Positions 1-64,000 of a stretch of DNA of 64,000 nucleotides are shown here, in pieces (positions within the stretch are counted from its first letter, which is position 1; the number at the start of each line of letters is the position of its first letter). The notes below the pieces were generated by a model. The model did not search any database and was not told where the DNA came from. It saw only the letters and a program-made list of their open reading frames with translations. Source of the stretch: an uncultured Pseudomonadota bacterium. Its GTDB lineage: Bacteria > Pseudomonadota > Gammaproteobacteria > Burkholderiales > Thiobacillaceae. The DNA lies in the NCBI GenBank assembly GCA_903835655.1, contig CAILNT010000059.1, positions 57,009-121,008 of the forward strand, in the 5' to 3' direction. The position numbers were made by a program, and so were the translations under genes.

Positions 1-2
1 CC

Positions 3-2591
3 GGCAAGGCCAACCAGGTTCAATCCGTTCCCTGGGATTTGGTCGTCATCGACGAGGCGCACCGTCTGCGCAACGTCTACAAGCCGGAGAACAAAACGGC
101 CCGCATCCTGCGCGACGCTCTGACACTCCCGCACAAGGTCTTGCTCACGGCCACGCCGCTACAGAATTCGCTGCTCGAACTCTACGGCCTGATCAGCTTT
201 GTCGATGAGCGGGTCTTCGGCGATCTCGATAGCTTTCGCGCCCAGTTCGGCCAGCTCAAGGAAGCTGCCAGCCGGGTTTGCCAACTGAGCGCGCTCAAGA
301 ACCGCATACAGCCGATCTGCAAGCGCACCCTGCGCCGGCAGGTCGAGGCCTACGTCAAATACACCCGCCGCATACCGATGCTGCAAGAGTTTGTGCCGGG
401 TGCCGACGAAACCAGGCTCTACAACGATGTCTCGGAATTCCTGCAACGGCCATCGCTGTACGCCTTGCCCAACAGCCAGCGGCAGCTGATTACGCTGGTT
501 TTGCGCAAGCTGCTGGCGTCGTCGACCTTCGCCATCGCTGGGGCGCTGGAAACCCTCATCAAGCGGCTCAGTGGCCAACTCAGTGGCCAACTCTCGCAAA
601 CCCTCGACGATAAGGCAGCAAGTACAGACCTGGCCGAAGAACTCGACCAGGACTATGAAGCCCTCGACGAACTGGCCGACGAGTCTGATGCCGCCGCAGA
701 CGCCAGCACCAAGGCCACAAACGAAACTACAGCCGCAGCGGAAATCGCCGCCATCAGGGCCGAGGTCAGCGAACTCGAATCGTTCCGCAATCTGGCCATC
801 TCCATCACGGAGAACGCCAAGGGCACCGCGCTGCTGCAAGCGCTCAACGTTGCCTTCAAGAAGCTGGATGAACTCGGCGCGGCCAAGAAGGCCCTGGTCT
901 TCACCGAGTCCCGGCGCACTCAAGACTACCTATTGAAGCTGCTTGCCGGAACCGAGTATGGCCCCGGTGTCGTGCTCTTCAATGGCAGCAACAGCGATGC
1001 CAAGGCCAAGGAAATCTACACCGCTTGGATCGCACGACATGCCGGCACCGACCGTGTAACCGGCTCACGGACTGCCGATACGCGGGCCGCACTGGTCGAT
1101 TATTTCCGCGATTTTTCTGGCAAAAGCGGCAGCATCATGATCGCCACCGAAGCGGGCGCCGAGGGCATCAACCTTCAGTTCTGCTCGATGGTCATCAACT
1201 ACGACCTGCCTTGGAATCCGCAGCGCATCGAACAACGCATCGGGCGCTGCCACCGCTACGGCCAGAAGGTCGACGTGGTCGTGGTCAATTTCCTGAACCG
1301 CGACAACGAGGCCGACCGCCGCGTCTATCAACTGCTCGCGCAGAAATTCCAGCTCTTCGATGGGGTCTTCGGAGCCAGCGATGAAGTGCTCGGCGCGGTG
1401 GAGTCCGGCGTCGATTTCGAGCGACGTATTGCAGAGATTTACCAGACTTGCCGCCATCCCGAGGCCATCCATACCGCCTTCGAGCAGTTGCAACTCGATC
1501 TGGCCGGCGAGATTTCCGACGCCATGCTGGGCGCCCGCAAGGCGCTGCTGGAGAATTTTGACGAGGAAGTCCAGGAGCGGCTTCGACTGCGCAACCTGGA
1601 TGCCCGCGCCTCCCTCGGCAAGCTGGAGCGTCTCTTGATGCGCTTCACCCGTGCCGCGCTCAACGGGCATGCGAGTTTCGACCACGACGATACCGGCTTC
1701 CTGCTTCATTCACTCCCCTCGCCCGCTTGCGGGAGAGGGGCCGGGGGGGAGGGCATCCCCCTCGGCCGCTATGAGTTGCCGCGCCGGAGTGAAGAAGCCC
1801 ACATCTACCGGCTGGGGCACCCACTCGCGCAGGGATTGATCGACCAGGCCCAGCGTGCGCCGCTGTCGCCCAGCAAACTGGTATTCGATTACGAGGCCTA
1901 CGGTGCCAAGGTGTCGGTCATCGAAGGCCTACGAGGTAAGCAAGGGGTACTGGCGGTCCAGCATCTGCGGATTCAATCACTCGGCGCTACCGAAGGACAT
2001 CTGCTGGCCGCCGCCACGGACACCTACGGAGCAGCCTACGATCAGGACATCACGGATCGCCTGCTCGGCATGCCGGGGCGTGCAACGCCGTTGCCACGCG
2101 CCGACAATGCATCCGTTCAGCAATCCGCATCCAGCGACCAGGCCCTATCTCAGCAAGACATGCTCGATTTCGCCGCCGCCAATGTGCCCATCCCGCCGAC
2201 CCTCCAGCAGCAGATCGACCAGCAGAAGGCCCGTGTCATCACGGACCTTGAGTCACGCAACCTGAGCTTCTTTACTCAGGAAACAGAAAAGCTCGATGCC
2301 TGGGCGGACGACCTGAAGGTCGGCCTTGAGCGCGAGATCAAGGAGCTTGACCGGCAGATCAAGGAAGCGCGAACCAGGAGCAAAGGCGCGGCAACCCTTG
2401 CCGACAAGCTGCAAGCGCAAAAGGAACAGCGCGACCTCGAAGGGCAGCGCGACAAGAAGCGCCGGGAACTGTTTAACCGGCAAGATGAAATCCAGGCACG
2501 ACGCGACCAACTGATCGAAGAGCTTGAACGTCAGTTGGGCCAGAAAATCTCGCAGCGAACGCTGTTCTGTTGTGAATGGGTAGTTCAGTGA
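3..2591 (+). CDS. SNF2/RapA-type DNA helicase, 5' end cut off by window
   Basis: Superfamily-2 ATPase of the SNF2/RapA (HepA) branch, expected to translocate on or remodel DNA in a defence system. The reading frame is open from base 3, so the gene starts before the window and the Walker A part is missing; the TTG start at 39 in the ORF track is not real. Counting from base 39, motif II reads VVIDEAHR (about residue 2), motif III LLTATP (about 36), then a TEAGAEGINLQ block (about 370) and motif VI QRIGRCHRYGQ (about 398). The C-terminal 120 residues are charged and probably coiled coil. Oddities: a perfect 12-base tandem repeat (about 571-595, LSGQLSGQ) and a palindromic repeat inserted in frame (1711-1753). 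It precedes the MntA/HepT pair by 47 bases. DISARM also has a SNF2 helicase (DrmD), but no other DISARM gene is visible. Confidence 0.85.
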   Translation, partial: GKANQVQSVPWDLVVIDEAHRLRNVYKPENKTARILRDALTLPHKVLLTATPLQNSLLELYGLISFVDERVFGDLDSFRAQFGQLKEAASRVCQLSALKNRIQPICKRTLRRQVEAYVKYTRRIPMLQEFVPGADETRLYNDVSEFLQRPSLYALPNSQRQLITLVLRKLLASSTFAIAGALETLIKRLSGQLSGQLSQTLDDKAASTDLAEELDQDYEALDELADESDAAADASTKATNETTAAAEIAAIRAEVSELESFRNLAISITENAKGTALLQALNVAFKKLDELGAAKKALVFTESRRTQDYLLKLLAGTEYGPGVVLFNGSNSDAKAKEIYTAWIARHAGTDRVTGSRTADTRAALVDYFRDFSGKSGSIMIATEAGAEGINLQFCSMVINYDLPWNPQRIEQRIGRCHRYGQKVDVVVVNFLNRDNEADRRVYQLLAQKFQLFDGVFGASDEVLGAVESGVDFERRIAEIYQTCRHPEAIHTAFEQLQLDLAGEISDAMLGARKALLENFDEEVQERLRLRNLDARASLGKLERLLMRFTRAALNGHASFDHDDTGFLLHSLPSPACGRGAGGEGIPLGRYELPRRSEEAHIYRLGHPLAQGLIDQAQRAPLSPSKLVFDYEAYGAKVSVIEGLRGKQGVLAVQHLRIQSLGATEGHLLAAATDTYGAAYDQDITDRLLGMPGRATPLPRADNASVQQSASSDQALSQQDMLDFAAANVPIPPTLQQQIDQQKARVITDLESRNLSFFTQETEKLDAWADDLKVGLEREIKELDRQIKEARTRSKGAATLADKLQAQKEQRDLEGQRDKKRRELFNRQDEIQARRDQLIEELERQLGQKISQRTLFCCEWVVQ
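1711..1753. repeat. Palindromic repeat inserted in the helicase gene (copy 1)
   Basis: The stretch cccctcgcccgcttgcgggagagggg forms a near-perfect hairpin and is followed by ccgggggggaggg. Its reverse complement matches the repeats at 7328 and 7534 in the methyltransferase gene. It adds the low-complexity peptide LPSPACGRGAGGEG to the helicase without breaking the frame. Repeats of this kind normally sit between genes. Confidence 0.8.
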
Positions 2592-2638
2592 AACGCCATA
2601 CGAGCCCACCCGACCACAACAATTGCATGGAGAAATAA

Positions 2639-2929
2639 ATGGATAGAACTTACGCCATCGAACTGCTTACTCGCAGCAAGCCTGAGCTAGCCGCTCGCTT
2701 CGGAGTAACGGGTCTTGCCCTGTTCGGTTCAACCGCCCGCGACGTCGCACGAAGCGACAGCGACATTGACGTCCTGGTCGCCTTCGACGGTCCCGCGACC
2801 TCGGAACGTTACTTCGGCGTTCAGTTCTATCTCGAAGACCTGTTCGGCGCGCCGATTGATCTCGTGACCGAGAAAGCCCTGCGTCCCGAGTTGCGCCCAT
2901 TCGTCGAAAAGGAGGCCGTCCATGTCTGA
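2639..2929 (+). CDS. mntA: MntA-type nucleotidyltransferase (antitoxin of MntA/HepT)
   Basis: Minimal nucleotidyltransferase of 96 residues with the exact GSX10DXD signature: G30-S31 followed by D42 and D44, the metal-binding acidic pair. In characterised MntA/HepT systems such proteins transfer AMP from ATP to a tyrosine of the HEPN toxin and so silence it. The ATG at 2639 fits a typical length for the family. The gene overlaps the downstream HEPN gene by 8 bases, the usual layout for a coupled toxin-antitoxin pair. It lies inside the defence island between the SNF2 helicase and DinD. The call rests on the motif plus the HEPN neighbour. Confidence 0.88.
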   Translation: MDRTYAIELLTRSKPELAARFGVTGLALFGSTARDVARSDSDIDVLVAFDGPATSERYFGVQFYLEDLFGAPIDLVTEKALRPELRPFVEKEAVHV

Positions 2930-3278
2930 CCCAGTGGAACGGGCATGGCGTTTCTACCTCGACGACATGATCGCTTTTGCCGAGAAGACCATTGCCTACA
3001 CCGATGGCCTTGACCAGGCTGCATTCGTCGCCAGCGGATTGAATTACGACGCCACCGTGCGCAACCTCGAACTGATCGGCGAGGCCGCGACGCACATCCC
3101 GGATGCCGTGCGCGCCGCCAATCCCCAACTGCCGTGGCGGCTCATCATCGCCACCCGCAACCGGTTGATTCACGCCTACCTGGGGATCGACAACGACACC
3201 TTGTGGAGCATTATCCAAAGCGACATTCCGGCCCTGTTGCCACAACTGCACGAACTCAGGGATCGGACGATAGGGTGA
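2922..3278 (+). CDS. hepT: HepT-like HEPN ribonuclease toxin (DUF86)
   Basis: All-helical HEPN protein of 118 residues carrying the RX4HXY motif exactly: R79, H84 and Y86 in RNRLIHAY. In this family the R and H residues form the RNase site of a toxin dimer, and the Tyr is the residue AMPylated by MntA. The start ATG overlaps the mntA stop by 8 bases, so translation is probably coupled. The stop is 4 bases before the GTG start of dinD, which suggests one transcript through the island. In defence islands this pair may act as an abortive-infection module or as a stability module; the sequence does not show which. Confidence 0.88.
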   Translation: MSDPVERAWRFYLDDMIAFAEKTIAYTDGLDQAAFVASGLNYDATVRNLELIGEAATHIPDAVRAANPQLPWRLIIATRNRLIHAYLGIDNDTLWSIIQSDIPALLPQLHELRDRTIG

Positions 3279-3282
3279 ACCA

Positions 3283-4173
3283 GTGAACAAACAACTGCCA
3301 ACGCAAGGCACCCGGACGTTCGAGGAACTGAGGCAGACCAACGAGCATGGCGCGGAGTACTGGAGCGCCCGTGACTTGCAGTCCATGCTCGGATACAGCC
3401 AGTGGCGGCGTTTTGAGGATGCCGTCAAGCGGGCTATGACTTCCTGCGAAACCTCCGGAAACAACCCTGAGCATCACTTTGCCGGCGCCGGCAAACCGAT
3501 CACCGGCGGCAAAGGTGCGGTTCAGTTGGTTGAGGACTATCATCTTTCCCGCTTCGCCTGCTACCTCATTGCCCAGAACGGCGACCCGCGTAAACCGGAA
3601 ATCGCCCAAGCTCAGAAATACTTTGCTGTCCAGGCCCGCCGGCAGGAGCTTAGCGACCAGGCTGCCGCCGACATGGAACGGCTCGATCTGCGCAAGCAAA
3701 CCAGCGAAGAGTTCAAGGCACTCTCCGGTGCCGCGCAAGACGCTGGCGTACAGAGCAAGATGTTTGGCGTGTTCCACGATGCCGGTTACAAAGGCTTGTA
3801 CGGTGGCCTTGGCGGCGCAGCCATCAAGGCACGCAAGGCCATCCCGGAAAAAGACAATCTGCTGGACCGGATGAACGCCACCGAACTCGCCGCCAATCAG
3901 TTCCGCGTGACCCAAACGCGGGACAAGCTGGCACGCGACGGGATTCGCAATCAGACACAAGCGATCCAGACCCACGAGCAGGTCGGCAAGGAAGTCCGCG
4001 ATGCCATCAAGCGTATCGGTGGCACCCCGCCCGAGCAGATTCCGCCGGCGGAGCACATCAAGGAAGTCGAAAAACGGCTGAAAAACGCAACGCCAAAGCT
4101 GGAGCTGTACGAGCGTGAAGCGGGAGGATTGTTGGGCAGAACGGAGAGAAAATCCGGGATGAACGAGGAGTGA
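3283..4173 (+). CDS. dinD: DinD-like DNA-damage-inducible protein D (BRO/ANT-type N-terminus)
   Basis: A 296-residue protein with the N-terminal block typical of DinD: WSARDLQSMLGYSQWRRF, then a LVEDYHLSRFACYLIAQNGD segment and a QKYFAVQARRQEL segment. These resemble the BRO-N/antirepressor fold. E. coli DinD is SOS-induced and inhibits RecA filament activities; homologues are also common next to restriction systems. The start is GTG at 3283, 4 bases after hepT, and the stop is 3 bases before the next gene. No LexA-type box is visible upstream, so SOS control here is doubtful and cotranscription with the island is more likely. Confidence 0.8.
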   Translation: MNKQLPTQGTRTFEELRQTNEHGAEYWSARDLQSMLGYSQWRRFEDAVKRAMTSCETSGNNPEHHFAGAGKPITGGKGAVQLVEDYHLSRFACYLIAQNGDPRKPEIAQAQKYFAVQARRQELSDQAAADMERLDLRKQTSEEFKALSGAAQDAGVQSKMFGVFHDAGYKGLYGGLGGAAIKARKAIPEKDNLLDRMNATELAANQFRVTQTRDKLARDGIRNQTQAIQTHEQVGKEVRDAIKRIGGTPPEQIPPAEHIKEVEKRLKNATPKLELYEREAGGLLGRTERKSGMNEE

Positions 4174-4176
4174 CCC

Positions 4177-5892
4177 ATGGCAGCGACAAATTTCAAGACC
4201 GAAAACAACACGTTCCGCAAGCTTATCGGCAATGGGTTGACCTACCGCATTCCTCGCTTTCAGCGCGACTACAGTTGGACTGACGACGAGTGGGAAGACC
4301 TGTGGATGGACTTGTTGGGGACACTCCAGCCGGCTGGTGAACCTGCTCACTACATGGGCTATCTCGTCCTGCAATCAGCGGACGACAAAACCTTTGAAGT
4401 CATCGATGGGCAGCAACGCCTGACCACCGTCAGCATCATCGTGCTTGCGGTGCTGAAAAACCTGCAACGGCTGATTGACGCCGGCAACGACCCCGATGCC
4501 AATAGGCGGCGCATGGATCAAATCCGCCAGACCTATGTCGGTTATCTCGATCCCGTCACCCTGATCGCACGCCCTAAACTGACGCTGAACCGCAACAACA
4601 ATAGCTATTACCAGGGTTTCATCGTGCCGATGGGGCATTTGCCGCAACGCGGATTTCGTGCGTCCGAGCATTTACTGCGCAAGGCCTTCGAATGGTTTGA
4701 TCGCCGCGTGGGCGATTACCTGAAAAAAAGCACGGGCACCGAGGGGATGCGTCTGGCTCAATTCGTCGAGGACATGAGCGACCGCCTTTTTTTTACGGTT
4801 ATCACGGTCACCGATGAGTTGAATGCCTACAAGGTATTCGAGACGCTCAATGCGCGCGGCGTGCGGCTATCGGCGACCGACCTGCTGAAAAATTACTTGT
4901 TTTCGGTACTTGATCGCGGCGGCGACCAGGATCACGAGTTGCGCAATCTGGAGGAACGCTGGGAGGCCATGGTTGGCCGCCTGGGGGCGGAAAGCTTCCC
5001 TGACTTCTTGCGTGCCCATTGGAATAGCCGCCGTACCTTTTCGCGCCAGGCCGAACTGTTCAAGACGGTCCGCAATCAAGTGAATTCGCGCGAGAGGGTT
5101 TTTCAACTCCTGCGCGACATGGAAGAAGACCTTGACACTTACCTTGCGTTGTCTTCGCCCGAAGCCTCCGACTGGCCGCAGGAAACCAAGGGGTTTGCCA
5201 GCACCTTGCGCACGTTCAATGTTCGCCAGCCCTTGCCGCTGCTGTTGGCGGCCAAACGCATTTTCGATCCCCCCGATTTCGCCGGCCTGATGCGGGCATG
5301 CGTGGTTATTTCAATGCGTTTCAACGTGATTTGCAGCTACAGCACGGCCGAGCAGGAAAGAACCTATAACGCCGTGGCGGAGCGCATAGCGAAAGGCGAG
5401 TTGGCCAATCTGGGCGCGGCACTCGCCGCCATGCAAAGCATCTATCCCGGCGACGCGGCATTTCGCGCCGCCTTTGCCGAAAGAACCATCCGCACGACGC
5501 AATCACGCAACAACCGCGTGGTGAGGTTCATTCTGTGCGCGCTGGAAAAACAACTATCCGGGCAAGACTACAGTTTCACCAGTGACAGCTTCAACATAGA
5601 GCATGTTCTGCCTCAGAATCCCCAAGCCGACTGGGAGGCATTCACGGATGAAGAGGTGGATGCGTTGACCTATCGATTGGGCAACATGACTTTGATGCAG
5701 GCCGGTGCCAACCAGGATTTGGGCAATACCCGCTACGCCGCAAAGCGCCCCGTATTTGAACAAAGCGGCTTTGCAATCACCCGCAAGCTGGCGACCGATC
5801 ACGCCGAATGGACGCCGGAGCGTATTGCGGCGCATCAGAACTGGATGGCAACACAAGCCACGGCGGTATGGCGTATCGCACAAATCAGTTGA
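4177..5892 (+). CDS. DUF262/DUF1524 protein, GmrSD-like restriction nuclease
   Basis: Single-chain protein of 571 residues. The N-terminal half is DUF262 (ParB-like nucleotide-binding fold) with the RIPRFQRDYSW block and the VIDGQQRLTT motif near residue 74. The C-terminal half is DUF1524 with an HNH-like FNIEHVLPQ motif near residue 472, followed by LGNMTL. The same pair of domains makes up GmrSD, a type IV enzyme that cuts modified (glucosylated hydroxymethylcytosine) phage DNA. The start ATG lies 3 bases after the dinD stop. Whether this copy is modification-dependent, or serves as an accessory nuclease to the neighbouring methyltransferase/Res system, cannot be told from sequence alone. 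Confidence 0.85.
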   Translation: MAATNFKTENNTFRKLIGNGLTYRIPRFQRDYSWTDDEWEDLWMDLLGTLQPAGEPAHYMGYLVLQSADDKTFEVIDGQQRLTTVSIIVLAVLKNLQRLIDAGNDPDANRRRMDQIRQTYVGYLDPVTLIARPKLTLNRNNNSYYQGFIVPMGHLPQRGFRASEHLLRKAFEWFDRRVGDYLKKSTGTEGMRLAQFVEDMSDRLFFTVITVTDELNAYKVFETLNARGVRLSATDLLKNYLFSVLDRGGDQDHELRNLEERWEAMVGRLGAESFPDFLRAHWNSRRTFSRQAELFKTVRNQVNSRERVFQLLRDMEEDLDTYLALSSPEASDWPQETKGFASTLRTFNVRQPLPLLLAAKRIFDPPDFAGLMRACVVISMRFNVICSYSTAEQERTYNAVAERIAKGELANLGAALAAMQSIYPGDAAFRAAFAERTIRTTQSRNNRVVRFILCALEKQLSGQDYSFTSDSFNIEHVLPQNPQADWEAFTDEEVDALTYRLGNMTLMQAGANQDLGNTRYAAKRPVFEQSGFAITRKLATDHAEWTPERIAAHQNWMATQATAVWRIAQIS

Positions 5893-5907
5893 GGCCGGCG
5901 GAATTTT

Positions 5908-7686
5908 ATGAGCAGCCATAAGCAAAAACTGGAACTCACCTGGATTGGCAAGGATGTGCGGCCGAAGCTGGAGCCGCGCATATTGTTGGGCGACCCTGCG
6001 ATGAGCTATCACGCGAAGCATCGGGTCACTGAGGCCGACATCTTCGATAATCAGCTTATCTTTGGTGACAACCTGCTGGCATTGAAGGCCTTGGAGCAGG
6101 AATACACGGGCAAGGTGAAATGTGTATTCATCGACCCGCCGTACAACACCGGCAGTGCCTTTACCCACTACGATGATGGCATTGAGCATTCGATCTGGCT
6201 GTCGTTGATACGGGACCGGCTAGAAATCATTCGGCGGCTGATGTCTGATGATGGTTCGCTGTGGATAACGATTGACGACAACGAGGCGCACTACCTGAAG
6301 GTATTGTGTGATGAGGTTTTTGGGCGTGCGAATTTTGTCGCAAACTTTGTCTGGCAGAAAGCCTACACGGCAAATCAGACAGCAAAACATGTCTCCAATA
6401 CTCACGACCACGTTCTGGTCTATGCAAAGGATCCAGACCGGCTTGCAGTTGGAAAGATCGACCGAACAGATGATCAGGTCGCAAAGTTCACCAAGCCCGA
6501 CAATGACCCGCGTGGTCCGTGGAAGGCAGAGAACTTGTCTGCCGGGAAGTTCTATTCTGCTGGGCAGTTTGAAATTATCGGCCCGACAGGGAAAAGCTTT
6601 CTTCCTCCGAAGGGGCGTTACTGGCGATGTAATGAGGCACAGTACCGAGCCTGGCTCGATGATGGGCGCATTACATTCGGGAAGGCTGGAGATGGCCGTC
6701 CGATGCTTAAGAAATTCTTGTCTGAGTTAAAGGGTGGCATTACCGTCAGCACGTGGTGGCCGCACGAGGAGGTTGGCAGTAACAAGGAAGCCAGCTTACA
6801 TACCAAGCAACTCTTCGGTGAGCAGGACGTCTTCGCGACCCCAAAACCGGAGAAGCTTATCGCGCGCATTCTCGGGCTTGTCACCAACCCCGGCGACCTC
6901 GTCCTCGACTCCTTCGCCGGTTCCGGCACCACCGGCGCCGTCGCCCACAAAATGGGCCGCCGCTGGATCATGATCGAGTTGGGCGAGCACTGCCATACGC
7001 ACATCATTCCGCGCCTGAAGAAAGTCATCGACGGTGACGACCAGGGCGGCATCAGCCAGGTGGTGAATTGGCAAGGCGGCGGTGGTTTCCGTTACTACCG
7101 CCTCGCCCCCAGCCTGTTGCAGCAAGACCGCTGGGGCCAGTGGGTCATCAACAAGGAATACAACGCCGAGATGCTGGCGGCGGCGATCTGCAAACTGGAG
7201 GGCTTCACCTACGCCCCCAGCGATGCTCACTACTGGCAGCACGGCAAGAGCACCGAAACCGACTTCATCTACGTCACCACGCAAAGCCTGACGCCGGAAG
7301 CTTTGCAGGCCTTGAGCGATGAGGTCGCCCTCACCCCCGGCCCCTCTCCCGCCAGCGGGCGAGGGAAGAGAACGCTGCTGGTCTGCTGTTCGGCGTTCCG
7401 GGTGGGGGGAGGAGATGCGGCGAATCGTTTCCCGAATCTCACCGTCAAGAAGATCCCCAAGATGGTCTTGTCGCGCTGCGAATGGGGGCACGACGATTAC
7501 TGCCTGAACGTGGCGAATTTGCCGATGGCACAGCCCTCACCCCCGGCCCCTCTGATAGAACCCCTAAGCAATCGACTAGGCGGCCAAACGACGGCCGCTA
7601 AGTCGCTGCTTATCCCGGAGGGCGAGGGGAGAAAATCGCTTGTCGGGAATCCCGCTCAAGGCGGCCTGTTCGGCGAGGAGGGTTGA
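5908..7686 (+). CDS. Adenine-specific DNA methyltransferase (type III Mod-like, beta class)
   Basis: Site-specific N6-adenine methyltransferase of 592 residues. Motif IV DPPYNTG lies at about residues 76-82, before motif I DSFAGSGTTG (about 332), the order that defines the beta class used by type III Mod subunits. It should modify host DNA and thereby license the Res-type nuclease at 9052. The catalytic core looks intact. The C-terminal third carries two palindromic repeats in frame (peptides ALTPGPSPASGRGK and PSPPAPL...PEGEGRK), the second split by an extra 20 codons; apart from these, the tail reads like a normal methyltransferase C-terminus. The stop overlaps the region of the DUF1016 gene start. 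Activity is likely but not certain given the insertions. Confidence 0.88.
   Translation: MSSHKQKLELTWIGKDVRPKLEPRILLGDPAMSYHAKHRVTEADIFDNQLIFGDNLLALKALEQEYTGKVKCVFIDPPYNTGSAFTHYDDGIEHSIWLSLIRDRLEIIRRLMSDDGSLWITIDDNEAHYLKVLCDEVFGRANFVANFVWQKAYTANQTAKHVSNTHDHVLVYAKDPDRLAVGKIDRTDDQVAKFTKPDNDPRGPWKAENLSAGKFYSAGQFEIIGPTGKSFLPPKGRYWRCNEAQYRAWLDDGRITFGKAGDGRPMLKKFLSELKGGITVSTWWPHEEVGSNKEASLHTKQLFGEQDVFATPKPEKLIARILGLVTNPGDLVLDSFAGSGTTGAVAHKMGRRWIMIELGEHCHTHIIPRLKKVIDGDDQGGISQVVNWQGGGGFRYYRLAPSLLQQDRWGQWVINKEYNAEMLAAAICKLEGFTYAPSDAHYWQHGKSTETDFIYVTTQSLTPEALQALSDEVALTPGPSPASGRGKRTLLVCCSAFRVGGGDAANRFPNLTVKKIPKMVLSRCEWGHDDYCLNVANLPMAQPSPPAPLIEPLSNRLGGQTTAAKSLLIPEGEGRKSLVGNPAQGGLFGEEG
7328..7368. repeat. 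Palindromic repeat inserted in the methyltransferase gene (copy 2)
   Basis: Reads ccctcacccccggcccctctcccgccagcgggcgaggg and is the reverse complement of copy 1 with few changes. It contains a hairpin around ccagc. It is translated as ALTPGPSPASGRG in the methyltransferase, between the QALSDEV and KRTLLVCCS stretches. Confidence 0.8.
7534..7632. repeat. Palindromic repeat (copy 3), split by a 60-bp insertion
   Basis: The left part (7534-7553, ccctcacccccggcccctct) and the right part (7614-7632, cccggagggcgaggggaga) would join into a standard copy of the same repeat. They are separated by 60 bases of unrelated sequence. All of it is read through by the methyltransferase frame. Confidence 0.7.
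7554..7613. mobile_element. 60-bp hairpin-forming insertion nested in repeat copy 3
   Basis: Exactly 20 codons long, so the host frame is kept. It contains an imperfect inverted repeat: aagcaatcgactaggcggcc (7566-7585), loop aaacgac, then ggccgctaagtcgctgctt (7593-7611). No transposase, no obvious target duplication and no integron attC core could be recognised. It behaves like a miniature palindromic element whose family is unknown. Confidence 0.5.
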
Positions 7687-7688
7687 GC

Positions 7689-8873
7689 ATGGCCAGCAAG
7701 CCCAAGAATAATGATGTCCCGGTACCTGCCGCGCCGCCGTTGTACGGGCGGGTGCGTGAAATCCTGGATGCTGCCAGAAGCAACATCGCCCGTACCGTCA
7801 ACACGACACAGGTGGTTGCGAATTGGCTGGTCGGGCGGGAAATCGTCGAGGAAGAGCAGGCGGGCAAGCGGCGTGCTGGTTATGGTGAGGCCTTGCTGGC
7901 GGACCTTGCCGAGCGGCTTCTGCAGGAGTTTGGGAAAGGCTGGTCGGTACGCCAGTTGGAATACTGCCGCAGTTTCTATTTTTCCTATCCGTTGCTGCTT
8001 GGTACCGAGAAATCGAACGCACCGCGTTCGATTTCTGATCTGCCTGTGGACAGCAAGAGCGAGGCGTGGAAACCGGGCCGACTGAACCCGAACCTTTCCT
8101 GGACGCACTATCGCAATTTGCTGCGGGTGAGCCGCGATGCCGCGCGCACGTTCTACGAGATCGAGGCGGCGCGCAATGCGTGGTCGGCACGCGAGTTGAC
8201 GCGCCAGATCGGCAGCCTGCTATTCGACCGGCTGGCGAAAAGCCGGGACAAAGACGGCTTGATGCGCCTGGCCGTTCAAGGTCAGGAAATCGCAAGGCCC
8301 ATCGACGCGCTGAAAGACCCGGTGGTGCTGGAGTTTCTCGACCTGCCAGAGTCGCCACGGCTGGTGGAGTCGAAGCTGGAACAGGCGCTGATCGACAATC
8401 TGCAAACCTTCCTGTTGGAACTGGGTAAAGGCTTTGCCTTCGTATCGCGGCAGGAGCGCATCACGCTCGACGGCGACCACTTTTACATCGATCTGGTTTT
8501 CTATCACACGGTGTTGAAGTGTTTCGTGTTGATCGACCTGAAGGTCGGCAAGCTGACCCACGCCGATCTGGGTCAGATTCAGTTCTACGTGAATTATTAC
8601 GACCGCGAGCGCCGTACCGAGGGCGACAACCCGACCTTGGGCCTGATCCTTTGCCCGGACAAGAACGATGCCGTGGTGAGGTACACGCTGGGCGAGCAGC
8701 AGGAACGCAATATTTTCACCAGCCGCTACCAGCTTCATTTGCCGACCGTTGAGGAACTGGAAAACGAGTTGAGGCGTGAACTCCGATTTCTGGCGCCAGC
8801 GGAGAGCGGCGCAACTCCGGAGGGCAGTCTGAGGCCCGTCAGGAAACCCCGCAAGAACAAGGACGAGGCATGA
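7689..8873 (+). CDS. DUF1016 (YhcG-type) PD-(D/E)XK nuclease domain protein
   Basis: About 394 residues. The N-terminal DUF1016_N region contains VVANWLVGREIVEEEQ and WSVRQLEYCRSFY; the C-terminal part is a PD-(D/E)XK fold with GDHFYIDLVFY and CFVLIDLKVG (D near residue 270, D-L-K near 285), followed by QIQFYVNYYD. The ORF track starts at TTG 7683, but the ATG at 7689 has a good ribosome site (gaggagg, 7675-7681) and is preferred. The gene follows the methyltransferase stop by 2 bases and overlaps the next small gene by 4. Members are frequent partners of restriction-modification genes; a nuclease role is inferred from the fold. Confidence 0.82.
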   Translation: MASKPKNNDVPVPAAPPLYGRVREILDAARSNIARTVNTTQVVANWLVGREIVEEEQAGKRRAGYGEALLADLAERLLQEFGKGWSVRQLEYCRSFYFSYPLLLGTEKSNAPRSISDLPVDSKSEAWKPGRLNPNLSWTHYRNLLRVSRDAARTFYEIEAARNAWSARELTRQIGSLLFDRLAKSRDKDGLMRLAVQGQEIARPIDALKDPVVLEFLDLPESPRLVESKLEQALIDNLQTFLLELGKGFAFVSRQERITLDGDHFYIDLVFYHTVLKCFVLIDLKVGKLTHADLGQIQFYVNYYDRERRTEGDNPTLGLILCPDKNDAVVRYTLGEQQERNIFTSRYQLHLPTVEELENELRRELRFLAPAESGATPEGSLRPVRKPRKNKDEA

Positions 8874-9055
8874 ATCAGAGCGATCTTTTCAAGGCAAAGG
8901 ACAAGGACATCGCGGCCTCGGTAGCGGCTATGAAGCGGGCGACTGCCATGGCGCGCAAAGCGGCGGTGCAGACCGATACGGCGATTGTCGTGGTACAGGG
9001 CAAGAAGATCGTTCGCGTGACGGCCGATGACCTCCGCAAAAAGGCTGGCGCATGA
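8870..9055 (+). CDS. Small 61-residue protein between DUF1016 and Res genes
   Basis: A basic, Ala/Lys-rich small protein. The first half (KDKDIAASVAAMKRATAMARKAA) looks helical; the second contains a beta-like TAIVVVQGKKIVRVTADDL stretch. The ATG overlaps the DUF1016 stop (ATGA) and its own stop overlaps the ATG of the Res gene (ATGA), so it is very probably translated and coupled to both. I do not recognise a family. It could be an antitoxin-like or assembly subunit of the restriction system; this is inference from position only. Confidence 0.7.
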   Translation: MNQSDLFKAKDKDIAASVAAMKRATAMARKAAVQTDTAIVVVQGKKIVRVTADDLRKKAGA

Positions 9056-11838
9056 GCCTGGAAAACCTCGTTCGCTCCATCAGTGGCCGCTTGAGCCTGC
9101 GCGAGCCCCAAGCCGAAAGCCTGCGCCGCCTGCATTGGGCGGTCGATCAAGTGCCGGCGTTACGCGACTCGAAGGCACGCTCCCCCGAAGAATTGAAGGC
9201 GATGCAGGATGCCTTGATGGGCCAGTTTCCGACCCTGACGGACTTCGAGCGCGACTTCCCGTCGCTGTGCTTCGCTCTGGCAACGGGCGTCGGCAAGACA
9301 CGCCTGATGGGGGCGTTCATCAGCTACCTGCATGCGGCCTACGGCTACCGGCACTTCTTTGTGCTGGCGCCGAATCTGACCATCTACGACAAGCTGATCG
9401 GAGACTTCTCGCCGAACTCGCCCAAGTACGTGTTCAAGGGCATCGCCGAGTTTGCCAGCACGCCGCCCGAGGTGGTCACCGGCGACACCTACGAGCAGCG
9501 CGGCAGCCTGAGCCTGCTGGCTGGCATCGAGGTCAACATCTTCAACATCTCGAAGATCAATTCCGAAGTGCGCGGCGCTCAGTTGCAAAAGCGGTCGCCG
9601 AAGATCAAGCGGCTGTCGGAATACCTGGGGCAGAGCTACTTCGATTACTTGGCCGGACTGGATGACTTGGTGCTCATCATGGACGAGTCGCACCGCTACC
9701 GGGCGAGCGCGGAGATTCGGTCTCTCAACGAGTTGCGCCCCTTGCTGGGCCTCGAACTGACGGCAACGCCGTTCGTCGAGGGCGCCGGCGGCAAGACCTC
9801 AGTTGGCAAAACCATAGCGTTCAAGAACGTGGTGATGGATTACCCGCTGGCGCGCGCCATCGCGGATGGTTTCGTCAAGGAGCCAGCGGTCGTGACGCAG
9901 CAGAACTTCGACCCGAGCGCCCATAGTGCCAGCGCGCTGGAAACGATCAAGCTGCAAGACGGCGTGCGCGTCCATGAGGAAACCAAGGTCCATCTGCTGA
10001 ACTATTACCAAAATTCGGCGCAGCAGCCCGGCAGCCAGCCAGTGAAGCCCTTCATGCTGGTGATTGCGCGCGACACGACCCACGCCGCCGCGTTGATGGC
10101 GACGATTCAATCCGATGGGTTCTTTGCGGGCCGCTACAAGGGCAAGGTCATACAGGTCGATTCAAGCCGTACCGGTGCCGAGGAAGAGGAAATGATCCGG
10201 CGTCTGCTGGCGGTGGAAAGCTATGACGAGCCGACCGAGATCGTGATCCACGTCAACATGCTGAAAGAGGGTTGGGACGTCACCAACCTCTACACCATCG
10301 TTCCGTTGCGCGCCGCCAATGCCCGCACGCTGATCGAGCAATCCATCGGCCGGGGCCTGCGCTTGCCCTATGGCCGCAAGACCGGCGTGGATGTCGTGGA
10401 CCGCCTGAACATCATCGCCCACGACAAGTTCCAGGAAGTCATCGACGAGGCCGGACGCGGCGATTCGCCGATCCGCATGCAGGCGTTGGTACTGACGCCG
10501 GATACCGGCAGTGGCAGCACCTTGAAGAGTATTTCCGTACAGCCCACGGCCAACGCCATGCTGGGAACCCTGGCGCCTGGCACTCAGCAAGTACCCGGCG
10601 CGAATGCCGGCAGCGCGCAGTACGGAAGTTCCGCGCCGGCCACGGTGCTCAAGACCGACGAAGAGAGACAGATCGCCCAGGTCGCTATGGACGTGATCGC
10701 CGAGATCAGCCGTGAGCGGCAGGATGGCCAGCCACTTATCGCCAGTACCCAGGCACTGACACAGGCCAGCGTCCAGGAACAGATTACCCAGCGCGTGCAA
10801 GCGCGTTTGGTCCCCAAGCAAGGTGACTTGCTGGCGGCGACCGGGCCGTCACCCGTGGCCGATGTTGTCCAGAAGACGGTGGCGGTGCTGGTCGAGCACA
10901 CGATTGATATTCCGCGTATCTCCGTGGTGCCGAAAGGCCCGGTGAAGAGCGGCTACAAGGTGTTCCAGCTCGACCTGTCAAAGATGAACTTCCAGCCACA
11001 GGACATGGCCCTGATTGGCCAGGGCCTGAAGACCGGCAAACAGGTGCTCTACGGGCAATCGTCGTCGGTGATGGAAGTGATGCTGGAGAACTACATCGTC
11101 CGCGAGCTGATCAACTACGACGACGTGTCTTACGACGAGCACGCCGAGCTGATCTACGCGCTATCCGGGCAGGCGGTCGCGCACTTCAGAACCTATCTGA
11201 AAACGGACGACGAACTGCACAACATCCTGAGCAACTACGGCAAGACCATCGCCGAGAACATCCATCTGCAAATGGCGCAGCACTACTACGAGGATATTTC
11301 GGAATCCGAGGTGGTGGTCAGCCAGGGCTTCACCCCGCTCAAGCATTGCGCCTTTACCGCCGAGGGCGACATCCTGCCGCTGCACCAGGCCCCCGCCGAT
11401 AAGGGCAAGATCGCGCAGTACGTCTATGGCGGTTTCACTCGATGCGCCTACCCGGTGCAGAAGTTCCATTCCGACACCGAGCGTGTGCTGGCGTGCGTGC
11501 TGGAGCGTGATGCCCTGCGCTGGTTCCGGCCGGTGGCGGGGCAGTTCAACATCTACTACCGTTCCGGTGCTGCTTCTGCCAGATTCGAGCCCGAGTACCT
11601 GCCGGATTTCGCCGCGACGACCGCCGACTACAACCTGATCATCGAGACCAAAGCGGCCAAGGACATGGAAGATGCTGGCGTGAAGGCGAAAGCCGAGGCG
11701 GCGGTGACCTGGTGCAAGAACGCCAGCGAGTATTCCGTAGCGCAGGGTGGCAAGCCGTGGAAATACCTGTTGGTGCCGCATGATGTCGTTGCGCATAACG
11801 CAACGGTCACGGCGTTGGTCGGGCGATTCACGTTGTAA
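9052..11838 (+). CDS. Res-type DEAD/DEAH helicase with C-terminal nuclease
   Basis: Large SF2 helicase-nuclease of 928 residues, like the R subunit of type III restriction enzymes. Walker A is ATGVGKTRL at about residues 77-85, motif II is IMDESHRY near 210, motif III region LTATPF near 240, and motif VI QSIGRGLRLP near 430. Near residue 855-866 the sequence YLPDFAAT...LIIETKAAK gives a PD...ExK nuclease signature. Together with the methyltransferase at 5908 it could form a complete modification/restriction pair, although the two are separated by DUF1016 and the small gene. Its start overlaps the small gene stop by 4 bases. Reading frame and motifs look intact. Confidence 0.87.
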   Translation: MSLENLVRSISGRLSLREPQAESLRRLHWAVDQVPALRDSKARSPEELKAMQDALMGQFPTLTDFERDFPSLCFALATGVGKTRLMGAFISYLHAAYGYRHFFVLAPNLTIYDKLIGDFSPNSPKYVFKGIAEFASTPPEVVTGDTYEQRGSLSLLAGIEVNIFNISKINSEVRGAQLQKRSPKIKRLSEYLGQSYFDYLAGLDDLVLIMDESHRYRASAEIRSLNELRPLLGLELTATPFVEGAGGKTSVGKTIAFKNVVMDYPLARAIADGFVKEPAVVTQQNFDPSAHSASALETIKLQDGVRVHEETKVHLLNYYQNSAQQPGSQPVKPFMLVIARDTTHAAALMATIQSDGFFAGRYKGKVIQVDSSRTGAEEEEMIRRLLAVESYDEPTEIVIHVNMLKEGWDVTNLYTIVPLRAANARTLIEQSIGRGLRLPYGRKTGVDVVDRLNIIAHDKFQEVIDEAGRGDSPIRMQALVLTPDTGSGSTLKSISVQPTANAMLGTLAPGTQQVPGANAGSAQYGSSAPATVLKTDEERQIAQVAMDVIAEISRERQDGQPLIASTQALTQASVQEQITQRVQARLVPKQGDLLAATGPSPVADVVQKTVAVLVEHTIDIPRISVVPKGPVKSGYKVFQLDLSKMNFQPQDMALIGQGLKTGKQVLYGQSSSVMEVMLENYIVRELINYDDVSYDEHAELIYALSGQAVAHFRTYLKTDDELHNILSNYGKTIAENIHLQMAQHYYEDISESEVVVSQGFTPLKHCAFTAEGDILPLHQAPADKGKIAQYVYGGFTRCAYPVQKFHSDTERVLACVLERDALRWFRPVAGQFNIYYRSGAASARFEPEYLPDFAATTADYNLIIETKAAKDMEDAGVKAKAEAAVTWCKNASEYSVAQGGKPWKYLLVPHDVVAHNATVTALVGRFTL

Positions 11839-11929
11839 CCTGTTGGGAGCTTAGAAATGCAACTCTCTGATGCCGCGCCAACATTGACGCAGTCACGTTC
11901 TACATCAGCTGCCAAATGGGCCAGCAAGC

Positions 11930-12979
11930 ATGTTCGGCAGCATTGATAAGAGCAAGGGTCTGCTATTCGTCACTCATGATCTCGACCACTCCCTGCGACT
12001 GACGATGGACAAAATGCGGCAGGAGGTCGAGACGCTGGACGAGAACAGGCTACTAAACACGGTTCCGGAAGACCTGAAGCGCTACCTAGTCGAGAAATAC
12101 AGCGTCATGCCGATTAAGCTGCTGCAGGATCAGTGGTATGCCGACCATCAGGATATGCCGGTTGACATACGGCATGACCAGATGCGATGGATCGACGATA
12201 GGAGTCGACCGGTGATGGTCCCAGGTGAGCGTATCGAGGTACGCATCCCATTTGAAGGCGAGCCGGAACTGTTCTATTCGAAGGCCAGTACCTCCACGAT
12301 GAACCCGCCCCGTGCCGTTGTCGAGAAGAACGAACTCGTACTGCGATTTGAATCTCCAGCGGATCAGCCGCGAGAAATCCGTCCTTTGGTGGACCATGTG
12401 CTCGCCGAAATCGAGCAGCACCTGGGGTGGCAGCGCGGAATGATCGACGCCCACAACAGCACCTTGCCGAGTGCAGCGGAGCAAGCGATCCAGCGGCGGC
12501 GAGAGCGGTTATTGGCACAATCGCATAGGGCAGCGGCACTCGGCATTCCCGTCAAGCGCCGCGATGACGCCCCGAAGACCTACGCGGTGCCGACCGTACG
12601 CAAGAAGGCAACGCCATCACTTCCACCAGCAAGCTCTGCGCAGTTCACGCCGGAGCCTACCTGGGCCTTGGAGCAATACGATCATGCGCTGAAGATCATG
12701 CAGGACATGGCGCTCGTGATGGAGCGCAGCCCCGAGGCCTTCAAGTCCATGGATGAGGAGGCGCTGCGCCAGCACTTCCTCGTGCAGCTCAATGCTCAGT
12801 TTGAAGGGAAGGCCACCGGTGAGACCTTCAACATGGGGGGTAAGACCGACATCCTGCTACGCGAGGCCGACCGCAACGCCTTCATCGCCGAATGCAAGTT
12901 CTGGAAAGGGCCAAAAGGCTTCGGCGAGGCCATCGACCAACTCCTCGGCTACGCCAGCTGGCGGGACAGCAAGACATAG
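11930..12979 (+). CDS. Unknown protein with C-terminal nuclease-like domain, probably truncated
   Basis: A 349-residue protein of unknown family. The N-terminal two thirds show no motif I know. The end contains DILLREADRNAFIAECKFW, an (D)..ExK pattern of restriction-endonuclease-like folds, then AIDQLLGYASWRDSKT and an immediate TAG. Such domains usually continue for several more strands after this point, and the bases after the stop (gcactctcg) could be a degraded continuation, so a 3' truncation or frameshift is likely. It is the last gene of the island, 91 bases after the Res gene, with a weak ribosome site at its ATG. Confidence 0.6.
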   Translation: MFGSIDKSKGLLFVTHDLDHSLRLTMDKMRQEVETLDENRLLNTVPEDLKRYLVEKYSVMPIKLLQDQWYADHQDMPVDIRHDQMRWIDDRSRPVMVPGERIEVRIPFEGEPELFYSKASTSTMNPPRAVVEKNELVLRFESPADQPREIRPLVDHVLAEIEQHLGWQRGMIDAHNSTLPSAAEQAIQRRRERLLAQSHRAAALGIPVKRRDDAPKTYAVPTVRKKATPSLPPASSAQFTPEPTWALEQYDHALKIMQDMALVMERSPEAFKSMDEEALRQHFLVQLNAQFEGKATGETFNMGGKTDILLREADRNAFIAECKFWKGPKGFGEAIDQLLGYASWRDSKT

Positions 12980-13183
12980 CACTCTCGTCCCCCAAGGCAA
13001 ACGGGGCCTCTGCGTCGAGAAGTTTGAAAGTCAGTTGATCTCTTGCGAGGTCAATAAAAGTTTGTTTCTTGTCCATTTCCGTCGGTTTTCATACAGACAT
13101 CGTTTGTGTAGTTAGCGTTGTAGCTGGCTACACATTCAACACAATAGCACGGGTATCTACATGATTAATAAGTGATTCTACTT
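12980..13183. other. AT-rich island/core junction with a stem-loop
   Basis: 204 bases without a gene, visibly richer in A/T than both flanks. It holds a hairpin at about 13105-13134 (tgtgtagttagc, 6-base loop, gctggctacaca; two mismatches) and a 7-bp inverted repeat attctac/gtagaat (13175-13195) that overlaps the rng stop codon. It separates the plus-strand defence genes from the minus-strand rng operon. No integrase or att repeat was found here. Confidence 0.5.
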
Positions 13184-14635
13184 TTAGAGTAGAATGATGT
13201 CGTACTGCTCCTGGGTGAAGATACTCTCCACCTGCAAGGAGATCGGCTTGGCGATGAAGTCGGACAGTTGCGCCAGGCTCTGCGATTCTTCCTCCAGGAA
13301 CATGTCGATCACGGCTTGCTGCGCCATGATGCGGAATTCGCGGGCGCTGAACAGGCGGGCCTCGCGCATGATGGAGCGGAGGATTTCATAGCAGATGGTC
13401 TGAGCCGTCTTGATCTGGCCGCGCCCCTGGCAGGTGGGGCAAGGCTCGCAGAGTATCCGCGTCAGGCTTTCTCGGGTGCGTTTGCGCGTCATTTCCACCA
13501 GGCCCAGCGAGGTGAAGCCGTTGATGGTCATGCGCGTATGGTCGCGCGCCAAGGCCTTCGTCAATTCCGCCAGCACGGACTGCTTGTGTTCCGTGCTATC
13601 CATGTCGATGAAGTCCAGGATGATGATGCCGCCCATGTTGCGCAGGCGCAGCTGCCGGGCGATGCTCTGGGCCGCCTCCAGGTTGGTCTTGAAGATCGTC
13701 TCGTCGAAGGTGCGCCCGCTGGTGTAGCTACCGGTGTTGACGTCGATGGTGGTCAGCGCCTCGGTCTGATCGACAATCAGGTAACCGCCGGATTTCAGGT
13801 CCACGCGCCGCCCCAGGGCTTTTTCGATCTCGTCCTCCACCCCGTAGAGGTCGAACAGCGGCCGCTCGGCGATGTAGTGATTGATCTTGCCATGCACGTT
13901 GTGGGTGAACTCTTCCGCGAAGGCGTCCAGGCGCAGGTAGGTTTCGCGCGAATCCACCAGGATGCGAGTGGTCTCGGCGGTCGCGAAATCGCGCAACACG
14001 CGGTGCGCCAGGTCCAGTTCCTGGTAGATCGACTTCGGCCCGGAGGTGTTCTCTGAACGTGCCCGGATCGCATCCCACAGCGTGTAGAGGTACTCCACAT
14101 CCGAGGCCAGCTCTGCGTCGTCGGCGATGTTGGCCATGGTGCGGATGATGAAGCCGCCATGTTCGACCTGGGGCAGGATTCGGGTCAGGCGCTCGCGCAG
14201 CAATTCGCGCTCCGCCTCGTCCTCGATCTTCTGCGAGATACCGATGCGCGTTTCTTGCGGCAGGAATACCAGGAAGCGTCCGGCCATGCTGATCTGGGTG
14301 GAAAGCCTGGCGCCCTTGGTACCGATCGGGTCTTTGATGACCTGCACCAGGATGCTCTGGCCCTCGTGCAGCACCTTCTCGATCGGGCGCGCGGCATGCT
14401 CGCTGCGCGCCTCGACGATGTCGCCCACGTGGAGAAAGGCGGCGCGGTCCAGGCCGATGTCGATGAACGCCGACTGCATTCCCGGCAACACCCGGCTCAC
14501 CTTGCCCTGGTAGACGTTGCCGACCATGCCGCGCATGCCCGCGCGCTCGATATGCAGTTCCTGAACCACGCCCAGATACAGCACGGCGACCCGCGTTTCC
14601 TGCGGCGTCACGTTGATCAGAATTTCTTCGCTCAT
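13184..14635 (-). CDS. rng: Ribonuclease G
   Basis: Endoribonuclease of 483 residues, of the RNase E/G family; it matures the 5' end of 16S rRNA and takes part in mRNA decay. It starts MSEEILINVTPQETRVAVL, then has the S1-like RNA-binding region (NVYQGKVSRVLPGMQSAFIDIG) and the catalytic DNase I-like region with TTIDVNTGSY and IIILDFIDM, which carry the two metal-binding aspartates. The zinc-link CEPCPTCQGRG is complete. The length is typical of RNase G and there is no RNase E tail. It follows maf, as in most betaproteobacteria, and its end faces the defence island. Confidence 0.96.
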   Translation of the reverse strand: MSEEILINVTPQETRVAVLYLGVVQELHIERAGMRGMVGNVYQGKVSRVLPGMQSAFIDIGLDRAAFLHVGDIVEARSEHAARPIEKVLHEGQSILVQVIKDPIGTKGARLSTQISMAGRFLVFLPQETRIGISQKIEDEAERELLRERLTRILPQVEHGGFIIRTMANIADDAELASDVEYLYTLWDAIRARSENTSGPKSIYQELDLAHRVLRDFATAETTRILVDSRETYLRLDAFAEEFTHNVHGKINHYIAERPLFDLYGVEDEIEKALGRRVDLKSGGYLIVDQTEALTTIDVNTGSYTSGRTFDETIFKTNLEAAQSIARQLRLRNMGGIIILDFIDMDSTEHKQSVLAELTKALARDHTRMTINGFTSLGLVEMTRKRTRESLTRILCEPCPTCQGRGQIKTAQTICYEILRSIMREARLFSAREFRIMAQQAVIDMFLEEESQSLAQLSDFIAKPISLQVESIFTQEQYDIILL

Positions 14636-14693
14636 GAGAATCTCGATAAGTCAGTATTCGTGAGTCGCGCCCTGCGCGCATCGCGAATCGTGG

Positions 14694-15302
14694 CTAGATC
14701 ACGGGGTAACCCACCTCTTTCAGCAGTTCCGCGGTCTCGAACAAGGGCAAGCCCATCACGCCGGAGTAACTGCCGGACAGGTGCTCGATGAACAGGGCTG
14801 CGCGCCCCTGGATGCCATAAGCGCCGGCCTTGTCGAAGGGTTCGCCAGATGCCACGTAGGTCGCTATCTCGGACTCCGACAGTAGCCGGAATACCACCGT
14901 GCTCTGCGAGTACGCTACGGCCAGCCGGCCCCGAAAGGCCACCGCCACCCCGGTCAACACGCTGTGCGACCGCCCCGAGTAGCCGCGCAGCATCGCCCCT
15001 GCCTCCCTGGCATCCGCGGGTTTCCCAAGTATCTGCCCATCGAGCGTCACCGTGGTATCCGCCGCCACGACCGGCCAGTCTCCCAGTCTGCGTCCACGCC
15101 GCGCGAATTCCCCTGCTTCCGCCTTCCGCCGCGCCAGGCGTAGCACGTAGTCGAGCGCCGGCTCGGCGGGCAGCGGCGTCTCGTCCACATCCACCCGTTC
15201 GGCGCGCGCGCGCAGAATCAAGACGCTGGGCGCCAGTCCGATCTGTTGCAGCAAATCGAGGCGGCGCGGGCTTTGCGAGGCGAGGTAGACGGGTTTCGGC
15301 AT
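14694..15302 (-). CDS. maf: Maf-like nucleoside triphosphate pyrophosphatase
   Basis: House-cleaning dTTP/UTP-type pyrophosphatase of 202 residues. The ORF track extends upstream, but the ATG at 15302 gives the conserved N-terminus MPKPVYLASQSPRRLDLL with the SPRR substrate motif. Further family blocks are VVAADTTV, KPADAREAGAML and FDKAGAYGIQG. The gene lies 58 bases upstream of rng on the same strand. In many betaproteobacteria maf follows rlmH directly; here an ABC export operon sits between them. Confidence 0.94.
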   Translation of the reverse strand: MPKPVYLASQSPRRLDLLQQIGLAPSVLILRARAERVDVDETPLPAEPALDYVLRLARRKAEAGEFARRGRRLGDWPVVAADTTVTLDGQILGKPADAREAGAMLRGYSGRSHSVLTGVAVAFRGRLAVAYSQSTVVFRLLSESEIATYVASGEPFDKAGAYGIQGRAALFIEHLSGSYSGVMGLPLFETAELLKEVGYPVI

Positions 15303-15319
15303 GGGGGCGCATTTTCCAC

Positions 15320-16519
15320 TTATTCGGCGCGCAAAGCTTCCACCGGATCGAAGCGCGCCGCCCGCCTGGCCGGCGCCACGCCGGCGACGAGGCCGATGCA
15401 CACGGCCACGGCCAGGGCTGCCGCGACGTAGTCCCATGCCAGGCTCACCGGCAGTGCGGGCAGGACGATATGCAGCAACTGCGCCAATCCGAGTCCCAGC
15501 CCCAGACCCACAGTGCCGCCGAGGGCGGCCAGGCCCGCGGCTTCGGCGAGGAACAGGGCCATGATCTGACTGCGGCGCGCACCCAGCGCGTTCAACAGGC
15601 CGATTTCCCCGGTGCGTTCGCTCACGCTGATGGTCATCAGGGTAAGGATGCCGACGCCGCCGACGACCAGGGAGATGCTTCCGAGTGCCGCGACGGCAAA
15701 GGTGAGCACGGAGAGCACCGAATCGAGCACAGCCAGTTGCTGTTTCTGCGGGGTGGCGGTGAAGTCGTCAACACCATGGCGCGCCCGTAACAAGCGTTCG
15801 ATCCCGGCCTGGACACGCTCCGGCTTGGCCTGCGGGTCGTGGGCCACATCGATTTCCATCAAGCCTTCGCGGTTGAAGAGTTCCAGCACGCGCGCGGCCG
15901 GCAGAAACGCGGTGTCGTCGAGATCGAATCCCAACACCTGGCCCTTGGCCGCCATAACGCCGACCACACGGTAACGCTGACCACCGACGCGGATCAGTGC
16001 CCCCAGGGGATTTTCCGCGGCGAACAGTTCGTCGCGCACCTTGGCGCCCAGTACGGCAAAGGCGCGCGGACTGCGCAGATCGTCGGCGGGAAGGAAACTG
16101 CCGGCGGCGATACGCATGCGGAAGGTCTGCATGAATTCCGGGCCCACGCCGTAAACGGTGACGCGACGACTGCGGCCCACGCCCTCGACTTCCGCGTTGC
16201 CCTGGACCACCGGGCATACGCTCTGCACCTGCGGCACCTGGCGCAGCGCCTGGGCGTCCTCCAGCGAGAGCGGGCGCACGCTGCCGAACATGCCGACCGC
16301 GCCGCCGTGGGTCTTGGTCTTGCCGGGACTGACCGCGATCAGATTGGTGCCGAACTGGGTGAATTCGGCAAGCACGAACTGGTGCAGGCCTTCGCCCAGT
16401 GCGGTGAGCAGGATCACCGCAGCCACCCCGACCGCAATGCCCAATGCGGAGAGCAGACTGCGACCGGGGTGGTGGGTCAGGGCGCCGAGAGACAGGCGCA
16501 GCAGGTCGGGGAGACGCAT
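15320..16519 (-). CDS. MacB/FtsX-type ABC permease (second of two)
   Basis: Inner-membrane permease of 399 residues. One N-terminal membrane helix (SLLSALGIAVGVAAVILLTAL) is followed by a large periplasmic MacB_PCD-like domain and three C-terminal helices of the FtsX domain, including the ISVSERTGEIGLLNALGARR signature. The true start is the ATG at 16519, which shares one base with the stop of the preceding permease. Together with its paralogue it should form the transmembrane part of a mechanotransmission exporter driven by the ATPase at 17724 and linked to the adaptor at 18410. The substrate is unknown. Confidence 0.88.
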   Translation of the reverse strand: MRLPDLLRLSLGALTHHPGRSLLSALGIAVGVAAVILLTALGEGLHQFVLAEFTQFGTNLIAVSPGKTKTHGGAVGMFGSVRPLSLEDAQALRQVPQVQSVCPVVQGNAEVEGVGRSRRVTVYGVGPEFMQTFRMRIAAGSFLPADDLRSPRAFAVLGAKVRDELFAAENPLGALIRVGGQRYRVVGVMAAKGQVLGFDLDDTAFLPAARVLELFNREGLMEIDVAHDPQAKPERVQAGIERLLRARHGVDDFTATPQKQQLAVLDSVLSVLTFAVAALGSISLVVGGVGILTLMTISVSERTGEIGLLNALGARRSQIMALFLAEAAGLAALGGTVGLGLGLGLAQLLHIVLPALPVSLAWDYVAAALAVAVCIGLVAGVAPARRAARFDPVEALRAE

Positions 16520-17727
16520 CAACGCCTCGCCAGCGCCTGGGCCGCATCCAGTCGCGCCGCCTTGCGCGCCGGCAGCCAAGCGAACAGCAGGGCGGCGACC
16601 AGGGCGGTGGTGACCGCTGCGGCCATCGCCCAGGGCGGCGGAGTGATCGGCAGTACCGGGTAGAGGCGGCCGAGGACGAAGCTGGCGGCCAGCCCCAGGA
16701 GCAATCCGACCGCCGCGCCGAGGGCGGCGATCAGCCCGGCTTCCGCCAGGAACAGACCACGCACCTGCGCGGCGGTAGCGCCCAGCGCCTTGAGCAGGCC
16801 GATCTCCGAACGCCGCTGCGCCACCGAGACCAGCATCACGTTCATGATCAAGACACCGGCTACACCCAGACTGATGGCGGCGATCCCGGATACCGCCAGG
16901 GTCAGCGCGGTGAAGATGCGATCGAAGGTGGCGAGCACGGCATCCTGAGTGATCACCGTGACATCGGCGTCATTCTCGTGCCGCACCTTGAGCAGGGCCA
17001 GCAGGTCCTCCTTCACCGCCGCCACGGCATCGCGCCCGCGCGCCTCCACCAGGATGCGGAACAAGGAGACCGTGTTGAACAACTGCTGCGCCGCCGCCAC
17101 CGGGATTGCCACCGTTTCGTCGCTGTCGAACCCCATCTGCTGGCCTTGCGTGGCGAGCACGCCGATCACGCGGAAGCGACGGTCGCCGATGCGCACCCAC
17201 TCGCCCAGGGCGTTTGCCTGGCCGAACAATTCGGCACGGATGCGCTCGCCCAGCACGCACACCGGAGTGGCCTGGTCATTGGGACCGGCCGGCAGGTAGT
17301 GACCCTGGATCAGATGCATGTGGCGGATTTCCAGCAGGCCCGCGGTGGAGCCCAGCAACACGGCCTCCCGGCTCAATCCCCCGCGCGACACCTGCGCCAC
17401 ACCGACATTCAATGGCGCGACCCGCGCCACGTCACGCAGGCGCGCGACCGCATCGGCATCCGCCAGAGTGAGATCGCGCGAGGTCTGGCCGGACAGCACG
17501 CCGGGCGCACCACCCGAGGTTTCCGCGCGCCCGGGGATGACGATGAGCAGTCCCGTGCCGAGTGAAGCGAACTGATCCAGCACGTAGCGCCGCGCGCCCT
17601 CGCCTAGCGCGGTGAGCACCACCACGGAGGCGACGCCTATGCTCATGGCCAGGGCGATGAGCAGCGTCCGCCCGGGTTGGTAGGCAAGGCTGCCCCAGGC
17701 CAGGGAAAAGGTGTCGCGCGGGGTCAT
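16519..17727 (-). CDS. MacB/FtsX-type ABC permease (first of two)
   Basis: Permease of 402 residues, clearly a paralogue of the next gene: the N-terminal helix TLLIALAMSIGVASVVVLTALGEGA matches its partner closely, and the C-terminal FtsX block VSVAQRRSEIGLLKALGATA is the same motif. The ORF track begins at 17748, but ATG 17727 gives MTPRDTFSLAWGSL and overlaps the ATPase stop (ATGA). Two different permeases after one ATPase suggest a heterodimeric exporter, whereas classical MacB is a fused ATPase-permease homodimer. Confidence 0.88.
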   Translation of the reverse strand: MTPRDTFSLAWGSLAYQPGRTLLIALAMSIGVASVVVLTALGEGARRYVLDQFASLGTGLLIVIPGRAETSGGAPGVLSGQTSRDLTLADADAVARLRDVARVAPLNVGVAQVSRGGLSREAVLLGSTAGLLEIRHMHLIQGHYLPAGPNDQATPVCVLGERIRAELFGQANALGEWVRIGDRRFRVIGVLATQGQQMGFDSDETVAIPVAAAQQLFNTVSLFRILVEARGRDAVAAVKEDLLALLKVRHENDADVTVITQDAVLATFDRIFTALTLAVSGIAAISLGVAGVLIMNVMLVSVAQRRSEIGLLKALGATAAQVRGLFLAEAGLIAALGAAVGLLLGLAASFVLGRLYPVLPITPPPWAMAAAVTTALVAALLFAWLPARKAARLDAAQALARR

Positions 17728-18413
17728 GGCCGCGCACCCGAGGGGCATGAGTCCGCCACCACATGCCCGTCTTCCATGGCGATACGGCGCCCGGCGCGAG
17801 CGCCGATTTCCTGGTCGTGGGTGACCACGATCAAGGTGGTGCCACGCCGGTTCAGCTCCTCCAGCAGGGCCAGCACCTCGCGGCCGGTGCTGCGATCGAG
17901 GTTACCCGTGGGCTCGTCGGCCAGCAGCAGGCTGGGGTTCATCGACATGGCGCGGGCGATGGCCACACGCTGCAACTGACCGCCGGAGAGCTGCGCTGGC
18001 AGATGGCTGGCGCGCTGCGTCAGCCCGACATCGGCGAGCAGCCGTACCACCCTTTCCCTGCGTTCGGCAGGCTGGACCCCAGCCAGCATCATGGGCAAGG
18101 CGACGTTGTCGGCCGCGCTCAGGCGTGGCACCAGATGGAAGAACTGAAACACGAAGCCGATCTTCTCGCGCCGCACTCGCGCCGCCTCGGCCTCCGTCAA
18201 TGCGGTCACATCCAGGCCATCGATGCGGTACAGCCCGCTGTCGGGGCGGTCGAGCAGGCCCAGGAGATTGAGCAGGGTCGATTTACCGGAACCGGACGGT
18301 CCCATGATGGACACGAATTCGCCGGTGGCGATCGTGACGCTCACCCCGCGCAGCGCCCGCACCCACTGGTCGCCGACCTGGAAGCTGCGGGTGACCGAAT
18401 CGAGTTCGATCAT
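17724..18413 (-). CDS. LolD/MacB-type ABC transporter ATPase
   Basis: ATP-binding subunit of 229 residues with complete motifs: Walker A GPSGSGKST (about residues 36-44), signature LSGGQLQR, Walker B LLLADEPTG and the H-loop VVTHD. It belongs to the LolD/MacB/FtsE clade and should power the two permeases encoded immediately downstream. Its start overlaps the adaptor stop by 4 bases and its stop overlaps the first permease start, so the operon is translationally coupled. Confidence 0.93.
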   Translation of the reverse strand: MIELDSVTRSFQVGDQWVRALRGVSVTIATGEFVSIMGPSGSGKSTLLNLLGLLDRPDSGLYRIDGLDVTALTEAEAARVRREKIGFVFQFFHLVPRLSAADNVALPMMLAGVQPAERRERVVRLLADVGLTQRASHLPAQLSGGQLQRVAIARAMSMNPSLLLADEPTGNLDRSTGREVLALLEELNRRGTTLIVVTHDQEIGARAGRRIAMEDGHVVADSCPSGARP

Positions 18414-19555
18414 TTCGCCACTGCGCGCACGCCAGCCTTCACGCCTTCCTTCTCCAGAGACACCACGACCCGATCGCCGGCTTGCAAGCCACGGCTGATT
18501 TCCGTTTGCTGCCAGTTGCTGAGCCCCACAGTCACCGCGCGTTCACGCAACACGCCGTCCCGCAGCAGCAGCACCCGGTCCTTGCCTAGCAGCGCTTGCG
18601 TCGGAATGCGCAACACCGGGTCATGCGCTTCCAGGACGATTTCCGCGTCGGCGCTGTAGCCCGCCAGCAAGGACCTCTCCGGCTGGACGAAAGCGACCTC
18701 TACCTCCACCGTGCGCGCTTGCTTTTCCACTTCCAGCACGTAGGGCGCGATGCGTCGCACGCGGCCCGAAAAATGCCGGCCGGGATAGGCATCGAGGGCG
18801 ATGCGGGCAGACAGGCCGACGCGGATCTTGGGCGCATCCACCTCATCGATGGGTGCGCTGACATAGACGCAGGAGTCGTCGATCAGGTCGATGGCCGGGG
18901 GGGTTGGGATGCCTGGCGGCGAGGGCGTGGAATATTCGCCCTGTTCACCGGTGACTTCCGCGACGATGCCGGCAAACGGCGCCCGCAAAACGCTGCGTGT
19001 CAAGGTGGCGCGGGCCGTGTCCAGGCGCGCCTCGGCCGTGGTGATATCGGCTTCGGCGGCGCGACAGCCGGCCTCCTTCACCTCGGCTCCGCTGACCGCA
19101 GCATCCACCGCGGCAGCGCTGAGGAAGCCCCGCTCCGCCAGTTGCTGCTGCCGCTTCGCATCGCGTCGCGCGGACTCCGCCCCGGCACAGGCCTCGGCGC
19201 GATGCGCCTGGGCGCCGTGGATCTGTTCCTCGGACTGACGCACCTGGGCGGCGAGATCGACATTCCACAGCTCCAGCAGCACCTGGCCGGTCCGGACGCG
19301 GTCGCCCTCGTGCACCAGCAGGCGCGCGATCTGGCCGCCGCCCTGGGGTGCCAGCTTCGCGCGCCGACAAGGCTTCACGGTGCCGGCGCGGGTATTCGCG
19401 ACCGTGGCCTCGACCCGGCCATAGTCCGCACGTGCCACGCTCACTTCGAGTGGTTTGGCCTGACCGTAATGCTGCCAGGCCGCGACACCACCTCCCGCGA
19501 GAACGGCGAGCAGGGCGACGCGCCGGAACCAGAGGCGGAGGGTAGGATTCGACAT
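18410..19555 (-). CDS. MacA-like periplasmic adaptor of an ABC exporter
   Basis: Membrane-fusion protein of 381 residues with an N-terminal anchor (LWFRRVALLAVLAGGGVAAW). A barrel-sandwich hybrid half (LAPQGGGQIARLLVHEGDRVRTGQVL), a long alpha-hairpin rich in Ala/Glu/Arg, the second lipoyl half (LRAPFAGIVAEVTGEQGEY) and a C-terminal beta-barrel follow. It should link the inner-membrane ABC pump to a TolC-like outer channel; a tolC is present at 50404. It is first in the operon and starts 1 base before the rlmH stop region, so rlmH and the exporter are probably cotranscribed. Confidence 0.88.
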   Translation of the reverse strand: MSNPTLRLWFRRVALLAVLAGGGVAAWQHYGQAKPLEVSVARADYGRVEATVANTRAGTVKPCRRAKLAPQGGGQIARLLVHEGDRVRTGQVLLELWNVDLAAQVRQSEEQIHGAQAHRAEACAGAESARRDAKRQQQLAERGFLSAAAVDAAVSGAEVKEAGCRAAEADITTAEARLDTARATLTRSVLRAPFAGIVAEVTGEQGEYSTPSPPGIPTPPAIDLIDDSCVYVSAPIDEVDAPKIRVGLSARIALDAYPGRHFSGRVRRIAPYVLEVEKQARTVEVEVAFVQPERSLLAGYSADAEIVLEAHDPVLRIPTQALLGKDRVLLLRDGVLRERAVTVGLSNWQQTEISRGLQAGDRVVVSLEKEGVKAGVRAVAK

Positions 19556-19556
19556 G

Positions 19557-20024
19557 TCATTCGCGGTGATAAGGGTGGTTGTTCAGCAGACTCACTGCGC
19601 GGTACAACTGTTCCGCCAGCAGCACCCGCGCCAGGGCATGAGGCAGGGTCAAGCGTGAAAGGGACAGCTTGAGTTCGGCTTTCTCCAGCAGGCTGGCCGC
19701 CAGGCCGTCGGCGCCGCCCACGGCCAGGGCCACGTCACGCCCCTCCCCCATCCAGCGGGCCAGGAGATCGGCCAGTTCTCGCGTGCTGACTTCACGCCCG
19801 TGTTCGTCCAGCGCCACCAGGAGGCTGCCAGACGGCAGCTTTTCCAGCAAGCGAGCGGCCTCGCTCGCCTTGATCGAGTCGGCGGACTGGTTGGCGCGTT
19901 TATCCGGCTTGACCTCTACCAGGTCCACACGCGCCTCGCGCGGCATCCTCTTCAGGTATTCCGCCACCGCGGCATTAGCCCATGCCGGCAGCTTGTCACC
20001 CACGCTCAACAAGGTCAGCTTCAT
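19557..20024 (-). CDS. rlmH: 23S rRNA pseudouridine-1915 N3-methyltransferase
   Basis: SPOUT methyltransferase of 155 residues acting on 23S rRNA helix 69. The ATG at 20024 gives the standard MKLTLLSVGDKLP N-terminus; the ORF track includes 60 spurious codons upstream. Family blocks seen are LVALDEHGREVSTRELA, VALAVGGADGL (SAM knot) and SLSRLTLPHALARVLLAEQLYRA. It often lies beside rsfS and nadD; here tRNA genes precede it on the opposite strand. Confidence 0.95.
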   Translation of the reverse strand: MKLTLLSVGDKLPAWANAAVAEYLKRMPREARVDLVEVKPDKRANQSADSIKASEAARLLEKLPSGSLLVALDEHGREVSTRELADLLARWMGEGRDVALAVGGADGLAASLLEKAELKLSLSRLTLPHALARVLLAEQLYRAVSLLNNHPYHRE

Positions 20025-20118
20025 GCTAGGGGGTCGCCAGAATGAGACACATGGGCGGAATATAGCCCAGTCACACACTTCTCCATCCATGCCCGCAGCC
20101 AAAATAGGGAAAAACCAC

Positions 20119-20147
20119 TTTACAGGATGGAAGGACGTCACTACAAT
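20119..20147 (+). promoter_or_regulatory. Sigma-70 promoter for the tRNA pair
   Basis: A -35 box tttaca (20119-20124) and a -10 box tacaat (20142-20147) are separated by 17 bases, a near-consensus layout. The -10 box ends 15 bases before the first tRNA base, fitting a short 5' leader. Confidence 0.75.
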
Positions 20148-20162
20148 GCATGTCTCTCGTGT

Positions 20163-20238
<76 letters not shown>

Positions 20239-20279
20239 CAGACAAGAAGACTCGGGAAACCGGGCCTTCGGCCTCAAAA

Positions 20280-20355
20280 GTCCCCATCGTCTAGAGGCCT
20301 AGGACACCGCCCTTTCACGGCGGTAACCGGGGTTCGAATCCCCGTAGGGACGCCA
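20280..20355 (+). tRNA. tRNA-Glu (anticodon TTC)
   Basis: 76 bases with an encoded CCA. The anticodon arm is ccgcc-ctttcac-ggcgg, giving TTC, and the T arm is cgggg-ttcgaat-ccccg. The acceptor stem gtcccca/tagggac has one C-A mismatch at position 6-67. The gene lies next to a mobile-element scar, and tRNA 3' ends are common integration targets. Confidence 0.95.
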
Positions 20356-20363
20356 GCAGTATC

Positions 20364-20396
20364 AAGGGCTTACAGCGATGTAAGCCCTTTTCTTTT
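20364..20396 (+). terminator. Rho-independent terminator after the tRNA genes
   Basis: A perfect 10-bp stem (aagggcttac/gtaagccctt) with loop agcgat, followed by ttctttt. It closes the tRNA-Ala/tRNA-Glu transcript. Confidence 0.85.
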
Positions 20397-20646
20397 GTGC
20401 CGTGTCCCTCAGATGTCCCCGGGATGTTCCCGGTCTTGCCCGAAGGATTCCATGCGCCGGCGACCCCAGTGTCACTACCCCGTGACGATTTCGCGGCCGA
20501 CATGAAAGTGGTTCAAGGCTGACGATGTGAAGTTGGATTTTCTTGGGGGTTTTCTTCGGGGTTGGGGTTTTTCCAGGCTGGTGTGTTCTATTGTCTTCCT
20601 CGGGTCTCGTGTAGTTGTCGGGGCAGCGCCCTGGCTGGAGACCGAC

Positions 20647-20844
20647 ATGGGACGAGCAGAGAAGCGGATATGCCTGAGCTGTGGCGAGTAAGCGTGCGAG
20701 CCAGGCGAAATGGCTGGCCAAGCCGGAGAACCAGGACTACCACCGTGGGCCGGAGGCGGTGGCTCGGGTCCAGGCCTGGCGCGCCGCCCATCCCGGCAAT
20801 GGCCGGCGCAAGCCTGCGGTCACCTCACCCACCACGATATAAGA
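20647..20844 (+). pseudogene. Broken small ORF of a mobile element (Zn-finger-like start)
   Basis: The frame starting ATG 20647 reads MGRAEKRICLSCGE and stops. The adjoining frame continues KRASQAKWLAKPENQDYHRG and PEAVARVQAWRAAHPG to TAA at about 20844. The pieces look like one small cysteine-containing protein, of a type I associate with integrated elements, that lost an internal segment and its frame. The family assignment is uncertain. Confidence 0.4.
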
Positions 20845-20919
20845 TACCTTGCAGCAGCCCATGCGTGCGCAGGACGGTTGCGAGATGCCTTTGGCCATTC
20901 CGGATTCCACGCCACAAGA

Positions 20920-21085
20920 GACCATACCTCAAATCACGACGACTTCCACCCGTTTGCCCAGGGCGTGTAGGACACATTCCATGGTGGGTGAGCAGGTCCA
21001 CCCCCATCTGGGCCAGGGTGCTGGCGTAGGTGTGGCGCAGTTCGTGGAAGCCGATCTCCGGTTCGATCTTGGCAGAGTGCAAGCT
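20920..21085 (-). pseudogene. Tyrosine-recombinase (integrase) fragment
   Basis: The minus-strand frame reads IEPEIGFHELRHTYASTLAQMGVDLL, which contains the catalytic HxLRHTYAS box of phage-type integrases, and then loses similarity. No N-terminus and no catalytic tyrosine segment is present. It lies 600 bases from the tRNA-Glu 3' end, consistent with a decayed element that once integrated at the tRNA. A downstream frame on the same strand (LHALGKRVEVVVI, stop at about 20935) resembles the end of a small HTH antitoxin and may be another fragment. Confidence 0.7.
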
Positions 21086-21099
21086 TCCGGCTCTCCACC

Positions 21100-22149
21100 T
21101 CAAACCTCTGGGATGCTCGCCAACTCTGGCGCTAGCTGAACCAATGCCGTTCTACCTTGTGTAAGGCGTTTGCGCCAACCTGGCCCCCGATTCGCGGCAT
21201 CGGACCATGCCGCCAGCGCTTCATGCCAACGACCTGTCTTAATAAAGTAGCTAAAGAGTGCCGCGGCTTGAAGTAAATCCTTAGTAGATTTTGTGCGCTG
21301 TGCCACCGGCCTCTCACCGTAAACGATGATTTTATGCACTGCGAACCGTTCCGGTGCCGGAAGATTGACGGTGCAGGCGCCATCGCGACTCAGCACGCAC
21401 CCCTGGACGGTGCCTTCCAGCGAAAACTCCATGAACTTCAGCGGCTCTAGGGCGATGTTCAGGCGTGGGACCACTACCAGCGTGTCGCCTCGGTGCATGC
21501 TGGTCAAGAAGTCGAGCCGCAGTTCAGGGTCTTGCGGATTCCGGTATTGCGCACCCGTCTTGCCGCCAAATTGCGTAATCGGCAGCAAGCCCATTTCCAA
21601 CGACTCGAGCGCGCTGTGGACATTTATCTGCAAGTCCAAGGGCAGCGCCAGGGAAACGTTATTGCCGGCATGCGCGAAATCCACGTCCAGCGTCCGGCCA
21701 CCATCGCTCCAGTGCACACCCAGCATGTTTCCATAGGCAAGAAAAGCGTGCGTGCCGACCAGGATGCCGCCGGCGCGAAACAGGCCATAATCTGCGAGGC
21801 GCTTGATGAGCTTGAAATGCTTGGGCAAGGTGCTTTCACATCCCAGGGCAATCGCCGCGTTGGCCTGCGGAACCACCGTGCCAGCATGCTTCTGCTCCTT
21901 GAATCGCCGTACCAGCGTCTGGACGCGTTCCGTATCCGGCCCAATGTAGATCATGCGCCCGGCGCTATCTAGGTCGCGGTAGCCAAAGTACCAATATTCC
22001 CGGCCTTTCAACCTGCGCTTGTGGAAGGCGCCCGATAGCGTGGCGAGCGAAGTCTGGACTTCCTGGGATTGCACCTGGTCAGCCAGCTCGGCGTAGACCG
22101 TCTGCGCACTTAGTGACAGCTCTCGGTATCTCAATTGCAGGGCTTCCAT
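21100..22149 (-). CDS. GSU2403-type nucleotidyltransferase-fold protein
   Basis: A protein of about 349 residues resembling the GSU2403 family (NTP_transf_8). Characteristic parts are ILVGTHAFLAYGNMLGV, DVDFAHAG (acidic metal-site candidate) and LRLDFLTSMHRGDTLVV. The function of the family is not established; members occur with mobile elements and toxin-antitoxin-like loci. The ORF track begins at 22188, but the first 13 codons of that version lie across a perfect palindrome, so ATG 22149 (MEALQLRYREL) is preferred. Codon use is less GC-rich than in the surrounding core genes, and decayed mobile genes flank it on both sides, which suggests acquisition by transfer. Confidence 0.75.
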   Translation of the reverse strand: MEALQLRYRELSLSAQTVYAELADQVQSQEVQTSLATLSGAFHKRRLKGREYWYFGYRDLDSAGRMIYIGPDTERVQTLVRRFKEQKHAGTVVPQANAAIALGCESTLPKHFKLIKRLADYGLFRAGGILVGTHAFLAYGNMLGVHWSDGGRTLDVDFAHAGNNVSLALPLDLQINVHSALESLEMGLLPITQFGGKTGAQYRNPQDPELRLDFLTSMHRGDTLVVVPRLNIALEPLKFMEFSLEGTVQGCVLSRDGACTVNLPAPERFAVHKIIVYGERPVAQRTKSTKDLLQAAALFSYFIKTGRWHEALAAWSDAANRGPGWRKRLTQGRTALVQLAPELASIPEV

Positions 22150-22152
22150 CAA

Positions 22153-22185
22153 GTTACTATACACAGATAAAAATTGTATAGTAAC
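22153..22185. promoter_or_regulatory. Perfect 10-bp palindrome upstream of the nucleotidyltransferase gene
   Basis: The arms gttactatac and gtatagtaac are perfect inverted repeats around the AT-rich spacer acagataaaaatt. They lie 4 bases upstream of the preferred start and overlap plausible -10-like sequence on the minus strand. This looks like an operator for a dimeric repressor, perhaps autoregulation; which protein binds is not known. Confidence 0.6.
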
Positions 22186-22217
22186 CACCCAACCCCAACA
22201 CGATAACTTAGTGCCTA

Positions 22218-22385
22218 GGTTCGCCGGCCCGCGTGATTCTGTTCGGCTCCTATGCTCGCGGCACGGCGACAGAAGACTCCGACCTGGACCTGATGGTCAT
22301 CGAGAAAGAACTGCCTGACAAGGCGGCGGAATACGCACCCTACGGCGTTCTTCCCCTTCTGTCGGGGTCAGAGTCCGCTTCTTGA
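22218..22385 (+). pseudogene. Fragment of a second nucleotidyltransferase
   Basis: The plus-strand frame reads ARVILFGSYARGTATEDSDLDLMVIEK, a textbook GSX10DXD nucleotidyltransferase core. It lacks a start (an in-frame stop lies at 22209), and soon after EKELPDKAAEYA it becomes unrelated and stops at 22385. The remaining 80 bases before the next gene show nothing recognisable. It is probably the relic of an MNT-HEPN-type pair. Confidence 0.75.
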
Positions 22386-22465
22386 TCGACTGAAGCAGAC
22401 AAGTCATTACACTTCGAACTGACCGTGCTCAACTTGCGTCAAACAGCACTTCTCACGAAAAACCT

Positions 22466-23011
22466 ATGGTGCCCGCCATTACGAAATATCGACTCCACGC
22501 CATCGCCCTGCTCGCCGGCATCCTGTCCGCGCTCGCCTGCCCGGCCTCTGCGCAAGCCTCGCCTGGCCTGCGTCTGTTGATAGCCCGGCCCCAGGTTCCC
22601 TGGCAGTTGCAAGACTGCCAGCCCCGTGGAAACCGACCGGAACTGTCGTGGCGGAAGGTGGACGGCCCCCTGCAGATTTCCTGGAGCGGCGGCCAGGCCC
22701 TGCTTGACCCCGGGACTGGCAAAGACGCCCTCCCTGACATGCCTGCGCACTTGGCGGATGGATGCTTTCGGCTCGAACTCGATGGCCAGCTTCTGGTGGA
22801 GGGCGCCCTGGTGTCCCGCTATTCGGCCCGCATGCTGAAATTCCCGGTTCTGCTCCTGGGAAACCGGCCCGGCACACCCGTCCAGGAGTTGTTCCTGGAA
22901 CCGGGTTTGCCTGCTCGTCCCCATAACACCACGGCCTGGGAGGCTGCCCTGAGGCAGCGCTTCCCCAGTCCCAATCCTGACACTCTTGCCACACTGCCAA
23001 CGAAACCATGA
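22466..23011 (+). CDS. Secreted protein of unknown function
   Basis: A 181-residue protein with a signal peptide (AIALLAGILSALACPASAQA, cleavage near residue 30). The mature part has no motif I recognise. Its stop overlaps the ATG of the VIT/DUF2135 gene (ATGA), so the two are coupled and probably act together in the periplasm or at the envelope. Confidence 0.7.
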   Translation: MVPAITKYRLHAIALLAGILSALACPASAQASPGLRLLIARPQVPWQLQDCQPRGNRPELSWRKVDGPLQISWSGGQALLDPGTGKDALPDMPAHLADGCFRLELDGQLLVEGALVSRYSARMLKFPVLLLGNRPGTPVQELFLEPGLPARPHNTTAWEAALRQRFPSPNPDTLATLPTKP

Positions 23012-26000
23012 AGACCTTAACACAACGCCTTGCCGCCCTGGCCCTGGGAGCCGTGCTGGCTCTTGGTGCCACCACAGTTGTCGCCCAGACCACCGGCCAG
23101 GAAGCCATGGGGCCCGAACCTTCGCCTCGCCCCGTCCTGCCTGCGTTCCGGTTGCTGCTGTCGGTGCCGGAGGCGCGCCAGCCGGTGAGCCTGGAGCGGG
23201 TGACGGTGTCCGCAGACATCGTCGGTACGTTGGCCAGAAGCCGTATCGAACTGGTGTTGCACAACCCCAATGAGCGGGCGCTGGAGGCCGAATTGCAGTT
23301 TCCCCTGCTGGAAGGCCAGACCATCACGGCCTTTGCCCTGGACATCCATGGCCACCTCCGGCCCGCCTCGCCGGTGGACAAGGCTCGCGGCCAACAGGTG
23401 TTCGAAGACATCGTGCGCCGGGGCGCCGATCCGGCCCTGCTGGAAAAAACCCAAGGTAACAATTTCAAGTTGCGCGTTTATCCTCTGCCACCCAAAGGCG
23501 AGCGCCGCGTCGCCCTGGTCATCAGCGAAACCCTGACGCCGGGCAAGGATGGTCGACTTAGCTATCGCCTGCCCCTGGGTTTCGGCGACCAGGTGGGCGA
23601 GTTGAGCCTGGATTTGCATGTGGCGGGCGTCGTACCGGGCAAACTGGCCTTGAGTCCGGTTCTGGAAGGTGCCGTCAGGGAAGTGCAGGACGGGGACGCA
23701 GTGGTTCGCTGGCTGAAGAAAGGCTGGAATCCCAAGTTGGCGGGCAGCATAGCGCAACTGAGTTGGCAGGCGGCGAAGACGGAGATGTTGGTCGCCGACC
23801 GCTTTGAAGAGGACAGCTTCTTCTATGGTGATGTGCCGGTGAATGTTCCGGCGGCCCCACGCGTCGCCCCGCGCACCCTGGCCTTGATCTGGGATGCATC
23901 GGGCTCCGGCAACCGTCGCGATCATGCTCGTGAATTCGCGCTGCTCGATCTCTGGTTCAAGCAACTCGGCAACGTTGACGTCAGCCTGGTGGTGGCGCGA
24001 GATCAGGCCGAAGTGCCGCGGAATTTCAGCGTGAAGAGCGGCAATTGGCAGGCCTTGCGGACGGCACTTGAGGCCGTGCCCTACGATGGCGCCACCAATC
24101 CTGCTTCGTGGGCCGTTCCCGATGTGGTGGGCGAGGTGAACAGCCTGGCCTTGCTGTTTTCCGACGGTCTCGCGAACTGGGGCGAGGCCGGAGCACCGGC
24201 TTCCCGTATTCCGCTCTATGCCGTGAATGCCGCCGCCAGCGCCGATCCGGTTCGCCTGCGCGCGCTCGCCGAAGCCAGCGGCGGAGCTTACCTGGATCTG
24301 CTGCGAATTTCCCCGGTGGAGGCCGCCACCGAACTCGGTCTGCGCCGAACCCGTTTGGTGGCGCTTTCGGGTGCTGGCGCCGAAGCTCTCGTCAGCGCAT
24401 CCGCCTACCCGGAAGGGGGGCATCTGATGCTGGCGGGGAAGTTGACTCAGCCCGTCGCACGAGTCACCCTGATCCTGGAGTCACCCACAGGGGAACGCCT
24501 GGAGCGTCACCTGGCGGTGAAGGCGGCCGCATTGCGTCCGTATGCGGCAAGCGCTGACGTCTTCCCGGGTGTAGCTGCCCAGCATTGGGCCGGCCTGACT
24601 TTGGGGCGACTCGAGGCCGATCGCAATCTCCACCGCGCTGAAATCCGCCGCCTGGGCCAACGCTTCGGCCTGGTTACGGAGGAGACCTCCCTCATCATCC
24701 TGGAGAGCCTGGCCGATTATCTGCGCTACGAAATCCTGCCCCCGGCCGGGGATCTGCGTGTGGAGTACGAACAACAACTTGCCCAGCGCCAGGCCGGACA
24801 GGTCAAGTCCCGCAGCGCGCAACTGGATTCCATCGCACCCCGCTTCGCCGAGAAGGTGAAATGGTGGGAAACGAAGTTTCCCAAGGGGGAACCGCCCAAG
24901 CCAACAGAGGATCCGGATCGCGCCAGCAGGCCCATGGCGGTGATGGCACCGGCACCGAACATGGACCCTGCCGCGATGAGCGCGGCTCAGGCGCGGTATC
25001 TTGCGGAACAAACGGCCCGGATGAGCGAGCGTCGGGTGCCGGCGGAGCAGCCGCCGCCGGTAGGTGCGGTCCAAAGGGCGGAACGAGTAGTCCAGGTGCC
25101 GTCGGGACAGAGCGCCCAGAGCATGCAGGAGATCGGATCGGACGCGATGCGTGCGCCTGTCCCCGATGCCGGTCCCGAGGCCGCCATCCACTTGCAACAA
25201 TGGCAGCCGGACGCAGCCTATGCCCGGCGCCTGCGGGACGCCAGCGACACCGAGCGCTATGCCATCTACCTGGACGAGCGTGGCAGCCACGAGGACAGCA
25301 CGGCCTTCTTCCTGGACGCTGCGAACATTTTCTTCGATCATGGACAGACCGATCTGGCCGTACGCATTCTCTCCAACCTGGCGGAAATGAACCTGGAGAA
25401 TCGCCACATCCTGCGCATCCTGGCCTACAGCTTGCGCCAGGCCGGGCAGGTCAGGCTGGCCCTGCCGCTGCTCAAGCGGGTGCGGGAATTGGCGCCGGAC
25501 GAACCCCAGTCCTCACGCGACCTGGGGTTGGCCTATGCCGCGAACGGCCAGAGCCAGGCGGCCATCGACGTCCTGTGGGAAGCCGTCTGCCTACCTTGGC
25601 GGGCGGATTTTGCCGACATAGACCTCATCGCCCTGGCAGAACTCAATGCCATTGCCGCCCGCACTCCCGGGCTGGATCTGTCCAGGATAGACCCGCGCCT
25701 CATGCGCAACCTGACGCTGGATCTGCGCGCCGTGCTGGCCTGGGACGCGGACAATACCGACATCGACCTATGGGTGACGGACCCCAATGGCGAGAAAGCC
25801 TACTATGCCCATCCGCTGACCTACCAAGGCGGGCGCATGTCACGCGACTTCACGGCTGGATACGGTCCGGAGGAGTTCTCCCTCAGGACGGCTAAACCGG
25901 GGCGCTACGAAGTGCGCGCCCACTTCTATGGCCACCGCCAGCAGATCGTCTCGCCCTACACCACCCTCATGCTGCGCCTGTCCACTGGCTTCGGCACCCC

Positions 26001-26097
26001 GGCACAAAAGGATCAGGAAGTCATCCTACGCCTGTCGGAAAAAAACGAGGGAGTCCTGGTTGGCAGTATCGAAGTCGCCGGAAAAGGAGGGAAGTAG
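23008..26097 (+). CDS. Large secreted VIT-domain protein with C-terminal DUF2135
   Basis: A 1029-residue exported protein (signal peptide MKTLTQRLAALALGAVLALGATTVVAQ). Residues about 35-170 are a VIT domain (NPNERALEAELQFPLLEGQT; KARGQQVFEDIVRRGADPALL). A VWA-like region begins near 290 with DASGSG, an imperfect MIDAS, so metal-dependent binding is uncertain. About 735-880 is helical and TPR-like (DLAVRILSNLAEMN; LAYSLRQAGQVRLALPLL). About 905-1025 is DUF2135 (DIDLWVTDPNGEKAYY), as in YfaP-type proteins. VIT/VWA proteins are often envelope-associated. A short linker rich in Met/Pro/Gln separates the halves. Confidence 0.85.
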   Translation: MKTLTQRLAALALGAVLALGATTVVAQTTGQEAMGPEPSPRPVLPAFRLLLSVPEARQPVSLERVTVSADIVGTLARSRIELVLHNPNERALEAELQFPLLEGQTITAFALDIHGHLRPASPVDKARGQQVFEDIVRRGADPALLEKTQGNNFKLRVYPLPPKGERRVALVISETLTPGKDGRLSYRLPLGFGDQVGELSLDLHVAGVVPGKLALSPVLEGAVREVQDGDAVVRWLKKGWNPKLAGSIAQLSWQAAKTEMLVADRFEEDSFFYGDVPVNVPAAPRVAPRTLALIWDASGSGNRRDHAREFALLDLWFKQLGNVDVSLVVARDQAEVPRNFSVKSGNWQALRTALEAVPYDGATNPASWAVPDVVGEVNSLALLFSDGLANWGEAGAPASRIPLYAVNAAASADPVRLRALAEASGGAYLDLLRISPVEAATELGLRRTRLVALSGAGAEALVSASAYPEGGHLMLAGKLTQPVARVTLILESPTGERLERHLAVKAAALRPYAASADVFPGVAAQHWAGLTLGRLEADRNLHRAEIRRLGQRFGLVTEETSLIILESLADYLRYEILPPAGDLRVEYEQQLAQRQAGQVKSRSAQLDSIAPRFAEKVKWWETKFPKGEPPKPTEDPDRASRPMAVMAPAPNMDPAAMSAAQARYLAEQTARMSERRVPAEQPPPVGAVQRAERVVQVPSGQSAQSMQEIGSDAMRAPVPDAGPEAAIHLQQWQPDAAYARRLRDASDTERYAIYLDERGSHEDSTAFFLDAANIFFDHGQTDLAVRILSNLAEMNLENRHILRILAYSLRQAGQVRLALPLLKRVRELAPDEPQSSRDLGLAYAANGQSQAAIDVLWEAVCLPWRADFADIDLIALAELNAIAARTPGLDLSRIDPRLMRNLTLDLRAVLAWDADNTDIDLWVTDPNGEKAYYAHPLTYQGGRMSRDFTAGYGPEEFSLRTAKPGRYEVRAHFYGHRQQIVSPYTTLMLRLSTGFGTPAQKDQEVILRLSEKNEGVLVGSIEVAGKGGK

Positions 26098-26099
26098 CC

Positions 26100-26240
26100 A
26101 TGAATGCCCGTCCCACCCCGCGCCGCTCCCCCTTGCGTACTTCCATGGAGTGCCTGGCGAAAGGCGGCGTTCCTGCGGCAGCAACGGACAACTGTCGTGG
26201 GCTACGCTCACCCTTTAGGGTCCAGGATTTCCGAGGCTGA
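26100..26240 (+). CDS. Possible 46-residue ORF with a strong ribosome site
   Basis: An ATG at 26100 follows ggaaaaggagggaag, a near-ideal ribosome-binding site, right after the VIT gene stop. The frame reads MNARPTPRRSPLRTSMECL and ends at 26240 within sequence that looks repeat-derived (tgtcgtgggctacgctcaccc). It may be the surviving start of a third operon gene interrupted by a repeat, or a short peptide. It is absent from the ORF track because of its size. Confidence 0.3.
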   Translation: MNARPTPRRSPLRTSMECLAKGGVPAAATDNCRGLRSPFRVQDFRG

Positions 26241-26271
26241 TTTTTCGTTACGTTTCACGTGGGGTACTCGA

Positions 26272-26784
26272 ATGGATGAGCGATCCAATGCGGATGTCGG
26301 TTTCATGGAACTCATTCTTCAGCCCGAACGCGAGGATGCCCAGCGTCGGCTGGCGGATCGCAACTATTGGGGCGACACCGGAGAATGGGTGCTGAGCGCC
26401 ATCGTCGAAGTGGAGCGCGCCATCCATCGCGCGCCCGAGCACTCCAGAAACTGCCCCAGGTGTGCGGGTAACCCCGGCCAGGCCCGGAAGTGCCTGAAGC
26501 GCTGGCTCAAGGGCGTCATCCGTGAGATGGAAGCCGCGCACCAGCGTTTCCGCGACGAGGAAGATGACCCTGACGGCTATGGCAGCGCCACCTTCAATGG
26601 CTGCCTGGAGCGCGCGCGCGAGTTTCTGGAAGGCGTGGACGAGCCATCCAAGGAGGACTCCGGCAGTGCGGATAAGCCAGGTACCCCTATCTCCGCGACT
26701 TTCTACCGGCTGAAGCTCCTCGGCTTCGTCCTGGTAGTCATGGCGCTCCTGTATCCCTGGCTGCGTGATTGGCTGAACGCGTGA
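26272..26784 (+). CDS. Small protein with CxxC and one C-terminal membrane helix
   Basis: Starting at ATG 26272 (MDERSNADVGF), the protein has 170 residues. The ORF track start at 26104 would add a segment that looks non-coding. It has a CPRCAG motif in the middle, a charged helical segment and a C-terminal helix LLGFVLVVMALLYPWL followed by RDWLNA, so it is probably tail-anchored in the inner membrane. Family and function are unknown. It may belong to the VIT/DUF2135 operon. Confidence 0.6.
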   Translation: MDERSNADVGFMELILQPEREDAQRRLADRNYWGDTGEWVLSAIVEVERAIHRAPEHSRNCPRCAGNPGQARKCLKRWLKGVIREMEAAHQRFRDEEDDPDGYGSATFNGCLERAREFLEGVDEPSKEDSGSADKPGTPISATFYRLKLLGFVLVVMALLYPWLRDWLNA

Positions 26785-26916
26785 ACGCCTTGGCATCTTG
26801 TCCACCAGTTTGCTTCCGACCACACACGGTGCTTGAGATCAGGACTCCACGTCACCTGGCCCCGTGCGTATCGGTGAAATCCCCTGCATATCTTGTGGCC
26901 ATCCGGAAGAAAGACG

Positions 26917-27111
26917 ATGGAGCGTTACCGGGCCACGATGGCGGCTATTGCCCCCGGTGCGAGGGTGAAGCCAGAGACGAACAACGTGCAGCAGTCGCTG
27001 GCCGCGCTACAAGACAAGGCACTCATCTGGAAAGCCGCACGTGGGGTATACGCGCTGGAAGACACGTTCCTGGCTGAACTTATGCGCAAGGCCGGCATGC
27101 TTGATCCTTGA
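26917..27111 (+). pseudogene. C-terminal remnant of an ATPase-like protein
   Basis: The frame reads MERYRATMAAIAPGARVKPE then VQQSLAALQDKALIWKAARG and VYALEDTFLAELMRKAGML, ending at 27111. This looks like the winged-helix tail of AAA/STAND-type ATPases found with toxin or defence genes. No ATPase domain precedes it. The surrounding 26785-27361 holds nothing else recognisable. Confidence 0.45.
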
Positions 27112-27361
27112 TTCGACGAAGCGCAGCCGCAAGCTTGCCGTCCCCTGGCCGAGTATGTGGCCGCCGCTTCTGTCAGGCCAGTTGGTTTGCGGCTGCCTAC
27201 GAAAAGCAAAGTGAATCGGGCTCCATCCATCGGGGCGCGCGGAATAGTCGGTTGACCACGGCCTTCATGAGCGTGAGAATTGCTCGGAAATCACAAGAAG
27301 GGGCCGTTGGATTTCCCATCCTTTTTCCTTCAAGTTTGATGCGCAGCGGCGGGTTGTCCTG

Positions 27362-27889
27362 GTGGCAGGAGTGTTGGCTGCGGCCAGTTTCGGGCTGGAT
27401 TCCGCCGTCGTCGATTTCGGTTGGCGCGCGGACAGCGGCGAACCCTGGAGGTTGTTGACCTCCCAGTTCGTTCATCTGGGTCATGTCCATTTGGCGGCCA
27501 ATCTATTTGCGGCCGCGCTGATCGTCTGGAGCTGCAATCAGTTCCAATTGTCCACGCGTCTGCCGGCCGCGACGCTGGCTACTCTCGCCGGTGTGGGCTT
27601 GGGGTTGCAGTTCGGGCCCTGGGCCATCACCTGGTATGTCGGGATGTCCGGTCTGTTGCATGGCCTGTTTGCCTGGTTATGTCTGCACCTGGCTGTCCGC
27701 GCGTCATTCGCTCGCCCGGTTCGCAAGTTTGCCGGCGTGCTTTATCTGGGGGGATGGTTCAAGGTGCTGATCACGTTGACCACGCCGCTGGGGGCCACGG
27801 GTTGGTTGGGCATACCCCAGGTGACCCCGGTGCATCTCTACGGTTATCTCGCCGGCACGCTCTGGGCCTTGCTGCGTCGAACGAAATAG
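27362..27889 (+). CDS. rrtA: Rhombosortase (rhomboid-family sorting protease)
   Basis: Polytopic intramembrane serine protease of at least 175 residues, of the rhomboid superfamily. GMSGLLHG carries the nucleophile serine (Ser96 from the GTG at 27362), and a histidine in TPVHLYGYLAGTLWALL (about 158) is the likely partner. The block WRLLTSQFVHLGHVHLAANL is typical of rhombosortases, which cleave and sort proteins carrying a GlyGly-CTERM tail. The 3' end overlaps by 46 bases the opposite-strand subtilase gene, whose product has such a tail. The start is uncertain: the frame is open further upstream and the GTG start removes part of helix 1, so a non-standard upstream start is possible. Confidence 0.85.
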   Translation: MAGVLAAASFGLDSAVVDFGWRADSGEPWRLLTSQFVHLGHVHLAANLFAAALIVWSCNQFQLSTRLPAATLATLAGVGLGLQFGPWAITWYVGMSGLLHGLFAWLCLHLAVRASFARPVRKFAGVLYLGGWFKVLITLTTPLGATGWLGIPQVTPVHLYGYLAGTLWALLRRTK

Positions 27890-29721
27890 GCCAGTGTGAC
27901 CAATCCGGCCAGTCCGGGCAAGGCGTCTGAATCCATGGCCCCGCCACCACCGCCACCACTGCTCGCCGCGGGCGGCGTAGGCGTGGAGGTGGCTGGGCTC
28001 ACCGTCAGGGTCGATTGGGTCGTATTGCTCGCGCCCAGGTTGTCGGTCACCGTCAGCGACACGGTATAGATTCCTGCCGTCACGGCCTGTATCGCCGTGG
28101 TGGCAGTATTGTAGGAAGTCAGGCTGGCACCCGTCGGTGCGGAGAGGAGTTGCCATTGCCAGGTGCTGATGGATCGCCCGGGAGCCGCCTGGCTGGAGGC
28201 CGCCGTCAGGCCTACGGTCGTGCCCGCTGTCAGGGGGGAGGTCGTCTGGATCGCCGCGGTCGGCGGCCAGGCCGCGGCCACCGCCGCCACCGCGTTGAGC
28301 ATGCCCGCGCCGCAGGTGGCCGTGGTGCAGTTGCATTGGCCGGAGGTGCTACCCGAATTGGCATAATTTGGGCAGGTGGGCAGGGTAGGGTCTACGGGAA
28401 ATACCCTGGCGGAATGCTGGATGCGGCTGATGAGGTCGGCGGGTTGCAGAGCCGGGTTAAGTGAAAGCATGAGTGCGGCCACGCCCGCGACCTGGGGCGA
28501 GGAAAAACTGGTGCCGATGTTGTAGTTGGTCTCATCCGTGTAGCCGTTTGTGGCCGGTACGGTCGTGCCCAAATTGGTCGTGGTACCCATGCTGTAGAGA
28601 CAGGGGCCGCTGCTGTTGACGCAATTCCCCGCCGGAGCGCTCACCGAGACTTCCGCGCCAAAACTGCTGTAACCGACCTTGCCGCCGATATTGCGTAGAC
28701 CCGCGACCGTCAGCACGCCGGCACAGTTTCCCGGGACGCCGACCGGTCCCACCGTGTTGCCTGCTGCCGCCACAACCAGCACCCCCTTCGCCGTCAGTTG
28801 GCTGATGGCATCCGCATAGGCGGCCGTACAACTGCCACTGCCACCCAGGCTCAGGTTGATGATTTTCGCCGGATTGGGGTTGCTTGCCGCACCCTTCTGC
28901 GGCGTCCCGGAAATGCCCGCGGCCCAGAGCATGCCGGCGATGATGTCGGAGTCGAAGCCGCCGCACTTGCCCAGCACGCGCACCGGCAGAAGTTTTACCC
29001 CCCAGGCCGTGCCGGCGATGCCGACTCCGTTGTTCCCCGCTGCACCCAGGATGCCCATGACCCGGGTGCCGTGCCAACTGCTGTTTTGTTGACTCAGACC
29101 GCCGCTACACTCCTGCGTCAGCTTGGAGTCCCGGAGATCAGCCGCGGAGACGTAGTCTCCTGGGTCACTCCCCGCAGGATCGGTCGCGCTGGGATGGTCG
29201 TCGGCGCCGCCGTTGGCCGTGTCGAGGATGAAGTCGGCACCGGGCAACAGAGTGTTCGCCAGATCCGGGTGGTCAAAGCGCACGCCGGTATCGATGTCGG
29301 CCACCACCACCGTCGCCGAACCCGTGGTCTGATTCCATGCGTCCACGGCATCGATTGCCGACGGTGTCGCGGCCGTCGCCGCCTGGAGATACCACTGACT
29401 GGAGAGTAGCGGGTCATTGGGCAAGGTGTAGATGAAACGCCGCTGGTCCGGAACCGCGTATTCCACCTCGGATTGGCGGCTCAGGCGTGCCGCCAGGGCT
29501 TCCGAAGTGAGTCCACCGGCATGAAGCACATGCATGCGGGCGTCCAGATGCCGGCCGGAATGCAAGACCAGCCCCAGTCGAGTAGAAAACCGGGCCGAGT
29601 AATCTAGCGGTGGCGTGGCCGCTGTACCCCGATATTTGACGATGACACGCCCATCCTCGGCCAGGCTGGTCGCAGCATGCAAGGCACAAGCCAGCAGGAT
29701 CAATGCAACTATTTGCTTCAA
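27844..29721 (-). CDS. Secreted S8 (subtilisin) protease with GlyGly-CTERM-like tail
   Basis: Subtilase of 625 residues. Signal peptide MKQIVALILLACALHAATSLA; I9-like propeptide (about 23-98, RVIVKYRG); catalytic domain with Asp144 (DIDTG), His217 (WHGT), oxyanion Asn322 and Ser405 (GTSFSSP). A PKD/Ig-like domain covers about 490-585 (TVSLTVTDNLGAS). The tail is SSGGGGGGAMDSDALP, a hydrophobic helix and a basic end, matching the GlyGly-CTERM plan recognised by rhombosortase, which is encoded convergently next door. The start is TTG at 29721 overlapping the TGA of an I9-like ORF (TTGA), so coupled translation is likely. All catalytic residues are present, so it should be active. Confidence 0.92.
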   Translation of the reverse strand: MKQIVALILLACALHAATSLAEDGRVIVKYRGTAATPPLDYSARFSTRLGLVLHSGRHLDARMHVLHAGGLTSEALAARLSRQSEVEYAVPDQRRFIYTLPNDPLLSSQWYLQAATAATPSAIDAVDAWNQTTGSATVVVADIDTGVRFDHPDLANTLLPGADFILDTANGGADDHPSATDPAGSDPGDYVSAADLRDSKLTQECSGGLSQQNSSWHGTRVMGILGAAGNNGVGIAGTAWGVKLLPVRVLGKCGGFDSDIIAGMLWAAGISGTPQKGAASNPNPAKIINLSLGGSGSCTAAYADAISQLTAKGVLVVAAAGNTVGPVGVPGNCAGVLTVAGLRNIGGKVGYSSFGAEVSVSAPAGNCVNSSGPCLYSMGTTTNLGTTVPATNGYTDETNYNIGTSFSSPQVAGVAALMLSLNPALQPADLISRIQHSARVFPVDPTLPTCPNYANSGSTSGQCNCTTATCGAGMLNAVAAVAAAWPPTAAIQTTSPLTAGTTVGLTAASSQAAPGRSISTWQWQLLSAPTGASLTSYNTATTAIQAVTAGIYTVSLTVTDNLGASNTTQSTLTVSPATSTPTPPAASSGGGGGGAMDSDALPGLAGLVTLAYFVRRSKAQSVPAR

Positions 29722-30025
29722 GGCGCCTCGCGCAGTGGGTCGGGTGAAACATCCAGGATGGCAGCATCCTGGCGCAGTGCGCGAAGCGCCGTACGCGATG
29801 GAGGTCGCTTTCCGGGCAGGAGAGCAGCGTGGAGTGTGGAACCGAGGTCACCGCAGGCACACCGGCTCGCCGTTGCGGCCAAGCTGGCAGATTCGGCCCG
29901 GCACCATCCACTGCCGCGAGAAACTGTATCATGATTCTGGCCGAAGACGCGGCGCAGGCCAGGCTCATGGTCAGCAGCAGGATAGGCCAACAGCACAGGA
30001 CGAGGAAGCGCCCGTCGTGAAGCAA
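29718..30025 (-). pseudogene. Frameshifted I9-like propeptide/inhibitor ORF upstream of the subtilase
   Basis: In one frame from ATG 30025 the sequence gives a signal peptide (FLVLCCWPILLLTMSLACAAS) and RIMIQFLAAVDGAG. In the neighbouring frame it continues LAATASRC... to TALRALRQDAAILDVSPDP and stops with the TGA that overlaps the subtilase TTG. The joined product resembles a short stand-alone subtilisin propeptide (inhibitor I9-like). The frame change lies near 29885-29900. It may be a true pseudogene, a sequencing error or programmed slippage. Confidence 0.45.
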
Positions 30026-30111
30026 GGCTGAATCCTCCTCGAGGCTCGACTCCAGCGCTTGAGGATATGGTCACAGCCGTAGCGCTCATCACCCATATCA
30101 TTCCCTCCGGC

Positions 30112-32477
30112 TCAAGAAGCACACTTCAACCCGTTGATACAGAGAGAAATAATCGCGGCTCTACAGGGGCTCGCCAGTGCTGCTTCAACACGCCTAGCCC
30201 TCCTGGGGTAGGTTACATGTCCAGTCCCGCCTGTATATAACGCGCGCTTAACGAATAATTCGGGTTTTTCCGCCTGCCATTTTTTCAGAGCCTGGATGGG
30301 TGCCTGGCGGTTCTCGCCGTCATTCAGGGTAGCGATGAAGGGGGAGTTGGTCGAATCGACGGGTTTGCCGCTTTCATCGGCACCGACCAGTACGCTCCAG
30401 CAATGACTGCCAAACACCTCCGCCGCATCCATATCCAGGAGGTGTAACGCCACTTCGTTCGCATAGACGACCAGGCCGCTTCGATCGACGCTGATGAGCC
30501 CATCTCCGGCCGCGTCCAGAATACGAACATTGCGGCGATGCACATCCTCGATGGCCAACTGGTAGGTGTGCCGCTGTGTGACGTCACGGGCATTCATTAC
30601 CAGCTCTTCCGCCCCACTCGAACCGCGGGTTCGTTTGATCGCCGCCTCGATCCAGAGGTCGCTGTCGTTCAGGCTGCGGGCGCGGGCCAGTATCGTGATG
30701 GTGGCGCCAGTTTCGGTGAGGTTTTCCAGGCCCCGCCGCAAGATCACCCGGTCGTCGTCATGGAGGTAGTCCTCGACAGGCCGACCTATCATCTCCTCCG
30801 GCCGTGTTCCGAACAATTCGATGCTGGCGGGCGAGACGAAAAGGAAACGCCCGGTCAGATCGATACTCACGATCATATCGGTGGAGTTTTCCGCGAGCAG
30901 ACGAAAACCATCTTCTTTCGAGCGGAGGGCTCGCTGGGCGAGGACCTCGATCAGGGCGAGGGAGAGGGAATTCGCGGCATCCAGTTCCACCAGCGACCAA
31001 GGCATGGACTTGTCGCGATAGGTCTCGCTCCAGGTGGCGAAGGACTTGCGCGGCGAGATGCGCAATTCGCCGTTTTCCTGCGTTACCAGTTTGTTCGGTT
31101 CACCCGCCCAGCGCAGAGTGCGGACTATGCCGGGGCGGAACCACATGACGAAATCGCGCGCCTCGTGGTCCAGAGGAGCGACCAACATCCCCGAGGTCCT
31201 GTCCTGCAACCCGGAGAACTCGGGACCCAGGTCAGCCAGGTGTTCAGTATGAAAGACCGGCGCGGGTTGCATCACGCGCAACATCGAGATCAGATGCTCT
31301 GTCGCCACCTCGTCCGGCACCACGCCGATGTGATGATGCGCCCCCCCCAGGGAGACGATGGCGCAGTCGGCCCGGACGATGCCGAGTAGATCTTCGCTGT
31401 ATAGCTTGATCACCACGCCCAGGTCCTGAGCGCCCCTGATCTTTTCTGTCAGGGAGAACAGCAGTTCGCGGATACGGGCATTGATGGCTGCCCGTTCCTG
31501 GGCATCCATGTGGATCAGTTTCAGCGAAACGACGCGGCCGATGAACTCGTCAAGCTCCCGCTCCCTCAGGGGAACGAACTTGGGCGTCATATGGTGGCAG
31601 GCGATCAGCCCCTAGAGCCGGTCGTTCTGCACCAGGGAAATGCTGAGACTGGCCTTGACCCCCATGTTGCGCAGGTAATTCACATGCACCGGCGACATGC
31701 TGCGCAACCAGGAGTAACTGAGGTCCACCGCCGCACGCTCTCCACCGGAGAGCACGAGTGGCACAGGGACGGCTTCGACATCGGCGATCATCCGGACCAA
31801 ATTTTTCGTGTACAGCAAACGCGCCTGGGCAGGAATATCCGAAGCGGGGAAGCGATTTCCCAAATAGGAATCCAGGGACTCCTCCCGACTCTCGGCGATG
31901 ACCTCCCCATCCCAGTTGCTGTCGAAGCGGTACATCATCACCCGATCGAAGCCGGTCAGCAGGCGTACCTGATCCACCACGGCATGCGCATAGCAGGCGA
32001 GATCCTGCTCCGCAACAGGCGCCAAAGCGCATCGCGGATGGGAATGAAGAGTTCGTGGAAGACGTCGCCTCCCGCCGCGGGCTGACGGTCTATTTCCACC
32101 ACGACATGGTCTTCGGTGCGGTAGACCTGGGCATCCATATGCTCCGTCCCGCCAACGCGATCCAGGGCCAGCGAACCGATGGAAGCGCCAGGCATCTGTT
32201 GCCGTGCCACCATCTCGCGTAGCTTGCCCGCCGATTCCACGCCAAGCAGCGCGTCGATGGACAGGCCAAGGGCTGCATCGGGCGGCATGGCGAGCAACGC
32301 GGCGCAATTCGCGCTAATCCCACGCAAGCGCCAGTCAACGGCGTCAAAAGCCAGCAGGATTCCGCCGTCCTGGATGCTGCCGATACGATGAATGGGTTCT
32401 CGGGCACACTGGAGCAGCGCCCCTTCCAGACTCGCGGGGTGGTCCCTGTGTTCAGGATTGCCGATGCAGGCAGTCAT
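30112..32477 (-). pseudogene. bphP: Decayed bacteriophytochrome (PAS-GAF-PHY-PAS-PAS)
   Basis: Red-light photoreceptor gene split over three frames. 32477 onward encodes the PAS_2 part with the biliverdin cysteine context LLQCAREPIHRIGSIQDGG. A frameshift near 32005-32020 leads into the GAF domain (FDRVMMYRF, FPASDIPAQARLLYTKN, SPVHVNYLRNMGVKAS). A TAG at 31612-31614 replaces the Trp codon expected in NDRL-W-GLIACHH. The rest (30112-31590) is a PHY domain with the PRKSF tongue motif and two PAS domains. It then ends in unrelated residues with no kinase, GGDEF or EAL output. The gene overlaps bphO by 26 bases. Three lesions make loss of function very likely. Confidence 0.88.
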
Positions 32478-33087
32478 CGAGCAACCCTTCCAGGGTATTG
32501 AAGACGTTCAGGGCTGCCTCCCCCGCGCGCAGGCGTTGCACCGGGTCGTCGGCGAGTCCCTCGGCATAGGCGCAGAAGGAAGCCCAGCGAGTTTCCGTGT
32601 CGGCGCCATAGGCAGCGAAAAATCGCGCTCCCCGTTCCGGCGTAAGGCCAAGATTCGCCCTCAAATGCCGGCTAATGACCTGCCCACCGAGTGTGGACCC
32701 CTCGATGGCGTATAGCGTGCCGACCAGTTCCGCAACGTCACCGGGCACCTCGATGACACGCCCGATTTCCGGGGGCGCAAGCGCATCGCCCAGATTGGTG
32801 ATGTCCAGGGCCAGCCAGGGCAGCTTGCGCCGGTCCGCGTAGGAAAATACGCTAGCGCTGGCCGCCAGAACGTCGAGGATGGCAGGCTCCACGACGCTGA
32901 AAAAACGGTGATAGGTGCCCAGGATCAAACGATATTGCGAGAGGGGAAAATTCGCTCGGGTGAGCCCGGCCAGGAGGGGATGCAGGTTCAGCCGGACGTG
33001 CGCGGCGTGCGTGGCCTGGCGAAGCTGCTGGCGCACTGTGTTCAGACCCTCCGGCGTGCCTTCGTTGCTTGGTGCATTGCTTGTCAT
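32452..33087 (-). CDS. bphO: Biliverdin-producing heme oxygenase
   Basis: Heme oxygenase of 211 residues; it opens heme to biliverdin, the chromophore of bacteriophytochromes. The start ATG at 33087 gives MTSNAPSNEGTP; the ORF track start further upstream is unlikely. Family features are the proximal-histidine region QATHAAHVRLNLHPLL, the helix LVGTLYAIEGSTLGGQVISRHL and the C-terminal helix ALNVFNTLEGLLDDCL. It overlaps the phytochrome gene and the frame is intact, although its partner is broken. It could still serve in iron release from heme. Confidence 0.93.
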   Translation of the reverse strand: MTSNAPSNEGTPEGLNTVRQQLRQATHAAHVRLNLHPLLAGLTRANFPLSQYRLILGTYHRFFSVVEPAILDVLAASASVFSYADRRKLPWLALDITNLGDALAPPEIGRVIEVPGDVAELVGTLYAIEGSTLGGQVISRHLRANLGLTPERGARFFAAYGADTETRWASFCAYAEGLADDPVQRLRAGEAALNVFNTLEGLLDDCLHRQS

Positions 33088-33360
33088 GACATCGGGGTCC
33101 GGTGAGCACACCGCGAACTGTCGCAGCCATCCGGACCATTGTGCGCCGCGTGGTGGACCGAGTCCATTGCAGATCGTGAGCCACCGGCAAGCCCGCGACA
33201 AACCGAGTCAGATACACCGCGTCTATTCGTTCATAAGAACTTTCGATTAGTCTGATGTCGCGGTGACCCGAGCTTTGCGAGTACCATTCGCGCCTCTTTG
33301 GCGGCGCGTCTGTAGCCCCGCCATGCCGATTTTCAAAGTCTTCACCCTCGGAGGCGATAC
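33088..33360. other. Divergent intergenic region between bphO and qmoA
   Basis: 273 bases without an ORF that I can support. It should hold the promoters of both divergent units. A good ribosome site (ggagg, 33349-33353) precedes qmoA. I could not pick a convincing -35/-10 pair. Confidence 0.6.
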
Positions 33361-34644
33361 ATGACGTCTGTAGTGGCGACCAACCAGACCATTCTGGTCG
33401 TGGGCGGCGGCATTTCCGGCATGACGGCCGCGCTCGAAGCGGCCGAAACCGGAAAGCAAGTCGTGCTGGTGGAAAAAAACCCCTACCTGGGCGGTCGTAC
33501 CGTTCAGCTCTACCGGTATTTCCCCAAAATGTGCCATCCCACCTGCGGCCTGGAGATCAACCTGCGCCGTTTGAAAGCGAACCCGCGCATCCAGGTACTC
33601 ACACTGGCGGAAGTGACCGGCATCTCAGGCGACCGTGGCGCTTACAGCGTCTCCGTGAAGCTGAAGCCGCGTCACGTGAACAGCAACTGCACGGCCTGCG
33701 GCGAATGCGGGCGTGCGGTGCAGACCGAGATCGCCGACGAGTTCAACTACAACCTGGGCAAGATCAAGGCGGCCTACCTGCCGTCCAGTATGGCTTACCC
33801 GCAGCGCTACGTGATCGACGCTTCCATTATCGGCACCGCCGATGCGGAACGCGCGAAGGCGGCCTGCAAGTACGACGCCGTCGATCTGGAGCAGCAGGAA
33901 GAGACCATCAGCCTCAACGCGGGCGCCATCGTCTGGGCCACCGGCTGGCAGCCCTACGCCGCCGAAAAGATCGTCTATTACGGCTACGACCGCTTTGCCA
34001 ACGTCATCACCAACGTCGAATTCGAGCGCCTGGCCGATCCGCACGGCCCGACCGGCGGAAAGATACTGCGCCCCTCGGATGGCAAGGAAGCGAAGAACGT
34101 CGCCTTCATCCAGTGCGCCGGTTCGCGTGACGAAAACCACCTGCGCCACTGCTCGCGCTTCTGCTGCATGGCCTCACTCAAGCAGACGCATTACGTACAG
34201 GAAGCGTTTGGCGACGCCGGAAAGTCCACGATCTATTACATCGACATTCGCGCCATCGACCGCTTCGAGGACTTCTACCAGAAGGTGAAGACCAACCCGA
34301 ACGTGTCCTTCGTGAAGTCCAAGGTCGCGCGCATCACCGAAGACAAGGCCGGCAACCCCGTGTGCAACGGCGTCAACGTCGAAGGCTACAAGCGCTACGC
34401 GACCGCGCATGACCTGGTCGTGCTGGCCGTCGGCATGGAGCCTTCCGTCAAGGGCATGGATATTCCAGGGGAGGTGATGTCTGACTCCTCCGGCTTCATC
34501 ATGGCCGACCCGGCCAATGCCGGCATCTTCGGCGCTGGCTGCGCCACCAATGCTCTGGATGTGAACCGCGCCGTACAAAGCGCGACCGCGGCCGCACTGC
34601 GTGCCATCCAGGTCGTCAACAAAGTCGCCCGTGCGGAGGCTTGA
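33361..34644 (+). CDS. qmoA: QmoA (HdrA-like flavoprotein subunit)
   Basis: FAD-binding subunit of 427 residues of the quinone-interacting membrane oxidoreductase, which exchanges electrons between APS reductase and the quinone pool. N-terminal dinucleotide motif VVGGGISGMTAALEAAE at about 11-27, then YFPKMCHPTCGLEIN with two cysteines, the CTACGECG segment near 111-118, and the HdrA-type FIQCAGSRDENHLRHCSRFCC block near 250. The C-terminus IFGAGCATNALDVNRAV is typical. A strong ribosome site precedes the ATG, and it is first in a four-gene unit. In sulfur oxidisers the complex is thought to work in the sulfite-to-sulfate direction; aprBA is not within this window. Confidence 0.9.
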   Translation: MTSVVATNQTILVVGGGISGMTAALEAAETGKQVVLVEKNPYLGGRTVQLYRYFPKMCHPTCGLEINLRRLKANPRIQVLTLAEVTGISGDRGAYSVSVKLKPRHVNSNCTACGECGRAVQTEIADEFNYNLGKIKAAYLPSSMAYPQRYVIDASIIGTADAERAKAACKYDAVDLEQQEETISLNAGAIVWATGWQPYAAEKIVYYGYDRFANVITNVEFERLADPHGPTGGKILRPSDGKEAKNVAFIQCAGSRDENHLRHCSRFCCMASLKQTHYVQEAFGDAGKSTIYYIDIRAIDRFEDFYQKVKTNPNVSFVKSKVARITEDKAGNPVCNGVNVEGYKRYATAHDLVVLAVGMEPSVKGMDIPGEVMSDSSGFIMADPANAGIFGAGCATNALDVNRAVQSATAAALRAIQVVNKVARAEA

Positions 34645-34649
34645 GAAAA

Positions 34650-36905
34650 ATGGCTGAAACCAAAACCGCTGCATATATCTGCAAGGGCTGCGATATCGAC
34701 AAACGCGTCGATGTCGCCGCCCTCGTCAAGACTGCCACCAAGTCCGGAAAGATGAACCTCGTGCGCGAGCACGACTTCCTCTGCTCCGCCGCGGGCGTGG
34801 CGATGATCCAGAACGACATCGACAACGAGGGCGTCACCCATGCCGCCCTCTGCGCCTGTTCGCGCCGGGCCAAGACCGAGGCCTTCAACTTTCCCAACAC
34901 CGCTATCTCCCGCGGCAATCTGCGCGAAGGCGTGATCTGGATTCGTCCCGACACCGACGCGGCGCGGGAAACCACCCAGGAAATGGCGGAAGACTACGTG
35001 CGCATGGCCTGCGCCGAAGTCAAGGCGATGACGGTGCCCGGCGGCAACCCCAACACCGGCACGGTGAAGACCCTGCTCGTGGTCGGCGGCGGCATGTCCG
35101 GCATGACTTCCGCCCTGGAAGCGTCCAAGGCCGGCTACAAGGTCGTCCTGGTCGAGAAGACCGGCGCCCTGGGTGGCTGGGCGGCCAAACTGTATCGCCG
35201 CGTCCCCACCCGCGAGCCCTTCAAGGCCCCGGAAGACAACGGTGTCACCGATCTGGTCGCGCGCATCGAGGCCGACTCCAACATCAAGGTCTATCTCAGC
35301 GCCACGATCGCCAAGACCGATGGCGCCCCCGGCCGCTTCAAGGTCGAGATCGCCATCGAATCCGGTGCCGTCGCCAACGAAGACATCGGCGCGATTATCC
35401 AGGCCACCGGCTTCACTCTCTACGACGCCAACAAACTGCCCGAACTGGGCTATGGCAAGTCGCCCAACGTGGTCGATCAAGCCGGACTGGAAGCGCTCGC
35501 GATTGCGGCCGCCGCCGCTGGCCGCCCGATCTGCCGCCCCTCCGACGGCCAGCCGGTCAACAAGGTCGTGTTCGTGCAGTGCGCCGGCCAGCGGGATAGC
35601 AGCGGCACCCACCTGCCCTACTGCTCCGGCTTCTGCTGCAACACCAGCATCAAGCAGGCCATGTACTTCAAGGACAGCAACCCGGACATCGATACCGTGG
35701 TGCTGTTCACCGACTTGCGCACTCCGGGCAACGGCGAAGACTTTTACCGCGCGGCTCAGAACAAGGGCGTGATCTTCTCCAAGGGCGTGGTGTCGGACGT
35801 TTCCGCAGCGGGCAACGCCTGTTCGGTCAAATTCAAGGATCTGATCCTGAATGAGGAAGTCAACACCCAGGCCGACCTGGTCGTACTCGCCACCGGCATG
35901 GTGCCCACCAGCGGCCCCGACCTCGATCAATTGTCCGAGGCCAACCGCGTAGCGGAAGGCGGTGACCCGGCGGCCAAGCAGCATGTCGTCGAACTGATGT
36001 CCAAGTCCGTGCTCAACCTGACCTACCGCCAGGGACCGGATGTGCCGCAATTCAAGCACGGCTTCAACGACTCGCACTTCATCTGCTTCCCGTACGAAAC
36101 CCGCCGCACCGCCATGTACAACGCCGGGCCCGTACGCCGTCCCATGGACATCGCCCAGTCTCAGGAAGACGCCACGGGCGCGGCCATGAAAGCGATCCAG
36201 GCGATGGAAAACGCAGGCCTGGGCCGCGCGGCGCATCCCCGCGCCGGCGACCTATCCTTCCCGACCGTGCGTCTGGAAGGCTGCACCCAGTGCAAGCGCT
36301 GCACGGTAGAGTGCCCGTTCGGCGCCATCGACGAAGACGAAAAACGCTTCCCGCTGTTCAACGAGTCGCGCTGCCGCCGTTGCGGCACCTGCATGGGCGC
36401 GTGCCCGGTGCGCGTGATCTCCTTCGAGAACTACTCGGTCAACACCGTCGGTTCCCAGATCAAGTCGGTGGAAGTGCCGGACGAATTCTCCGAGAAGCCG
36501 CGTATCCTGATACTGGCCTGCGAGAACGACGCCTACCCGGCGCTCGACATGGCTGGCATGAACCGCCACGAGTACGATCCGTTCGTGCGCGTCATCCCGA
36601 TTCGCTGCCTGGGCTCGGTCAACACCATCTGGATCACCGATGCCTTGAACGGCGGCTACGACGGCGTCATGCTGATGGGCTGCAAACACGGCGAGGAATA
36701 CCAGTGCCACTTCGTGAAGGGCTCTGAACTCGGACGCTACCGCCTATCCAAGGTCGGTGACACCTTGAAGGGCATGAATCTGGAAACCGAGCGGGTCATG
36801 GACCTGGAAGTCGCGATCACCGACATGGCCACCCTGCCGCAGAAGATCAACGACTATGCGGCGCTGATCAAGTCCTTCCCCCCCAGCCCGTTCAAGGGCT
36901 TCTAA
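34650..36905 (+). CDS. qmoB: QmoB (HdrA-like with MvhD C-terminal domain)
   Basis: Flavin and iron-sulfur subunit of 751 residues. The N-terminal CKGCDID segment is followed by an FAD motif (VVGGGMSGMTSALEASKAGY, about 145), an HdrA block FVQCAGQRDSSGTHLPYCSGFCC (about 308), two [4Fe-4S] ferredoxin motifs CTQCKRCTVECP (about 545) and CRRCGTCMGACP (about 574), and an MvhD-like domain from about 615 (LILACENDAYPALD; GCKHGEEYQCHF). The start is ATG 34650; the ORF track begins 9 bases early at a TTG overlapping the qmoA stop. A 22-base direct repeat spans its stop codon. Confidence 0.9.
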   Translation: MAETKTAAYICKGCDIDKRVDVAALVKTATKSGKMNLVREHDFLCSAAGVAMIQNDIDNEGVTHAALCACSRRAKTEAFNFPNTAISRGNLREGVIWIRPDTDAARETTQEMAEDYVRMACAEVKAMTVPGGNPNTGTVKTLLVVGGGMSGMTSALEASKAGYKVVLVEKTGALGGWAAKLYRRVPTREPFKAPEDNGVTDLVARIEADSNIKVYLSATIAKTDGAPGRFKVEIAIESGAVANEDIGAIIQATGFTLYDANKLPELGYGKSPNVVDQAGLEALAIAAAAAGRPICRPSDGQPVNKVVFVQCAGQRDSSGTHLPYCSGFCCNTSIKQAMYFKDSNPDIDTVVLFTDLRTPGNGEDFYRAAQNKGVIFSKGVVSDVSAAGNACSVKFKDLILNEEVNTQADLVVLATGMVPTSGPDLDQLSEANRVAEGGDPAAKQHVVELMSKSVLNLTYRQGPDVPQFKHGFNDSHFICFPYETRRTAMYNAGPVRRPMDIAQSQEDATGAAMKAIQAMENAGLGRAAHPRAGDLSFPTVRLEGCTQCKRCTVECPFGAIDEDEKRFPLFNESRCRRCGTCMGACPVRVISFENYSVNTVGSQIKSVEVPDEFSEKPRILILACENDAYPALDMAGMNRHEYDPFVRVIPIRCLGSVNTIWITDALNGGYDGVMLMGCKHGEEYQCHFVKGSELGRYRLSKVGDTLKGMNLETERVMDLEVAITDMATLPQKINDYAALIKSFPPSPFKGF

Positions 36906-36932
36906 GCCTCCCCGTTCAAGGGCTTCCAAGCC
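36887..36932. repeat. Tandem 22-base repeat across the qmoB stop
   Basis: Copies cccgttcaagggcttctaagcc (36887-36908) and cccgttcaagggcttccaagcc (36911-36932) have a 24-base period and differ by one base. That base turns the stop codon TAA of copy 1 into CAA in copy 2. It looks like a recent local duplication. Confidence 0.9.
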
Positions 36933-36944
36933 AGGAGAAAACAC

Positions 36945-37583
36945 ATGAGCGATCTCAATCAACAGATGGCGGCCAAGTACCAGAACAACTTCCTCAGAGA
37001 AATCGAGGAACAGGCCGAGATGGGCGAGTGGGTCAAGATGTGCATGCAGTGCGGGCTTTGCTCGGGCTCCTGCCCCACGAACTTCCACGCCGGCTGGGAC
37101 CACCCGCCGCAGGAACTCTTCATGATGATCCGCGCCGGCAAGCGCGATGAGGTGCTGAAATCCAACTCCATGTGGATGTGCACCTCCTGCTACAACTGCT
37201 ACGTGCGCTGCCCGCGCAAGGTACCGGTCACGCACGTCATGCACGGGCTGGCCGAATACGCCTATCGCATCGGCCAGTCGCCCAAGAACCAGCCGACCCA
37301 GCATCTTTCCAAGACCTTCTGGGACAACGCCACCAAGACCGGCCGCGTCAACGAAGTGAAGCTGACCCAATCCTTGTACTTCAAGGACGGCATCGGTTCG
37401 GGTATCAAGAAGGCGATGGAAATGCAGGCAGTCGCCTTGGGGCTGGTCAAGGCCGGTCGCCTCAACCCGCTGGAAGCGGTGGGCATCGCGCACAAGTGCA
37501 AGGACATCAAGGGGATCCACGCCATGCTCGCCAAGGCGAACGAACTGGAAGCTCAGCACAAGGCCGAAAAGGCAAAGGCGTAA
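36945..37583 (+). CDS. hdrC: HdrC-like iron-sulfur subunit
   Basis: Electron-transfer protein of 212 residues with two classic [4Fe-4S] motifs: CMQCGLCSGSCP at about 33-44 and CTSCYNCYVRCP at about 78-89. The rest is helical with a long Lys/Ala-rich end and no membrane segment. It links the QmoAB flavoproteins to the HdrB-like subunit. A ribosome site (aggagaaaa) precedes the ATG. In classical sulfate reducers the third subunit QmoC fuses an HdrC-like part to a membrane cytochrome-b-like part; here separate HdrC and HdrB proteins are encoded instead. Confidence 0.9.
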   Translation: MSDLNQQMAAKYQNNFLREIEEQAEMGEWVKMCMQCGLCSGSCPTNFHAGWDHPPQELFMMIRAGKRDEVLKSNSMWMCTSCYNCYVRCPRKVPVTHVMHGLAEYAYRIGQSPKNQPTQHLSKTFWDNATKTGRVNEVKLTQSLYFKDGIGSGIKKAMEMQAVALGLVKAGRLNPLEAVGIAHKCKDIKGIHAMLAKANELEAQHKAEKAKA

Positions 37584-37594
37584 GGAGAAAAACA

Positions 37595-38488
37595 ATGGCA
37601 CGCAAGGAATACGCTTTCTACCCCGGCTGTTCGTCCCAGAAGGGCGCATCGGCCTCCAACTACCTGACCTCGGTCCACTCCATGTGCAACACACTGGACA
37701 TCAAGATGACCGAGATTCCGGACTGGAACTGCTGTGGCGCGTCCGTCAGCTATGCCGAGTCCGGCGAACTGCCGCGCATCGCCATGAATGCGCGCAACTT
37801 CGCCTTGGCCGAGACCAACCTGCCCGGCCAAGACATCGTCGCGACCTGTGCCGCTTGCTGGCTGGGCTCGCGCGAGTCCAAGGAACGCCTGGAGCACAAC
37901 TCCGGCCTGATGGCCGACACCCAGGCGGCACTCAAGGAAGCGGGCCTTCAGATCAAGGTGATCCCGGAAGTCCGCCACATGGTGGAAGTCCTGATCGAAG
38001 ACCTGGGCTATGACGAGCTGAAGAAGCCGATCAAGAAACCGCTGAACGGGATGAAGTTCGCCGGCTACGTCGGCTGCCAGACCAACCGCCCCTTCGGCAT
38101 CGCGGGTGAATCCTTCGAGAACCCGATGTACCTCGACAAGCTGATCGAGACCATGGGTGGCGAGGCCGTGCCCTACGACCAGAAAGTTACCTGCTGCGGC
38201 GGTGCGCTGGCATTCTCCGAGCCGGAAAAGGCCCAGGCACAGATCAAGGACATCATCGAAGCGGCCTATGACGGCGGCGCCGAGATGCTGGTCACGCCTT
38301 GCCCCCTGTGCCAGGCCAACACCGAGGTCTACCAGGGCCAGATCAACAAGAAATACGGCACCAAGTTCAACATGCCGGTGCTCTACTACTCGCAGTTGAT
38401 GACCCTGGCCTACGGTGGCACAGCCAAGGAAGCCGGACTGAAAGGCCAGGTGATCCGGGCGCCCAAGCTGGAGCAGTTCGCGGGCTGA
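37595..38488 (+). CDS. hdrB: HdrB-like subunit with two CCG domains
   Basis: A 297-residue protein of the HdrB/GlpC/LutA type. It begins MARKEYAFYPGCSSQKG; the ORF track start at 37172 is out of context. Two CCG-type cysteine clusters are visible: the first has WNCCGASVSY and TCAACW, the second GYVGCQTNRPF, TCCGGALAFSEPEKA and CPLCQAN. In HdrB these bind noncubane [4Fe-4S] clusters at the disulfide or quinone-side active site. It is last in the qmoA-qmoB-hdrC-hdrB unit, 11 bases after hdrC with a taaggag ribosome site, and is followed by a terminator. Confidence 0.9.
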   Translation: MARKEYAFYPGCSSQKGASASNYLTSVHSMCNTLDIKMTEIPDWNCCGASVSYAESGELPRIAMNARNFALAETNLPGQDIVATCAACWLGSRESKERLEHNSGLMADTQAALKEAGLQIKVIPEVRHMVEVLIEDLGYDELKKPIKKPLNGMKFAGYVGCQTNRPFGIAGESFENPMYLDKLIETMGGEAVPYDQKVTCCGGALAFSEPEKAQAQIKDIIEAAYDGGAEMLVTPCPLCQANTEVYQGQINKKYGTKFNMPVLYYSQLMTLAYGGTAKEAGLKGQVIRAPKLEQFAG

Positions 38489-38510
38489 TCCCTCGGCTGA
38501 CGCAAAAAAT

Positions 38511-38545
38511 CAAGACGGGCGCTGCGGCGCCCGTCTTGCGTTTGG
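38511..38545 (+). terminator. Terminator after qmoAB-hdrCB
   Basis: A perfect 12-bp GC-rich stem (caagacgggcgc/gcgcccgtcttg) with a tgcg loop, followed by cgttt and preceded by a run of six A. The T-tract is short but the stem is very stable, so it should end the qmo transcript. Confidence 0.75.
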
Positions 38546-38801
38546 CCCTCCCCCTCCGGGTAAGGTGTAAAAAAAAGTGAGGTCGATCTGACCCAGCCCG
38601 ACAGTCCAACGGCCGCCGTAGGATGTGCCCCACCGGTCATAACTCAACTCATCGTTGGGCTTCGTCCCTCAGCCAAGCTACCCGTTACGAACCGAACCTG
38701 CCTATTTCGGCCAGATCGCTGGCGCGGGACACTCAGCCGGCGGCGAATCTAGGTAAAATGCTCGTTTCCTCGCAGCTTGGACGGCGTTTAGCCGATAGAC
38801 C
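38546..38801. other. Intergenic region upstream of ribE
   Basis: Holds a decayed dispersed-repeat-like stretch (about 38619-38670, gtaggatgtgccccaccgg ... cgttgggcttcgtccctcag) and a -10-like taaaat at 38754-38759 near the gene start. I looked for the conserved core of an FMN riboswitch and did not see one. Confidence 0.5.
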
Positions 38802-39434
38802 ATGTTTACTGGAATCATCCAGGCCGTCGGCCACATCGCTCATCTCGTAGAAACCAATGGCGGCGATGCGCGCGTCCAGGTCGCGGCCAACGGGCTCGAT
38901 CTCACCGAAGTCAAGCTGGGGGACTCCATCGCCTGCAACGGCGTCTGCCTCACCGTGGTGGAGAAAACCGACGACCGCTTCAGCGTCGATGTCTCCGCCG
39001 AGACCTTTTCCTGCACGATCGGTTTCGCCCCGGGCGAACGGGTCAACCTGGAAATGGCCATGCGCCTGTCCGACCGCCTGGGCGGCCACCTGGTCTCGGG
39101 CCACGTCGATGGCGTCGGCCACGTCCTGCATTTCGCGCCGGTGGCGGCGTCGCCCGCCGGCGGCGAGGACGGCAGCTGGCGCCTGGACATCCGCGCACCG
39201 GAGACCCTGGCGCGCTTCCTGGCGCCCAAGGGCTCGGTCGCGGTGAACGGCGTTTCGCTCACGGTGAACAAGGTGTCGGGTGCCGACATTTCCATCAACC
39301 TCATTCCGCATACCCTGGAGCAGACCCAGCTTTGCGATTTGCAAGCAGGCGCACGGGTGAACCTGGAGGCCGACATGCTGGCCCGCTACGCCGACCGCCT
39401 GCTGAACTACGTCCATGAACAGGATAAAGACTGA
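38802..39434 (+). CDS. ribE: Riboflavin synthase, alpha chain
   Basis: Lumazine dismutase of 210 residues making riboflavin. It has two tandem lumazine-binding repeats: MFTGIIQAVGHIAHL at the start, CNGVCLTVV in repeat 1 and VNGVSLTVN in repeat 2. The catalytic N-terminal MFTGII is intact. First gene of a riboflavin cluster ribE-ribB-ribH-nusB; no ribD or ribA is in the window. Confidence 0.96.
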   Translation: MFTGIIQAVGHIAHLVETNGGDARVQVAANGLDLTEVKLGDSIACNGVCLTVVEKTDDRFSVDVSAETFSCTIGFAPGERVNLEMAMRLSDRLGGHLVSGHVDGVGHVLHFAPVAASPAGGEDGSWRLDIRAPETLARFLAPKGSVAVNGVSLTVNKVSGADISINLIPHTLEQTQLCDLQAGARVNLEADMLARYADRLLNYVHEQDKD

Positions 39435-39515
39435 TATGAAACAGCCCCCTTACTCGCTGCGCTCGTTCCCCCCCAGGGGAAGATCAGTACCTTGGAACGG
39501 TCCGGCGGTGCTGAC

Positions 39516-40622
39516 ATGAGCCTTGCCCCCATCGAAGAAATCGTCGCCGACTTGAAAGCCGGCCGCATGGTCATCCTGGTCGACGAGGAGGATCGCGAGA
39601 ACGAGGGCGATCTGGTCATGGCCGCCGAGCACGTCACGCCCGAGGCCATCAACTTCATGGTCCGACACGCGCGCGGCCTGGTATGCCTGACCCTGACCGA
39701 CGCCCGCTGCCGACAATTGGGCCTGAAACAGATGGTGAGCGACAACCAGACTCCGCACGGCACCGCCTTCACGGTATCCATCGAAGCGGCCGAGGGCGTG
39801 ACCACCGGCATCTCCGCAGCCGATCGCGCCGTCACCATTCGGGCCGCGGTGGCCAAGAATGCGCAGCCCACGGACATCCTCCAGCCCGGCCACATCTTTC
39901 CGCTGCGCGCGCAGCCTGGCGGCGTGCTGGTGCGCGCCGGACACACCGAGGCGGGTTGCGACCTGGTCGGCATGGCGGGCCTGGAGCCGGCTTCGGCGAT
40001 CTGCGAGATCCTCAAGGAAGACGGCACCATGGCGCGCCTGCCGGACCTGCTGGAATTCAGCGAGGAACACGGACTCAAGATCGGCGCCATCGCCGACCTG
40101 ATCCACTACCGCGCCGCCCACGAAACCCTGGTGGAGCGTGAGGGTACGCGCGCGATCACCACGGCCTACGGCGAATTCCGCCTCGATGTATTCCGCGACA
40201 AGATCAGCCGCGCGACGCACCTGGCCTTGTCCTGCGGAGAAATCCACGCCGATCGGGAAACCCTGGTACGGGTGCACGAACCGGTGTCGCTGATCGACAC
40301 GCTGGATTTGAACACCGCGGGACACGCTTATTCCGTACCGGAAGCGCTGAAAATCCTCTCGGAAGCCGCGAGTGGTGGAGTCGCGGGCGCACTGGTGCTG
40401 CTGCATCGTCCGGAATCCGCCGAGGAACTCTGCGCGCGCGCCCTGCCGAGGGCCGTCCCCGCGGCCGTGAAGAAATTCGACCTGCGCAATTACGGCACCG
40501 GCGCGCAAATCCTGCGCGAGATCGGTGTCGGCAAGATGAAACTCCTTGCCACTCCCCGCAAGATGCCAGCCATGGACGGCTTCGGGCTGGAAGTGACGGG
40601 TTACCTGGAACGAGGGAACTGA
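39516..40622 (+). CDS. ribB: DHBP synthase with degenerate GTP cyclohydrolase II-like domain (RibBX type)
   Basis: 3,4-dihydroxy-2-butanone-4-phosphate synthase of 368 residues, from ATG 39516 ([10 protein letters not shown]). The N-terminal 200 residues have the RibB motifs [12 protein letters not shown] and the [22 protein letters not shown] substrate loops. The C-terminal 160 residues align in length with GTP cyclohydrolase II, but the zinc motif (CxxxxxxxxxxCxC) is missing: where it should follow LVRVHEP the sequence reads [14 protein letters not shown]. So only the DHBP synthase should be active, and a separate RibA must exist elsewhere. The 80-base gap before it contains a short repeat-like stretch. 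Confidence 0.92.
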
Positions 40623-40623
40623 A

Positions 40624-41091
40624 ATGGGCCGTTACGCACAGATTTTTGAATATGAACCGAATGAAGACGGCAAGGGGCTGAAAATCGGCATCGTCATGAG
40701 CCGCTTCAACATCGACATCTGCGAAGGCTTGCTTTCCTCTTGCAAGGCCTCGCTGCTGAAGCAGGGCGTGGCGCTGGAGGACATCCGCATCGCCACCGTG
40801 GCCGGCGCGCTCGAGATCCCCCTGACCCTGATGAAGATGGCGCAGTCCGGCAACTACGATGCACTGGTCGCCCTGGGTTCGGTGGTGCGCGGCGAGACCT
40901 ATCACTTCGAGGTGGTTTCCAACGAATCCGCCGCCGGCATCATGCGCGTGGGACTGGACACCGGCCTGCCCATCGCCAACGCCATCCTGACCACAGAGAC
41001 CGAGCACCAAGCCACCGCTCGCATGTCGGAAAAGGGCGCGGAAGCCGCTCGTGTCGCCATCGAGATGGTGCGCCTGCTGCGGGCGCTTTGA
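40624..41091 (+). CDS. ribH: 6,7-dimethyl-8-ribityllumazine synthase
   Basis: Lumazine synthase of 155 residues, an icosahedral or decameric enzyme joining the DHBP product to the pyrimidine. Family motifs: [23 protein letters not shown] and [21 protein letters not shown], with the catalytic His in YHFE. The ATG is 1 base after the ribB stop, and the stop overlaps the nusB ATG by one base (TGATG). Confidence 0.96.
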
Positions 41092-41546
41092 TGGCGGCCC
41101 CTTCTAGAGCGGCCGGTACCGGGCGCGGGAGCCGCCCCATTGCCCGCGAACTGGTTTTGCGCGCCTTGTACGAGCGACTGTCCGCGGGCACGGACCTGCC
41201 CGGCTTGCTCGGTTTCGCCGAGGAAGCCCATGAATACGCCGAGGCGAATACCGAGTTCTTGCGCGAATTGCTCGAAGGCGTGCTGCAACGCATGCAAACC
41301 CTGGATGCCGCGCTGGAACCCCATCTCGACCGCCCGGTGAGGGAACTTTCTCCGGTCGAGCACTCCGCCCTCCTGATCGGCGCCTATGAACTCGGCCACA
41401 GCCTCAACGTGCCCTACAAGGTCTGCATCAACGAGGCGGTGAACCTGGCCAAGAAATACGGCGGCACCGACGGCCACAAGTTCGTCAACGGCGTGCTGGA
41501 CAAGCTGGCGCGTGTGGCGCGGCCGGTTGAACTTGGAGAAAAGTAG
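41091..41546 (+). CDS. nusB: Transcription antitermination factor NusB
   Basis: RNA-binding helical protein of 151 residues; with NusE it binds boxA of rRNA transcripts. True start ATG 41091 ([11 protein letters not shown]), inside the longer ORF of the track. Family motifs: ARELVLRALYE, LSPVEHSALLIGAYEL and INEAVNLAKKYGGTDGHKFVNGVLDKLA. The ribH-nusB-thiL order is common in proteobacteria. Confidence 0.96.
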   Translation: MAAPSRAAGTGRGSRPIARELVLRALYERLSAGTDLPGLLGFAEEAHEYAEANTEFLRELLEGVLQRMQTLDAALEPHLDRPVRELSPVEHSALLIGAYELGHSLNVPYKVCINEAVNLAKKYGGTDGHKFVNGVLDKLARVARPVELGEK

Positions 41547-41548
41547 CG

Positions 41549-41634
41549 AATAACGAGCGGCAAGGGGCTTGTCGACGGCGCGCCCAAGGCGCGGAGACCA
41601 GCCACTCGCCACCAGCCACCAGCCACTTGCCACC
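41549..41634. repeat. Short imperfect gccacc/agccac repeats upstream of thiL
   Basis: The gap contains ccagccactcgccaccagccaccagccacttgccacc, several imperfect copies of a 6-8 base unit. A related stretch, ggcgagtagcgagtagcccctcgcca, lies before livH (61099-61126). They may be slippage-prone spacers. Confidence 0.5.
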
Positions 41635-42612
41635 ATGCCTTCAGAATTCGAACTGATCTCGCGTTTTTTCAACCGATCGGCACCCAATGCCCTGCTCGGG
41701 GTGGGCGATGACGCCGCCCTGCTGGCTGCTTCTCCGGGCATGGAGCTGGCGGTGTCCACGGACATGCTGGTGTCGGGACAGCATTTCTTTCCGGACGTCG
41801 CCGCCTACCTCCTCGGCCACAAGACCCTGGCCGTGAATCTTTCCGACCTCGCGGCGATGGGCGCCACGCCCCGCTGGGCCACGCTGGCGCTGGCGCTGCC
41901 GACGACCGACCCGGGCTGGTTGGAGTTGTTCAGCCGCGGCCTGTTCGACATGGCCGCGCGTTTCGAAGTCAGCCTGGTGGGGGGCGACACCACCCGCGGC
42001 CCCCTCAATCTCGCCGTGACCATCCTGGGCGAAGTGCCCGCCGGCCAGGCCTTGCGCCGTAGTGGCGCGCGCGTCGGCGACGATATCTGGGTCTCCGGCG
42101 ATCTGGGCGGCGCGGCCCTGGGCCTGCGCTACCTCCTGGGCGAAGTCGAACTGGATGACGCCGAGGAAGTCGAGTCTTGCCTGATGCGCCTGCACGCGCC
42201 GGAACCGCGCATAGCGCTGGGGCAAGAACTCCTGGGCCTGGCGCACGCCGCCATCGACATTTCCGACGGCCTGCTGGCGGATCTGGGCCACATCCTGGAC
42301 GCATCCGGGGTCGGCGCCGAAACGGAATTTGCACGCCTGCCCGCGCATCCCGCGGTCGCGACGCGCCTGGCGAGGGCGCCTCGCCCCGAGGTGGACCTGG
42401 CACGACGCTGCTTGTTGGCCGGTGGCGACGACTATGAACTCTGTTTCACCGCGGCGGCGGGATGCGCGCAGGATGTCCTGGACGCGGCGGAGTATGCCGG
42501 CGTTACCGTGACACGAATCGGCCGTATCCGCGAGGAGCCCGGTCTGAGCTTGCTGGCCGAGGATGGATCGGCGATGGAGATACGGGAGCGCGGTTTTGAC
42601 CACTTTTCCTGA
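41635..42612 (+). CDS. thiL: Thiamine-monophosphate kinase
   Basis: ATP-dependent kinase of 325 residues making thiamine diphosphate. Start ATG 41635 (MPSEFELISRFF). PurM-like features: GVGDDAALL near the N-terminus, STDMLVSGQHFFPD, NLSDLAAMGATPRWATLAL, VGGDTTRGPLN and AHAAIDISDGLLADL. The 3' end overlaps the pgpA start region. thiM lies elsewhere in the window at 58212. Confidence 0.95.
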   Translation: MPSEFELISRFFNRSAPNALLGVGDDAALLAASPGMELAVSTDMLVSGQHFFPDVAAYLLGHKTLAVNLSDLAAMGATPRWATLALALPTTDPGWLELFSRGLFDMAARFEVSLVGGDTTRGPLNLAVTILGEVPAGQALRRSGARVGDDIWVSGDLGGAALGLRYLLGEVELDDAEEVESCLMRLHAPEPRIALGQELLGLAHAAIDISDGLLADLGHILDASGVGAETEFARLPAHPAVATRLARAPRPEVDLARRCLLAGGDDYELCFTAAAGCAQDVLDAAEYAGVTVTRIGRIREEPGLSLLAEDGSAMEIRERGFDHFS

Positions 42613-43117
42613 TAAGCCCCCCTCTCCCTCCGGGGCCGACGTCGAGCCTGTGACGCCTGACATCCGATTCCTGCTGACCCACCCCGCCCACTTCCTCGCC
42701 CTGGGATTCGGCACCGGCCTCTCGCCCTACGCCCCAGGCACGGTCGGCACCCTGGTCGGCTTCCCCCTGTATTGGCTGCTCAGCGGCTCCCCCCTCTACT
42801 GGGCCTGGATCGGGCTGTTCCTGGGGGTAGGCGTGTGGGCCAGCGACGTGACGGGCCGCGCGCTGGGCGTACACGATCACGGCGGCATCGTCTGGGACGA
42901 AGTCGCGGCCTTCCTCATGATCTTGCCATTCGCCCCGGCTTCACTGGCGGGCTACGCGCTGGCCTTTTTCCTGTTCCGCCTGTTCGACATCTGGAAGCCC
43001 TTTCCCATCGGCTGGGCCGATGCCCATGTAGCGGGCGGCCTGGGCGTGATGCTGGACGATGTCCTGGCCGCGGGCTACGCCATCGGGGTACTCCTTGTAG
43101 TGGCGCGATGGCTGTAA
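42596..43117 (+). CDS. pgpA: Phosphatidylglycerophosphatase A
   Basis: Membrane phosphatase converting PGP to phosphatidylglycerol. PgpA motifs: GFGTGLSPYAPGTVGTL, VWDEVAAFLMILPF and RLFDIWKPFPIGWAD, with hydrophobic helices between. The start is ambiguous: ATG 42563, TTG 42596 and GTG 42650 are all in frame. TTG 42596 is chosen because gggag stands 7 bases before it and it overlaps the thiL stop, which suggests coupling; it gives 173 residues, close to the usual length. The 3' end overlaps pncC by 10 bases. Confidence 0.92.
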   Translation: MTTFPDKPPSPSGADVEPVTPDIRFLLTHPAHFLALGFGTGLSPYAPGTVGTLVGFPLYWLLSGSPLYWAWIGLFLGVGVWASDVTGRALGVHDHGGIVWDEVAAFLMILPFAPASLAGYALAFFLFRLFDIWKPFPIGWADAHVAGGLGVMLDDVLAAGYAIGVLLVVARWL

Positions 43118-43602
43118 GCCAGGAAGAACTGGAAGCGCTCGCGGCCGAACTGGGCACCGCCCTGCTGCGACGCGGCTGGATGCTGGCGGTGGCGGAATCC
43201 TGCACCGGAGGCTGGGCCGCGCAGGTGCTGACCGCGGTGGCAGGCAGCTCGGTCTGGTTCGAACGCGGCTTCGTCACCTACAGCAATCAGGCCAAGAAGG
43301 AGATGCTGGGAGTGAGGGAAGAAACCCTGTCCGCCCGCGGCGCGGTGAGCGAGGAAGCGGCCAGGGAGATGGCCCAGGGCGCGCTGGCGCGCAGCCAGGC
43401 GCAGGCCACGTGCGCCATCACCGGCATCGCGGGTCCGGCCGGCGGCACGGACGAGAAACCGGTCGGCACGGTGTGCTTCGCCTGGGCCCTGGCGGGTGCG
43501 GCACTCGTCAGCGAGCGTCAGCAGTTCGCCGGGAGTCGCCAGGAAATCCGCGCGCAGTCGGTACGTCACGCGCTCAGGAACCTGCTGGCCCTCATGCCAT
43601 AA
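43108..43602 (+). CDS. pncC: Nicotinamide-nucleotide amidohydrolase (CinA C-terminal family)
   Basis: NMN deamidase of 164 residues, the stand-alone CinA-type domain, which recycles NMN to NaMN for NAD synthesis. Motifs AVAESCTGGWAAQVLT, FVTYSNQAKKEMLGV and ITGIAGPAGGTDEKPVGTV are complete. It lies just upstream of recA, a position conserved in many proteobacteria. The start at ATG 43108 overlaps the pgpA end. Confidence 0.95.
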   Translation: MAVSQEELEALAAELGTALLRRGWMLAVAESCTGGWAAQVLTAVAGSSVWFERGFVTYSNQAKKEMLGVREETLSARGAVSEEAAREMAQGALARSQAQATCAITGIAGPAGGTDEKPVGTVCFAWALAGAALVSERQQFAGSRQEIRAQSVRHALRNLLALMP

Positions 43603-43629
43603 TCCGGCGTTCAATTTGGAGGAAGTCTC

Positions 43630-44636
<1,007 letters not shown>

Positions 44637-44640
<4 letters not shown>

Positions 44641-45068
44641 ATCTGCGCGAGCGGGCCATGAACCTGCTGGCGCGGCGGGAACACAGTCGCGCCGAGCTGG
44701 CCCGCAAACTGGCAGACCACGGCGAGGAGGAGGAAATCGCCGCCTTGCTCGACCGCCTGGAACAGGAAAACCTGCTGTCGAACGCCCGCTACGCCGAATC
44801 CCTGGCGCATGCCCGCTCCGGTCGCCACGGCAGCGTGCGCCTCAAAGCCGACCTACGCGCCAAGGGTGTGCCGGATTCGGTGTCCGCGGCGGTCATCGCC
44901 GCAGCGCGGGAGTCAGACCTGGTGGCGGCCCGTGCGGTATGGCTGAAGAAATTCGGCCTGGCCCCGGCCGATGCGCAAGAGCGCGCCAGACAGCAACGCT
45001 TTCTGCTGGGACGAGGATTCCCGGGCGAAGTGGTGCGACGCGTACTGGGCTCGGACGTAGACGAATAA
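44637..45068 (+). CDS. recX: Regulatory protein RecX
   Basis: RecA modulator of 143 residues that limits RecA filament growth. Tandem three-helix repeats are visible ([37 protein letters not shown]). The ATG overlaps the recA stop by 4 bases, the classical recA-recX coupling. Confidence 0.93.
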
Positions 45069-45148
45069 GCCGGAGGGCCGCATGAGCGTGTACAGAGGAA
45101 CGTCCTTGCTGCGCCATCGCCACACTCTCGACCGATAAGGAATTCGCC

Positions 45149-46231
45149 ATGAAATCCTGGATACTGCTGCTGCTGCTCGCCGGCTGCGGCAAACCCCCCA
45201 TACCTTCGGCGCCGCTGCCTCGAACGGTGCTGGCGCACACCGTGGGAGCCGGTGGCGCGACGGGTTTCGCCCGGGGCCTGGCCGATTATTCGGGTGAAGT
45301 TCGAGCACGCCACGAAATCAGCCTGGCCTTCCGGGTCGGAGGTAAGCTGCTGGCGCGTGGCGTCGATGTTGGCGACCGAGTCTCTCCAGGCCAGGAACTG
45401 GCACGCCTCGATGCGGGCGATCTGGCCCTGTCATCTGCGGGGGCCGAGGCCAATCTGGCCGCAGCCACTGCGGACCGCGGTCTCGCCCAGGCGGAGGCAA
45501 AACGCTACCGCGACCTGCAAGCACAGCAGTTCGTGAGCACGGCGCTGCTCGATGCCAAGGAAGCCACGCTCAAGGCTGCCGAGGAAAGATACCGGGCACT
45601 CGCGGCCCAGGCCGGCCTGGCACGGAACCAGCGCGGCTACACCGCCTTGCGCTGTGATATTTCCGGGGTGGTTTCCGGCGTGCAGGCCGAGGCCGGACAG
45701 GTGCTGACGGCGGGGCAGCCCGTGCTGCAAGTGGCGGGACTCGGCGAGAAGGAGGTGTTGATCGCCGTGCCGGAGAACCAGGTGGCGGAACTGAACCCGG
45801 GGAAAACCTCCGAGCGGCCCGGTGACGTGGTAGTGACCCTGTGGGCGGCGCCGAACAAGCGCTACCGCGGCCGGATACGCGAGGTTTCGCCCCAGGCCGA
45901 CCCGGTGACCCGCACGTATGCCGCGCGGGTATCGATTCTGAATGCCGACGCCGACGTGCGCCTGGGCCAAACCGCGCGAGTCCTGGTGGCTCACACCGGA
46001 ACCTGCGCGTTCGCCCTGATTCCCCTGGGCAGTGTGTTTCAGCGGGGAACGCAGCCGGCGGTGTGGCTGATCGCAAGCGACGGCCGGGTACATCTGCGCC
46101 CGGTCGAAGTGGCCGCCTGGCGCGAGGACGGCGTCAGCGTACGCGGTGGCCTGACCACGGGCGAGCGCATCGTCGCCGCCGGCGCCTACAAGCTGACCGA
46201 AGGCGAAAAAGTGCGGGTGTCCGCGCCATGA
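45149..46231 (+). CDS. RND efflux periplasmic adaptor (lipoprotein)
   Basis: Membrane-fusion protein of 360 residues. N-terminal MKSWILLLLLAGCGKPP has a lipobox (LAGC), so it is anchored as a lipoprotein. Barrel-sandwich halves (VGGKLLARGVDVGDRVSPGQELARL; LRCDISGVVSGVQAEAGQVL) surround an alpha-hairpin. The stop overlaps the RND pump start by 4 bases. With TolC encoded a few kilobases downstream it should complete a tripartite pump; the substrate is unknown. Confidence 0.9.
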   Translation: MKSWILLLLLAGCGKPPIPSAPLPRTVLAHTVGAGGATGFARGLADYSGEVRARHEISLAFRVGGKLLARGVDVGDRVSPGQELARLDAGDLALSSAGAEANLAAATADRGLAQAEAKRYRDLQAQQFVSTALLDAKEATLKAAEERYRALAAQAGLARNQRGYTALRCDISGVVSGVQAEAGQVLTAGQPVLQVAGLGEKEVLIAVPENQVAELNPGKTSERPGDVVVTLWAAPNKRYRGRIREVSPQADPVTRTYAARVSILNADADVRLGQTARVLVAHTGTCAFALIPLGSVFQRGTQPAVWLIASDGRVHLRPVEVAAWREDGVSVRGGLTTGERIVAAGAYKLTEGEKVRVSAP

Positions 46232-49200
46232 ATGATCGCTTCAATCTTTCCGCCTGGTCGCTCGAGCACTCCAGCCTGGTGGCCTATCTCATGCTGGCGC
46301 TCACCCTGGGCGGCATCCTGGCCTATTTCCAGCTGGGGCGTTCCGAAGACCCGGACTTCACCATCAAGACCATGGTGGTGCGCAGTTTCTGGCCTGGCGC
46401 GACGGCGAGCGAAGTGGAACGGCAGGTCACCGACCGGATCGAGAAGAAACTCCAGGAACTGCCGTTTCTCGACAATGTGCGCAGCTACTCCAAGCCGGGC
46501 GAGTCCCTGGTGTTCATCGAGCTGCACGATTTCACCCCGCCGAAACAGGTTCCGGAACTCTGGTATCAGGTGCGCAAGAAGATCGACGACATCCGCCAGA
46601 CCCTGCCGGCCGGGGTGCAAGGGCCGTTTCCCAACGATGAATTCGGCGACGCCTTCGGCAATGTCTTCGCCCTGACCGGAGCCGGCTATTCGCAAGCCGA
46701 ACTGCGCCGTCAGGCCGACGCCATCGCCCTGGAACTGCGACGCATCCCGGACGTGGCCAAGGTGAATCTGATCGGTGTGCAGGACGAGCGCATCTGGATC
46801 GAGATGTCGGCGGCCAAGCTCGCAACCTTAGGGCTGGACCCGCACCTGATCCAGCAAACCTTGCAGGCGCAGAACACCCTGTCCCCGGCCGGCAGTGTCG
46901 ACACCACGAGCGATCGCATCCGTCTGCACGTGACCGGCGGCTTCGACGGCGTCGAGGCCATCCGCGCCATCGGCATCCGCGCCGGCAACAAACTCTTTCG
47001 CCTGGGCGATGTCGCGAAGGTGTGGCGTGGCTACGCCGACCCGCCGCAGCCGCACTTCCGCTGGAACGGGCACGAAGCCGTAGGCCTGGCGGTGTCGATG
47101 ATCCGTGGCGGCAACGTCATGGCGCTGGGCGAACAAATTCGGGCCACGACCGCGCGCCTCTCCACCACCCTGCCCGTGGGCCTAGAACTCTCCCAGGTGG
47201 CGGATCAGCCGGAAGTAGTGAGGCGCAACATCGACGAATTCATGAAGAGCCTGCTGGAGGCGGTCGCCATCGTCCTGGCGGTGAGTTTCCTGTTCCTGGG
47301 ACTGCGCACCGGCCTGGTGGTGGCGATCTCCATTCCCATCGTGCTGGCGGTCACCTTCCTCTCGATGAAGCCGGCGGGCATCGACTTGCAGCGCATCTCC
47401 CTGGGCGCGCTGATCATCGCCCTGGGGCTGCTGGTGGACGACGCCATTATCGCCGTGGAGATGATGGTGGTGAAAATGGAGCAAGGTTGGGAGACGCACA
47501 AGGCCGCGGCCTTCGCCTACACGTCCACGGCCTTTCCCATGCTCACCGGCACGCTGATCACCGCCTCCGGCTTCCTGCCCGTGGGCTTCGCCAAGAGTGC
47601 TGCGGGGGAATACACCTTCTCGATCTTCGCCGTGGTGGGCATCGCCCTGCTCACCTCCTGGGTGGCCGCGGTGGTGTTCATCCCCTGGCTGGGTTCGCGC
47701 ATTCTGGACCGCGAGAAGCTGATGGCGATCGCCGCGAAACATGGCGGCGACCCTTACGCCTCACCGTTTTATCTACGCATCAAGTCCGTGGTGCACTGGT
47801 GCGTGGGTCATCGCTGGACGGTGATCCTCCTGACCCTGGCTACCTTCGTGCTCGCGATCGCCGGCTTCAAGGCCGGGGTGGAAAAGCAATTTTTCCCCAC
47901 CAGCAACCGTCCGGAGCTGCTCATCGACCTGTGGCTGCCGACGGGCAGCTCGATCAAGGCCACGGACGGGGAGGTGAAACGGCTGGAGGCCATGATCGCC
48001 CACGACCCGCAGTTGAAGGACCGCATCAGCCATTACGCGGTTTATGTCGGCATGGGCAGCGTGCGTTTCTTCCTGCCGCTGGACCCGCAGATGCCCAACG
48101 ACAATTACGCCCAGTTCGTGCTGATGACCCGCGGCTTGCCCGAGCGCGAAGCCGTGAAAGCGCGCCTGGAACAGCGCCTGGAAGGCGAATTCAGCGGCTT
48201 GCGCGGGCGTGTCCTGCGCCTGGAAAACGGCCCGCCCGTAGGCTTCCCGGTGCAGTTCCGGGTAAGCGGAGGCGACCCGGAGAAGTTGCGCGCCATAGCC
48301 GGCGAGGTGACGACGCTGATGCGCGCCCACCCTTACGTCCGGGACGTGAATCTCGACTGGAACGAGCGCATCAAGCAGGTGCGCCTCGACATCGACCAGG
48401 ACAAGGCGCGCGCCTTGGGGATCAGCTCGCAGGAATTGTCGCAGAGCATCCATGCCCTGCTCGAAGGTGCCCCCATCACCCAATTCCGCGAGGACGACCA
48501 GTTGATCGACGTGGTGGAGCGCGCCGAAGTCCAGGACCGCGATCGCCTCTCGCATCTGGCCGACTTGCAGGTGCATACCCACGACGGCCATTTCGTGCCG
48601 CTCTCGCAGATCGCCACGCTCACGCCGGAACTGGATGAAGGCCTGATCTGGCGCCGCGACCGCCTGCCCACCATCACGGTGCGCTGCGACCTGCACGAGG
48701 GCATCCAGGCGCCGACGGCGACCGCGGACATCGACCCGAAACTCGATGCCATCCGCGCGCGCCTGCCGCCCGGTTACCGTATCGACATCGGCGGCACGGC
48801 GGAGAAATCGGGCAACGCGGAGAACTCCATCCGCGCAGTGTTTCCCTTCGCCATCGTCATCGTGCTGACCCTGCTGATGATCCAGTTGCAGAGTTTTCAG
48901 CGCACCCTGCTGGTGGTGCTCACCGCCCCCCTCGGCTTGATCGGCGTCACCGCCTCGCTGCTGCTGTTCCACGCCCCTTTCGGCTTCGTGGCGCAGCTCG
49001 GGGTGATCGCGCTGTTCGGCATGATCATGCGCAACTCGGTGATCCTGGTGGATCAGATCGAGCAGGACATCCGCGCCGGGCACGCCGTCTGGGACGCCAT
49101 CGTCGGCGCCACCGTGCGCCGCTTCCGCCCCATCCTGCTCACCGCCCTGGCGGCGATCCTGGCCATGATCCCGCTCACCCAGAGCGTGTTCTGGGGGCCG

Positions 49201-49302
49201 ATGGCCATCGCCATCATGGGCGGCTTGTTCATTGCCACCGTGCTCACCCTGCTGTTCCTCCCCGCCCTGTACGCCGCCTGGTTCCGGGTGCCCCCGCCGT
49301 AG
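46228..49302 (+). CDS. RND efflux pump, inner-membrane subunit
   Basis: Proton-driven resistance-nodulation-division transporter of 1024 residues. The ORF track extends 129 codons upstream through the adaptor gene; ATG 46228 (MNDRFNLSAWSLEHSS) is right. Twelve membrane helices can be traced. FPNDEFGDAFGNVFALTG is in the first periplasmic loop, and LGALIIALGLLVDDAIIAVE in helix 4 carries the acidic proton-relay pair. VPLSQIATL and the GVIALFGMIMRNSVILVDQIEQ block are in the second half. It resembles the HAE-type branch rather than metal (CzcA) pumps, but specificity cannot be read from sequence. Confidence 0.93.
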   Translation: MNDRFNLSAWSLEHSSLVAYLMLALTLGGILAYFQLGRSEDPDFTIKTMVVRSFWPGATASEVERQVTDRIEKKLQELPFLDNVRSYSKPGESLVFIELHDFTPPKQVPELWYQVRKKIDDIRQTLPAGVQGPFPNDEFGDAFGNVFALTGAGYSQAELRRQADAIALELRRIPDVAKVNLIGVQDERIWIEMSAAKLATLGLDPHLIQQTLQAQNTLSPAGSVDTTSDRIRLHVTGGFDGVEAIRAIGIRAGNKLFRLGDVAKVWRGYADPPQPHFRWNGHEAVGLAVSMIRGGNVMALGEQIRATTARLSTTLPVGLELSQVADQPEVVRRNIDEFMKSLLEAVAIVLAVSFLFLGLRTGLVVAISIPIVLAVTFLSMKPAGIDLQRISLGALIIALGLLVDDAIIAVEMMVVKMEQGWETHKAAAFAYTSTAFPMLTGTLITASGFLPVGFAKSAAGEYTFSIFAVVGIALLTSWVAAVVFIPWLGSRILDREKLMAIAAKHGGDPYASPFYLRIKSVVHWCVGHRWTVILLTLATFVLAIAGFKAGVEKQFFPTSNRPELLIDLWLPTGSSIKATDGEVKRLEAMIAHDPQLKDRISHYAVYVGMGSVRFFLPLDPQMPNDNYAQFVLMTRGLPEREAVKARLEQRLEGEFSGLRGRVLRLENGPPVGFPVQFRVSGGDPEKLRAIAGEVTTLMRAHPYVRDVNLDWNERIKQVRLDIDQDKARALGISSQELSQSIHALLEGAPITQFREDDQLIDVVERAEVQDRDRLSHLADLQVHTHDGHFVPLSQIATLTPELDEGLIWRRDRLPTITVRCDLHEGIQAPTATADIDPKLDAIRARLPPGYRIDIGGTAEKSGNAENSIRAVFPFAIVIVLTLLMIQLQSFQRTLLVVLTAPLGLIGVTASLLLFHAPFGFVAQLGVIALFGMIMRNSVILVDQIEQDIRAGHAVWDAIVGATVRRFRPILLTALAAILAMIPLTQSVFWGPMAIAIMGGLFIATVLTLLFLPALYAAWFRVPPP

Positions 49303-49419
49303 GCCGCGAGGCGAGGCCGTACCTGAATCCGATGCGCCGACCGCGACCGGAAAGCAGGGTTGGCCGTGTCCGGTTACAATTACGCGCGTCCCATACATCG
49401 AAATTCCAAGGGGTCTTGC

Positions 49420-50073
49420 ATGGACTACGAACAGGCACGCTTCAACATGATCGAACAGCAAATCCGCCCCTGGGAGGTGCTGGATCCGAAAGTACTCGAC
49501 GGGCTGCTCAAGGTGAAACGCGAGGATTTCGTGCCCTCGATCTACCAGTCGCTGGCCTTCGTCGACATGGGCATCCCCCTGGGGCACGGTGAAACCATGT
49601 GGGCACCGGTCATCGAGGCGCGTGCCCTGCAAGCCGTCCAGGTCGGCGCAAGCGACCGGGTGCTGGAAATCGGCACTGGCAGCGGCTACCTCACCGCCCT
49701 CCTGGCCCACCAGGCTCAGAGCGTGGTCACGGTGGAAATCCATGCCGACCTCGGCGGCGAAGCGGAAAGGCGGTTTCACGCCCACGGACTCACCAACGTC
49801 CACACCCGGCTGGGCGATGCCGCCCACGACTGGAGCAGCGACGGCTTGTTCGACGTGATCGTGCTGACCGGATCGGTGCCCCTGCCGCCCGAGGCTTACC
49901 TGAAACGCCTCACCCCCGGCGGGCGTCTCTTCGCCATCGTGGGCGAAGGCCCGGCCATGGCGGCGACCCTCTTTACCTGCACAACCGCCCATGCCTGCCT
50001 GGGCGTACCCCTGTTCGAGACGGTCAGCAAATCCCTGGTCAACGCCACCGAACCGGAGCGCTTCGTCTTTTGA
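49420..50073 (+). CDS. pcm: Protein-L-isoaspartate O-methyltransferase family protein
   Basis: SAM-dependent methyltransferase of 217 residues of the PCMT family, which starts repair of isoaspartyl residues. Start ATG 49420 (MDYEQARFNMIEQQI). SAM-binding motif VLEIGTGSGYLTALLA near 90-105; MGIPLGHGETMWAPVIEARAL is the PCMT substrate region. This short version is usual next to tolC in betaproteobacteria, and whether it repairs proteins in vivo is uncertain. A -10-like tacaat lies at 49375-49380. Confidence 0.88.
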   Translation: MDYEQARFNMIEQQIRPWEVLDPKVLDGLLKVKREDFVPSIYQSLAFVDMGIPLGHGETMWAPVIEARALQAVQVGASDRVLEIGTGSGYLTALLAHQAQSVVTVEIHADLGGEAERRFHAHGLTNVHTRLGDAAHDWSSDGLFDVIVLTGSVPLPPEAYLKRLTPGGRLFAIVGEGPAMAATLFTCTTAHACLGVPLFETVSKSLVNATEPERFVF

Positions 50074-50393
50074 TCCAACTGCGCCCCGCCGAACTCAAAG
50101 CCTGGCTGGACGACCCACTGCGCCCGGCGCCCCTCCTCCTGGATGTACGCGAAGACTGGGAATACGAGCGTTGCCACCTGGACGGGGCGCTGCCGCGACC
50201 GATGAGCGGCATCCAGTCCAGCCTGGGGGAACTCGACCCGGAGCGCGAAACGGTCGTGATCTGCCACCACGGCGTGCGCAGCTTTCACGTCGGCCGCCTC
50301 CTGGAACACAATGGCTTTCGCCACGTGATCAACCTCGCCGGTGGCGTCGCCGCCTGGGCCAAGGAAGTCGATCGCACCATGCCCACCTATTGA
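50070..50393 (+). CDS. Rhodanese-like sulfurtransferase
   Basis: Single-domain rhodanese of 107 residues. It begins with TTG at 50070 overlapping the pcm stop (TTGA), giving IQLRPAELKAWLDD. LLLDVREDWEYERCHLDGA is CDC25/rhodanese motif 1 and VVICHHGVRS holds the active-site Cys in a CHHGVR loop. It probably carries persulfide sulfur, which would fit a sulfur-oxidising host, but this gene order occurs broadly. The stop precedes the tolC ATG by 10 bases. Confidence 0.88.
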   Translation: MIQLRPAELKAWLDDPLRPAPLLLDVREDWEYERCHLDGALPRPMSGIQSSLGELDPERETVVICHHGVRSFHVGRLLEHNGFRHVINLAGGVAAWAKEVDRTMPTY

Positions 50394-50403
50394 GCCGAAG
50401 AAC

Positions 50404-51708
50404 ATGCGCCTGCCCCTCTGCCTTGCCCTGGCCTGCGCCAGCCAACTTACCTGGGGTGCGAATCTGGGCCAGATTTACCAGCTCGCCCTGGACCACGACG
50501 CGACCTATGCCTCCGCCTTGCAGGCTTACAAGGCCGGCCTGGAGAAACGGCCGCAAGGCCTGGCGCTGCTGCGGCCAACGGTCAGCCTGGGCGCCTCGCT
50601 GAGCCACGCCAGCAGCGAATACTCGGGCCTTCCCAGCGGCTATTCCCAGTCATCCGATCCCTATGGCTTCAGCCTGTCGCTGACCCAGCCGCTCTACCGC
50701 AAGCAGAACCTGGAAACCTATGCGCAGAGCAAATTGCAGGTGCTGCAAGCGGAACTGCAACTGAAGGTGGCGCGGCAGGATCTGTTGTTGCGCGTGGCCC
50801 GCGCGTATTTCGATGTACTCCAGGCGGGGGACGTCCTGGCCACGGTGGGCGCGCAAAAGCAGGCCAACGCCGAACAACTGGCGCAGGCGAGGAAGAGTTT
50901 CGAGGTGGGGGCGGCGACCATCGTCGACACCCACGAGGCGCAGGCGCGTTACGACCTCGGCGTGGCCCAAGAGATTGCCGGGCAGAACGATCTGGAAGTC
51001 AAGCAGCGGGTGCTGGAAAGACTCATCGAACGGGACACGCCCGCGTTGGCCCGCCTCGATGCCCAGGCCACGATGCGGCTGCCCGACGCCAGCATGGACG
51101 CCTGGGTGACACGGGCCGCCAGCGACAACCTCGCCGTGGCGCTCGGCCGCACCGGCCTGGAAGCGGCGCGGCGCGAGGTGGACAAACAGAAGGGCGGACA
51201 CGCCCCGACGCTGGACCTCAATGCCAGCTTCAGCGACAACCACAACCAGGTAGTGGGCCTCTCGGGCGGCGTCGGCAGCAACGTCAGCAGCATCGGTTTG
51301 CAGTTCGCCCTGCCGCTCTACCAGGGCGGGGCCGTCGACTCGCGCGTGCGGGAAGCTTCCGCCAACCTGGAGAAGGCCCGTTTCGACCTGGAAAGCGCGC
51401 GCCGTCAGGCCATCCTCGAAGCGCGCCAGGCCTACCTCGGCGTGGTTTCCGGCAATGCCCAGGTGCAAGCACTCAAGCAGGCACTGGTATCCAGCCAGGC
51501 GCAGTTGAAATCGACCAAGCTCGGCCTGGAGGTCGGGGTGCGCACCCGCGTGGACGTACTCAATGCCCAACAGCAGGTCTCGAGTACCAGCAAGGATCTT
51601 GCCGCCGCCCGTTACCAGACCCTGGTCGCCGGCCTGACGCTGAAAGCGGCCAGCGGCACGCTTGCAGAGGTCGACCTGAAGGCGCTCGACGCGCTGTTGC
51701 TGGAATAA
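50404..51708 (+). CDS. tolC: TolC-family outer-membrane channel
   Basis: Outer-membrane efflux protein of 434 residues. ATG 50404 gives the signal peptide MRLPLCLALACASQLTWG, then NLGQIYQLALDHDATY, the standard TolC opening. Two structural repeats contain coiled-coil helices (LQLKVARQDLLLRVARAYFDVL; RRQAILEARQAYLGVV). It could serve both the RND pump at 45149-49302 and the MacA-like exporter at 15320-19555. It converges on waaA with 17 bases between. Confidence 0.93.
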   Translation: MRLPLCLALACASQLTWGANLGQIYQLALDHDATYASALQAYKAGLEKRPQGLALLRPTVSLGASLSHASSEYSGLPSGYSQSSDPYGFSLSLTQPLYRKQNLETYAQSKLQVLQAELQLKVARQDLLLRVARAYFDVLQAGDVLATVGAQKQANAEQLAQARKSFEVGAATIVDTHEAQARYDLGVAQEIAGQNDLEVKQRVLERLIERDTPALARLDAQATMRLPDASMDAWVTRAASDNLAVALGRTGLEAARREVDKQKGGHAPTLDLNASFSDNHNQVVGLSGGVGSNVSSIGLQFALPLYQGGAVDSRVREASANLEKARFDLESARRQAILEARQAYLGVVSGNAQVQALKQALVSSQAQLKSTKLGLEVGVRTRVDVLNAQQQVSSTSKDLAAARYQTLVAGLTLKAASGTLAEVDLKALDALLLE

Positions 51709-51725
51709 ACCTTGAAACCGCTGTG

Positions 51726-52973
51726 CTACAAACCCCGCTCCAGCATCTGTATCACTTTCTCGGTCGCGCCCCGATTCGCCGCCGCGAACGCCCAACCCGC
51801 CTCGCGCATGGCCTGCCTGCCCTCGGGGTCGCGGAAGAGTCCCAGCACCGCCAGGGCCAGCGCGTCCGCGTCCTCGACCCGGCGCGCGGCACCCACGGCC
51901 ACGGCCTGATCCGCGGCTTCCGCGAAGTTCCAGGTATGCGGCCCGATCAGGGCCGGGCAACCCGCAGCAGCCGCCTCGATCAGATTCTGCCCGCCTAGAG
52001 GCAGCAGGCTCCCCCCCACATAAGCCAGATCCGCGGCCGCGTAATAGGCCGCCATCTCGCCCATGCTGTCCCCCAGGAACACGCGGGTTTCGACGGGTAC
52101 CCCCCGATTGGCGCTACGTCGGACATAGGCCGGATCGCACACCTCCAGCAGCCTGGCGACCTCGTCGAAGCGCTGCGGGTGACGCGGCACCAGCACCAGC
52201 AGCAAACCGGGAATCGCCAGCCGAGCGAGTGCCTCCAGCAGCAAGGCCTCTTCCCCCTCGCGGGTGCTGGCCGCGAGCAACACGAAACGGGCGCCGAATA
52301 TTGCCCGCAAGGCGCCGGCACGCGCCGCGGTGTCGGCGGGCGAGGCCACGTCGAATTTCACGTTGCCGCAGATCTCCACCCCCCGTGCGCCCAGTTCGCA
52401 CAGGCGCCGCGCATCGCTGGGCGTCTGTGCCGCAATCCCCGCCAAGCCGAGTAGGGCCGGTCTCAGCAGTCCGCGAAAGGGGGCATACGCGCGCGCCGAT
52501 TTCTCCGACAGGCGCGCGTTCACCAGAAACAGCGGCAGACCCCGCCGCTTGCAGGCGGCATAGAGATTCGGCCAGACCTCCGTCTCCATGATCACGCCCA
52601 GGCACGGGCGGGTGGCACGCAGAAACAGCCAGACCAGCGGCGGAAAGTCGTAGGGCAGGTAGGCCTGAAGCACGTGCTCGCCGAACAGCTCCGTCCCCGT
52701 CTGCCTCCCGGTCGGCGTGGCATGGGTCAGCAGAATGGCATGTCCCGGATGGCGTTGCTGCAAGGCGCGCACCAGCGGGGCCGCGGCACGGGTTTCGCCC
52801 ACGGAAACGGCATGCAGCCAGATCAGCGGGCGCGTGTCTGGCGGGCGCGGCGCGTATCCCAGCCGTTCGCCCCAGTGATCGAGATAGGCCGGCTGCCGCC
52901 GCGCGCGACTCAGCAGATGCAGGAAGGCGACGGGCAGCGCCAGCAGCCAGGCGAGGGAATAGAGGAAGCGCAT
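51726..52973 (-). CDS. waaA: 3-deoxy-D-manno-octulosonic acid (Kdo) transferase
   Basis: Inner-membrane glycosyltransferase of 415 residues adding Kdo to lipid IVA in lipopolysaccharide synthesis. N-terminal anchor MRFLYSLAWLLALPVAFLHLL; motif PLIWLHAVSVGETRAAAPLV; LTHATPTGRQTG; and the GT-B donor block GGSLLPLGGQNLIEAAAAGCPALIGPHTWNF are complete. Confidence 0.96.
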   Translation of the reverse strand: MRFLYSLAWLLALPVAFLHLLSRARRQPAYLDHWGERLGYAPRPPDTRPLIWLHAVSVGETRAAAPLVRALQQRHPGHAILLTHATPTGRQTGTELFGEHVLQAYLPYDFPPLVWLFLRATRPCLGVIMETEVWPNLYAACKRRGLPLFLVNARLSEKSARAYAPFRGLLRPALLGLAGIAAQTPSDARRLCELGARGVEICGNVKFDVASPADTAARAGALRAIFGARFVLLAASTREGEEALLLEALARLAIPGLLLVLVPRHPQRFDEVARLLEVCDPAYVRRSANRGVPVETRVFLGDSMGEMAAYYAAADLAYVGGSLLPLGGQNLIEAAAAGCPALIGPHTWNFAEAADQAVAVGAARRVEDADALALAVLGLFRDPEGRQAMREAGWAFAAANRGATEKVIQMLERGL

Positions 52974-52979
52974 GCTTGC

Positions 52980-53240
52980 CTACTTGCGGCGCAAGTGGCT
53001 GATTTTCAGGATCAGCACCAGGCCGGCGAGCGTCAGGGTGACGGCATTGGCGAGGATGATCGGCCAGCTTTGCAAGCGTATGCCGTAGACCAGCCACAGG
53101 GCCACGCCGAGCGTGAACAGGCTGTACATGGAGAGCGAAATCCCCGCCAGATCGCGGCTGGACCAGGAATGCAGAACCTGCGGCAGGAAGGCCGCGGTGG
53201 TGAGGAGGGCCGCGGCATAGCCGATGAGGTCGGAGGTCAC
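52980..53240 (-). CDS. SemiSWEET/PQ-loop sugar transporter
   Basis: Small three-helix membrane protein of 86 residues. The PQ-loop is in YAAALLTTAAFLPQVLHSW, followed by ISLSMYSLFTLGVALWLVYG and a third helix. SemiSWEETs dimerise to move sugars. The start is GTG 53240 overlapping the mscS-like stop by 3 bases, so the two genes are cotranscribed. Confidence 0.9.
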   Translation of the reverse strand: MTSDLIGYAAALLTTAAFLPQVLHSWSSRDLAGISLSMYSLFTLGVALWLVYGIRLQSWPIILANAVTLTLAGLVLILKISHLRRK

Positions 53241-54058
53241 CGTGCGGGTTCCAGCAAACGCACTTCGCGTTGCGGGTAAGGAATGCTGATGCCGCGGGCC
53301 CGGAAGGTTTCCACGACGGCCCGGTTGATCTCGCCGGCCACGTCGGCGTAAGCGCCCACGGCAACCCAGGGCCGGATGGCGAGGTTGATCGAAGAGTCCT
53401 CCAGGGTGGCCACCTGCACGCGCGGCGCGGGGTCGCGCAACACCTTGGGATTGGCCGCCAGAAGCGCGTCGATGCCGGCCAGGGCCGCGTTCAGATCGGT
53501 GTCATAGGCCACGCCGACGCTGACGTTGACCTGCCGGATCTGGCCATAGTTGTGCAGGATTTCCCCGGCGATCTTGCGGTTGGGAATGACCACGTGCGAG
53601 TGGTCCGGATGGCTCAAGAGGGTATTGAACAGGCCGATGACTTCGACCTGGCCCTCCACGCCGACGATGGCGATGTATTCCCCCACCCGGAACGGCCGCG
53701 TGAAGATGATGGTCAGGCCCGCCGCCAGATTGGACAACACGCCCTGCATCGCCAGGGCAAGGCCGGCACCGGCCACGCCCAGCCCCGCGATCAGCGGCAG
53801 CAATTCCACGCCCAGATTCTGCAAGGCCATCACCGCGAACAGACCCAGCACCAGCAGGCGCGCCAGGCGCACCAGGAGACGGCGCACGCTGAGGTCGAGA
53901 TCGAGTTTCTCCAACACCCCATGGGTCAGCCTGCCGGCCCAGCTTCCGGCGTAGTGCCCGAGCAAAAGGATCAGGCAGGCGACCAGCAGTTTGGGGCCGA
54001 ATTTGAGGCCGAGGTCGATGGCGGTGCTCTGTGCCTGCTCCAGGACGGCGATATTCAT
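53237..54058 (-). CDS. Small-conductance mechanosensitive channel (MscS family)
   Basis: Channel of 273 residues opening under osmotic downshock. True start ATG 54058 (MNIAVLEQAQ); the ORF track adds 54 spurious codons. Three helices, then the pore helix GLGVAGAGLALAMQGVLSNLAAG, the beta domain (RPFRVGEYIAIVGVEGQVEVIGLFNT; VVIPNRKI) and a C-terminal alpha/beta domain ending RGISIPYPQREV. Typical of the short MscS class. Confidence 0.92.
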   Translation of the reverse strand: MNIAVLEQAQSTAIDLGLKFGPKLLVACLILLLGHYAGSWAGRLTHGVLEKLDLDLSVRRLLVRLARLLVLGLFAVMALQNLGVELLPLIAGLGVAGAGLALAMQGVLSNLAAGLTIIFTRPFRVGEYIAIVGVEGQVEVIGLFNTLLSHPDHSHVVIPNRKIAGEILHNYGQIRQVNVSVGVAYDTDLNAALAGIDALLAANPKVLRDPAPRVQVATLEDSSINLAIRPWVAVGAYADVAGEINRAVVETFRARGISIPYPQREVRLLEPAR

Positions 54059-54276
54059 AATGCTTCCACTAAAGGTGAACGGCGCCTGGCGCCGCTTGAA
54101 ACGCCCCTCGCCCGCAGGCAGGGTAAGCGCCGATCCGGCGGGTGGCTTGCCTGGCGGTTCCATCGGTGGGGCCGAGAGGGAATCGATGACTGCAATTCTA
54201 TGTCCCGACGCGACCGCCATGACAGGGTAAAATGGCCGATTCGCAAACCGTCCTGGTGACGATCCGCCCTGTCCCC

Positions 54277-55947
54277 ATGTTGCGTCTAACCGAAGTCAAA
54301 CTTCCCCTCGACCATCCCGCCACCGCGCTCTCCGAGGCCATACTCGGGAAGCTCGGGATCGCGGCGGCGCGTTTGCTGCGCTACGAGATCCACAGGCGCG
54401 GCTACGATGCGCGCAAGCGCTCCGCGATCCATCTCATCTACACCCTGGATGCGGAGGTGCACGATGAAGCCGAGGTGCTGCGGCGCCTGGGCACGGACCC
54501 GCGCGTCCAGCGTACCCCGGACATGGCCTACCGCTTCGTGGCCCAGGCACCGGCCGGGCTGAATTCGCGCCCGGTGATCGTCGGCACCGGGCCCTGTGGC
54601 CTGCTGGCCGGCCTGGTGCTGGCGCAGATGGGCTTTCGCCCCATCCTCCTGGAGCGCGGCAAGGCGGTGCGCGAGCGCACCCGCGACACCTGGGGCCTGT
54701 GGCGCCGCGGCGAGTTGAACCCCGAATCCAACGTGCAGTTCGGCGAAGGCGGCGCCGGCACGTTTTCCGACGGCAAGCTCTACAGCCAGATCAAGGATCC
54801 GCAACACCACGGCCGCAAGGTGCTGGAAGAGTTCGTCAAGGCCGGGGCGCCGGAAGAGATCCTCTACGTCAGCAAGCCGCACATCGGCACCTTCCGCCTG
54901 GTGACCATGGTGGAACACATGCGCGCCAGCATCGAGGCCCTGGGTGGCGAGGTCCGCTTCCAGAGCCGGGTGACCGATGTCGAGATCGAGCACGGACGCG
55001 AGGGTCGCCAGATACGCGCGGTCACCCTGGCCGGTGGCGAGCGCATCGCGGCCTCCCACGTCATCCTGGCCCTGGGCCACAGCGCACGCGACACCTTCCG
55101 CATGCTGCACGAGCGCGGCGTATACATCGAACCCAAGGCCTTCTCGATGGGTTTGCGCATCGAGCACCCACAAGCGCTGATCGACACCTGCCGCTTCGGC
55201 AGCCACGCCGGCAACGCCACCCTGGGCGCGGCCGACTACAAGCTGGTCTACCATGCCGAGAACGGCCGCTCCGCCTACAGTTTCTGCATGTGTCCCGGCG
55301 GCACGGTGGTCGCGGCCACGTCCGAGGAAGGGCGCGTGGTCACCAACGGCATGAGCCAGTATTCCCGCAACGAACGCAACGCCAACTCGGCCCTGGTCGT
55401 GGGCGTGACCCCGGCCGATTTCCCCGGCGACGTGAACAGCAACCCACTCGCCGGCATGGATTTTCAGCAGTATTGGGAAGCGGCCGCGTTCCTTGCCGGC
55501 GGTAGCGACTATCACGCCCCGGTCCAGAAGGTCGGCGATTTCCTCGCCGGTCGCGCCTCCACCGGGCCCGGCACGGTCCTCCCCTCGTACACGCCGGGGG
55601 TGAACTGGACCGATCTCTCCTCCTGCCTGCCGCAGTACATCCTCGCCACCCTGCGCGCGGCCCTGCCCGCCTTCGACAAACAGATCCATGGCTTCGCGAT
55701 GGCGGATGCGGTCCTGACCGGCGTGGAAACGCGCACCTCTTCCCCCATCCGTCTCACCCGCGACGCCGCCTGCCAGAGCATGAACACGCGCGGCCTCTAC
55801 CCGGCCGGAGAAGGTGCGGGCTACGCCGGCGGCATCCTCTCCGCGGCCGTGGACGGCATCAAGGTGGCCGAAGCGCTGGCACTGAGCCTATGTAGTGCCG
55901 GCGTCTCGCCGGCCCCTCTCGCCGGCGAGACGCCGGCGCCACATTAG
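54277..55947 (+). CDS. FAD-dependent oxidoreductase (COG2509-type) with repeat-derived tail
   Basis: Putative NAD(P)/FAD oxidoreductase of 556 residues. ATG 54277 (MLRLTEVKLPLDHP) is preferred to 54232 because members of this family open this way. The dinucleotide motif VIVGTGPCGLLAGLVLA lies at about 101-117, and FGEGGAGTFSDGKLYSQI and SFCMCPGGTVVAATSE are conserved blocks. The flavin end PAGEGAGYAGGILSAAVDGIKVAEAL is followed by CSAGVSPAPLAGETPAPH, which is encoded entirely by a perfect inverted repeat that also supplies the stop codon. The substrate of the family is not known. Confidence 0.88.
   Translation: MLRLTEVKLPLDHPATALSEAILGKLGIAAARLLRYEIHRRGYDARKRSAIHLIYTLDAEVHDEAEVLRRLGTDPRVQRTPDMAYRFVAQAPAGLNSRPVIVGTGPCGLLAGLVLAQMGFRPILLERGKAVRERTRDTWGLWRRGELNPESNVQFGEGGAGTFSDGKLYSQIKDPQHHGRKVLEEFVKAGAPEEILYVSKPHIGTFRLVTMVEHMRASIEALGGEVRFQSRVTDVEIEHGREGRQIRAVTLAGGERIAASHVILALGHSARDTFRMLHERGVYIEPKAFSMGLRIEHPQALIDTCRFGSHAGNATLGAADYKLVYHAENGRSAYSFCMCPGGTVVAATSEEGRVVTNGMSQYSRNERNANSALVVGVTPADFPGDVNSNPLAGMDFQQYWEAAAFLAGGSDYHAPVQKVGDFLAGRASTGPGTVLPSYTPGVNWTDLSSCLPQYILATLRAALPAFDKQIHGFAMADAVLTGVETRTSSPIRLTRDAACQSMNTRGLYPAGEGAGYAGGILSAAVDGIKVAEALALSLCSAGVSPAPLAGETPAPH
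55890..55947. repeat. Perfect 17-bp inverted repeat at the end of the FAD gene
   Basis: Arms gccggcgtctcgccggc (55897-55913) and gccggcgagacgccggc (55921-55937) flank the loop ccctctc. Flanking tgtagt/gccaca bases extend the pairing imperfectly. It encodes the last 17 residues and the TAG of the upstream gene and can also fold as a terminator-like hairpin without a T-run. Confidence 0.9.
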
Positions 55948-55956
55948 AAGCACCCC

Positions 55957-58110
55957 ATGCCTACTGATCTGCTTTCCGGACTCAACCCCGATCAACTCGC
56001 CGCCGTCACCACGCCGGCCTCGGCCCTGATTCTGGCTGGCGCCGGCTCCGGCAAGACGCGCGTGCTCACCACCCGCATCGCCTGGCTGATCCAGCAGCAG
56101 AACATCTCGCCCATGGGGCTGATGGCGGTCACCTTCACCAACAAGGCGGCGAAGGAAATGCTCACCCGCCTCACCGCCCTGCTTCCCATCAACACGCGCG
56201 GCATGTGGGTGGGCACCTTCCACGGCCTGTGCAACCGACTGCTGCGCACGCATCACCGCGAAGCCGGACTCACGCCCTTGTTCACCATCCTGGATTCGGG
56301 CGACCAGCTTTCCGCCATCAAGCGCACCTTGCGCGCACTCGATGTCGATACCGAGAAGTACGACCCGCGCCAGGTGCAAAGCTTCATCAACCAGAACAAG
56401 GAAATGGGCTTGCGCGCGGACAAGGTCGAAGCCTGGGATCCGATCAGCCGCCATCTCGCCGAGTACTACGCCGCCTACGACGCGCAATGCCAGCGCGAAG
56501 GCGCGGTGGATTTCGCCGAACTGCTCTTGCGCGCCCACGAACTCCTTACTCGCAACGCCTTGTTGCGCGAGCACTACCAGGAACGCTTCCGCCATGTCCT
56601 GGTGGACGAATTCCAGGACACCAGCCGCTTGCAATACGAATGGCTGAAGCTGCTCAAAGGCCCCGAGCATGGCCAGGGCGGCGCACTGTTCGCGGTGGGC
56701 GACGACGACCAGTCGATCTACGCCTTCCGTGGCGCTCACGTCGGCAACATGCAACAACTGATGCGGGAATATGGCATCGAAGCCCCGATCAAGCTCACCC
56801 GCAACTACCGCTCCGTCTCCACCATCCTCGATGCCGCCAACGCGGTCATCAGCCACAACGAAGGCCGCCTGGGCAAGGATCTGTGGACCGAGGCGGGCCA
56901 GGGCGAACCCATTCGCCACTTCCAGGCCCATGACGACAGCGAGGAAGCGCGTTTCCTGGTCGAAGAGATCCAGAACCTGCGCATCGAAGGCGAGCCCTAC
57001 ATCGACATGGCCGTGCTCTACCGCGCCAACGCCCTGTCGCGCGGCATCGAGCATGCCCTGTTTTCCGCCGGCATCCCCTACCGTGTCTACGGCGGCCTGC
57101 GCTTCTTCGAGCGCGCCGAGATCAAGCACGCCCTGGCCTATCTACGCATGGCAGCCAACCCGGACGACGACAACGCCTTCCTGCGCGTGGTGAACTTCCC
57201 CGCGCGCGGCATCGGCAACCGCAGCCTGGAAGGGCTCATCGAGCAGGCCGCGAGCGGCAGCCTGTGGGCCGCGGCTCGCGAGGCAGGCAAGAAATTCGCC
57301 CCCTTCGTGACCCTGATCGAAGCCATGCGCGCCGAAATCGTCGATCTGCCGCTGGCGAAGCAGGTGGACCACATGGTTGCCCAAAGCGGCCTCATGGCGT
57401 TCTACAAGAACGAAAAGGACGGCGGCGACCGGGTGGAGAATCTCGGCGAAATGGCCACCGCCGCCGCGGCCTACGCCCAGGAGAGCGAAGATCAGAGCCT
57501 GGAAGGCTTCCTCGGCCACGCCGCCCTGGAGGCCGGTGAACACGAGGCCGCCCAGGGCCAGGACGCGGTACAACTGATGACCGTGCACGCCGCCAAGGGC
57601 CTGGAATTCCGCACCGTGTTCATCACCGGACTGGAGGAAGGCCTGTTCCCGAACGATCGCGCCATCGCCGAAGCCGACGGTCTAGAGGAGGAGCGGCGTC
57701 TAATGTATGTCGCCATCACCCGCGCGCGCCGGCAGCTCTACCTCAGTCACGCGCAATCGCGCCTGTTGCACGGCCAGGTACGCTACGGCCTGCCTTCCCG
57801 CTTCCTCGAAGAAATTCCGGAACACCTGGTGCGCTCGCTGTCCTTGCGCGCCCCCAGGCCGGCCCAGGCGGCCCGCGCGCCGGCCACGAATTTCGTCACC
57901 CGCAAGATCGTCCCCGCCGCCCCGCCGCCGCCCAAGCGCCTGGCCGATGTTCCCTTCAAGGTCGGCAGCCGCGTCAAACACGTGCGCTACGGCGAAGGCG
58001 TGGTCTGTGGCTACCAGGGCCAGGCGCCGGACATGGAAATCAAGATCAACTTCCCGAAAATCGGCGAGAAGGCCTTCCTGCTGGAATACGCCAAACTGGA
58101 AGCGGCCTAG
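55957..58110 (+). CDS. uvrD: UvrD/Rep-type DNA helicase
   Basis: SF1A 3'-5' helicase of 717 residues acting in repair and replication-fork rescue. Q motif LNPDQLAAV, Walker A LAGAGSGKTRVL at about 25-36, motif II VDEFQDTSRLQYEW, motif III GDDDQSIYAFRGA, motif IV LTRNYRS and motif VI VAITRARRQLYL are all complete. The C-terminus has a Tudor-like segment (VGSRVKHVRYGEGVV). It starts 9 bases after the repeat at the end of the FAD gene. Confidence 0.94.
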   Translation: MPTDLLSGLNPDQLAAVTTPASALILAGAGSGKTRVLTTRIAWLIQQQNISPMGLMAVTFTNKAAKEMLTRLTALLPINTRGMWVGTFHGLCNRLLRTHHREAGLTPLFTILDSGDQLSAIKRTLRALDVDTEKYDPRQVQSFINQNKEMGLRADKVEAWDPISRHLAEYYAAYDAQCQREGAVDFAELLLRAHELLTRNALLREHYQERFRHVLVDEFQDTSRLQYEWLKLLKGPEHGQGGALFAVGDDDQSIYAFRGAHVGNMQQLMREYGIEAPIKLTRNYRSVSTILDAANAVISHNEGRLGKDLWTEAGQGEPIRHFQAHDDSEEARFLVEEIQNLRIEGEPYIDMAVLYRANALSRGIEHALFSAGIPYRVYGGLRFFERAEIKHALAYLRMAANPDDDNAFLRVVNFPARGIGNRSLEGLIEQAASGSLWAAAREAGKKFAPFVTLIEAMRAEIVDLPLAKQVDHMVAQSGLMAFYKNEKDGGDRVENLGEMATAAAAYAQESEDQSLEGFLGHAALEAGEHEAAQGQDAVQLMTVHAAKGLEFRTVFITGLEEGLFPNDRAIAEADGLEEERRLMYVAITRARRQLYLSHAQSRLLHGQVRYGLPSRFLEEIPEHLVRSLSLRAPRPAQAARAPATNFVTRKIVPAAPPPPKRLADVPFKVGSRVKHVRYGEGVVCGYQGQAPDMEIKINFPKIGEKAFLLEYAKLEAA

Positions 58111-58148
58111 CGGCCGCGTGGGCACGACGCCCACAATAACAAAGGCTC

Positions 58149-58175
58149 GCAGGAGCGGGCTGGCCCGCGCTTCGA
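58149..58175. repeat. REP-like short palindrome
   Basis: gcaggagcgggctggcccgcgctt has the gagcgggc...gcccgcg core of REP elements common between genes in proteobacteria. A relative, gtgggagcgggcttgaccgcgatgc, lies at 59609-59633. Confidence 0.6.
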
Positions 58176-58211
58176 ATTATTCAGCGGTTCCCCAACGCAT
58201 TGGAGAGAAAG

Positions 58212-59012
58212 ATGATCTGGCAGGATATCCGGCGCATCCGCGATGAAGTCCCCCTGGTACTCAACGTCACCAACTATGTGGTCATGAACACGACCGCCAA
58301 TGCCCTGCTCGCGCTCGGCGCATCCCCCGTGATGGCGCACGCCATCGAAGAAGTGGAGGAATTGACGCGCATGGCGCGGGCCCTGGTCATCAACATCGGG
58401 ACCTTGAGCCCGCCCTGGGTCGAGGCGATGTTCCTGGCCGGCAAGGAAGCCCATCGGTGCGAGATTCCCATCGTCCTGGACCCGGTGGGTTGCGGCGCCA
58501 CGGCGTTCCGCACCGCCACGGTGGAAAAGCTGATCGAAGCCGTCCACCCTACCATCATCCGCGGCAACGCCTCCGAGATTCGCTCTCTGGTCCGCACGGG
58601 GCCGGGCGCCAAGGGAGTGGACAGCCGGCATACGCCCGACGAGATCCTGGAGGATGCCCGCGCCCTCTCCCTGTCCGCGGGCTGCGTGGTGTCGGTGAGT
58701 GGCCCGGTCGACCTGGTCATCGAAGGCGAACGCGTCGCCCGGATCGAAAATGGCCACCCGCTGATGACCCGCGTCACCGGCATGGGGTGCACCGCCAGCG
58801 CGCTCACCGGCGCATTCGCCGCGGTCAATGCGCAAGCCTTCGATGCGGCCGCACATGCCATGGGCATCATGGGCATCGCCGGTGAACAAGCCGGCGAACA
58901 GGCCCGCGGCCCGGGGAGCTTCCAGACCCACTTCCTCGACGCGCTCTATCAGCTCACACAGTCCGAAGTGGACCAGCGCCTGCGACTTCAGCGCAGCGGA
59001 ATCGAGAGGTAG
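58212..59012 (+). CDS. thiM: Hydroxyethylthiazole kinase
   Basis: ThiM of 266 residues; phosphorylates the thiazole alcohol in thiamine salvage. ATG 58212 has the site ggagagaaag just before it; the TTG start in the track is not preferred. Motifs: LNVTNYVVMNTTANALLALGASP, VLDPVGCGATAFRT, IIRGNASEIRSL and TGMGCTASALTGAF, the last holding the catalytic Cys. No TPP riboswitch core is visible in the 100 bases upstream and no thiD/thiE is adjacent. The 3' end overlaps a convergent gene by 25 bases. Confidence 0.95.
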   Translation: MIWQDIRRIRDEVPLVLNVTNYVVMNTTANALLALGASPVMAHAIEEVEELTRMARALVINIGTLSPPWVEAMFLAGKEAHRCEIPIVLDPVGCGATAFRTATVEKLIEAVHPTIIRGNASEIRSLVRTGPGAKGVDSRHTPDEILEDARALSLSAGCVVSVSGPVDLVIEGERVARIENGHPLMTRVTGMGCTASALTGAFAAVNAQAFDAAAHAMGIMGIAGEQAGEQARGPGSFQTHFLDALYQLTQSEVDQRLRLQRSGIER

Positions 59013-59464
59013 AGTCCGGTGGTATCGATGATGCCCAGACTCTTGATCCTCGGGTACTGAATGAAGTTGAGGGTGACGCTGGAGATCTGCCAGGAGAGCA
59101 GCGGCACCGGGGCGACGAAGGGGTTGCCGTGGTTGTAGGTCTGGCTCTGCATGAGGGCCAGACCCGCGCCCAGGCGGACATGGTCGCTCAAACTGAAGCC
59201 CTTGCAGCCCAGCGCGGCGTAATAGCTGGCGTTGGCGCCGGAGTCACGGTAAATGGCCGCTTCCGCGAAGGGCGTCGAACACCACTCGACCGGCGCCAGT
59301 TCATAGCGCAGACCGAGTCCGGGATTGACTTCATGGTCGGTGTTCAGCGCACGCGCCTCGGCCCGGTTCCAGTGGTGGGAAAGCCCGTAGACGTTCAATT
59401 CGAGCGGGGAATCGGCGTGAGCCTGGGAGACGAGGATCGCGGCAAGGGCGAGGGCGAAACGCAT
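58988..59464 (-). CDS. Small outer-membrane beta-barrel protein, family unknown
   Basis: A 158-residue exported protein. ATG 59464 gives the signal peptide MRFALALAAILVSQAHA, followed by about eight short alternating polar/hydrophobic strands (LNVYGLSHHW; LGLRYELAPVEWCSTPFAEAAIYRD; YYAALGCKGF; VRLGAGLALMQSQTY; VTLNFIQYPRI). It has the size and look of an eight-stranded barrel such as PagP- or MipA-like proteins, but I see no catalytic signature. Two cysteines may form a disulfide. Its stop lies inside the convergent thiM gene. Confidence 0.65.
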   Translation of the reverse strand: MRFALALAAILVSQAHADSPLELNVYGLSHHWNRAEARALNTDHEVNPGLGLRYELAPVEWCSTPFAEAAIYRDSGANASYYAALGCKGFSLSDHVRLGAGLALMQSQTYNHGNPFVAPVPLLSWQISSVTLNFIQYPRIKSLGIIDTTGLYLSIPLR

Positions 59465-59955
59465 GCTGAGACATCCTTTCGGCGTGAGGGAACAGAGCGG
59501 CGAAATGATAATCCCTGATTCCTCGGTTGAGCACTTCATAACTGCCAGGTGCAGCCTGAACCCGGGTGCCGCGGCCTCCGTGAGCATGCACCGCTCGTGT
59601 AAGCCCCGTGGGAGCGGGCTTGACCGCGATGCAAGGGTGGCTAACGCGGCTAAGCATGCGTAGGGCGGATGAGCCGGCGGGCCGGCGTTATCCGCCCCAT
59701 GCCATAGGTCTGTGTCATCAGGCCACGCTGGTGACGCGCAATCTGCGCGAATTTTCCCGCGTGCGGGACTTGGGCTGAACTGGCATCCGGATTCATGAGC
59801 CACGGCACGAGCGCTGGCTTGGCGATTGAATGGCGGAACCGCTACGCGTTCCGCCCTAAGTGCAGGACGCCTCGACCGGCACATCCTCGGGCGCGATGCC
59901 GGGCCCATCCTGTGATATAAATCGCCCGTTATTCCAGACATTCAGGGGCAAACAG
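59465..59955. other. Repeat-rich intergenic region before livK
   Basis: About 490 bases without a credible gene. It contains a REP-like palindrome (59609-59633) and a second repeat type (59661-59698, tagggcggat ... atccgccc with an inner gccggcgggccggc core). Near the livK end, tgtgatataaat (59911-59922) resembles an extended -10 box, but no good -35 is in place. Confidence 0.6.
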
Positions 59956-61098
59956 GTGAATTTCGGCATGTTCGCAGTCTCCGCGCTGGCGTTTTCGCTG
60001 GCCTGTACTCTCTCCGGTTGCGGCAAGCCCCAGGACGGCGGCGCGCTCATCAAGATCGGTTCCGTCGCCCCCTTGACCGGCCCGCAGACCCATATCGGCA
60101 AGGACAACGAAAATGGGGCTCGCCTCGCGGTGGATGAAATCAACGCCCGTGGCCTGACGCTGGGCGGCAAGAAGGTGAAGCTGGAACTGCTCAGCGAGGA
60201 CGACCAGGCGGAGCCCAAGACCGCGACCATCGTCGCCCAGAAGCTGGTCGATGCCGGCGTGGTGGGGGTGATCGGGCACTTGAATTCAGGCACCACGATC
60301 CCGGCTTCCCGCCTCTACAGCGACGCCGGCATTCCCCAGATTTCCCCCTCCGCCACCGCAGTGTCTTATACCGCGCAGGGCTACAAGACCGCCTATCGGG
60401 TGATGGCCAACGATGCCCAGCAGGGGCGCGCACTGGGCCAGTTCGCGGTGGGCCAGCTGGGCGCGAAGAAAATCGCGATCATCGACGACCGCAGCGCTTA
60501 CGGCCAGGGCCTGGCCGACGAGTTCGAGAAGGCGGCCAGGGCGGCCGGCGGCACGATGGTGGCGCACGAGTTCACCAACGACCGCGCCACGGATTTCACC
60601 GCGATCCTGACCAGCATCAAGGGCAAAGGGCCGGATCTGGTATTTTTCGGCGGCATGGACCCACAAGGCGGCCCCATGCTCAAACAGGCGAAGAGGCTGG
60701 GCCTGAATGCCCGCTTCCTGGGCGGGGACGGCGTGCAGAATCTAAACTTCATGAAGCTGGCCGGCCTCGATGCAGAGGGCGCGGTCGCCTCCTCGCCCGG
60801 TCTGCCCATCGCTTCCATGCCCGGCGGCCCGGATTTCCGCAAGCGCTTCGAGGCCAAATACGGCCCCATCCAGCTCTACGCCCCCTATGCCTATGATGCC
60901 GTCAACGTGCTGGTGGCGGCGATGCAGCGTGCCGACTCGGCCGACCCGGCAAAAATCCTGGCGGCGCTGCCCAAGACCGATCTTCAAGGCGTCTGCGGCC
61001 CGATCAAGTTCGATGCCAAGGGCGACACCCAGGGCGGCGCCGTGACCCTGTACGAGGTCAGGGGCGGCAAGTGGCGGGTGCTGGAAACGGTGAAGTAG
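59956..61098 (+). CDS. livK: Branched-chain amino-acid-type ABC transporter, binding lipoprotein
   Basis: Periplasmic binding protein of 380 residues. GTG 59956 has aggggc 7 bases upstream and gives a signal peptide with lipobox (LACTLSGCGK), so it is probably lipid-anchored. Leu/Ile/Val-binding family blocks: IGSVAPLTGPQTHIGKDNENGARLAVDEIN, VIGHLNSGTTIPASRLYSDAGIPQISPSAT and FGGMDPQGGPMLKQA. The ligand may be amino acids or another small organic compound. First gene of livKHMG. Confidence 0.93.
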   Translation: MNFGMFAVSALAFSLACTLSGCGKPQDGGALIKIGSVAPLTGPQTHIGKDNENGARLAVDEINARGLTLGGKKVKLELLSEDDQAEPKTATIVAQKLVDAGVVGVIGHLNSGTTIPASRLYSDAGIPQISPSATAVSYTAQGYKTAYRVMANDAQQGRALGQFAVGQLGAKKIAIIDDRSAYGQGLADEFEKAARAAGGTMVAHEFTNDRATDFTAILTSIKGKGPDLVFFGGMDPQGGPMLKQAKRLGLNARFLGGDGVQNLNFMKLAGLDAEGAVASSPGLPIASMPGGPDFRKRFEAKYGPIQLYAPYAYDAVNVLVAAMQRADSADPAKILAALPKTDLQGVCGPIKFDAKGDTQGGAVTLYEVRGGKWRVLETVK

Positions 61099-61131
61099 GG
61101 GTGGCGAGTAGCGAGTAGCCCCTCGCCAGAA

Positions 61132-62061
61132 ATGGACATCTTCCTGCAACAATTGGTCAACGGCCTGGTGCTGGGCAGCATCTATGCCCTGGTAGCGCTG
61201 GGCTACACTATGGTTTACGGCATCCTGGAGCTGATCAACTTCGCCCACGGTGAAGTGACCATGGTGGGCGCGATGGTGGCCCTCTCGGCCATCGGCTTGC
61301 TGACCGGGGTGGCGCCCGAACTACCGGGGGTGCTGGTGGTGCTGGCCGGCATTCTGGTGGCCATCCCCGCGTGCATGGCGCTGGCCTTTGCCATCGAAAA
61401 AATCGCCTATCGCCCCTTGCGTCGGGCGCCACGCCTGGCGCCGCTGATCACCGCCATCGGCGTCTCCATCATCCTGCAAAACCTGGCGATGCTGATCTGG
61501 GGGCGGCAGTACGTGTCCTTTCCCGCCATATTGCCCGGCGACAAATACGTCTTTTTCGGCGCCCAGATCAGCCTGTTGCAGATCGCCATCGTTGTCCTGG
61601 CCTTGCTGCTCATGGCGGGCCTGTGGCTGCTGGTCGAGAAGACGCGACTGGGCCGCGCCATGCGCGCCACGGCGCAGTCGCGCGAAGTGGCGGAACTGAT
61701 GGGCGTGAACGTGGACCGGGTGATTTCCGCGACTTTCGTGTTGGGTGCGGCGATCGCCGCCATCGCCGGGGTGATGGTGAGCGCCTACTACGGCCTGGCG
61801 CATTACTACATGGGCTTCATGCTCGGCCTGAAAGCCTTTTCCGCAGCGGTGCTGGGTGGCATCGGCAACCTGGCCGGCGCCATGCTGGGCGGGCTCTTGT
61901 TGGGGGTGATCGAGGCACTGGGTGCGGGCTACATCGGCGACCTGACCGGCGGCTTTCTCGGCAGCAACTATCAGGACGTATTCGCCTTCTTCGTCCTGAT
62001 CGGCGTTCTGGTGCTGCGACCCTCCGGCCTCCTGGGCGAGCGGGTGGCCAATCGTGCCTGA
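61132..62061 (+). CDS. livH: Branched-chain amino-acid-type ABC permease LivH
   Basis: Permease of 309 residues with eight or so helices. It begins MDIFLQQLVNGLVLGSIYALVALGYTMVYGILELINFAHGE, the canonical LivH opening, and has the EAA-like loop REVAELMGVNVDRVIS. It overlaps livM by 8 bases. The gap before it contains a short repetitive stretch (gcgagtagcgagtag). Confidence 0.95.
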   Translation: MDIFLQQLVNGLVLGSIYALVALGYTMVYGILELINFAHGEVTMVGAMVALSAIGLLTGVAPELPGVLVVLAGILVAIPACMALAFAIEKIAYRPLRRAPRLAPLITAIGVSIILQNLAMLIWGRQYVSFPAILPGDKYVFFGAQISLLQIAIVVLALLLMAGLWLLVEKTRLGRAMRATAQSREVAELMGVNVDRVISATFVLGAAIAAIAGVMVSAYYGLAHYYMGFMLGLKAFSAAVLGGIGNLAGAMLGGLLLGVIEALGAGYIGDLTGGFLGSNYQDVFAFFVLIGVLVLRPSGLLGERVANRA

Positions 62062-63157
62062 AGCGCTGCGCCGTCGGCCGCTTCTTGCCTTCGCCGGTTT
62101 GGCCGTGCTCCTCGCGGTCCTGCCCTTCCTGGTGGGGCTGGGGCTGGGGAACGCCTGGGTGCGGGTGCTGGATTTCGTCCTGCTCTACATGCTGCTGGCC
62201 ATCGGCCTGAACATCGTCGTCGGCTACGCCGGCTTGCTCGATCTCGGCTACATCGCCTTCTATGCGCTGGGCGCCTATCTCTACGCCTGGCTTGCCAGCC
62301 CGCATTTCGGCCTGCACCTGCCGTTCTGGGTGGTGCTGCCGCTGGGTGCGACGCTGGCAGGCCTCTTCGGCGTGCTGCTGGGAGCGCCCACCTTGCGATT
62401 GCGCGGCGATTATCTGGCCATCGTCACCCTGGGCTTCGGCGAGATCATCCGCATCTTCATGAACAACCTGAATGCCCCCTTCAACCTCACCAACGGCCCC
62501 CAGGGCATGAATCGGATCGACCCGGTGAGTGTGGCCGGCCTCTCCCTGGGTAAGCCGCTGCATGTCGCGGGGCTCACCCTGCCGCCCACCACCCTCTACT
62601 ACTACCTGTTCCTGGCCTTCGTCCTGCTCGCCATCTTTGTCGCCATGCGCCTTCAGGACTCGCGCATAGGCCGCGCCTGGGCCGCCTTGCGCGAGGACGA
62701 GATCGCTGCGGCGGCGATGGGCATCGACACGCGCAACGTGAAACTGCTGGCCTTCGCCATGGGTGCCAGCTTCGGTGGGCTGGCCGGTGGCCTGTTCGCC
62801 GCATTCCAGGGCTTCATCAGCCCGGAGAGCTTCACCCTGTGGGAATCCATTCTGGTGCTGTGCATGATCGTGCTGGGCGGCATGGGCAACATCCCCGGCG
62901 TGCTCCTGGGGTCCGCCCTGCTTACCTTGATACCCGAGGCGCTGCGTTACCTGGGCGACTTGCAACGCGCCACCCTGGGCCATGTAGTGGTGGACCCGTC
63001 GGACCTGCGCATGCTGCTGTTCGGGGTCGCACTGGTCATGATGATGCTGTTCCGGCCCGCAGGACTCCTGCCCTCACGTTTGCGGCGCCGCGAATTCGCG
63101 GCCCAGGATGGCGTAGCCGAGCAGGAACAGGCCAGCCTCTACGATGCGCGCGCCTGA
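62054..63157 (+). CDS. livM: Branched-chain amino-acid-type ABC permease LivM
   Basis: Permease of 367 residues starting at GTG 62054. LivM blocks: AIGLNIVVGYAGLLDLGYIAFYALGAYLYAW, LRLRGDYLAIVTLGFGEIIRI, and ALREDEIAAAAMGIDTRNVKLLAFAMGASFGGLAGGLFA. It pairs with LivH in the membrane. Confidence 0.95.
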   Translation: MPEALRRRPLLAFAGLAVLLAVLPFLVGLGLGNAWVRVLDFVLLYMLLAIGLNIVVGYAGLLDLGYIAFYALGAYLYAWLASPHFGLHLPFWVVLPLGATLAGLFGVLLGAPTLRLRGDYLAIVTLGFGEIIRIFMNNLNAPFNLTNGPQGMNRIDPVSVAGLSLGKPLHVAGLTLPPTTLYYYLFLAFVLLAIFVAMRLQDSRIGRAWAALREDEIAAAAMGIDTRNVKLLAFAMGASFGGLAGGLFAAFQGFISPESFTLWESILVLCMIVLGGMGNIPGVLLGSALLTLIPEALRYLGDLQRATLGHVVVDPSDLRMLLFGVALVMMMLFRPAGLLPSRLRRREFAAQDGVAEQEQASLYDARA

Positions 63158-63195
63158 ATGAGTGTCGCCACTTTCACCGCCATGCGAGGCCCGAT

Positions 63196-63957
63196 GTGGC
63201 CTTGTTGAGCGTCGAAGACGTCAGCAAGCGCTTCGGCGGCATCCAGGCGCTGGATCACATCACGCTCACGGTCGAGGCCGGCGAGATCTACGGCCTGATC
63301 GGCCCGAACGGCGCTGGCAAGACCACCTTGTTCAACTGCATGACGGGTTTGTACACGGTGAGCAGCGGCGCCGTGCGCCTGGACGGCGTTGCCTTGCAGA
63401 CGCAAAAACCGCACAGCATCGTCCGGTTGGGGTTTGCCCGCACCTTCCAGAACATCCGCCTGTTCGCCAACATGAGCGCGCTGGAGAACGTCATGGTCGG
63501 CCGCCATGCCCGTACCCGCGCGAACGTATTGGGTGCGGTATTCCGCGGCCGCAGGACGCGCGCGGAAGAGGCGGATACGCAAGAGCGCGCGCAGGCACTG
63601 CTGCATCGGGTCGGGCTCGCCGCCCGGGGGCAGGTCCTGGCCTGCCACCTCGCTTATGGCGACCAGCGTCGCCTGGAGATCGCCCGAGCGCTGGCCACCG
63701 AACCCAGATTGCTGGCCCTGGACGAACCGGTCGCCGGCATGAACCCGTCTGAACGTGCGCAGATGGGTGAACTCATGCAGGAGTTACGCGCCGATGGCCT
63801 CACCCTGCTGTTGATCGAGCATGACGTAAAGCTGGTCATGGGCCTGTGCGACCGCGTCGCCGTGCTCGACTACGGCCGCAAGATCGCCGAAGGCCCGGCC
63901 GAAGCGGTACGCAATGACCCGGCGGTGATCGCAGCCTATCTGGGGAGCGAAGCATGA
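63196..63957 (+). CDS. livG: Branched-chain amino-acid-type ABC ATPase LivG
   Basis: ATPase of 253 residues. GTG 63196 (MALLSVEDVSKRFGG) is the likely start; the ORF track start lies inside livM. Walker A GPNGAGKTT, LivG-specific GFARTFQNIRLF, signature region LAYGDQRRLEIARAL (degenerate LSGGQ, usual in LivG), Walker B LLALDEPVAGMNP and the H-loop IEHDVKLV are present. Confidence 0.94.
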   Translation: MALLSVEDVSKRFGGIQALDHITLTVEAGEIYGLIGPNGAGKTTLFNCMTGLYTVSSGAVRLDGVALQTQKPHSIVRLGFARTFQNIRLFANMSALENVMVGRHARTRANVLGAVFRGRRTRAEEADTQERAQALLHRVGLAARGQVLACHLAYGDQRRLEIARALATEPRLLALDEPVAGMNPSERAQMGELMQELRADGLTLLLIEHDVKLVMGLCDRVAVLDYGRKIAEGPAEAVRNDPAVIAAYLGSEA

Positions 63958-64000
63958 CGCCGGATCATGTAGCGCAGGCAGAGCGTGGCTGTAAAGCCGC
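63954..64000 (+). CDS. Start of next gene (position of livF), cut by window end
   Basis: An ATG at 63954 overlaps the livG stop (ATGA) and the frame is open to the end: MTPDHVAQAERGCKAA. By position it should be livF, but these residues do not resemble a usual LivF N-terminus, so the true livF start may be further on or the start may carry an insertion. Confidence 0.4.
   Translation, partial: MTPDHVAQAERGCKA

Follow-up and report, generated by a model that had tools for sequence, protein, structure and literature searches.

The rhombosortase and subtilase genes lie tail to tail in the window (the whole 64,000-nucleotide stretch of DNA analysed here). The rhombosortase gene (27362..27889, + strand) encodes 175 amino acids from a GTG at 27362, in a frame that is open from 27248. 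The subtilase (S8) gene (27844..29721, − strand) encodes 625 amino acids from a TTG start. The rhombosortase stop codon ends at 27889 and the subtilase stop is located at 27846-27844, giving an overlap of exactly 46 bp (27844..27889, both strands). The sequence-only reading had described convergent genes with a 46-bp overlap and each stop codon inside the other gene; its coordinates and strands are exact. The overlap encodes YLAGTLWALLRRTK-stop in the rhombosortase and YFVRRSKAQSVPAR-stop in the subtilase, with wobble position facing wobble position, and the TAA of the subtilase sits opposite the Gly-Tyr codons of the rhombosortase motif HLYGYLAG. The ORF pair is not a product of chance, since both proteins match known families and the same convergent overlapping layout is found in seven other genomes.

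The rhomboid ORF scores 87 bits against TIGR03902, only just over the cut-off of 84; its match to Rhomboid PF01694 in the profile search is 34.4 bits. The motifs WRLLT (residue 29), GMSGLLHG (residue 94) and HLYGYLAG (residue 158) are all present, as the sequence-only reading had claimed for WRLLT, GMSGLLHG and an H-L block. The SGxLH signature of rhombosortases is found as SGLLH (residues 96–100). The catalytic S96 (codon 27647..27649, + strand) is invariant in the alignment of relatives, as is the catalytic H158 of TM6 (codon 27833..27835, + strand), which together with the likewise invariant G161 and G165 forms the TM6 His and GxxxG pattern. H100 is the rhombosortase-specific residue, its role being that described in PMC3237569. 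In most other rhomboids, Tyr or Phe occupies the position of the rhombosortase active-site His (Y205 in GlpG). The AlphaFold model (with ten relatives) has a pLDDT of 88.1, and its best Foldseek matches in the PDB are all E. coli GlpG (TM about 0.6–0.68). The profile score above cut-off, SGLLH, HLYGYLAG and the GlpG-like predicted fold identify the rhomboid-like protein as a rhombosortase. The only other TIGR03902 match in the same genome is a 415-residue rhomboid with 51.7 bits, below the cut-off.

The N-terminus of the rhombosortase is uncertain. In the alignment, the relatives have approximately 20 extra residues before TM1. The upstream frame of the window gene is open, but the sole ATG, GTG or TTG start in it is the GTG at 27362. 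A possible true start (27296..27313, + strand) consists of AGAAGGGG (27296-27303) and, after 7 nt, an in-frame ATT (27311-27313). Judged by the sequence, a start at this ATT could add about 17 residues, including KFDAQRR, before TM1, similar to the relatives. Use of ATT as a rare start codon could account for the lack of a standard start, and so could an error in the sequence.

The subtilase consists of a signal peptide, a propeptide region, an S8 domain (residues 137–444), a PKD domain (500–574; 41.1 bits) and a Gly-rich tail. The S8 domain matches PF00082 with 150.5 bits and contains the triad D144/H217/S405; the closest solved structure is 7w2a (E 5.5e-67). The probable Sec signal peptide, MKQIVALILLACALHAATSLA (29656..29721, − strand), has a hydrophobic core. 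The C-terminal tail, SSGGGGGGAMDSDALPGLAGLVTLAYFVRRSKAQSVPAR, is located at residues 589–625 (27847..27957, − strand) and is composed of a run of six Gly residues, a hydrophobic stretch and RR. The predicted helix, ALPGLAGLVTLAYFV (residues 600–614; 27880..27924, − strand), is the Kyte-Doolittle maximum over 15 residues (1.83). Nine residues follow the RR because the overlap runs on to the Tyr codon of HLYGY. The Gly run, helix and basic residues reported by the sequence-only reading are thus in place, and a Gly-rich motif lacking Cys, a C-terminal helix with basic residues and a signal peptide together give the architecture of GlyGly-CTERM proteins.

The curated GlyGly-CTERM model, TIGR03501, gave no match at E 10, either in the whole genome or with the tail alone. 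Neither the MprA tail model (TIGR03867) nor JDVT-CTERM (NF033191) matched the window tail. A leave-out profile was built from the C-terminal tails of rhombosortase-linked proteins of other genomes, excluding the window tail and its nearest relative (G041). The window tail scores 30.0 bits against this profile, and the background of unrelated-ORF tails does not exceed 8.0. Even after removal of every close relative from the profile, the window tail scores 15.4 bits (background up to 7.2); the next hit after it is the rhombosortase-linked tail of G531 with 8.4 bits. Failure of the tail in the GlyGly-CTERM model had been proposed at the outset as grounds for rejecting the pair, and to the letter this is the result obtained. 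We do not regard it as a refutation because the leave-out profile finds the tail, the tail from a homologous pair itself scores 15.3 against the TIGR03501 cut-off of 15.5, and its own authors, Haft and Varghese, state that TIGR03501 cannot be exhaustive and use adjacency as a further guide (PMC3237569).

Profile searches were also used to count tailed proteins in the genome. They revealed no further C-terminal tripartite Gly-rich tail; the remaining matches were considered as extra targets and rejected as they are not tails of this type. The subtilase is therefore the only detectable tailed partner, and within the reach of the search the pair is one-to-one. The genome encodes a type II secretin, GspD, over cut-off (610.7 bits). 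A VIT/TPR/DUF2135 protein is encoded near the pair (23008-26097, + strand) and ends in VEVAGKGGK without a sorting tail; VIT proteins are known targets of sorting enzymes elsewhere. On the other side, 30112-32477 (− strand) contains pieces of a bacteriophytochrome (PAS-like, GAF, PHY plus PAS), each in a different frame from the one before, which points to a frameshift in the gene or to errors in the sequence; these pieces adjoin a heme oxygenase gene (32452-33201).

Rhombosortase neighbourhoods were surveyed in genomes of the order and the class. A search of contigs with a single protein query returned nothing; the relatives named here were found with an alignment. Convergent overlap with a tailed S8 protease occurs in the window (46 bp), G041 (Gallionellaceae STA_24; 46 bp), Cognatazoarcus halotolerans (HKLI-1; 61 bp), G121 (25 bp), G531 (19 bp), G610 (22 bp), G073 (67 bp) and G092 (67 bp). 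Four pairs are convergent without overlap (G760, 3-bp gap; G146, 9 bp; G830, 53 bp; G794, 255 bp), and by a heuristic tail test the target lies upstream on the same strand in G522, G592, G498, G290, G232 and G312. Among the class-level loci labelled many-target types in the tree, no convincing convergent tailed neighbour was seen. The rhombosortase tree unites the window, G041, G121, G531 and G610 in one clade (support 98/95) and places G073 and G092 apart from it, on branches that are long or weak. The subtilases from those five, from Cognatazoarcus and from G005, G009, G027 and G076 form one group (100/99). The window, G041 and G121/G531 have different flanking genes; the two genes of the pair thus behave as a single unit.

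The subtilase group includes natural variants. The G027 and G076 subtilases are 65% identical to that of the window over the catalytic part but have a different C-terminus and no tail, and TIGR03902 gave no match at E 1e-5 in either genome. As these subtilases nest inside the tailed clade, the lack of the tail appears to go with the lack of the enzyme. Their C-terminus (loci L088 and L089) resembles a small secreted protein that is encoded directly downstream in L088. In G005 and G009 the tail is kept with no adjacent partner, and a TIGR03902 protein is located on another contig. The first protein search had suggested that rhombosortases are missing from the rest of the genus; we reject this, as the TIGR03902 model finds proteins in G004, G005, G009 and G016, all of a different type. 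In G005 and G009 this type has no His after SG and adjoins a tailed lipoprotein; that of G005 matches the rhombotarget lipoprotein model TIGR04179 with 279.9 bits. TIGR03902 proteins with no His after SG adjoin proteins with GlyGly-like tails in the same genus (L091, L093 and L094) and likewise in L047, L048, L051, L053, L054, L057, L059 and L062; the L094 neighbour belongs to the rhombotarget lipoproteins (TIGR04179), and those inspected among the others resemble it. Related subtilases in L077 (G115) and L080 (G105) carry a Cys-containing Gly-rich tail instead. The G115 tail matches JDVT-CTERM (37.3 bits), so one protease family uses different sorting tails.

All eight overlap lengths (19–67 bp) equal 1 mod 3, hence the wobble positions of the codons face each other. 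With its notation mapped to ours, Table 3 of PMC2174442 gives this as the least common phase of convergent overlaps of at least 5 nt (18%). Antisense stops in the other two phases of the overlapping rhombosortase genes mostly come only after at least 100 bp; in the seven genes examined, no phase but the one used, or hardly any other, offers an antisense stop within 67 bp. The early stop in this phase lies opposite the TM6 Tyr codon. The shared phase was considered as evidence of selection and rejected, since the availability of antisense stops nearly always leaves only that phase; as it follows from the available stops, it is not in itself evidence of function. An intrinsic terminator within the overlap was rejected as well: none stands above chance, and the number found is below chance expectation.

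Most likely, the overlap arose by extension of the subtilase frame into the rhombosortase gene as far as the first antisense stop, which faces a TM6 Tyr codon; in this lineage it has been kept together with the pair. We consider it probable that the overlap has no function of its own and is a neutral result of gene compaction and drift of the stop codons in one inherited pair. Most cases belong to one lineage, stop availability accounts for the phase, and convergent overlaps are not rare among prokaryotes (PMC2174442); against this, G073 and G092 lie outside the main clade, though they are weakly placed in the tree. It is unlikely that the overlap is selected for mRNA pairing at the 3' ends, by which the enzyme gene and that of its sole substrate would each control the other's transcript, as happens with arfA and mscL in E. 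coli (PMC10070815). Overlaps of 19–67 bp recur in eight genomes, of which two lie outside the main rhombosortase clade, and this would agree with selection, as would the terminator result, by which the transcripts probably run into each other. However, the length is not conserved, the four convergent pairs described above have no overlap, other pairs are tandem, and stop availability alone explains the phase. The arfA-mscL genes are also tail to tail with overlapping 3' ends, but they have two unrelated functions; antisense regulation is shown for them and is only possible in the window. It is doubtful that a conserved antisense 3' overlap couples expression of the sorting enzyme and its sole substrate, with the basic end of the signal, and in some genomes also part of its helix, encoded opposite the last helix of the enzyme.

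Whatever the history of the overlap, we interpret the two genes as a dedicated one-enzyme, one-substrate surface-sorting pair, with a probability of about 0.85. The analysis shows that both proteins belong to their families, that the tail has the expected architecture, that the two genes are adjacent and recur as a pair, that no second recognisable tail is found, and that a secretin gene is present. The private enzyme–substrate pair that the sequence-only reading had put forward is supported by a model-confirmed rhombosortase, a sole detectable tailed neighbour and joint inheritance in other genomes. On the other side, the tail falls outside the curated GlyGly-CTERM model, the enzyme passes its cut-off narrowly, and the tailed subtilases of G005 and G009, from the same genus, have no rhombosortase alongside. 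That the Gly-rich tail is a mere linker and membrane anchor, with the rhombosortase acting on another protein, is very improbable: the negative TIGR03501 result would fit, but the leave-out profile matches the tail, adjacency with tailed subtilases is conserved and profile searches of the genome revealed no further tailed protein.

The subtilase would be exported by Sec, with its C-terminal helix holding it in the inner membrane. The rhombosortase would then cut at the Gly run, removing the helix, and the cut subtilase would probably be transferred onto a phosphoethanolamine lipid before type II export delivers it to the surface. Cleavage, lipid attachment and surface localisation are here predicted by homology, the model being VesB, whose route comprises Sec, membrane parking, a rhombosortase cut, a probable phosphoethanolamine lipid and type II export (PMC6219818). 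In Vibrio cholerae, VesB is a secreted serine protease with a Gly-run/helix/basic tail like that of the window protein, and is processed by the rhombosortase RssP before type II export, as we propose for the subtilase. VesB is trypsin-like, however, and RssP serves several substrates.

The window pair belongs with the dedicated rhombosortase/GlyGly-CTERM pairs described in 2011 by Haft and Varghese (PMC3237569), in which a single tailed protein is encoded beside the rhombosortase and S8 proteases are among the targets; it differs in that its tail is too divergent for TIGR03501. The GlyGly-CTERM form of MprA (TIGR03867) is likewise an S8 protease with a GlyGly tail beside a rhombosortase, and in G760 it is convergent (3-bp gap, tail 43.8 bits), but the window tail fails TIGR03867. 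An enzyme beside a single target is already known; the addition here is the 3' overlap that recurs in related bacteria. The main text of PMC3237569 does not mention strand, operon or tail-to-tail layout, and in the parts of it consulted 'overlap' and 'convergent' refer to peptides and evolution. We found no description of the recurring overlapping convergent layout in the literature searched.

If the overlap does couple expression, the pair would exemplify antisense wiring of an enzyme to its substrate. As the window tail shows, likely targets escape the curated GlyGly-CTERM model; genomes scored as having a rhombosortase without a target may therefore have one next door. The one-to-one pair offers a simple system for substrate recognition by rhombosortases and for the question of lipid attachment.
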